Shown piece after piece: positions 1 to 34,037 of a stretch of DNA of 34,037 nucleotides; position 1 is the first letter of the stretch; every line of letters starts with the position of its first letter. A program made the position numbers and the translations under genes. The notes beneath the pieces were generated by a model. It had not been told where the DNA came from and did no database searches. It was given only the letters and a program-made list of their open reading frames with translations. The stretch covers positions 1 to 34,037 of the forward strand of contig SKLK01000273.1 in assembly GCA_007123265.1 (NCBI GenBank), given 5' to 3'. Source of the stretch: Kiritimatiellia bacterium (GTDB taxonomy: Bacteria > Verrucomicrobiota > Kiritimatiellia > SLAD01).

Positions 1-76
1 ACCACGCAGATGGTGCAGTCGGCGCACTAGTGTTGGTCTTTCCCGCGTTCAGCCACACCGTCGCGGCTCCTCAACG

Positions 77-2308
77 TTATAGAAGGGACAGCGCGTCGAC
101 GTCGATGGCATACGAGACCGACTTCGGCCATTTGATACCGTTCAAGACCTCGCGTAGGGGTTCCACCGCAGCCTTGACCCTGCGTGATCGTAATAGGATT
201 TGGTAGCGATAGACTCCCTTGATGCGCGCCAAGGGAGCGGGCGTACCGCCACTGCAACGAATCGCCGGGTCCAGCTTTGGTTTCAGTCGACTCACCACTA
301 GCTCACAGAGTTGGGCCACAGCTCCTTCGTCGGCTCCGCGCAGGGTTACAGAAATCACATGAGCGAAGGGCGGATAATCGAGTTCCCGGCGAAACTCGAT
401 TTCCTGATCGAAAAACCGCTCGTAATCCAGCGCCCGCGCCGCCTGAATGGCAGGATGAAACGGCGTGAACGTTTGGACGATGACTTCGCCCGACACATCG
501 CCACGGCCGGCCCGGCCGGCCACTTGTGTAATCAATTGAAACGTGCGCTCCCCGGCTCGAAAATCGGGGAGGTGCAGCCCCATATCCGCATTGATCACGC
601 CCACCAGTGTCACGTTGGGGAAGTCCAGCCCCTTGGCAATCATCTGCGTACCCAACAAGATATCGATATCACCAGCCCGGAATGCGCCCAACAACTCGCC
701 ATACGCCTCTTTTCGAGTTGTCGTATCCGCATCCATTCGTTTGATTCGCGCATGCCCGAAGCAGGCGGCTACGGCTTCCTCAACGCGTTGCGTCCCCAGC
801 CCCGCATAGCGAAAGGCGGGATCCCGGCAGTCTTGATTGGGGCAAACCGAGGGTACGGATCGACAGGCGCCGCACAGATGACAGCGCAACTCATGGGTGG
901 CCTTGTGGTAGGTCATCGACACGCTGCATGCCTCACATTCCGCGACATATCCGCAGCGCGGGCAGACCAAAGACGTGGCAAAGCCACGTCGATTCAGAAA
1001 GAGTATGGTTTGTTCTCCACGTTCCAGGCGGACGGCGATCGCCTCCATTAATGCCCGGGACAGGACATTAAGTCGTCCCTCCCGTTCCATTTCCACGCGC
1101 ATATCCACGACTTGTATGACGGGCATTTCGCGGTGATCCACCCGCGCCGGCATCGCGGCAAGCGCGTATTTTCCCGTGCGCGCGTTGTGAATCGATTCCA
1201 ACGAGGGTGTAGCCGATCCCAAGACCACCGCGCATCCTTCCAGCTTGCCCCGGACGACCGCCACATCGCGCGCGTGGTAGCGCGGAGCTTCTTCTTGCTT
1301 ATAGCTGTTTTCATGCTCTTCATCGACAATGATCAATCCGAGCGGCTCGACCGGTGCGAAAAGTGCCGAGCGGGCGCCGATCACGATGCGGGCACGACCG
1401 TTGCGTATGCGGTGCCATTCATCATGCCGTTCCCCGCCCGACAAGTGACTGTGCAACACGGCGACGATATCACCGAAGCGCGCGCGAAAGCGTTCGACAG
1501 TCTGCGGCGTCAGCGCAATTTCCGGGACCAGGACCAAGGCCCCCTGCCCCGCGTCCAGCACCTCTTGCAAGGCCTGTAAATACACTTCTGTTTTGCCGCT
1601 ACCCGTCACGCCGAACAGCAGGACAACTCCCGGATCCGATTGATGCCGGGCCGCACTAATCCGCTTCAACGCCGCGGCCTGTTGGGTCATCAGCGGCAGG
1701 GGTTGGGTCGGAACGACGTGATACTTTTCGAACGGATCCCGATTTACCTGTCGTTTCTCAATTCGGATCCACCCCTTCTTTTCCATTGCCCGCACGACCG
1801 CCAGCGTCGCCCCGGTTTCCTGCGTTAAACGTGGCAAGGCAACCACGGGCTCACGTTCCATGAAATCAAGCACCAAGGCCTGTTTAGCGGCTCGTTTTCG
1901 CCATGCGGGATCGCTGTTCACTGGCGCGTCAGTGACGCGATGGATGTAGGGAATCGCTTTGAACGCGCGCTTCACGCGCCGTACATCGCTGGGCAAAATG
2001 GTGCGGACCACCACTTCAAAGGGCGCGGCATAATACGACGACATCCAGCGCGCCAGCCGCATCACCGACGGGGTTATCAACGGGCCATCCCCCACCACTC
2101 GCCGAATCGGTTTGAGTCGGGCCACCGAGGCCTGCTCGGGCAAGCTCACCACATACCCGGTCACCTGCCGGGCCCCAAACGGGACCACCACTTGAACACC
2201 GGGCACCACCGCCGACCGTAGCGGCGCTGGAATGCTATAGTCGAACTCGCGGTCCAGCGAAAGTTCGACGATAACGCGGGCGATACCGCCTTTCACCTCA
2301 CTCACCAA
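77..2308 (-). CDS. priA: Primosomal replication protein N' (PriA helicase)
   Basis: 743-aa ORF with N-terminal 3'BD-like segment ([14 protein letters not shown]...[14 protein letters not shown]), Walker [42 protein letters not shown], zinc-binding cysteines ([13 protein letters not shown]...CHLCG), [21 protein letters not shown] start is TTG at 2308; GTG at 2305 is an alternative. Confidence 0.97.
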
Positions 2309-2714
2309 TCACCTTAATCAGGGCGCGCTTCTTTCGCTTACCATCCAATTCATAGTAGAAGATTTGTTCCCAGGGCCCGAAATCCAGTTCCCCTGCGGTT
2401 ATCGCCACCACCACCTCCCGCCCCATGATGGTCCGCTTCAAATGTGCGTCGGCATTATCTTCATACCCATTGTGGGCATACTGCTCGTAGGGCTTTTCGG
2501 GGGCCAATTTTTCCAGCCATTTCTCGTAATCCGCGTGCAATCCACTCTCGTCATCATTGATAAATACGCTCGCCGTGATATGCATGGCGTTAACGAGAAC
2601 AAGCCCCTCACGGACACCACTTTCTGTCACCGATGCCTGTACGTCCCGGGTGATATTGACCAATCCGCGTCGGGCCGGCACCTCAAACCACAGCTCTTTG
2701 CGCAACGTTTTCAT
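2298..2714 (-). CDS. YjbQ / UPF0047 family protein (secondary thiamine-phosphate synthase-type fold)
   Basis: 138 aa with family hallmarks: [80 protein letters not shown]. Its stop overlaps the priA start. Confidence 0.92.
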
Positions 2715-2769
2715 CTAGCCGCTCCTCTTTTTGTTTTCCTATCCGCCCTAACATGACAAACTGCCCGGC

Positions 2770-4800
2770 ATGATAGCACCGCGCACGCCTGATTCAAACC
2801 CTTCAGCCAGTCTGGACATCCGAGCGGACGTCGATCGCTTTTTTAGCCCGGGCGGCGAACTGGCGCGTGCGCGGCAAAACGCCACGCACCCCTTCGAATA
2901 TCGTCCCCAACAACAGCAGATGGCGGGTGAAGTCGCCGCCGCAATCGAGCGTCAGCAGCATTTGGCCATCGAGGCGGGTACCGGCGTGGGCAAGAGTTTC
3001 GCCTACTTGGTTCCGCTGATTCTGGCGGCGGTACAACAAAAGATCCAAGTCGTCGTTTCGACCTATACGATCAGCCTACAGGAACAGTTGATGTATAAGG
3101 ACATTCCATTTCTCCAGCAACATTTGGGCGTCGATTTCAAAGCGGTGCTGGTCAAGGGCCGCACCAACTACCTGTGCCTGCGGCGTCTGGCCCGCACGCG
3201 CATGCTTGAAGGGGACCTGTTCAAGGCCGGGAAAGCCCAGGAATTGGATGCCATTCAGGCGTGGGCCGATACCACAGCCGAGGGCAGCCTGCAGGACATG
3301 GACCAACAACCGTCCGCCGATATTTGGAGCTCGGTCTGCTGCGAACATGGTAACTGTCTTTGGCAGAAATGCCCTGAATACAAACCCTGTTTTCTGATGC
3401 GGGCGCGGGCGGAGGCGCAAGACGCGCATCTCCTGATTGTGAATCATCATTTGCTCTTTTCGGACCTAGCCATGCGTGTCGTTGGCGGCTCGTTCCTGCC
3501 CGATTACCGCTACCTGGTGATTGACGAGGCCCATCAAATGGAGGCGGTGGCCTCCGACCATTTGGGCCTGCGCCTGTCGCAGTACATGTTCGAGCATTGG
3601 CTGCGGCGGCTCTATATCCCCGATAGCAAGAAGGGATTGCTCAGCTATTTGCGCAAGGGCGGCGAGCCGGTCCATTTAGCGACGGTCCTTTGGGACGAAG
3701 TGCTCGCCTTCTTCGTGGAGCTGGATCAATGGGCCGATTTTCAGCGGCGCGAACAGTCTCAGCGCGTCGTGGCCCGGCCTTTGACCCTGCGTTCACATGT
3801 GACGGACCATATGGACCGTTTAATTCGCGCGTTGAAGGTGGTGGCCGAAGACGTCCCGCAACAAGATGTCCACGCCGAGCTTCAATCATGCATTCGACGC
3901 GGGGAAGACATGCGTAATGCGCTGCATGCCTTCATTCATCAATCCTGTGAAGACCACGTCTATTGGGTTGAACAGCAAGGGCAACGGCGACGGCAGGTGG
4001 TTTGCTATGCGGCACCGATTGAAGTGGGCCCGGCCCTGCGGGCTTCTTTATTCGACGAGGTGCCCTGTGTCGTTATGACGAGCGCCACCTTGTCGGTGAA
4101 TCAATCCCTCGACTATTTCACGCAGCGCGTCGGGGCTGAGCCTTGCCCGTCGGTACGTGTCGGGTCCCCGTTCGATTACGAGCGCCAAATGCGCATTCTC
4201 ATCCCTCGAAACATGCCGGACCCCAATGATGCCGAAGCCTTCGTACCGGCTTGTATCCAAGCCATTCAACGCTACACCCAACAGACCAGCGGCCACGCGT
4301 TTGTGCTTTTCACCAGTGACCGGCTCATGCGGCAGGCTGCGGAAGGAACACGGGCGTTCTTCGCTGATGCATCGATACGTCTTCTGGTTCAAGGCGACGG
4401 CCTATCCCGGCATGCGATGCTGGAAGCCTTCAAACAAGAGCCAGGGTGTGTCTTGTTCGGGCTCGACAGCTTCTGGATGGGTGTGGATGTCCCCGGCGAT
4501 GCCCTGCGCAACGTGATTATCACCCGCCTCCCCTTCGCCGTTCCGGATCAGCCTTTGATTAAAGCGCGAATGGATCGGATCCGCGAAAAGGGGGGGGAAC
4601 CGTTTATGGAGTATTCGTTGCCAGAAGCGATTCTCAAATTCAGACAGGGCGTCGGCCGCCTGATCCGTACCGGAACCGACGAGGGCGTGGTGGTGGTGCT
4701 CGACCGACGCATTATTCAAAAGCGGTATGGCCGCTTGTTTCTCAAGTCGATCCCCTCCTGCCCCGTGGAAATCATTGAAGATGAATCCGGCGCGGGTTAA
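2770..4800 (+). CDS. dinG: DinG/XPD-family ATP-dependent DNA helicase
   Basis: Walker A EAGTGVGKSFAYLVP, DEAH box YLVIDEAHQ, probable Fe-S cysteines (NYLC..., SVCCEHGNC, LWQKCPEYKPC), late motifs FGLDSFWMGVDVPGDALRNVIITRLPF and FRQGVGRLIRT. Confidence 0.9.
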   Translation: MIAPRTPDSNPSASLDIRADVDRFFSPGGELARARQNATHPFEYRPQQQQMAGEVAAAIERQQHLAIEAGTGVGKSFAYLVPLILAAVQQKIQVVVSTYTISLQEQLMYKDIPFLQQHLGVDFKAVLVKGRTNYLCLRRLARTRMLEGDLFKAGKAQELDAIQAWADTTAEGSLQDMDQQPSADIWSSVCCEHGNCLWQKCPEYKPCFLMRARAEAQDAHLLIVNHHLLFSDLAMRVVGGSFLPDYRYLVIDEAHQMEAVASDHLGLRLSQYMFEHWLRRLYIPDSKKGLLSYLRKGGEPVHLATVLWDEVLAFFVELDQWADFQRREQSQRVVARPLTLRSHVTDHMDRLIRALKVVAEDVPQQDVHAELQSCIRRGEDMRNALHAFIHQSCEDHVYWVEQQGQRRRQVVCYAAPIEVGPALRASLFDEVPCVVMTSATLSVNQSLDYFTQRVGAEPCPSVRVGSPFDYERQMRILIPRNMPDPNDAEAFVPACIQAIQRYTQQTSGHAFVLFTSDRLMRQAAEGTRAFFADASIRLLVQGDGLSRHAMLEAFKQEPGCVLFGLDSFWMGVDVPGDALRNVIITRLPFAVPDQPLIKARMDRIREKGGEPFMEYSLPEAILKFRQGVGRLIRTGTDEGVVVVLDRRIIQKRYGRLFLKSIPSCPVEIIEDESGAG

Positions 4801-4871
4801 TGATTGAAAAAGACCATCCATTCAGGAATACTCACCAGCGTCGACGTCGACGAGGAACGAGGAGATAAAAC

Positions 4872-5528
4872 ATGCAGCGGATAAAAGCAGTATTCATTTC
4901 AATGGCCCTATTGGCCTATGCCGGCCAAGCTATGGCGGACATGTACTTTGATGCCGGTGTCAAATTATGGTATGCGGAGCCCAAGGTGACCGGACGGGCG
5001 CTCATGTACGGGCCTTCAGCCGTGCTTAGTGTGGATGATCTTTATTGGGCTCGGGGCTTCTACCTCTATGGCGACTACGACTATGTGCGCGATCGGGCAA
5101 CACGTGAAGTACAGGATTTCAGCAGTTACGACGCCGAGTTGTCCGGCGGCATCAATCTGGGTATCTTCCACGTTGGGGGCGGGATTCGCTGGGCGTCTGT
5201 CGTGATTGAGACGGAAGCGGACGAGGAAGCCGAAGAGGCTCGCCGCATTCGCACGCCCCAGTCCTACGGCCCGGTGATTATCGCGGGGCTATCGCAATCA
5301 TTTGCCGAGCCGCCCTGGGGATTCACCGGCAGCGCGTGGGGCTGGTATGCCGGCACGTCCTGGATGTTCTATGATGTCAAGAACGACAAAGGAGAACACA
5401 TCAACTTTGAAGCCGGCATCACCCATATGTCGGCGGGGATCTACAAGAGTTTGGGCTATCGCTTTAAGCACACCTTCGATCACGAGCGCATGGAAGGCTT
5501 CATGGCCACCATTATGTTCGAGTTTTAG
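4872..5528 (+). CDS. Small outer-membrane beta-barrel-like protein of unknown function
   Basis: 218 aa; N-terminal signal peptide (MQRIKAVFISMALLAYAGQAMA|D); alternating aromatic/polar strands; ends in ...FMATIMFEF with a C-terminal Phe as in many outer-membrane barrels; AGGAACGAGGAGATAAAAC upstream as RBS. Confidence 0.6.
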   Translation: MQRIKAVFISMALLAYAGQAMADMYFDAGVKLWYAEPKVTGRALMYGPSAVLSVDDLYWARGFYLYGDYDYVRDRATREVQDFSSYDAELSGGINLGIFHVGGGIRWASVVIETEADEEAEEARRIRTPQSYGPVIIAGLSQSFAEPPWGFTGSAWGWYAGTSWMFYDVKNDKGEHINFEAGITHMSAGIYKSLGYRFKHTFDHERMEGFMATIMFEF

Positions 5529-5543
5529 CGTCGGGGGAAGGGA

Positions 5544-6650
5544 CTAAGGCGTTTCGCTCAACTGCACAATGAGGTCTTCGAACGCGGATTCACCACGCAA
5601 GGGATCGAACACCCGGCGGCTCATCCAAGCCAGGGCGTGACGAGGATCCACCTGATCCACCGCCCGGGTCAACGCAGCCATGGCCTCCCGATGTTGTCCC
5701 GCTTGCGTATGCGCTTTGGCGAGCTGGAAAAGAAGCTCCGGAGTGGCGGGCATGACACGGTCTGCACGCGTCAACAGATAGGCCGCTTGCTCCCAGTGCT
5801 GTCCGTCCGCCAAAAGGGACGCTAGAGAAATCATCGGTTGCAGGTGCCGGGGTTCGAGTCCCGCATAGATTTCGAATGCGCGCAAGGCCTCGGCGGGGCG
5901 GTTTTGTTCGGCATACACCAGCGCCATATTGAACTGGGCTTGCGGATAATCGGTCTGGGCCTCGATCGCGGCGCGAAATTCCTTTTCGGCCTTTTCCAGA
6001 TTGCCTATCCGCAAATAAATCACACCCAGATTATTCGCCGATGCAGGAGACAGTGGCTCCTGTTCGCGCGCTTGCTCAAACGCAGCGGCGGCCTGCTGGT
6101 ATGCACCTGCGTCCATGTGAATAGCGGCCATTAGCGGATAGACCCCGCGCAATTGGGGGAAAATATCCAAGGCCGCTTGATAATGGTGCAGCGAGGCTTC
6201 CGTATCTTGCGTCCGTTGCGCCTGCTCGGCCTGCAGCAGATGGTAGGTGGCTCGCTTGAGCCATTCCCGGTGCCAAGGGTCACCGGTGGGGACCCGCTCT
6301 TGCTGAGAAGGGTGGTCCGTCAACAAGTCCAACAGGCCGGCATACCGCGCATCAACAGGTGGCCTCCCGGAACGTTGGACATCGACAGCACCGATCATCG
6401 GCGGAGACGTCTCAAAGCGAGCCCCATCCACCGGCTGATCGTCCGCCATTCGCGCCTGTTGAAATGAAACCACAATCACCAGCCCCACGATGGCTAACCC
6501 AAGCAGCGCGGTAAACACGTTCTGCAAACGCTGTCGCCGAAGCGACATGAGCCACACATTATCCGGAGGCGACTTCGACGGATCTGCGCCTGTTTGTAGC
6601 GGAGACGCCGGTTTCGATGAACGGGTCGTATAGATGTCATTGCGTGTCAT
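5544..6650 (-). CDS. Membrane-anchored TPR protein (paralogue 2)
   Basis: N-terminal TM (LQNVFTALLGLAIVGLVIVVSF) followed by TPR units (ANNLGVIYLRIGNLEKAEKEFRAAIEAQTDYPQAQFNMALVYAEQNRPAEALRAFEIYAGLEP). Start at 6650 forms an ATGA overlap with the preceding TPR gene; the ORF track extends it to 6662. Confidence 0.82.
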   Translation of the reverse strand: MTRNDIYTTRSSKPASPLQTGADPSKSPPDNVWLMSLRRQRLQNVFTALLGLAIVGLVIVVSFQQARMADDQPVDGARFETSPPMIGAVDVQRSGRPPVDARYAGLLDLLTDHPSQQERVPTGDPWHREWLKRATYHLLQAEQAQRTQDTEASLHHYQAALDIFPQLRGVYPLMAAIHMDAGAYQQAAAAFEQAREQEPLSPASANNLGVIYLRIGNLEKAEKEFRAAIEAQTDYPQAQFNMALVYAEQNRPAEALRAFEIYAGLEPRHLQPMISLASLLADGQHWEQAAYLLTRADRVMPATPELLFQLAKAHTQAGQHREAMAALTRAVDQVDPRHALAWMSRRVFDPLRGESAFEDLIVQLSETP

Positions 6651-7912
6651 GGTGGGGCCCATCCCCGATCCGACACATTCGGATCCTGACCTCGCGAGGC
6701 CATCGGTTGCACCTCTGCCGATACGGGATCGGTGACCACGTCCGGTGTAATGGCCGCTTCCCCGCCCATTATTTCGCGGGCCCGCTCCGCCAGTGTGGCT
6801 TCGAATTGACGGGCGATCTCAGTAAGCCGGATGGACCGGAAGGCCGGCTGCTGGAGCAAGCGATACACCACATCCGGTGCCGTCAAGTCCTCGAGCCGAT
6901 CCAAATAGCGAATCACTTCATCGATCCGCCCCATCAACGCCGTAACGGCTGCCGCGTCCACATAGAGTGATGCCCAGTCGGGCGCCACCTGAATCGCCTT
7001 TTGCAAGTGTGTCAGCGCCCCCCCATAGTCGCCCCGAGAAGCAACCAGATAGGCTTTTTCCTTCAATGCTTGCGGATTATCCGGCTGTAGCCGCAGGAAC
7101 CGGTCCAATTCCTCCTCGGCCCGGGCTTCATTGCCTTGGGCGAAATAACACAGAGACAAATTGAAGTGGGCAGGGGCAAAATCCGGATTCAAATCCAAAA
7201 TCGTATTAAACAAATCCCGGGCTTGGGCAATCCGGTTCTGATACAGCAACGCGACACCCAAATCATTGAGCCACTCGGCATTGCCCGGATCCGTTTCCAA
7301 CGCCCGTTCCAGGGCCACCTCGGCCCGGCTATAATCACCCAATTGCAGGTAGATTTGGCCCAACTCGGACCAGCCTTGGGTCAAGTGCGGCCATATTTCC
7401 AAGGCCTCTTTAAGCCGTACCAACGCCTCTTCGATATTGCCCACTGTCAATAATGCCGACGCGCGACGCTGCATAAGTATGGCCCGCCGCATCGCATCCG
7501 TGTCCAGTTCCGTTCGCACGCGGGCCCCGCCCGCTCCATCGGTCTGCTCATCCACCATCACGCCCAGACCAGGCGCGGGTTCGGTCGGGGGCGGAGGGGG
7601 GGACTGTACTTGTCGCGCCCGTGCCATGTGCCGTTGCCACGCCTGTCCGGTGATATAAATGGAGAGGAAAAGCAGACCAAACATCACCATCACGACCAAG
7701 GCAAACGTGCGGATATGGGAAATAAGGATCGCGTGGTGCAACGTCCCGGACCGGCGCCCCGCCTTGTCCCTAGTGGTCTTACGCCCAGCGTTAGCGGATG
7801 TCGGGGTACGCTGTTTGATGCCGGATACCTGACGGAGATACACCGACCCAGCCAGTGCAGCCTGTTTATCTTCACTGATAAACGGTCGTTCTTTACGTTC
7901 CGGATTCACCAT
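6647..7912 (-). CDS. Membrane-anchored TPR protein (paralogue 1)
   Basis: 421 aa; TM (ISHIRTFALVVMVMFGLLFLSIYITG) then TPRs (GWSELGQIYLQLGDYSRAEVALERALETDPGNAEWLNDLGVALLYQNRIAQARDLFNTILDLNPDFAPAHFNLSLCYFAQGNEARAEEELDRFLRLQPDN). Confidence 0.82.
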   Translation of the reverse strand: MVNPERKERPFISEDKQAALAGSVYLRQVSGIKQRTPTSANAGRKTTRDKAGRRSGTLHHAILISHIRTFALVVMVMFGLLFLSIYITGQAWQRHMARARQVQSPPPPPTEPAPGLGVMVDEQTDGAGGARVRTELDTDAMRRAILMQRRASALLTVGNIEEALVRLKEALEIWPHLTQGWSELGQIYLQLGDYSRAEVALERALETDPGNAEWLNDLGVALLYQNRIAQARDLFNTILDLNPDFAPAHFNLSLCYFAQGNEARAEEELDRFLRLQPDNPQALKEKAYLVASRGDYGGALTHLQKAIQVAPDWASLYVDAAAVTALMGRIDEVIRYLDRLEDLTAPDVVYRLLQQPAFRSIRLTEIARQFEATLAERAREIMGGEAAITPDVVTDPVSAEVQPMASRGQDPNVSDRGWAPP

Positions 7913-7957
7913 AGTATCTATTCCTCACGGTCTCACTGTACCGCGTCGGCAAGTCAG

Positions 7958-7986
7958 TTGCAAAGCATCGTTTTTTAGGCTATAGT
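7958..7986 (+). promoter_or_regulatory. Sigma70-type promoter upstream of the S41 protease gene
   Basis: TTGCAA (7958-7963), exact 17-nt spacer, TATAGT (7981-7986), in the divergent intergenic gap between the TPR and protease genes. Confidence 0.5.
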
Positions 7987-8043
7987 CCCTCCGACGCTAG
8001 CGATTCTGAGAGAGGTTTCTGGGTGCATTCAAGCGAGGAAGTT

Positions 8044-9363
8044 ATGCCATCACGTTGGATTGGGCGAAGTTTAAGTTGGGTATTTCTGGCCGCTCTGCTG
8101 ATCGGGAATTTGGTCATCGGAGCGCGGTTATACTCCGAAGAGGCTGCCAAAGAAGATCAGGACACGGTTTATGACCACATGAACCTGTTCACCACCGCGC
8201 TGGAGCAAATCCGCCGCAACTATGTCGACGCAGAAAAGACTGATTATCAGTCTCTCATCTATGGCGCCCTCAAGGGGATGCTGCAATCCCTCGACTCGCA
8301 CAGTGATTTTTTGGATCCGGAGATGTTTACCGACATGAAGGACGATACCTCCGGCCACTTTGGCGGGCTCGGCATCGTCATCAGCATGCGGAACAATATC
8401 CTCACCATTGTTGCCCCGATGGAAGACACTCCCGGATCCCGGGCAGGTCTGCTTTCTGGCGACCATATCGTGGAAATTGACGGGGAATCCACAGAAGGGC
8501 TGTCGCTGCAACAAGCGGTGCGCAAGCTCCGCGGTCCACCCGATACCGATGTTGATATCAAGATACTCCGCCCTTCAACCTCGGAGATCAAGGAGCACAC
8601 GATTACCCGTGCCATTATCGCGATCGAGAGCGTCAAAGATGCCCGGCTCATCAACGACCAAATTGGGTATGTACGCATTACCCAGTTCAACAACCCAACC
8701 AGCGCGGATCTGAAGAGCGCCCTGCGGGATCTTAAGGATCAAGGCATGAAAGGCTTAATCTTGGATCTGCGCAATAATCCAGGCGGTCTATTGAGTTCGG
8801 CCATTGAGGTGGCCCAACAGTTTGTTCGTCGCGGAGACTTGATCGTTTATACTCAAGGCCGGGACGGGCGCCGGGGCCAACGGTATACGGCGCGCGAACG
8901 AAATCCGTTCTTGGATTTTCCCATGGTCGTACTGATCAATGAAGGCAGCGCCAGCGCTTCGGAAATCGTTGCCGGCGCACTCCAAGATCATCGTCGCGCC
9001 ATCCTGATTGGCGAAAAGACCTTTGGCAAGGGTTCGGTGCAAAGCATTTTGCCCTTGGATGACGGGTCCGCCTTGCGGATCACCACCGCCCAATACTATA
9101 CCCCGCAGGAACGCGTTATTGATGAACGGGGTATCGAGCCGGACATTGTCGTCTCGATTGCGCCCGAAGATTGGCGGCGGCTGTTGATCAAACGCTCACG
9201 ACCGGAGAATGCGGATGACTTTGATGATGACGAGGATTTAGAGGATGTCATCGATATCCAATTGGAGCGCGCCGTGGATGTGTTGAAAGGCATTATGATT
9301 TTTGAGGCGAACAGTGGCGACGTCCCGAATCCAGGGCGCCGTTTGGCGGCTTCAAGGCGCTGA
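8044..9363 (+). CDS. S41 family C-terminal processing peptidase (CtpA/Prc-like) with PDZ domain
   Basis: N-terminal hydrophobic anchor; PDZ-like segment (GLGIVISMRNNILTIVAPMEDTPGSRAGLLSGDHIVEIDG); catalytic region LRNNPGGLLSSAIEVAQQFV, NEGSASASEIVAGALQDHRRAILIGEKTFGKGSVQSILPL. ATG at 8044 is preceded by GAGGAAG; the ORF track extends it to GTG 8023. Confidence 0.94.
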   Translation: MPSRWIGRSLSWVFLAALLIGNLVIGARLYSEEAAKEDQDTVYDHMNLFTTALEQIRRNYVDAEKTDYQSLIYGALKGMLQSLDSHSDFLDPEMFTDMKDDTSGHFGGLGIVISMRNNILTIVAPMEDTPGSRAGLLSGDHIVEIDGESTEGLSLQQAVRKLRGPPDTDVDIKILRPSTSEIKEHTITRAIIAIESVKDARLINDQIGYVRITQFNNPTSADLKSALRDLKDQGMKGLILDLRNNPGGLLSSAIEVAQQFVRRGDLIVYTQGRDGRRGQRYTARERNPFLDFPMVVLINEGSASASEIVAGALQDHRRAILIGEKTFGKGSVQSILPLDDGSALRITTAQYYTPQERVIDERGIEPDIVVSIAPEDWRRLLIKRSRPENADDFDDDEDLEDVIDIQLERAVDVLKGIMIFEANSGDVPNPGRRLAASRR

Positions 9364-9407
9364 CACTCGTATGCCTTGCGTCCAGAACCGTTTAGGCCAT
9401 TGACCTG

Positions 9408-10454
9408 ATGATTGTCTTAGGTATCGAGTCGTCCTGCGATGAAACGGCGGCCGCTATTGTCGAGGACGGCCAGCAGGTGCGCTCCTCCGTAGTCTATAGT
9501 CAGATCGCCGCTCACCGCCCGTATGGTGGCGTGGTGCCGGAGATTGCTTCCCGCGCGCACGTCGACGTGATCGCCCATACCATCCAATCCGCCTTGGACG
9601 AGGCACAGGTGCACTGGTCCGATATTGACCAGATCGCTGTAACCCGGGGGCCCGGTCTTGCCAGTTCCTTGTTGGTCGGCGCGACGGCCGCTCAGGCCCT
9701 CGCTGCACGAACAGGCATTCCATTGTATGCAATCAATCACCTGGACGGGCACGTCTATTCGGTCTTCCTCTCACCTGAAGCCCCGACGCCGGATCAGGCC
9801 TGCCCGCTAGTCGTTTTGCTCGTCACCGGCGGCCACACGATGTTGGTGCGGGTGGACTCCCTCTCCCATTTTCATTTGCTGGGACAGACCCTTGATGATG
9901 CCGTCGGCGAGGCATTGGATAAAGGTGCCACCTTGTTGGGCCTGGGCTATCCCGGCGGCCCGGAAATCGAGAAAGCGGCTGCGACCGGACGGCCCGATCC
10001 GCAGCTTTTCCCGCGCGGGTTACAAGGGAGTCGGGGTACAGTGAGCGGCGGGCTCCCGCGTGACCGCTGCTTTAGTTTCAGCGGATTGAAAACCGCGCTC
10101 TTGTATTGGCTGCGGGACCAGCCCAACCTCCCTGCCGAAGCCGACTTGGCCGATGTCGCGGCCAGCTATCAGGAGGCTGCGTTTGCCGCCCTGCTCGATC
10201 GACTGGAGCGCACGGTGAAAGACGAGGGCGTCATGTATATGGCCTGCGTAGGAGGTGTCGCAAAAAACCGCCGTTTGCGCGCACAGTTGGAGACCGTGGC
10301 TGATCGGCTCGGCGTTCAATTACTTGTTGCCCCGATGCCGTATTGCACCGACAATGCCGCCATGATCGCCGGCATCGCCGGCGCGCGCACCTTGGCAGGT
10401 ATCCCGTTACAAGGGCTGGAAGACATTCAGCCCAGTGCACCGCTCGGCGCCTGA
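9408..10454 (+). CDS. tsaD: tRNA N6-adenosine threonylcarbamoyltransferase TsaD
   Basis: MIVLGIESSCDETAAAIVEDG, GGVVPEIASRAHVD, LVTGGHTMLVRV, LGQTLDDAVGEALDKGATLLGLGYPGGPEIEKAA, KNRRLRAQLE. Confidence 0.97.
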   Translation: MIVLGIESSCDETAAAIVEDGQQVRSSVVYSQIAAHRPYGGVVPEIASRAHVDVIAHTIQSALDEAQVHWSDIDQIAVTRGPGLASSLLVGATAAQALAARTGIPLYAINHLDGHVYSVFLSPEAPTPDQACPLVVLLVTGGHTMLVRVDSLSHFHLLGQTLDDAVGEALDKGATLLGLGYPGGPEIEKAAATGRPDPQLFPRGLQGSRGTVSGGLPRDRCFSFSGLKTALLYWLRDQPNLPAEADLADVAASYQEAAFAALLDRLERTVKDEGVMYMACVGGVAKNRRLRAQLETVADRLGVQLLVAPMPYCTDNAAMIAGIAGARTLAGIPLQGLEDIQPSAPLGA

Positions 10455-10461
10455 GCAGCCA

Positions 10462-12276
10462 TCACTCCCCGCGCTGGCCGTGAAAATGGAAACGGCGCTC
10501 AAAATGCATCGGCACCGCATCCCGCCCATAGGCCACGTTGAGCCCGAACTGTCGCGTCACGCGCTGAATTTCGTCCATCAGATCCGGGTCCTGTGTGCGG
10601 ATGTGCTGGCCAATTAAGTAATACAACCGTTGCCAGGCCCATAACGTACGGATCGCGGGAGCACCGGCTCCGGCCTCGTCAAAATCAATGCGGAAAAACA
10701 TATCCTTCATGTCGGCCCCGCTGCGACCAACAATCTGGACAAAGGCCTGTCGTACATCGACGGGTTTACGGCCGTACACAACGAGTGGGCGATCGAGATA
10801 AAGATGCGTCAAACTTTCGGGATACACCTGAAACCGGTCGATATCGCCAGCCCATTGCATGCGCAGGAACGTTAAGACCGGCCGACTTAACTCGCGAGCC
10901 AACTGGGCCATCGAATCAGGAATTTCTTCCCGCGCAAATGTCATAATCGTGTCACCACGATTCTTGAAGCTGAGGAAATCGAGCAAGTATTCGTTTACCT
11001 GAGGCCCGCCACCTATCGTAAACACGGATACCGCACCGGCATTGGCCGCGGTAAAGGACTCCAATATGGTGGTGCTATCCACAACCCCCGTCGTCGGTAT
11101 GCCGTCACTCACAAGTACCGCCAGGGTTGGCCGGGCGGGATTCACTTCCATCGCCAACAACGGCTCCAACGATCCGAAGACATCTGTCCCTCCGCGCGCC
11201 CGCAGCCCTTCGATGAAGGTCGCTGCCCGGGCTTGACTGCGCGGATTGAAGGGACGCAATTCGCCAAACGCCCGCTCCACGTGGTCCCTAAAAGCAATCA
11301 GATCGACTCGGTCATCCGCCGACAAACTATCCAGCCAAGCGTGCCAGCCGTGGCGCGCCTGATAAATGGTCCGCTGAGTCATGCTTCCCGATGCATCCTG
11401 AATCAACAACACATCCCGAGGCAGAACCGGCAATCCTTCGTGATCGATGCTAAATATGCGGATTTGGAAATACTCGTAGCCGGGATCGGCCGGATCACTG
11501 AATGTTTGCACCTCCAGCGCCAACAATTGTTCGATGGGGGCAATGGCCGTGATTTCCTCATCCTCTTCCGTGACAGCGTCGACACGTTCCACGGTCGTTT
11601 CTGGTGCGTCCTCCAGGTCAGGATCGATTGCCCGCTGTCCCACACCGAACGCACGCCCCGGCCCTGCCTCATTGGCGGCCCAAGCCTGTCCCTGCAACCA
11701 CTGTGCGCCCCGCTCCCGTTGTGCGCCAGCCAGCGCATCCCCTGGCACCGCGAGGTCCGGGGCATCCGGCACACGTTCAACATCCGGGATCATTCTACGG
11801 GCGAAGGTGGCGACATCGTCCGGGACGATTCGGTCCCGGATATGCACCAAATCCTGGCGGGCATCCCACAACGGCCGCTCGGCCACTGCCGCCAATTCAG
11901 CCAGCGCCCGATCTTCACCAGCCAACGGTTGACCGACATCCGCGGTAGGAGGCGGCAGGAATTCCTCTACCAGTGCTTGAAACGATTCCGGGGCCAGCAT
12001 TTCCGGCATGAAGGTCGAGGCATCGCGGGCTTCGAAACGAGCAGGTTGCTCCACTGTCCGGGGCACGTCGACCTGTACGTCCCGCAAAACCAATGACCGG
12101 ATCCGGCCATCTTCATCGATTGTGGCCAGGCGGCCAACGGGCATCGGCGGGGCAAAATGGATCAGGGCCGCATGCGCCAACAACGAGACCAGCGCGGCCG
12201 ATGCCGCCACCCACCCGTGTCGCTGCCGGGGCCGGGCGCCCAAAGGGCCCGGCCCGATATCCTCGCGAGCCACCAT
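10462..12276 (-). CDS. Membrane-anchored von Willebrand factor type A (VWA) domain protein
   Basis: 604 aa; N-terminal TM (WVAASAALVSLLAHAALIHF); MIDAS motif VLLIQDASGSM with conserved downstream VWA pattern (DRVDLIAFRDHVERAF...ARGGTDVFGSLEPLLAM...PTLAVLVSDGIPTTG). Confidence 0.85.
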   Translation of the reverse strand: MVAREDIGPGPLGARPRQRHGWVAASAALVSLLAHAALIHFAPPMPVGRLATIDEDGRIRSLVLRDVQVDVPRTVEQPARFEARDASTFMPEMLAPESFQALVEEFLPPPTADVGQPLAGEDRALAELAAVAERPLWDARQDLVHIRDRIVPDDVATFARRMIPDVERVPDAPDLAVPGDALAGAQRERGAQWLQGQAWAANEAGPGRAFGVGQRAIDPDLEDAPETTVERVDAVTEEDEEITAIAPIEQLLALEVQTFSDPADPGYEYFQIRIFSIDHEGLPVLPRDVLLIQDASGSMTQRTIYQARHGWHAWLDSLSADDRVDLIAFRDHVERAFGELRPFNPRSQARAATFIEGLRARGGTDVFGSLEPLLAMEVNPARPTLAVLVSDGIPTTGVVDSTTILESFTAANAGAVSVFTIGGGPQVNEYLLDFLSFKNRGDTIMTFAREEIPDSMAQLARELSRPVLTFLRMQWAGDIDRFQVYPESLTHLYLDRPLVVYGRKPVDVRQAFVQIVGRSGADMKDMFFRIDFDEAGAGAPAIRTLWAWQRLYYLIGQHIRTQDPDLMDEIQRVTRQFGLNVAYGRDAVPMHFERRFHFHGQRGE

Positions 12277-12283
12277 GTAGAAT

Positions 12284-13705
12284 CTACCCCTGCAGGTTCA
12301 TTAAGAATTCGGCATTGCTCTTGGTCTTCTTCAGTCGGTTGATCAACAACTCCATGGCCTCAACAGCCGGCACATCCTTCAAGGCCTTGCGCAAGATCCA
12401 TATCCGATTCAATTCATCCGGATGCAATAGATTTTCTTCCTTTCGCGTGCCGGACTTTTCAATATTTATGGCGGGGAAAATACGTTTGTCGACCAGATTC
12501 CGATCCAGCCCCAACTCCATATTGCCCGTTCCTTTGAACTCTTCGAAGATGACCTCATCCATACGGCTACCGGTATCCACCAGCGCCGTAGCGATAATCG
12601 TCAGACTTCCGCCGCCCTCGATGTTTCGGGCGGCACCGAAAAAGCGTTTAGGCTTATGCAAGGCATTGGCATCCACGCCCCCCGACAGGATCTTGCCGCT
12701 GTGCGGTTGCAAGGTATTATAGGCGCGAGCCAGACGTGTGATACTATCCAAAAGAATCACCGCATGCTTGCCGTTCTCCACCATGCGCTTGGCCATTTCA
12801 ATCACGATCTCCGCCACTTGAACATGGCGTTCCGGCGGCTCGTCGAATGTCGAACTCAGCACTTCCGCCTTTGTATTCCGCTGCATGTCCGTCACTTCTT
12901 CCGGCCGCTCATCAATCAAGAGGACGATGAGTTTGGCATCCGGATTATTTGCGGAAATACTATTGGCCATTTGCTGCATCAACACCGTCTTACCGGTTCG
13001 AGGCGGCGCCACAATCAAGCCGCGCTGGCCCACGCCAATCGGAGTCAACAGATCCATCACGCGCATCGAAATATTTTCCGGTGACGTTTCCAACACAAAC
13101 CGTTTATCCGGGAACAAGGGGGTCAGATGTTCAAACGGAATAAGGTTCTTGGCGGAATCCGGGGCCTTTTCATTGATGTGCTCGACCTTGAGCAGGGCGA
13201 AGAAGCGCTCCTTCTCCTTCGGTGGCCGGATTTCACCATCGATAAAGTCACCCGTCCGCAACCCGAATCGTCGGATTTGTGACGGCGACACGTAGATGTC
13301 TTCCGGGCAAGGCAAATAATTGTAGTACGGAGACCGCAGAAACCCGAAGCCATCGGGCAGAATTTCGAGGATACCTCGACCGAACAACCGTCCGTTTTGC
13401 CGCGCATTTGCCTTCAGAATCTCAAATACCAATTCGTGCTTCACCAGCGCACTCAATTCAGACAGTCCCAGACTCTCACCAAATTTTACCAGGTCAGGCA
13501 CCGTTTGAACTTGTAGCTCATGCAGCAACAGTGTCGGGCCCGGCGGCAATGGGTTCCCGTTTTCGTCGAGAACCTCCTGACGCTCCACCACCTCTTCGCC
13601 ACCCCCGTCCGGCCCATTACCCCGGTTACGGTTCTTTTGGTGATGACGACGTCCCGGACGCCCACCCGAGCGGCCACGATTTCTTGATCGTTGTTCTTCA
13701 GCCAT
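12284..13705 (-). CDS. rho: Transcription termination factor Rho
   Basis: [157 protein letters not shown]; basic Arg/Gly-rich N-terminal extension. Confidence 0.98.
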
Positions 13706-13709
13706 AGTC

Positions 13710-14318
13710 TTACTTCTCCTTTTCCAAAATTGTTTGCCAAACGGACTCGGTCTGGCGCGTTAGTTCACTTATCGTTCCTTCATTCACAATCACGTAATCG
13801 GCCCATTTCATCTTTTCCGCGACCGGCCACTGCGCGGCAAGGCGCTGTCGACACTCCTCGTGGGAGAGTCCGCGTTCCTGCAATCGTTGCCACATCACCT
13901 GCTCCGAAGACGCCACACACAACACACAATCAAAATCCTTTTCCACCCCTACCTCATAGAGCAACGGGATGATGACGCCCCGCGCCGGTTTACCACCGTC
14001 CTCCGTAACGTTCAGCCACGACCGCCAGACCTGACGAACATGCGGATGCACCAATCGATTCAGTGCTTCGCGGTCCTCCGCAGAGGCGAATACGCGTGGT
14101 CCCAAAATCTTGCGGTCGATGGTTCCATCGGCATTAAGAATCGTTTCGCCAAAATAATTTCGTACGTCCTCATAGGCTGGCCCACCCGGGGCCATCACTT
14201 CATGCGCCACTTGATCCGCGTCCAGGATCGCCACGCCCTTTCCAGCTAAGATCCGTCCCACGGCGCTTTTCCCACAGGCAATACCGCCGGTAATTCCTAC
14301 TGTAACGCTGTCTGACAA
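13710..14318 (-). CDS. coaE: Dephospho-CoA kinase
   Basis: [97 protein letters not shown]. Confidence 0.95.
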
Positions 14319-14338
14319 TCTCTTTTCCTCGCACGCCC

Positions 14339-16360
14339 TTACCGTTCCGGACGATACTCAAAGCCCTGATCCCGCAGGGTTGTCACCACCCGAATCACCT
14401 CTTGCGCCTGGTACTGACCGGGAAACAAGGCGACGGCTGCCCAGGCCAATCGCTCCGCCTCCTCGAGGTCACCTTCGGACAATGCCTGTCGGGCAAAGAT
14501 CGTGTGTTGATCCGCTAGTCGCTCGTCATCACGGGATCTGATCCGAAATAGCCGATACTTGGTATTACTCGCCTCTTCTTTGAACTCAAAATAGCGTGCC
14601 GCATGCGGATCGTACTCGAACAATCGTGCGGGCGCCGTTTCCGGCGGCTCCACAGCATCGACGAAATAGCGCATTTGCAGCTCCACATGGTGCGGGTAAA
14701 ACTCGCCCAACGCATACACAAAATAGTAGGCCCCATGCTGGTCTGCCCAATCCCTGAACGCTCGTTCGTCTCCCGTAAACAGCTTTCTGCCATATTGTTC
14801 AACGCGTTCTCTAATTTCCGGTGTTTCGAATTTCGGATGCAATACAATCGGACAATTTCCGTATGCCAATATCGATGCGCTCACCCCGAAGTTCGCTAGC
14901 ACCGGTTGTTCATTTCCATAGTGTCGCAGCCAATCGGTCAATTCCTGTAACTCACGATAGTACACATTGGGCCGACCCCATCGCCCCGGCTCCTCCCACA
15001 CCCGCGCCGCTTCAACCGCCCAGCCGAGGGCAAGCAGGGCGGCGAACAGATACACGGTCCAACTTCGTTGTTCCCGGGCGGAAGCCCAACAGCCGCCTAA
15101 CCATGCACATGCAAAAAGTCCCAGATAAATATGAAAGCGTACAAACAGGATATAAGCGAGGACAGACAGTATCAGGAAAAAAAAGATGTGCGCGGCTGTC
15201 GGCCTTGTCAATATACTCGAGGCATCGCGGCGTTTCCGCCAGCCCATCACGGCCAACCCGCTGGCAACCACTATGAGCACGAGAGTAGCTGGAAACAGAA
15301 TCCATGTCAATGACCATGTTGCCGAATCCAGTGCCGGCACCCACATGATGCGCTGATTAAACGTGAGTAGGGAAGGATCCATTGGTTTCACATTGAGAAA
15401 CCGGATCTTCGCGACCAGCAGTTCGGCGAAATGGCCGTAGTTCGCGCGATACCCATGGGGCACGAGCGCAAACAGTCCCCAAGGGACGGCCATGGCCGCT
15501 ATGCCCCGCCACCGGGGTGCGTGGCGCACGTGCTGCACGGCCATGCGAAGCAATAATCCATAGACCAGCAACAACGTCGGCGACATCCACAAGCCATGCG
15601 AACGATGGTAGGGTGAGAGCCATGCCACGAGGACAAGGCCGGCGGCCGGTGCCCCCCACCGCCATTGCTCCCGCAGGGCGTCGCCTGCTCCGCGAAAAAC
15701 GCGAACGCACCAAACGATCACCCACAACGCAGCGTAATACTGGATCATGTCCCAGGTCAGCAAGGCCATCCCTAAACCCAACGCGGAACCGATGACGGCC
15801 CAAATGGGACGGGGGCCGCTTTCGGACTCCCGCCAAGCGTGCAGCCAGAGGTGCGCAATCAGGAACGGAAAGGCAAAATTCTCCCGTGATATTTCGAGGC
15901 CGCTGGAACGGATCACCGTAGCCAACGACACCGCAAAGAAAGCGCCGGCAATGAAACCTGCCGAGCGTGACCGGGTCCACGCGAAGACCCATGCCGCCAC
16001 CAGCGGTGCCGACAAAGAGAACCAGACGATCATGATCCAGCGCACCCGCAGCGGCAGGGGCAACTCGCCGGGTAGTAGTCGCGCAAGGTACCCGTACACA
16101 TACTCTGCCAGCACGGTATCGGTTTTAAAGACATCAATACCATCCGGAAACTGAATCATCGGATCATGGGAAGGGATTCCTCGGCCCTCATATACGCGTT
16201 CGGTCATGCGAAATTGCAGCGCACTTTCCAACGTAAACGGCAATGCACCATCCAATCGGGCCTCATTCGCGTGCAATATAACGCCACGCGACGCGATGGC
16301 GAGCAGCCAAAGTACCAGCAATCCCGCGATCCAGAATATGTGTTGTTGTTTCGACTTCAT
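14339..16360 (-). CDS. Multi-pass membrane GT-C type protein, STT3/oligosaccharyltransferase-like
   Basis: 673 aa; many TM segments; acidic first-loop motif ESALQFRMTERVYEGRGIPSHDPMIQFPDG; C-terminal soluble part ELTDWLRHYGNEQPVLANFGVSASILAYGNCPIVLHPKFETPEIRERVEQYGRKLFTGDERAFRDWADQHGAYYFVYAL resembles the region after the TM bundle in STT3/GT-C proteins. Confidence 0.55.
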   Translation of the reverse strand: MKSKQQHIFWIAGLLVLWLLAIASRGVILHANEARLDGALPFTLESALQFRMTERVYEGRGIPSHDPMIQFPDGIDVFKTDTVLAEYVYGYLARLLPGELPLPLRVRWIMIVWFSLSAPLVAAWVFAWTRSRSAGFIAGAFFAVSLATVIRSSGLEISRENFAFPFLIAHLWLHAWRESESGPRPIWAVIGSALGLGMALLTWDMIQYYAALWVIVWCVRVFRGAGDALREQWRWGAPAAGLVLVAWLSPYHRSHGLWMSPTLLLVYGLLLRMAVQHVRHAPRWRGIAAMAVPWGLFALVPHGYRANYGHFAELLVAKIRFLNVKPMDPSLLTFNQRIMWVPALDSATWSLTWILFPATLVLIVVASGLAVMGWRKRRDASSILTRPTAAHIFFFLILSVLAYILFVRFHIYLGLFACAWLGGCWASAREQRSWTVYLFAALLALGWAVEAARVWEEPGRWGRPNVYYRELQELTDWLRHYGNEQPVLANFGVSASILAYGNCPIVLHPKFETPEIRERVEQYGRKLFTGDERAFRDWADQHGAYYFVYALGEFYPHHVELQMRYFVDAVEPPETAPARLFEYDPHAARYFEFKEEASNTKYRLFRIRSRDDERLADQHTIFARQALSEGDLEEAERLAWAAVALFPGQYQAQEVIRVVTTLRDQGFEYRPER

Positions 16361-16451
16361 TTCAGCATCCGCGCGTGCCTATCCGGCCGCTACGTGTGGA
16401 TGGGTACTTATCCTTCCCCCACGGGCGATTCAGGGATGTCGCTTGCGCGGG

Positions 16452-17354
16452 TCAAAAGAGGGTCGGCGAGGCGACCGCTTTAGCCAACGACTTGAACTCC
16501 ATGCGCTGATAGAAGGCATGCAGCATGCGCGCATCCGCGCGCCCCACCTGCCAATTATCCCAATCAGGATTCACCGGCAGCTCACACTGCAAGCGCGTCA
16601 TGGTCAGGTTCCGCCATACGGCTTCTTCATGTTCGCGCAAGGCGACCGCCAATTTCTCCCGTGCCACCTCATTCAGTCGCGCATATAGTTCGTCCAACGA
16701 GCCAAACGACGTCAACAATTGAGCCGCTGTCTTCGGGCCGATCCCGGGCACCCCGGGAATATTGTCCGCCACATCCCCAACCAGCGCCAACCACTCGGCC
16801 ACTTGCGATGGCTGAACACCCGTCTTGGCCTCGACCTCAGCTGGTCCCATGCGCACCTCGGACTTGGTCGGCGGAATGATGCCGATACGTCCACTGGCCA
16901 GTTGCAACATGTCCTTATCGCTGGTGGCAATCAAACTGTCGCAATCGGCATCCACCGCTTTCTGCGCAATCGTCGCCAACAGATCGTCGGCTTCGCGACC
17001 ATCCTCCATCACGTAGCCGTAGCCTGCGCCACGCAAGTACTCGTGAATCAAATCGAACTGGCCGACCAAGGGTTCAGGCATGGCCTCCCGTTGCGCCTTG
17101 TACGACGGCAGTGCGGCGATTCGTTCTGCGGCCAAGCCACCATCAAAAACGGCACAGACATGACTTGGTTTCCAGTGTTGCACCAACTGTTCTGTCATCC
17201 GGATAAAGCCATACAACGCGTTCGTCGGCACGCCGTCCCGCGTGGATAGTTCGCGAATGGCATAATAGGCTCGGTACGCAACGGCATGACCGTCGATCAG
17301 GAGTAGACATTTAGTTGAACTCATGTGCGCAGGCTCATTCCCACCGGGCGTCAC
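16452..17354 (-). CDS. Standalone 5'-3' exonuclease (PolA N-terminal / FEN-type domain)
   Basis: LLIDGHAVAYRAYYAIRELSTRDGVPTNALYGFIRM, VCAVFDGG, ADDLLATIAQKA, IATSDKDMLQL, WLALVGDVADNIPGVPGIGPKTAAQLL; stops right after YQRMEFKSLAK. ATG at 17324 (MSSTK) is a plausible alternative start. Confidence 0.9.
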   Translation of the reverse strand: MTPGGNEPAHMSSTKCLLLIDGHAVAYRAYYAIRELSTRDGVPTNALYGFIRMTEQLVQHWKPSHVCAVFDGGLAAERIAALPSYKAQREAMPEPLVGQFDLIHEYLRGAGYGYVMEDGREADDLLATIAQKAVDADCDSLIATSDKDMLQLASGRIGIIPPTKSEVRMGPAEVEAKTGVQPSQVAEWLALVGDVADNIPGVPGIGPKTAAQLLTSFGSLDELYARLNEVAREKLAVALREHEEAVWRNLTMTRLQCELPVNPDWDNWQVGRADARMLHAFYQRMEFKSLAKAVASPTLF

Positions 17355-17451
17355 GCCCAGCGGCGTGGCGATGCGGCCTCCCGCTCGTTCGCTGTACCGG
17401 GCGCGTTGCCGCGCCCCGAAGTCCAGCCCGCGATTTCATCACGGTGCGAGA

Positions 17452-20418
17452 TTAGTCCATGGCTTGCAAGGTCATCGCATCGGCTCGATGAATCGGCTTG
17501 CCGGCCGGATCAACCAGACGCGCCGTCACGAAAATCAACAGATTTTCCTTCCGGCTGCGAGAGCCTTCCGTGCGAAACAAGCGGCCGAGTAGCGGGATAT
17601 CGCCCAAGATTGGAACTTTGTCCTTGATCGTCACCAAGCGCTCACGCATGAGACCACCCATCACCACGGTTTGCCCGTCCCAGATAACAATACTGGTCTG
17701 CACGTTACGGCTGGCAAAGACGGGTTGCGGAATATTGAAGGTAAAGTCGCGCAGGAAGAATCGGTCTGGATTGTCCGGATCACGTCCCGGAATGGAAATT
17801 TGTGAACCATACTGAATCCAATCCACCAGTTCCGCGACTTCCGGGGCCAGTGCCAAGTCAATGGTGTACCCATCCGGTCCCACGGTGGGTGTGACATTTA
17901 GAATGACACCGGTGCGACGGGTCTCAAAGTTTTCAGGCGTGACGACCGGCGGGGTGACCAATCCACCTTCCGACTGTGTAACCGGCTCTGTCACCCGGAA
18001 TTCCGTTGGGTAGATAATCTCGGTAACGACTTCGATGGATGCGTTCACGCCGCTTCGCGTGGTCACACGCGGCGCAGACAAGACATCCACGTTTCCGTTT
18101 TGCGAGAGGGCATGCAAGACCACCCGCATTTCCGGATTCGTCAAAATACTGGAAACGCTGAGGATGTTCCCCAAGAAGGCCGCGTCCTCCATCCCTGCGC
18201 GGACCGGCTCGACGCCACCCGAGGTTTGTGCAAAGAAGCGTTGTCCGGCACTGACATTGCCGGCATCCACCTGTACGCGTTCACGGCCACCAAACGGTGC
18301 GCTGCCCCGGCGTTGCAGGAATTCGTAGTTGTCGGTAAACAACCACTGCAAGCCCAATTCACGCATATCCTCTTCAGCCACTTCAACGAAGCGCGCCTCG
18401 ATTTCAACTTGGCTCGGGACAACGTTAAGTTGTGAAAGGATTCGCTCAAAGGTCTCCAGGTTTTCCGGCGTGTTGGCCACGATCAACTGGCTAATCGTCG
18501 GATTATAGCTAATCGAGGTCCCCACGGGGAATGGGACGCCTGCCCCTTCAAAAAAGGCCTTCACATCGCCGCCACGGGTACCGGATGGGGCCCGGCGTGT
18601 ACCAAATTCCTGGGCGCCACCGAAGAAGCCTCCTGTGGGCGCGGCTTCCTCGCGCTCCTGAACCACATCCAAAAAGGAAGGTTGAACCGGATACAGTCGA
18701 GTAACCACCCGCCCCACGTCGGCGATGCCCGATGGGGTAATCACCACTACACTATCTTCAATCCGGAAACGCAGACCGGCCACTTCCGTAATGAAGCGAA
18801 CGGCTTCCATCAGCGAAATCCGGCGCAGATTTAGGGTAATCGAGGGGACACCCGAGCCCCCAGCAGGCGCGGCCGGTGCGGCATCCCATTCATCGCCCCA
18901 CGGATCGTCCATTGCACTCGGTGTGCGGCGCTCCGCGGGCGCAGCGGACACGCCTTCGGGCATACTCAAATTCAAGATGATATTGACGCCTTCCCCTTCT
19001 GGGTCGGCGGCCTCACTGGCATCGCGCAGGAAGGAAACCACATCACGAATATTGGCCTGCCGGAATTCGATGCGGGGAATGATGATGGATTCCATCCGCT
19101 CTTGCAGCCGCCGGGATGGGGTGACCAGATCCTGGGGACCGGGCCGGGCCAAGTCCTCGGGAAGAACCGCTTCGCCGCGGTGGGGCGGCGTCCATGCTTC
19201 GCGCACATCGCGCATCATTTGCTCCGTCGTTGTTCGCCGCAGGACGTCGGACGCCCGGCGCTGATCTTCGGCTATGCGGCGCAAGTAGCGCATGGCGTCG
19301 GTATTGTATGGATCGCGAATCAGTACGCTTTCAAAAAGCATTTCGGATCGGTTGAGTTCTCCGGCCTCATAGTAGGCGCGGGCCTCCTGCAGAGTGTCCT
19401 CAATTGTACGGCGCTTTTCGACGATCTCGGGCCGCCGTTCGATGGGCACAGGTTGCGCGGCTTCGGCTTCGCGACGCGCTTCCTCACGGTTGATGCGGCG
19501 CTCCAGCAAGGCCAGTCCTCGGTGCGACGGTGAGAGCTCGCGGGTACGTGCCAGGTTTCGTCGCGCTTCACGCAGGTCGCCATCGTCACGATAGATTTGC
19601 TGCGCAATGCGGAAATGGGCTTCGGCCAATCCCCGGCGGGCATTTTCCCGCTCGTCCTGACGGGCGGGGCGATCCGGTATACGTTCAAGGGCCCGGGTAA
19701 AGGCGTCTCTCGCCGCCCGGTAGTCCTCCCGATCAAGGGCCCGGTGAGCGGCGTCCAGACTCTGCAGCCCATCCACTTCCGCCGCTTGCCGCCGGACTTC
19801 TTCCTGGGCCGCCAAATCAGCGGCTACGCGATCCGCCTCGGTCCTGACGCGCGGCTCTGGTTGTGGTTCCGGAACGTCTTCCACTTCATCGATGTCCTGG
19901 ATCACGTCGACCGCCGGATCCTCCAATGGAGGCACGTCTTCTACTGGCTCTTCCTCTTCTGGGAACAGGAAATCGTCCATCCAGTCTTCGGGCGCTTCCT
20001 CCACATCGTCCGGCCACTCATCCACGTCTACATCGGTGTCTGGCACATCCTCGGGAACCGTTTCCGGGGGTACCGGGTCGTCCTCTTCATCATCCCAAAA
20101 CCAATCGTCCTCATCGCTTTCGAACAGGTCATCGAAATCAAAATCATCATCTTCCGGCGGCGCCACCGGAGGGGCGACCGGTGCTGCGGGTTCGGGGACT
20201 TCTTCGCTGACGGGCTCGACGTCAGGCACGGGCTCCGCTGTGGGTTCCGGTTCGGGCTCCGGTTCGGGCTCCGGTTGCGGCTCAGGCGCGGGTTCGGCTT
20301 CTTCGACATCAATATCGAACAAGGCATCAAAATCGAAGTCGTCAAGGGCATGGCTTGTGCCGGGCCAAATCAGAACCTGGACCAAAAATACGACGATCAA
20401 GCTATTGATGACTCTCAT
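17452..20418 (-). CDS. Secretin (GspD/PilQ superfamily), Amuc_1098-like pilus outer-membrane channel
   Basis: 988 aa; signal peptide (MRVINSLIVVFLVQVLIWPGTSHA); Pro/Glu/Asp-rich region; TPR-like segment; N-domain repeats; secretin signature RRTGVILNVTPTVGPDGYTIDLALAPEV...VFASRNVQTSIVIWDGQTVVMGGLMRERLVTIKDKVPILGDIPLLGRLFRTEGSRSRKENLLIFVTARLVDPAG; GGAGATTCGG RBS. Confidence 0.93.
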   Translation of the reverse strand: MRVINSLIVVFLVQVLIWPGTSHALDDFDFDALFDIDVEEAEPAPEPQPEPEPEPEPEPTAEPVPDVEPVSEEVPEPAAPVAPPVAPPEDDDFDFDDLFESDEDDWFWDDEEDDPVPPETVPEDVPDTDVDVDEWPDDVEEAPEDWMDDFLFPEEEEPVEDVPPLEDPAVDVIQDIDEVEDVPEPQPEPRVRTEADRVAADLAAQEEVRRQAAEVDGLQSLDAAHRALDREDYRAARDAFTRALERIPDRPARQDERENARRGLAEAHFRIAQQIYRDDGDLREARRNLARTRELSPSHRGLALLERRINREEARREAEAAQPVPIERRPEIVEKRRTIEDTLQEARAYYEAGELNRSEMLFESVLIRDPYNTDAMRYLRRIAEDQRRASDVLRRTTTEQMMRDVREAWTPPHRGEAVLPEDLARPGPQDLVTPSRRLQERMESIIIPRIEFRQANIRDVVSFLRDASEAADPEGEGVNIILNLSMPEGVSAAPAERRTPSAMDDPWGDEWDAAPAAPAGGSGVPSITLNLRRISLMEAVRFITEVAGLRFRIEDSVVVITPSGIADVGRVVTRLYPVQPSFLDVVQEREEAAPTGGFFGGAQEFGTRRAPSGTRGGDVKAFFEGAGVPFPVGTSISYNPTISQLIVANTPENLETFERILSQLNVVPSQVEIEARFVEVAEEDMRELGLQWLFTDNYEFLQRRGSAPFGGRERVQVDAGNVSAGQRFFAQTSGGVEPVRAGMEDAAFLGNILSVSSILTNPEMRVVLHALSQNGNVDVLSAPRVTTRSGVNASIEVVTEIIYPTEFRVTEPVTQSEGGLVTPPVVTPENFETRRTGVILNVTPTVGPDGYTIDLALAPEVAELVDWIQYGSQISIPGRDPDNPDRFFLRDFTFNIPQPVFASRNVQTSIVIWDGQTVVMGGLMRERLVTIKDKVPILGDIPLLGRLFRTEGSRSRKENLLIFVTARLVDPAGKPIHRADAMTLQAMD
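20243..20284 (+). repeat. Short in-frame tandem repeat encoding (PE)n in the secretin N-terminal region
   Basis: Tandem GGTTCGGGCTCC-type 12-nt units, encoding QPEPEPEPEPEP on the minus strand. Confidence 0.7.
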
Positions 20419-20514
20419 CCGAATCTCCTTCTGCCAACGATAACACGCTCCCTATAAGTCGCGCCTACCCAATTTGCTTCCATCCTTATGAGCATGGAAT
20501 CGGTGTATTACCCA

Positions 20515-21615
20515 TTATTGGCCCATTTGCTCCAATAAAGCTTCAAAATCAAAATCAACTGCAGGCGCACCCCCGGTCGTACCCGCTGCCCGGGGCCGAT
20601 CCTGCGGCCGTGCTTGCTCCACAACCACTTCCTGGTTCCGATTTTCGTCCAGAATTAAAACGGTATCCCTGCGTATGTCAACGACTTTGTACGGCTGGTT
20701 CATGAGCGTTATCTCAGAACCTTCGCGCACACGGAAGATGGAGTCGTCGACGAGGAAGACCAATTCAGCCACACGTTCGTCAATGCGCACATCCGTGTCC
20801 ACGCGCAATTCAATCTGGCGACCATCGGCTCGCTCCAACTTCAAGACCGATCCATCAATGGGGCCCAAGGGTCCGGGACGGGTGCGGCGCTCGAAATCAA
20901 CCAGGCGATAGCCTTCCACCATTTCCCCGAGCGCAACGAAAAAGGTCCGGTCCCGCTCGCGCAGGTTAAGCTGGAAGCGATAGTCGCCTTCTGCGATTTC
21001 GTGAACCCCTTGGAACCGTAGCCGGAAAGGAATCTCGCGAATCTGGCGCCAACGCAGTTTCAGTGCATGCGACGGATGGTCCTCCGCATCCACGGGACTG
21101 GTACCAGCCTCAAACTCTTCGCGCACGGTAAACCCGTCACCGTCCAAGTCCCGCTCACCAATGTCGGGGTCCAGCGGATCCAACCCGAAACCGGTGAGCC
21201 ATTGATCCGGGATTCCGTCACCGGTGGTATCCCGCTCGGCTTGGGTCGGTTGCGGGTATTGGGTCCAAGGACACACTTCCGCATCATAGGGTATCGGCGT
21301 CGGCACATCGGGATTCACACTAACCACGCGCAGCTCACTGACCATCAGGGCATGGTCTCGAGCTTCCATTTGAGGTGGCTGCTCCAACCGCCGGGCAAAG
21401 GCACGAAACTGGGAGATATCGATGGCTTCGTAATGCTGATGCCCGACATCGATCCGATCCCAACTGGTATCGGTCAGCGCGCGCTGAGCCTTCTGGTTTT
21501 GGAGCAGCAGGAATAGCGCGGAGGCCAAAAGAACGACCAAGACCGCAACAATCGCAACTTTGTCGTAGTGCACTTTCAACCAAGATCGCTCTTTGGTTCG
21601 TGTCGCTGCGCTCAT
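20515..21615 (-). CDS. Amuc_1099-like pilus-system membrane protein
   Basis: 366 aa; single N-terminal TM (VAIVAVLVVLLASALFLLL); periplasmic part with a DxDGDG segment (DTTGDGIPDQWLTGFGLDPLDPDIGERDLDGDGFTVREEFEAGTSP); located between the secretin and the Amuc_1100-like gene with 4-nt overlap to the latter. Homology to Amuc_1099 is inferred mainly from context and architecture. Confidence 0.65.
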   Translation of the reverse strand: MSAATRTKERSWLKVHYDKVAIVAVLVVLLASALFLLLQNQKAQRALTDTSWDRIDVGHQHYEAIDISQFRAFARRLEQPPQMEARDHALMVSELRVVSVNPDVPTPIPYDAEVCPWTQYPQPTQAERDTTGDGIPDQWLTGFGLDPLDPDIGERDLDGDGFTVREEFEAGTSPVDAEDHPSHALKLRWRQIREIPFRLRFQGVHEIAEGDYRFQLNLRERDRTFFVALGEMVEGYRLVDFERRTRPGPLGPIDGSVLKLERADGRQIELRVDTDVRIDERVAELVFLVDDSIFRVREGSEITLMNQPYKVVDIRRDTVLILDENRNQEVVVEQARPQDRPRAAGTTGGAPAVDFDFEALLEQMGQ

Positions 21616-22598
21616 GATTCCTGGTCCTCTTCTGCGGCGGCATGTTTGAAGTGATACACGTCTACCTCCATACGCACACGCACACGTTCACGACCAGCCA
21701 CCACGCGATCTTCGTGGAATCGGGGCTGCGCAATCTCCTCCGCGCGGGGCCTGTCCGCGCCCGGTCGTTCGGATTCCCGCGGGGCCAACCGCGCCGCTAG
21801 CCGGGCCGAGGCGGAGGTGCCGCCCAATCCCATTTCATTGCGCAATTCCAAGCTGCGCACCACCATCAATACGGGACTGGCCACCATTCGATTGAGTGCC
21901 TCACGCAGGGCCTCATCACTGGCCATAAAGGAAAGGGTATAGCGCTCACGCGTATAGAGTCCCTCGACACCATCCGGTTCAATCCGGATTTCAGGCTCGA
22001 CGACACGCTCGGTCACGCCCCTGCGGGTGCCGGTATCAGCCAGCTCACGCTGCGTTCGCTCCACATCGAAAACTTCCCGGTCCACACTGGTGAGCTCATG
22101 GATTCCCGCGTTGATCAACAGCACACTGATCCGCTCAACCATTTGCAACTGCGACATTAAGCGCGGCACATGCTCCTGCCGCGGCAAATTCCCTGCGGCA
22201 TATTGACCAAAACCAAATTCAGCCGCCTCAGGAATTCGGACGTTGTTACGTGCCGCCAACTCCCGGATTCGCCGCATGGTTCGTTCCCGGTGTGGCGGAA
22301 ATGCCACCCGCTCTATCTCGGCTGCCTCGGCTTGGTGTGCAGACAGAGCCGACAATAGAGAGCCACGATAATTTTGCAATTGTTCCAAGTTGGCTTCCAG
22401 CCGCGCTACATTTTCATTCGACGGGAAAGGTGCCCGCCGATGCAATTGCTCAAGCACCCGCAAATTCCGCTGCAGATCGTCTTGAATCCGCGCATACTCG
22501 CGGCTGGACCGGATCAGTAGAAACACCACGATCAACGCCAACACCAAGGCGATGCCACCGCCCACCACTAAAACGGTATGTTTTTTGAAAAAGGTCAT
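21612..22598 (-). CDS. Amuc_1100-like (PilO-like) pilus-system inner-membrane protein
   Basis: 328 aa; TM (TVLVVGGGIALVLALIVVFLLI), long coiled coil (REYARIQDDLQRNLRVLEQLHRRAPFPSNENVARLEANLEQLQNYRGSLLSALSA), then alpha/beta region; Amuc_1100-like layout and position next to PilM. Confidence 0.7.
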   Translation of the reverse strand: MTFFKKHTVLVVGGGIALVLALIVVFLLIRSSREYARIQDDLQRNLRVLEQLHRRAPFPSNENVARLEANLEQLQNYRGSLLSALSAHQAEAAEIERVAFPPHRERTMRRIRELAARNNVRIPEAAEFGFGQYAAGNLPRQEHVPRLMSQLQMVERISVLLINAGIHELTSVDREVFDVERTQRELADTGTRRGVTERVVEPEIRIEPDGVEGLYTRERYTLSFMASDEALREALNRMVASPVLMVVRSLELRNEMGLGGTSASARLAARLAPRESERPGADRPRAEEIAQPRFHEDRVVAGRERVRVRMEVDVYHFKHAAAEEDQES

Positions 22599-24355
22599 AG
22601 TTCTATGGGCTCTTCCAGCACCAACATCATCCCGAATTCACGCACATAGGTATTCGGCGCAACCGGGGGCAGCAGGTCAATATCGGAACTATCGGTAAAA
22701 TGAGGCAATTCCCGCAGACTGGTTCGCAAGGCATAGACGGGCCGCTCGTCCGGAATTTTGTCCGTGTAGCCCAGACCGGATATACGGATCCGGTTAATAT
22801 TTCCCAGCTCAACCGTCGCGCTACGATCGCCCCCCCGCGCGGCACGCCCACCGGTGGCAGGATCGGGCTCCCGGGTAATGCGCTCCCGCTGCGGGACGAC
22901 GGATGTCAACCACATGCCATCCGGCAATAAGGCATTGACGTCGTCAAGAATCTCCACCCACCGCCCGGCGTTTCGGATCAATGCATGCACTTGATCAATT
23001 TGCTCGGTGACATCCGCGATCTCCTGCTCCGGCAACTGCATTTGCCGCTCTATATGCTGGAGATTACGCACCCGCTCCTCGACCCGGGATAGCCGTTGCT
23101 CGCCCAAACGGGCCAACGTGTGGAAATAGAAGGTCCACACCAGCAGAACAAAGACAAAACCAAACGCCGCCGCCAGCAGGATCGGATGCTTCTTGCGGAA
23201 TTGTTTTTCGGAAACAACGCGGGGCGGCATCAGGTCGATTTCGATCGGACAGGTCAACACGCGCCGCAACGCCAGGCCCACCACTTCGCCCAGCATGTGC
23301 GCGTCGCGACCGATCTCCTCCGCAGAGATGTCGTCGGCCACGGCCACATTCATGAACGGATTGAGATACTCGACCTCGGCCTTGAGCTTGTCCTTTAAGA
23401 AAACGTCGGTGTACGGGATAACCGAGGTGCCTCCGGTCAACAAAATGCGCTTGGGCTGCGACCCGTCTTGCTGTCCGCGGTAAAAGTTGATGCTACGATT
23501 GATCTCCGCATGCAAGCGGGTCATCACACTACGCACACTCTTGGATACCTTGTCCGCCACCTCACCGGACGGGCTTTCATACGCCCCACCCCACGCGACA
23601 AACGCCTGGGCTTTCTTCATGTCTTCGGCATCCGCAAAAGACAATTCGAACTCGCGCATGACTTGCTGCGTAATCGCATTGCCGCCGACCGGAATGCTTC
23701 GGCTAAAGACGCGATTCGCTTCAAGGAAAATCAAGTCCGTCGAGCGCGCACCCATATCGATGATCAAGGTGCAATCGCTAAGATCATCGTAATTGTAGCG
23801 TACGGCATTATACAGCGCCATGGGCGCGACATCGATCAGGTCCGGGAAAAGGCCGGCCTGCTCAACCGCTTCGGTCAATTCGGTGATGATTTCGCCCTTG
23901 ATCGCGGCCAACATCACATCGAGATCGCCTTCGGTGCCGCCGATCAATTGATAATCCCAAACGACTTCTTCGATGGGAAAAGGCACGTTCTGCTGGGCCT
24001 CGTATTCGACGATCTGTTTGACCTTGTCTTCGTCGACCGGCGGCAACTTGACGAAACGGGAAAAAACGGATTGTCCGGAAACCGAAATAAGCACCGGTCC
24101 CGGCTTGATGTCGTACTCGGCCAACATCTCTTGAATCGTGCTGACGATGTAAACATTCCGATCACCGTCGGAATGGGGATCCAATCCCAGCGGGCTGATC
24201 GCATGCTTGACGAGCTCGATCCCGCCGGATTTTAACGGGATGAATTCGGCCATTTTCAGGCCGCTTGCGCCTATGTCCAATGCCAGAATGCGGTCAGTCT
24301 TTAGCATGATCTGCGTATCTTTACCGGTTCGTTTTATGCTCTCTGCCTGCATCAA
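22595..24355 (-). CDS. PilM-PilN fusion-like protein (Amuc_1101-like)
   Basis: PilM actin-like domain (RILALDIGASGLKMAEF, YEAQQNVPFPIEEVVWDYQ, IIDMGARSTDLIF, SRSIPVGGNAITQQV, RILLTGGTSVIPYTDVFLKDKL) continuing into IEIDLMPPR, one TM, coiled coil and alpha/beta tail as in PilN. ATG at 24307 (MLKTD) is an alternative start. Confidence 0.88.
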   Translation of the reverse strand: MMQAESIKRTGKDTQIMLKTDRILALDIGASGLKMAEFIPLKSGGIELVKHAISPLGLDPHSDGDRNVYIVSTIQEMLAEYDIKPGPVLISVSGQSVFSRFVKLPPVDEDKVKQIVEYEAQQNVPFPIEEVVWDYQLIGGTEGDLDVMLAAIKGEIITELTEAVEQAGLFPDLIDVAPMALYNAVRYNYDDLSDCTLIIDMGARSTDLIFLEANRVFSRSIPVGGNAITQQVMREFELSFADAEDMKKAQAFVAWGGAYESPSGEVADKVSKSVRSVMTRLHAEINRSINFYRGQQDGSQPKRILLTGGTSVIPYTDVFLKDKLKAEVEYLNPFMNVAVADDISAEEIGRDAHMLGEVVGLALRRVLTCPIEIDLMPPRVVSEKQFRKKHPILLAAAFGFVFVLLVWTFYFHTLARLGEQRLSRVEERVRNLQHIERQMQLPEQEIADVTEQIDQVHALIRNAGRWVEILDDVNALLPDGMWLTSVVPQRERITREPDPATGGRAARGGDRSATVELGNINRIRISGLGYTDKIPDERPVYALRTSLRELPHFTDSSDIDLLPPVAPNTYVREFGMMLVLEEPIEL

Positions 24356-24512
24356 CAGTTCGCCTCGCGGCGAGTGACCTGTCTATGCAGGACCGATGAG
24401 TATCAGACCATACCCCATTTCCATTCGCGGGGGCAACATTCTTTTCTGCAATCGCACATTTCAGGGACACCCGGATGTCGTGCGCGGGCACAGGCAAGCC
24501 GTACGGAACCGA

Positions 24513-25268
24513 TTACTCGCCATTCGTCGGGGGTGGCGTGGCGCCATGCGTTGCACACCACCGGGCCTGCCGCGCCACGCCCAACAAGATGCGTACATCG
24601 ACTTCCGACAAGGTGCCCCGCGAAAAAATGCGGCGCATGGCCATCATCATGTGATCCGCCTTGTCCGATTCCATAAAGCCGATTTCCAATAAGGCCGACC
24701 GCCATTGCGCAAACATGCGCTCACGCATTTCCGATGTCGCCGCCGGCACGGCCTCACGCGCCACATCGCCAGCACCGGATGCGACATACAATTCGTACGC
24801 GCACACCATCAAGGCATGCGACAAATTCAACGACGGATAGGCCTCGGTGGAGGGAATACGGATCAGCGATGTGCAAAGGGCCAAATCCTCATTGCTGAGT
24901 CCATTATTCTCCGGCCCCATAACCAATGCCACCGGACCCGCAGCGGCATGTGAAAGAAAGTCGGGCGCCCATTCCCGCGGCGTACACCGCACCTGACGAT
25001 ACAAACCATCACGCGCGGACGTACCGGTCACGTGATGGCAATCGGCAATGGCCTCCGCCAAGGTGGGGTATTCCCGATGCGCATCCCAGATTGAGCGGGC
25101 GGCGTAGGCCCATTTCACCGCATCGAAGGTATTGAAATCGTCGCGCGGAGCCGCAATGACCAGATCGCTCAACCCCATGTTCATCATCGCGCGACAGACC
25201 GAGCCCACGTTCCCGCCGTACAGCGGACTGACCAGGACTACACGAACCGGTTTGAGTGATGCGCCCAT
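24513..25268 (-). CDS. TrmJ/SpoU-family RNA 2'-O-methyltransferase
   Basis: SPLYGGNVGSVCRAMMNMGLSDLVIAAPR, VALVMGPENNGLSNEDLALCTSLIRIPSTEAYPSLNLSHALMVCAYEL (SPOUT motifs). Confidence 0.9.
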   Translation of the reverse strand: MGASLKPVRVVLVSPLYGGNVGSVCRAMMNMGLSDLVIAAPRDDFNTFDAVKWAYAARSIWDAHREYPTLAEAIADCHHVTGTSARDGLYRQVRCTPREWAPDFLSHAAAGPVALVMGPENNGLSNEDLALCTSLIRIPSTEAYPSLNLSHALMVCAYELYVASGAGDVAREAVPAATSEMRERMFAQWRSALLEIGFMESDKADHMMMAMRRIFSRGTLSEVDVRILLGVARQARWCATHGATPPPTNGE

Positions 25269-25271
25269 GGC

Positions 25272-26339
25272 CTAAAACGGGATAAAGTTGGACTCGCGCG
25301 TGATCCGCGCGCAGGTATGCGCCATCAGTTCCGCGGTTCCCATCAGGTCGTCGAGACTAATCACTTCACACGGCGTATGCATATAGCGATTGGGGATGTT
25401 CAACAATCCTGTGGCCACCCCGCCGCGACTGACTTGGATCGCATTCGCATCCGTGCCGGTGGCGCGCGATTCCACATTAAGTTGGTAGGCAATTTTTTGC
25501 TTTTCCGCTGTATCGACAAGCAACTCGAACAATTTCGGATTGATGTTCGGCCCGCGCGTAATCACGACGCCGTCACCAACTTTGATGTCCCCGTACTTCT
25601 TGACCGCGTCCGACATGGAGGGATAATCGGTGGCAAAGGTAACATCGACGGCCAAGCCAACCTGGGGATCGATGCCGTAGGCGGCCGTCCGGGCACCACG
25701 CAAGCCGATTTCTTCCTGCACCGTCGCCACCGCATGGACTTCGGCCTCGGGATTCAATTTCGCCAAAATGCGGGCCGCCTCCAATACCGCAAACGCACCC
25801 GCTCGATTATCGAACCCCCGCCCAGCCACCAGACTGCGCTGGAGCCGGTGCAAACCACGATCAATCACCAGCGGATCGCCAATAGCAAGCACCTTCTCGG
25901 CCGCCTTGCGATCCGCCGCACCGATATCCACCCACAACTCCTCTAAGCCCGGGACTTTGTTGCGCTGCTCCGATTTCAAAAGGTGAATGGGGCACTTGCC
26001 AATGACGCCGTGCACATGACCTTTCCGGCCGCGGATAATGACATGTTGCCCTTGAGGGATTTGCGCGTCCCAGCCGCCGACCGGTTGAATCCAGCAGTAC
26101 CCCTCCTTGCTGATGTGACTGATGATAAAGCCGATTTCATCATAGTGCCCGGACAACATAATCCGGGGCGCGCCGCCGGGATTGATGACCACGTCACTGT
26201 TCCCATGACTGTCCCGACGGATGTCCGCCGCAAATGTGCGCGCCTCCTCCAGCCACACGTGGGCCGCTTCGTCTTCATAACCGGACGGGCTGACGGCCTC
26301 GATAAGCTTCGTCAGAAATTCAAGCGATCGTTTTTTCAT
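25272..26339 (-). CDS. M42 family metallopeptidase
   Basis: MLSGHYDEIGFIISHISKEGYCWIQPVGGWD, GRGFDNRAGAFAVLEAARIL, HAVATVQEEIGLRGARTAAYGI, GPNINPKLFELL, TGTDANAIQVSRGGVATGLLNIPNRYMHTPCEVI. Confidence 0.95.
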   Translation of the reverse strand: MKKRSLEFLTKLIEAVSPSGYEDEAAHVWLEEARTFAADIRRDSHGNSDVVINPGGAPRIMLSGHYDEIGFIISHISKEGYCWIQPVGGWDAQIPQGQHVIIRGRKGHVHGVIGKCPIHLLKSEQRNKVPGLEELWVDIGAADRKAAEKVLAIGDPLVIDRGLHRLQRSLVAGRGFDNRAGAFAVLEAARILAKLNPEAEVHAVATVQEEIGLRGARTAAYGIDPQVGLAVDVTFATDYPSMSDAVKKYGDIKVGDGVVITRGPNINPKLFELLVDTAEKQKIAYQLNVESRATGTDANAIQVSRGGVATGLLNIPNRYMHTPCEVISLDDLMGTAELMAHTCARITRESNFIPF

Positions 26340-26385
26340 ATCTATACCTCTCCACTAAATCAGACGGTCTCCATTTCCCAACCTA

Positions 26386-27531
26386 TCATCGATCCGGCAC
26401 CGAGCTCAATCCATCTGCAGGTGGCCGCTCCAAGGACAAGGGCGGTGCCATACTGCGGGGACGACGCGGACGCCGGTTTTTTCGGTCAATGAATGCGCGC
26501 ACGTCGTCCATTACCAAAAGCCCGACCACGCGGCCATGGGCGATGACAGGGAAGACATCCTGTTTCGCCGCCAATAAATCCGGCAATACATGCGCCAGTG
26601 GCGCCTCGGCATGAAATCCCAAGTAGCCGCGCACGACATGCTCACGAATCGGCTGCTCCACCCCTTTGTCCCGCACAGCGTCCATCCAGCGGCGGGCCGG
26701 CAGAATACCAATGATCCCCCCCTGGTGGCCCACCAGAAAATGTTCATCACCATGCCACTGATATTCCTCTAAACAACGCCGCACCGTGTCGTCGATCTGC
26801 AGTACACCGAAATCCTTGCGCATCAACAAACCGACGGAGACATTCTTGAGCGCAGCCTTCATGCGCACCATCCGATTTTCACTATCCGCGCCCAGGAATA
26901 CGAACACGCCGATCAAGGCCAGGAACGGATTCAGATACAGCCCCACCAACACAAATCCAACCGCGACTACGCGGCCGATCCCCGACGCCCAGGCAGTGGC
27001 CAAAGGGTAACTCAAATGCATGGCCAGCACCGCCCGCAACATGCGGCCACCATCCATGGGGAAGGCGGGCAACAGATTGAACGCGATCAAAATCATATTG
27101 GCGCGAACCAAGGCGTCAACCAGTTCGGGAACCGATTGGGGAATCAGTGGAATATTGAGCCATGCGGGAAACCCGGCAAACGGCACCAGGATCGCCAAGA
27201 TGACGACATTAACCATAGGGCCCGCCACCGCGATCCACAATTCCTGCCAAGGATCCTCGGGCATCGCTTTCATGGCCGCGACCCCGCCGATCGGCAACAA
27301 GGTGATACTACTCACGCCAATCCCGAATCGAAGCGCCACAACACTGTGCCCTAGCTCATGCAAAATCACACAAACGAAAAGGAGCACGATCAGAGCCACG
27401 GCCCATGCGCTGGCTGAAGCGCCCGCATAACTCCAGCCCAGCCAGGCGATCCATCCGATCAATAAGAAGAAGCTAATGTGGATACCCAGCCGAATCCCCA
27501 GTACGCGACCAAGCGGAATCGACCACTTCAT
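26386..27531 (-). CDS. Site-2 protease family (M50) membrane metalloprotease with C-terminal CBS-like domains
   Basis: HExxH (VILHELGHSVVALRFGI), NLLPAFPMDGGRMLRAVLA, multiple TMs, C-terminal CBS-type segments (LLMRKDFGVLQIDDTVRRCLEEYQ...; DVFPVIAHGRVVGLLVMDDVRAFI). Confidence 0.92.
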   Translation of the reverse strand: MKWSIPLGRVLGIRLGIHISFFLLIGWIAWLGWSYAGASASAWAVALIVLLFVCVILHELGHSVVALRFGIGVSSITLLPIGGVAAMKAMPEDPWQELWIAVAGPMVNVVILAILVPFAGFPAWLNIPLIPQSVPELVDALVRANMILIAFNLLPAFPMDGGRMLRAVLAMHLSYPLATAWASGIGRVVAVGFVLVGLYLNPFLALIGVFVFLGADSENRMVRMKAALKNVSVGLLMRKDFGVLQIDDTVRRCLEEYQWHGDEHFLVGHQGGIIGILPARRWMDAVRDKGVEQPIREHVVRGYLGFHAEAPLAHVLPDLLAAKQDVFPVIAHGRVVGLLVMDDVRAFIDRKNRRPRRPRSMAPPLSLERPPADGLSSVPDR

Positions 27532-29129
27532 CGTCCCGCTCCACGGACGCGCTCAACCGCCGCCTGCCCATCCTCAATTACAATGTCCGGGTTCGCCCGC
27601 AAAAAGTCGCGAACCGCCGTGCGCGTTTGAATATCGGTCATGCGCAATCGGTTGATCGGGTCATCGGCCAATCGCCGCGCGGCCATGAAGCGGCCACCGC
27701 CCGACGCCAGAACATAACTATTCAACGCCACCGGCACCCGTTGCCGGGCGTGGATGGGACGGCCATCGGCCCAGCGCATGTTGCGCACCCGCGATCCTGG
27801 AGCGGCTTGGTCATGCAATTCGTAGTGGATGCCGTATACACCTAAGAACTGGCCACTGCGAATGTGCTCCACGTTTTGCTCAAGTATTTCCCGGATTTCG
27901 CGTACGGTCAGGAGTAGCACGCCAATCGTATTTTCGTACGGTACAATTCGCCAGATATCCCGTTCGTATACCGTGCCGGCCGCCAATGACTCATCCGACA
28001 ACCGGCCATGCAAGACAATATCCGCGCCCACGGCGGCGGCCATGGAGCGGGCAATCAATTGCTGTACCCCGGATTGGCCCGGTGTGCGGGTGCGCGCGGT
28101 TAAATCGGCCCCCAACCGGCCCACGGCTTGACGACTGCGGACGCGTGCTTCATCCAGTTGCGGCTGCAACGCGGCCTGTAACCCGGCGTGCTGCGGGTAG
28201 GCGTCGCCGACGCGAATGACGCGGGCCGAACGATCGATTACACGACGCGCAACCGTGTCGTAAACCAACGTCGCTTTCCCCAGCCAAATTCCGTAATAAC
28301 CCGCCTGCGTATACAGGACCCCGTTCACACGCACCTGATCGACCGGCTGATGACTATGCCCACCGATGATCAGGTCAAACTCGGGGAAATAGCGGGCGAT
28401 GCGATTGATTTGATTGGCAGGGCTGTCGCCAAAGGGACGATAGCCTTGGTGGACCACCAACACCATGATATCCGGACGCTCGGCCCGCACCATCGGCAGC
28501 ACCCGGCGCAACGAGTCCACCGAGTCCTCAAAGACCACGTCCCCCAACAAGTCCGGCCGAATCCAATGCGGGATATAGTCCGTGGTAAGCCCCACCAAGG
28601 CGACGCGGACCCCATCCACCTGGCGAATCAAATAGGGACGCACATCCGGAAGCGGATTCATGGCGCCGGGGCGTGTACCTACATTCGCGGCAAGCACCGG
28701 CACAGCGGATCGGCGAACCGCGTTCGCCAACACATCGATGCCCCAATCAAACTCATGATTGCCTAGCACCCACGCGTCGTACTTCAGCCAAGCCAGCGCT
28801 TCGTTCATAATCTGTCCGCGCGACAAATAGCTTTCAATGCCACCTTGATACAAATCGCCGGCATCGACCAATAAGGCATTTGGATATTGATCGCGCAGTT
28901 CTTCAATCAAAGTGGCACAGCGAAGGAGGCCGCCTAAGCCTTCCGTGCCATCGTAATCGCGCGCCGGCCAGACGTGGCCATGAAGATCGGTGGTGTGCAA
29001 AATTACAACCTGCGCCTGTCGCGCAAACGCCGACACAGGCCACATGTGGACGATCAGCCCCAGCACGCATACGAACCTCAGAGTGCGTCGCGAAAGTGAT
29101 GACCAACAGTGTCCAATGGAAAGGACCAT
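27528..29129 (-). CDS. 5'-nucleotidase / UshA-like metallophosphatase, secreted
   Basis: Signal peptide; VVILHTTDLHGHVWPARDYDGTEGLGGLLR, LLVDAGDLYQGG, VLGNHEFDWGIDVLANAV, LIIGGHSHQP; C-terminal 5'-nucleotidase domain (VPYENTIGVLLLTVREIREILEQ). 4-nt overlap with the M50 gene. Confidence 0.92.
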   Translation of the reverse strand: MVLSIGHCWSSLSRRTLRFVCVLGLIVHMWPVSAFARQAQVVILHTTDLHGHVWPARDYDGTEGLGGLLRCATLIEELRDQYPNALLVDAGDLYQGGIESYLSRGQIMNEALAWLKYDAWVLGNHEFDWGIDVLANAVRRSAVPVLAANVGTRPGAMNPLPDVRPYLIRQVDGVRVALVGLTTDYIPHWIRPDLLGDVVFEDSVDSLRRVLPMVRAERPDIMVLVVHQGYRPFGDSPANQINRIARYFPEFDLIIGGHSHQPVDQVRVNGVLYTQAGYYGIWLGKATLVYDTVARRVIDRSARVIRVGDAYPQHAGLQAALQPQLDEARVRSRQAVGRLGADLTARTRTPGQSGVQQLIARSMAAAVGADIVLHGRLSDESLAAGTVYERDIWRIVPYENTIGVLLLTVREIREILEQNVEHIRSGQFLGVYGIHYELHDQAAPGSRVRNMRWADGRPIHARQRVPVALNSYVLASGGGRFMAARRLADDPINRLRMTDIQTRTAVRDFLRANPDIVIEDGQAAVERVRGAGR

Positions 29130-29139
29130 GGTGCACCCG

Positions 29140-30402
29140 TCAAGCGATCTTCAGCGTCTTGTCTTCCATGCCGAGCGCCGTCCGGTGGCCAGCCACCACG
29201 GCTTTGTCGATCCGGCACTTCTTGATCGTTCCTTTGCGCGGGACATCGTACATGACATCCAACATGATATGCTCCAAAATCGCGCGTAGCCCGCGCGCGC
29301 CGGTCCCCTTTTGATGAGCGATATGCGCAATTTCGCGTAAGGCCGAGGGTGTGAACGTGAGCTCGACGCCTTCCATGGCCAACAGCTTGGTGTACTGGCG
29401 CACCATGGAATTGCGCGGCTCGGTTAAGATCCGCACCAAGTCATCCTCGGACAAGCCGTCCAGCTTACAAACCACAGGCAACCGCCCAACGAACTCGGGA
29501 ATCAATCCGAAACGAAGCAAATCCTCCGTTTCCGCAATCAGGAGGGGCTCATCCTGGACAGACGCCGACGCCGCGCCTGAATGGCCGAAACCCAACCGCC
29601 CTTTACCGCGCCGACGCTTGATCAGCTCGTCGATCCCGACAAACGCCCCGCCGCAGATGAAGAGGATGTGCTCCGTATTGAGTTTGATATACTCTTGCTG
29701 CGGATGTTTGCGGCCGCCTTGTGGCGGAATGTTGGCGACCGTTCCTTCGAGGATCTTGAGCAGCGCCTGCTGCACACCTTCCCCGGATACATCGCGGGTG
29801 ATCGACACATTTTCCGTCTTCCGCCCAATCTTGTCGATTTCATCAATATAAATGATGCCCCGCTCCGCCCGTTCCACATTGAAATCCGCAGATTGCAACA
29901 AGCGCAACAGGATGTTCTCGACATCTTCACCCACGTAGCCCGCTTCCGTCAGCGTGGTCGCATCCGAGATGCTAAACGGCACATCCAGAATCCGGGCCAG
30001 TGTTTTGGCTAACAAGGTCTTACCGGAACCCGTCGGACCGATCATCATGATGTTGCTTTTCTCCAGCTCCACCTCGTCGTCCGCCTCGCTTCCTGCGGCG
30101 ACCAAGTCGGCTTTGTGCTTCAGCCGCTTGTAGTGATTGTGGACCGCCACCGAAAAGACTTTCTTCGCTTGATCCTGACCAATGATATACTCGTCCAACT
30201 GGGCCTTGAGCTCATGCGGCTTGGGCACCAGCAACGGTTCGGTCCGTTTTTTTTCGCGCCGCGGATTGTCTTTCGTAATGAGCGACTGGCAGAGATCAAC
30301 GCACTGATCACAAATCCATACGTTAGGACCTGCGATCAGCCGCTCCACCTCACTCTGCATCTTACCGCAAAACGAGCATTTAGGTATCCCGGTTCTGGCC
30401 AC
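29140..30402 (-). CDS. clpX: ATP-dependent Clp protease ATP-binding subunit ClpX
   Basis: Zinc-binding N-domain [117 protein letters not shown]. Confidence 0.98.
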
Positions 30403-30414
30403 ATTAACTCCTGA

Positions 30415-31041
30415 TTACGACTTCGCCGACTCCGACCCGCCTTTGCCACCTTTGGCCACCACCTCATCAACGAGCCCATAGCTCTTCGCCTCGGCGGCGC
30501 TCATAAAGAAATCGCGCTCGGTATCCCGCGCGATATCCTCGACCGATTTCTTGGTGTGAAACGATAAGATTCCATTCAAGGTATCCCGCAACCGCAAGAT
30601 TTCCTTGGCCTGAATGCTGATATCGGATGCTTGCCCCTGCACCCCACCCCACGGTTGGTGAATCATGATCCGCGCATTCGGCAAGGCAAACCGCTTGCCC
30701 GTGGCCCCGGCGGTGAGCAGCACGGCGCCCATACTGGCCGCCTGTCCCACACAATAGGTGTTCACGTCGCACTTGAGGAACTGCATCGTATCATAGATCG
30801 CCAAACCCGCCGTTACCGAGCCGCCGGGCGAATTGATGTATAGGTTGACATCCTTCTCCGCATCCTCCCCTTGCAGGAAAAGCATCTGGGCAATAATCAA
30901 GTTCGCCACATCATCGTTGATGGCCGTACCGATAAAGACGATCCGCTCCTTCAGCAGGCGCGAAAAAATGTCGTACGCACGTTCGCCCCGGCTCGTCTGC
31001 TCGACGACCATGGGCACTAGCATTTGGTTCAATTCTGACAT
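30415..31041 (-). CDS. clpP: ATP-dependent Clp protease proteolytic subunit ClpP
   Basis: [110 protein letters not shown] 31041 preceded by GGAG; the ORF track extends it to 31086. Confidence 0.98.
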
Positions 31042-31049
31042 AAAAACTC

Positions 31050-32351
31050 CTATGGGTCGCTGATCACGGCCTGCTCCATCAACCAATCGATGGTCATGGA
31101 GCGCCGCAATTCCTCTTCGACTGTATCCACTGTATCACGCTTTTTCAACTCTGCCCGCAATTGATCCGGTTTCATCCCGTAGCCAGCAGCCAATCGCTGA
31201 ATATGTTCATCCAGCGCTTTGGCTGAAACGGTCACATCCTCCGTATCAGCAATGCGATCAAGGACAAGTTGCGCTTTGACGCGATTCTCCGCGTTGCGAC
31301 TGGCCATGTCCATGATCTCATCCTTCTTCTCCATCAGCATCTCTTGCGCCGCACCGCGTCGCGTATTCTCGCGAATCACGTCCTGAACAATCTGTGAGGT
31401 CTCACGAGAGACCGCCGTGGGCGGCAAATCGACCGACCAGTCTTTGATCAAATGATCCACAATGGCATTTCGCAATCGCTCGGTTTCCCGCTGCGAAGCC
31501 GCACGCTCGAGATCCTCGCGGATACGGGTGCGCAGTTCGGCGTCGTCCGCTACGCCCAATCGCTTATAGAACTCTTCGTCCAGCTCAGGCAGCCGTTTGC
31601 GTCGCATCCCCTTCACATCCACAAAGTATGCTGCTTTCTTGCCGGCCAACGGCTTGGCGGCAAAATCAGCCGGGAAATCAACTTGGATCTGGCGCTTTTC
31701 GCCAATTTCCGCGCCCACCACACCATCCGCAAACTCCGGAATAAAGGCGTTATCGTCGGCTTGCATCCAAAAGTCTTCGCGCTTGCCCAGCCCCTTGGTT
31801 TCCTCGCCCATGTCCTCGATCGCCTGCCCTTCACAGGTCCCTTCATAATCGACTTGAACCAAATCGCCCCGCTGCACCGGCCCCTCGGTCACCTCATCGA
31901 ACGACGCGAATTGCTCGGCGATATTGGTGATGGTCTCATCGACCTTACTTTCATCGACGGCCTCTGTCTTTCGCTCTAACGCGATACCTTTGTAGTTCGG
32001 CAAATCAAAGTCCGGCGCCACTTCCACCGTCACCGCGAAGCGCATCGGCTGCCCCAGCTCGACGATGGGCTCATCGAGGTCCATGACTTGAACCACCGTT
32101 AACGCCTTGTCCTTAATGGCCTGTTGATACCCTTCCGGAACCAATTGATCGCGCACGTCCTTTATAATGTCTTTTGCATATCGCCGCTCGACCACCTTGG
32201 CCGGGGCTTTACCGGGTCGAAAGCCGGCGATTCGCGCGACTTTTGCATACTGCTTCAGCGCCAGCTCATAATCGGCTTGAACCCGTTCCACGGGCCATTC
32301 AATCGTCAATTTTTTGCGGCATGTTCCCGCATCTTCCACTGTCACATTCAT
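31050..32351 (-). CDS. tig: Trigger factor
   Basis: 433 aa; N-terminal ribosome-binding region with [18 protein letters not shown] signature; FKBP-like central domain ([19 protein letters not shown]...); upstream of clpP-clpX as is common. Confidence 0.96.
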
Positions 32352-32473
32352 CCACTATCCTCATTTCCTTGCCGTACCGGTCGGCCGTTTTTCGTAAAAG
32401 GCCGTAAACATAGACCCCTGCGGGTTCAAGGTCAAGGCAGGCGTTTGGGCAGACTATCCCTCAACGTCTTGAT

Positions 32474-32671
32474 CTACCAAACCAGCTGAACCCCGTACGG
32501 GGCAAAGTGTTGGACACTTGTGCAAACAGACAACTTTTCGGTCAGCGCCTGACAAATGATTAACCGGTCGAACGGGTCGCGGTGGTGAAAGTCAAGAGCG
32601 CGATGAGAGGGCAGGCGGAGCGCGAGGTGGCGATTGGTTTGTTCAGGGGCTGGGTTGAGCAGGAAGACGAC
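32474..32671 (-). pseudogene. Remnant of a VapC-type PIN toxin (C-terminal ~65 codons only)
   Basis: Manual reverse-strand translation gives *VVFLLNPAPEQTNRHLALRLPSHRALDFHHRDPFDRLIICQALTEKLSVCTSVQHFAPYGVQLVW*, carrying the VapC C-terminal pattern HHRDPFDRL-I-QAL...F..YGV. It is bounded upstream by an in-frame stop, has no usable start, and is absent from the supplied ORF track. Confidence 0.75.
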
Positions 32672-33086
32672 TCAGGCCAGACGCCTCAAGATCTACGCGA
32701 ACAAAGCCCTCCGATCTGGTTTGGCGGTGCGCGAAATTACGCGAGGAGCGTCGATCATCATGATATGGCGTCCATCCGTCTCAGCATCGACCGCAGCCGA
32801 GCTGATAGGGAAAGGATTCCGTGAAAGTCGGACTGGATACCATTGGCGCTGCGGCAGCCGTCCTGGCCGTTCCGAGCCTGGCAAGAGCCAAACCCGGGTT
32901 CATCGACCGCATGATCCATGCGGAATACGAAATGTCCGCAAAGGAAATGCTCTCCTTCGAGAAAGCTGCCGGGCGCCTAAGAGGCGCACGCGTGCTCACG
33001 GTGGGCTAAGGCCGTCTTGCATCAACCACACGGAATCACTGCCGATCGCTCGTATACCAGAGAACCACGAAATCCCCCAAAAGCCC

Positions 33087-33109
33087 CCGTTAGGGACAGA
33101 GAAACTGTG
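33087..33109 (+). repeat. Dispersed short repeat, copy 1 (CCGTTAGGGACAGAGAAACTGTG)
   Basis: 23-nt match to the copies at 33934-33954 and 33959-33981. Confidence 0.85.
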
Positions 33110-33171
33110 TCACGAAATTCAGGAAAAGGCACGAAAGAGGTCCATTCAAAATCGTATTGCGTAGTCTCAGG

Positions 33172-33627
33172 TTACCCTATGTGTCCTGTGTCTACGCGCT
33201 CCGGCCATACGTTAAGACCAGCGAATTTGGCTAGTTCGCGTTGGCGTTCATCATAGGTGACAAACCTTTGGGGTTCGATTTGGCGGGCGAAGGCCACATG
33301 CAGGATATCCATCGTACGGCATCCGATTCGGGCCGTTTCGCGGGATAGCGCATGGAATGCGACCATAAGCGCCGTACGCGATACTCCGGGCACGAAGTAT
33401 TGGCCAATCTGCTTGCGACGTTCGTAGTGTGCGATTTGATTGGCCGCCTGTGACTCAGTCAACTCACCCCAAAAAACCTTGAGGCGCAATGCATTGCACA
33501 ACTCCGCTTCCAACATATCCCAGACGGGCAAGGGATGATCCTGACTAGCGATGAAACGCTGTAACGGCACGGATTCGGATTCAAAAATGTAAAGCTTCAC
33601 GAAAGCGCTGGTGTCGAGATAGATCAC
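33172..33627 (-). CDS. PIN-domain toxin (VapC-like)
   Basis: MIYLDTSAFVKLYIFESES start, internal acidic residues (WDMLEAELCNAL), TMDILHVAFARQ..RFVTYDERQRELAKFAGL; start overlaps the antitoxin stop. Confidence 0.88.
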   Translation of the reverse strand: MIYLDTSAFVKLYIFESESVPLQRFIASQDHPLPVWDMLEAELCNALRLKVFWGELTESQAANQIAHYERRKQIGQYFVPGVSRTALMVAFHALSRETARIGCRTMDILHVAFARQIEPQRFVTYDERQRELAKFAGLNVWPERVDTGHIG

Positions 33628-33854
33628 CAGCGTCCATCCCGGTCAGCCCGCACGGCATCCGTGCCCGACCGCCCGGTTGCACGTATAGCTGTGGGTAGAT
33701 GATCCTCCCAAGCGAGAACAGGTCGGGGCGCAGCGGGAATAATCCGGGCTGCGGGTCTCCCTCGATTCAAGACTTCAAAGGTTTCCCCGTTATGAACCTG
33801 CCGCTCAATTTCCGCCCAATGCGCCTTCATTTCACGAACAGATATCGTCTTCAT
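33624..33854 (-). CDS. Phd/YefM-type antitoxin
   Basis: 76 aa, MKTISVREMKAHWAEIERQVHNGETFEVLNRGRPAARIIPA, typical Phd N-terminal fold pattern; 4-nt overlap with the PIN gene. Confidence 0.88.
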   Translation of the reverse strand: MKTISVREMKAHWAEIERQVHNGETFEVLNRGRPAARIIPAAPRPVLAWEDHLPTAIRATGRSGTDAVRADRDGRW

Positions 33855-33860
33855 AGATCA

Positions 33861-33889
33861 AGATTACACCTTAAAATACATTATGTCAA
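33861..33889 (-). promoter_or_regulatory. Candidate promoter of the Phd/PIN operon
   Basis: Reverse strand TTGACA (33889-33884), exact 17-nt spacer, TAATCT (33866-33861) in an AT-rich segment just before the antitoxin ATG. Confidence 0.5.
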
Positions 33890-33920
33890 TTTTACGATAT
33901 ACAAATTGAGACTCAAGCGG

Positions 33921-33981
33921 AATCCGTTAGAATCCGTTAGGGACAGAGAAACTGAAATCCGTTAGGGACAGAGAAACTGTG
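33921..33981 (+). repeat. Tandem copies of the AATCCGTTAGGGACAGAGAAACTG repeat (one 10-nt partial plus two full, 25-nt period)
   Basis: AATCCGTTAG | AATCCGTTAGGGACAGAGAAACTGA | AATCCGTTAGGGACAGAGAAACTGTGG read directly. Confidence 0.88.
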
Positions 33982-34037
33982 GCATGACCAGAATTCGTTG
34001 CCGAGCTGGGGCTCGGCGTTCCCGGGATATCGGCGAA

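Follow-up and report, generated by a model that had tools for sequence, protein, structure and literature searches.

The window analysed here, a 34,037-nucleotide stretch corresponding to one contig (C62) of a draft Kiritimatiellia genome (2.43 Mb in 290 contigs, 89% complete), carries four genes that very probably specify the envelope scaffold, i.e. the alignment complex and the outer-membrane pore, of a retractable type IVa-like pilus. The genes are homologues of Amuc_1101, Amuc_1100, Amuc_1099 and Amuc_1098 of Akkermansia muciniphila, and their products are referred to below as the 1101, 1100, 1099 and 1098 proteins. The main gain is a coherent reading, which explains most of the observations, in which Amuc_1098-1101 are the PilQ, PilP-like, PilO and PilM-PilN components of a phylum-wide pilus machine.

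Organization and conservation of the locus

The four open reading frames lie on the minus strand at positions 22595-24355 (1101), 21612-22598 (1100), 20515-21615 (1099) and 17452-20418 (1098). The 1101 and 1100 genes overlap by 4 nt (22595-22598), as do the 1100 and 1099 genes (21612-21615), and 96 nt separate 1099 from the secretin gene; the original prediction of four co-directional genes with 4-nt overlaps among the first three thus holds at exactly the coordinates claimed. Most neighbours are housekeeping genes, again as predicted, and include rho, coaE, a PolA-type exonuclease gene, trmJ, clpX, clpP and the trigger factor gene. On the secretin side, all on the minus strand, are a stand-alone PolA-type 5′-3′ exonuclease (16452-17354), which is a syntenic flank of the block, a Dpy19/STT3-like GT-C membrane glycosyltransferase (14339-16360; PF10034, E 1.4e-10) whose conserved position makes it a Kiritimatiellia syntenic flank, and two further conserved flanks, coaE (dephospho-CoA kinase; 13710-14318) and rho (12284-13705). 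Dephospho-CoA kinase and rho genes adjoin the locus in Akkermansiaceae too (PMC13174399, ISME J 2026).

The fifth Akkermansia gene, Amuc_1102, is displaced here and not lost. In the window trmJ occupies the slot directly upstream of 1101, and an Amuc_1102-like gene that scores above its NCBIfam cut-off (61.8 against 55) is present on contig C78 (G000:C78:3971-4543); the gene is likewise displaced in two other genomes (G243 and G115). The Amuc_1102 protein is reported to be structurally similar to an archaeal pilin (PMC13174399). A search with a simple pattern, with no trained predictor, finds a prepilin motif in none of 69 Amuc_1102 homologues, most of which have a Sec-like N-terminus.

NCBIfam HMMs match all four proteins, over most of each and in the same order as in Akkermansia, which bears out the proposed homology to Amuc_1098-1101. 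The 1099 protein is the only one of the block above a curated cut-off; judged by sequence, the 1098, 1100 and 1101 proteins are clear homologues of a divergent kind, below the equivalog level and with no automatic naming. The order 1101-1100-1099-1098 mirrors the classical pilM-N-O-P-Q order, as had been proposed, with a PilM-PilN fusion, PilO, a PilP-position protein and the secretin following each other. All 31 blocks first inspected have this order (L036 is cut off inside 1098 by the end of its contig), and so do another 80 named loci as far as their contigs extend, many of them with coaE and rho next.

Amuc_1100 relatives are present in 224 of the 289 sampled Verrucomicrobiota genomes. In a tree of the 1101 protein most GTDB families stay together and the window groups with its own genus and family, a pattern that is as expected under vertical descent. 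This distribution, the conserved order and the tree support the earlier suggestion that the system is of old origin and extends beyond gut mucin specialists. The suggestion is only partly new, because conservation in aquatic Akkermansiaceae and other Verrucomicrobiales has already been published (PMC4960237, PMC13174399). One of these papers (PMC13174399) reports the locus to be common in Verrucomicrobiales, with lower conservation in Chthoniobacterales and no detection in Methylacidiphilales, and does not mention Kiritimatiellia. The nearest named relatives of the source genome are MAGs of Kiritimatiellae that carry the label CSSed, which denotes soda-lake sediment; their 1101 proteins are up to 80% identical to that of the window. 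This makes an environmental Kiritimatiellia, and no gut mucin specialist, the very probable host.

The four proteins of the block

The 1101 product (586 aa as listed) matches Amuc_1101_fam with E 1.9e-160 (535.7 bits against an equivalog cut-off of 650) and the PilM model TIGR01175 with 170.6 bits, above the cut-off of 133. Against a profile of 20 1101 sequences, PilM of the Myxococcus xanthus type IVa machine (3jc8_Ma) aligns at positions 6-348 (E 4.7e-66) and that machine's PilN (3jc8_Na) at positions 353-520 (E 4.2e-11). Just before the transmembrane helix, at the PilM/PilN junction, is the INLLP-like motif IDLMP (residues 373-377; 23225-23239, minus strand), and motifs of this class occur in the linkers of 84 of 112 homologues versus 2 of 228 control segments taken from these proteins. 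The INLLP motif of PilN is its PilM-binding element. Together the profile matches and the motif identify both a PilM and a PilN of the type IVa kind, and the protein, as far as its sequence tells, is a natural PilM-PilN fusion. Its true start is probably the ATG at 24307 (residue 17); the listed TTG appears to be too far upstream, because the family profile begins at residue 17 and relatives start there.

The 1100 protein (328 aa) has an N-terminal transmembrane helix, a coiled coil and an alpha/beta domain. It matches the whole Amuc_1100_fam profile (positions 1-326 of 326; E 6.4e-36), at 124.4 bits below the cut-off of 180, and its own profile matches the Amuc_1100 crystal sequences with E 6.3e-26. 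The AlphaFold model (pLDDT 84.9) finds the Amuc_1100 crystals as its top Foldseek matches, with E values down to 2.6e-11 and TM-scores to target of up to 0.84, and the placing of an Amuc_1100-like protein in the PilO position is thereby backed by both sequence and structure. After Amuc_1100, the model matches Pseudomonas aeruginosa PilO (2rjz; probability 1.00, TM-score to target 0.56, E 0.013) and further PilO-type structures (5uvr, probability 0.97, and chain Oa of the pilus model 3jc8), and EpsM/GspM is not among its best matches. The assignment to type IVa PilO comes from structure alone: a Pfam search of the 1100 homologues gives no PilO match and a weak T2SSM_b match in 7 of 70 members. 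Judged by the predicted model, the closest structural match outside Amuc_1100 is PilO, which amounts to more than a shared PilO position, and it is probable that the Amuc_1100 of Akkermansia started out as PilO, an ordinary component inside a pilus machine.

A purely inner-membrane PilO, anchored in that membrane with a periplasmic domain, does not fit the published surface location of Amuc_1100. Immunofluorescence places it at the cell surface (PMC5332112), it is described as an outer-membrane, pilus-associated protein that, by personal communication, is on pili (PMC5332112, PMC10688800), and it has been renamed 'pilus-associated signaling protein' (PMC10688800). One crude scan of the 1100 homologues calls their hydrophobic N-terminal stretch TM-like in about 90% and finds signal-peptidase-like sites in 56%, and it therefore does not decide whether the N-terminus is cleaved.

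The 1099 protein (366 aa) consists of an N-terminal transmembrane helix, a module resembling TSP3 calcium repeats and C-terminal beta domains. It matches Amuc_1099_fam with E 2.4e-29 (102.9 bits against a cut-off of 50), so that the Amuc_1099-like identity of the protein in the PilP position, earlier drawn from position only, now has a sequence basis. The comparison with PilP itself is mixed: the position of the gene fits PilP, and the match of the AlphaFold model (pLDDT 87.4) to the PilP structure 2y4y is weak (Foldseek probability 0.77, E 0.18), the remaining matches being mostly to unrelated beta proteins. Pfam PilP matches none of the 1099 homologues searched, and Pfam is uninformative as to the PilP or PilO identity of the 1099 and 1100 proteins. 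The TSP3/EF-hand-like module spans residues about 127-176 (21088-21237, minus strand) with a match to MtsD thrombospondin-3 at 127-176, and the bacterial TSP3 repeat PF18884 (TSP3_bac) is found in 40 of 62 homologues (best E 7e-13); the module may bind calcium. Zinc-ribbon cysteines are present in some relatives and absent from the window protein.

The 1098 protein (988 aa) has an N-terminal hydrophobic segment, an acidic linker, a TPR-like region and a secretin domain (17509-18111, minus strand). Amuc_1098_fam is matched over residues 198-977 with E 2.1e-148 (495.8 bits against a cut-off of 750), and the secretin domain PF00263 scores 128.6 bits, above its cut-off, with the TPR models of Pfam below theirs. 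The scores against the PilQ model (142.7 against 284) and the GspD model (173.2 against 351.35) both fall short. A TPR-like N-terminal region has been noted for Akkermansia PilQ (PMC4960237). The linker (residues 27-196; 19831-20340, minus strand) is hyperacidic and proline-rich (42% D/E, 21% P and 1% K/R), and its acidity is among the highest of all homologues, with the phylum median far lower.

Motor genes in the source genome and in relatives

The locus had been described as a reduced machine, a description that is not upheld: PilN is fused to PilM, and PilB, PilT, PilB and PilC are encoded in a row on contig C53, which carries no secretin. The PilT of this contig scores 461 bits (cut-off 319) and is the only PilT above cut-off listed for the source genome, and the T2SSE and T2SSF families are also above cut-off; the PilB model is matched at 650.5 against a cut-off of 675.65, which leaves the naming as PilB or GspE ambiguous. 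Other ATPases of the same superfamily are also present, and contig C185 carries a further secretin-GspE-GspF set. Because the motor is on a different contig from the block, it is by inference that the two are paired, and we suggest that they work together in the source organism. Eleven N_methyl matches are above cut-off in the genome, none of them assigned as the major pilin, and a prepilin peptidase is not found in the 89%-complete assembly, but a search of three genomes of the same genus finds it in two.

In relatives the motor genes lie beside the block. In one Kiritimatiellia genome (G157) the genes rho-coaE-STT3-1098-1099-1100-1101-1102-PilC-PilB-PilT-PilB all share a strand, a gap of 169 nt separating 1102 from PilC, and in another (G015) PilB-PilT-PilB-PilC (PilC at L183:6638-7948) comes first, then prepilin-like genes and last the block, again on the same strand; in both, the motor genes are upstream of 1102-1101-1100-1099-1098. 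Three Verrucomicrobia MAGs (L149, L150 and L156) have PilC-PilB-PilT after the block with one gene between. Prepilin-like genes upstream of the block are seen in several relatives, including G190 and G023. The two Kiritimatiellia genomes were chosen since their coordinates hinted at linkage and are not an unbiased sample, and the linkage evidence amounts to two clades; by our estimate about 0.35 linked loci would be expected by chance among the 80 unbiased loci, and one independent linkage clade among them would by itself be unsurprising. The weight of the linkage comes from near-adjacency in two clades together with the operon-like layout in G157 and G015. No other observation ties the block as directly to a type IV pilus that has a retraction motor. 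A lone PilC-like gene near the block in L049 was left out of the linkage evidence.

PilT is above cut-off in 276 of the 289 Verrucomicrobiota genomes. Amuc_1100 is found in 219 of these 276 and in 5 of the 13 genomes without PilT above cut-off (Fisher p 0.002), G116, G208, G205 and G281 being among the genomes that keep 1100 without such a PilT. We do not count this co-occurrence as independent proof because it is confounded by phylogeny, most PilT-less genomes belonging to two families (f37 and f41). MUL2 has been published as absent from Methylacidiphilales, and the pattern would fit this only if that group is f37.

With component roles taken from the type IVa literature (PMC10191384), a cytoplasmic actin-like PilM ring formed by the 1101 protein would be tied through the INLLP-like linker and the transmembrane helix to a periplasmic PilN domain, with which the 1100 protein, as PilO, would pair in the periplasm. 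The 1099 protein, in the PilP position, would bridge the inner-membrane ring to the 1098 secretin, a putative PilQ-type outer-membrane pore that probably has a built-in TPR pilotin-like segment. PilB would power extension of the filament via PilC and through the pore, and PilT would be the retraction motor. Such a pilus could serve in attachment to surfaces or particles and perhaps in glycan capture.

Alternative explanations and known systems

The block resembles the Amuc_1098-1102 cluster of A. muciniphila (MUL2 region; NF042912, NF042425, NF038287, NF045709 and NF042424) in its four genes, their order and the coaE-rho neighbourhood, and differs from it in the location of 1102 on another contig, the sub-equivalog scores of three proteins, the TSP3-like module, the hyperacidic secretin linker and the environmental rather than gut host. 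With the type IVa PilM-N-O-P-Q machine and its PilB, PilC and PilT, of which M. xanthus (3jc8) is the example used here, it shares PilM, PilN, PilO and secretin homologues in canonical order, as well as motor genes in the genome and, in relatives, beside the block. The departures from that machine are the PilM-PilN fusion, the larger protein in the PilP position, which has TSP3 segments and in some relatives also zinc ribbons, the TPR-like N-terminal region of the secretin, and an additional conserved protein of the Sec type, Amuc_1102.

A secretin together with an actin-like/PilN fusion is also reminiscent of type II secretion, in which case the four proteins would be GspL (1101), GspM (1100), GspC (1099) and GspD (1098). 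In GspL (PulL), too, PilM and PilN are fused (PMC10191384), T2SSL is matched weakly in 5 of 20 members of the 1101 family, to which the weak T2SSM_b matches in the 1100 family may be added, and the prepilin-like genes upstream of the block in relatives could be pseudopilins. Against this, the secretin reaches less than half of the GspD cut-off, and the source genome has a separate type II system: GspE, GspF, pseudopilin-like genes and a GspL-like protein are on contig C121, and a GspM-like protein and a GspD above cut-off (433 against 351) on contig C66. In addition, PilT, which is absent from type II systems (PMC10191384), adjoins the block in two clades, and PilO, not EpsM/GspM, is among the best matches of the 1100 model. 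A type II platform is thus an improbable identity for the block.

We also consider it unlikely that the block is a static apparatus for adhesion or glycan capture, with Amuc_1102 as a surface fibre and no dynamic type IV pilus. This idea draws on the association of MUL2 genes with mucin use and particle attachment and on the likeness of Amuc_1102 to an archaeal pilin (both PMC13174399), and the four genomes named above that keep 1100 without a PilT above cut-off would suit it; it is set against the wide occurrence of PilT, the motor genes beside the block in two clades, and the Sec-like N-termini and missing prepilin motif of the Amuc_1102-like sequences, and glycan capture and a retractable pilus are in any case compatible with each other. 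That the likeness to Akkermansia is only positional, with the two middle proteins unrelated, has almost no chance of being right. Single-sequence identity to an Akkermansia-type block (L079) is indeed low, at 24% for the 1099 protein and 29% for the 1101 protein, but the reading is already refuted by the sequence and structure matches, namely NCBIfam matches over most of each protein, the match of the 1100 profile to the Amuc_1100 crystals and the structural match of its model, and the gene order and flanks are conserved.

Within the preferred reading of the block as a retractable type IVa-like pilus scaffold, a more specific proposal is tentative and less probable: it would be an ancestral Verrucomicrobiota subtype of the type IVa machine with a fused PilM-PilN, a PilP bearing calcium-binding TSP3 and sometimes zinc-ribbon modules, a secretin that has its own pilotin-like segment and Amuc_1102 as a Sec-secreted non-pilin of the periplasm or surface, host signalling by Amuc_1100 being a secondary use of PilO. 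If so, assembly of the pilus could be metal-sensitive through these modules of PilP.

Studies of Amuc_1100 treat it as a probiotic effector. Should it be PilO in a pilus machine shared across the phylum, it would belong naturally in the inner-membrane ring, its TLR2 activity would be a secondary property and its localisation should be re-examined. The linkage with PilB, PilT and PilC leads to the prediction that the Amuc_1098-1101 genes of Akkermansia build a retractable pilus. Relative to the literature covered, and an earlier mention of PilO similarity or motor genes is possible, the motor linkage, the PilO and PilM-PilN assignments, the TSP3 module of the PilP-position protein and the lack of a prepilin motif in Amuc_1102 appear to be new, as does the extension to Kiritimatiellia, which places the system in environmental bacteria outside the order of its earlier description.

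Conserved neighbors of the pilus block

The gene at 16452-17354, which adjoins the secretin gene, encodes a 300-aa product whose match is limited to the 5′-3′ exonuclease part of DNA polymerase I. As homologues of this PolA-type exonuclease occupy the same position in many relatives, the gene appears to encode a free-standing enzyme that has been conserved, not the remnant of a disrupted polA. Next to the pilus block there is also a predicted Dpy19/STT3-like GT-C glycosyltransferase (14339-16360), which is kept in this location in Kiritimatiellia and may attach glycans to a protein of the pilus or the envelope.

The secretin linker and tandem secretins

The secretin contains a hyperacidic proline-rich linker (19831-20340). 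Along with those of the window's nearest relatives, it ranks near the top of all homologues in acidity, possibly reflecting salt adaptation. Five loci (L048, L087, L112, L167 and L177) have a single block with two Amuc_1098-like secretin ORFs in tandem; these are full-length in L048 and L087, the two loci in which length was looked at.

ATPases and doubtful genome labels

Elsewhere in the window's own genome, extension-type ATPases are encoded on contigs C53 (L070, 6289-8001) and C121 (L071, 3152-4873), and both match the MshE-type c-di-GMP-binding motif below threshold. Four of the Verrucomicrobiota genomes sampled (G116, G208, G205 and G281) have an Amuc_1100 match and no PilT retraction ATPase over the cut-off, and are possible non-retracting versions, or assembly gaps. 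Finally, two MAG labels look doubtful because of 1101 (PilM-PilN fusion) identities to the window: 55% for a contig labelled 'Neomarinimicrobiota' (L117), and 43% for a MAG labelled 'Akkermansia muciniphila' (L159), as against 29% for the Akkermansia-like block L079.
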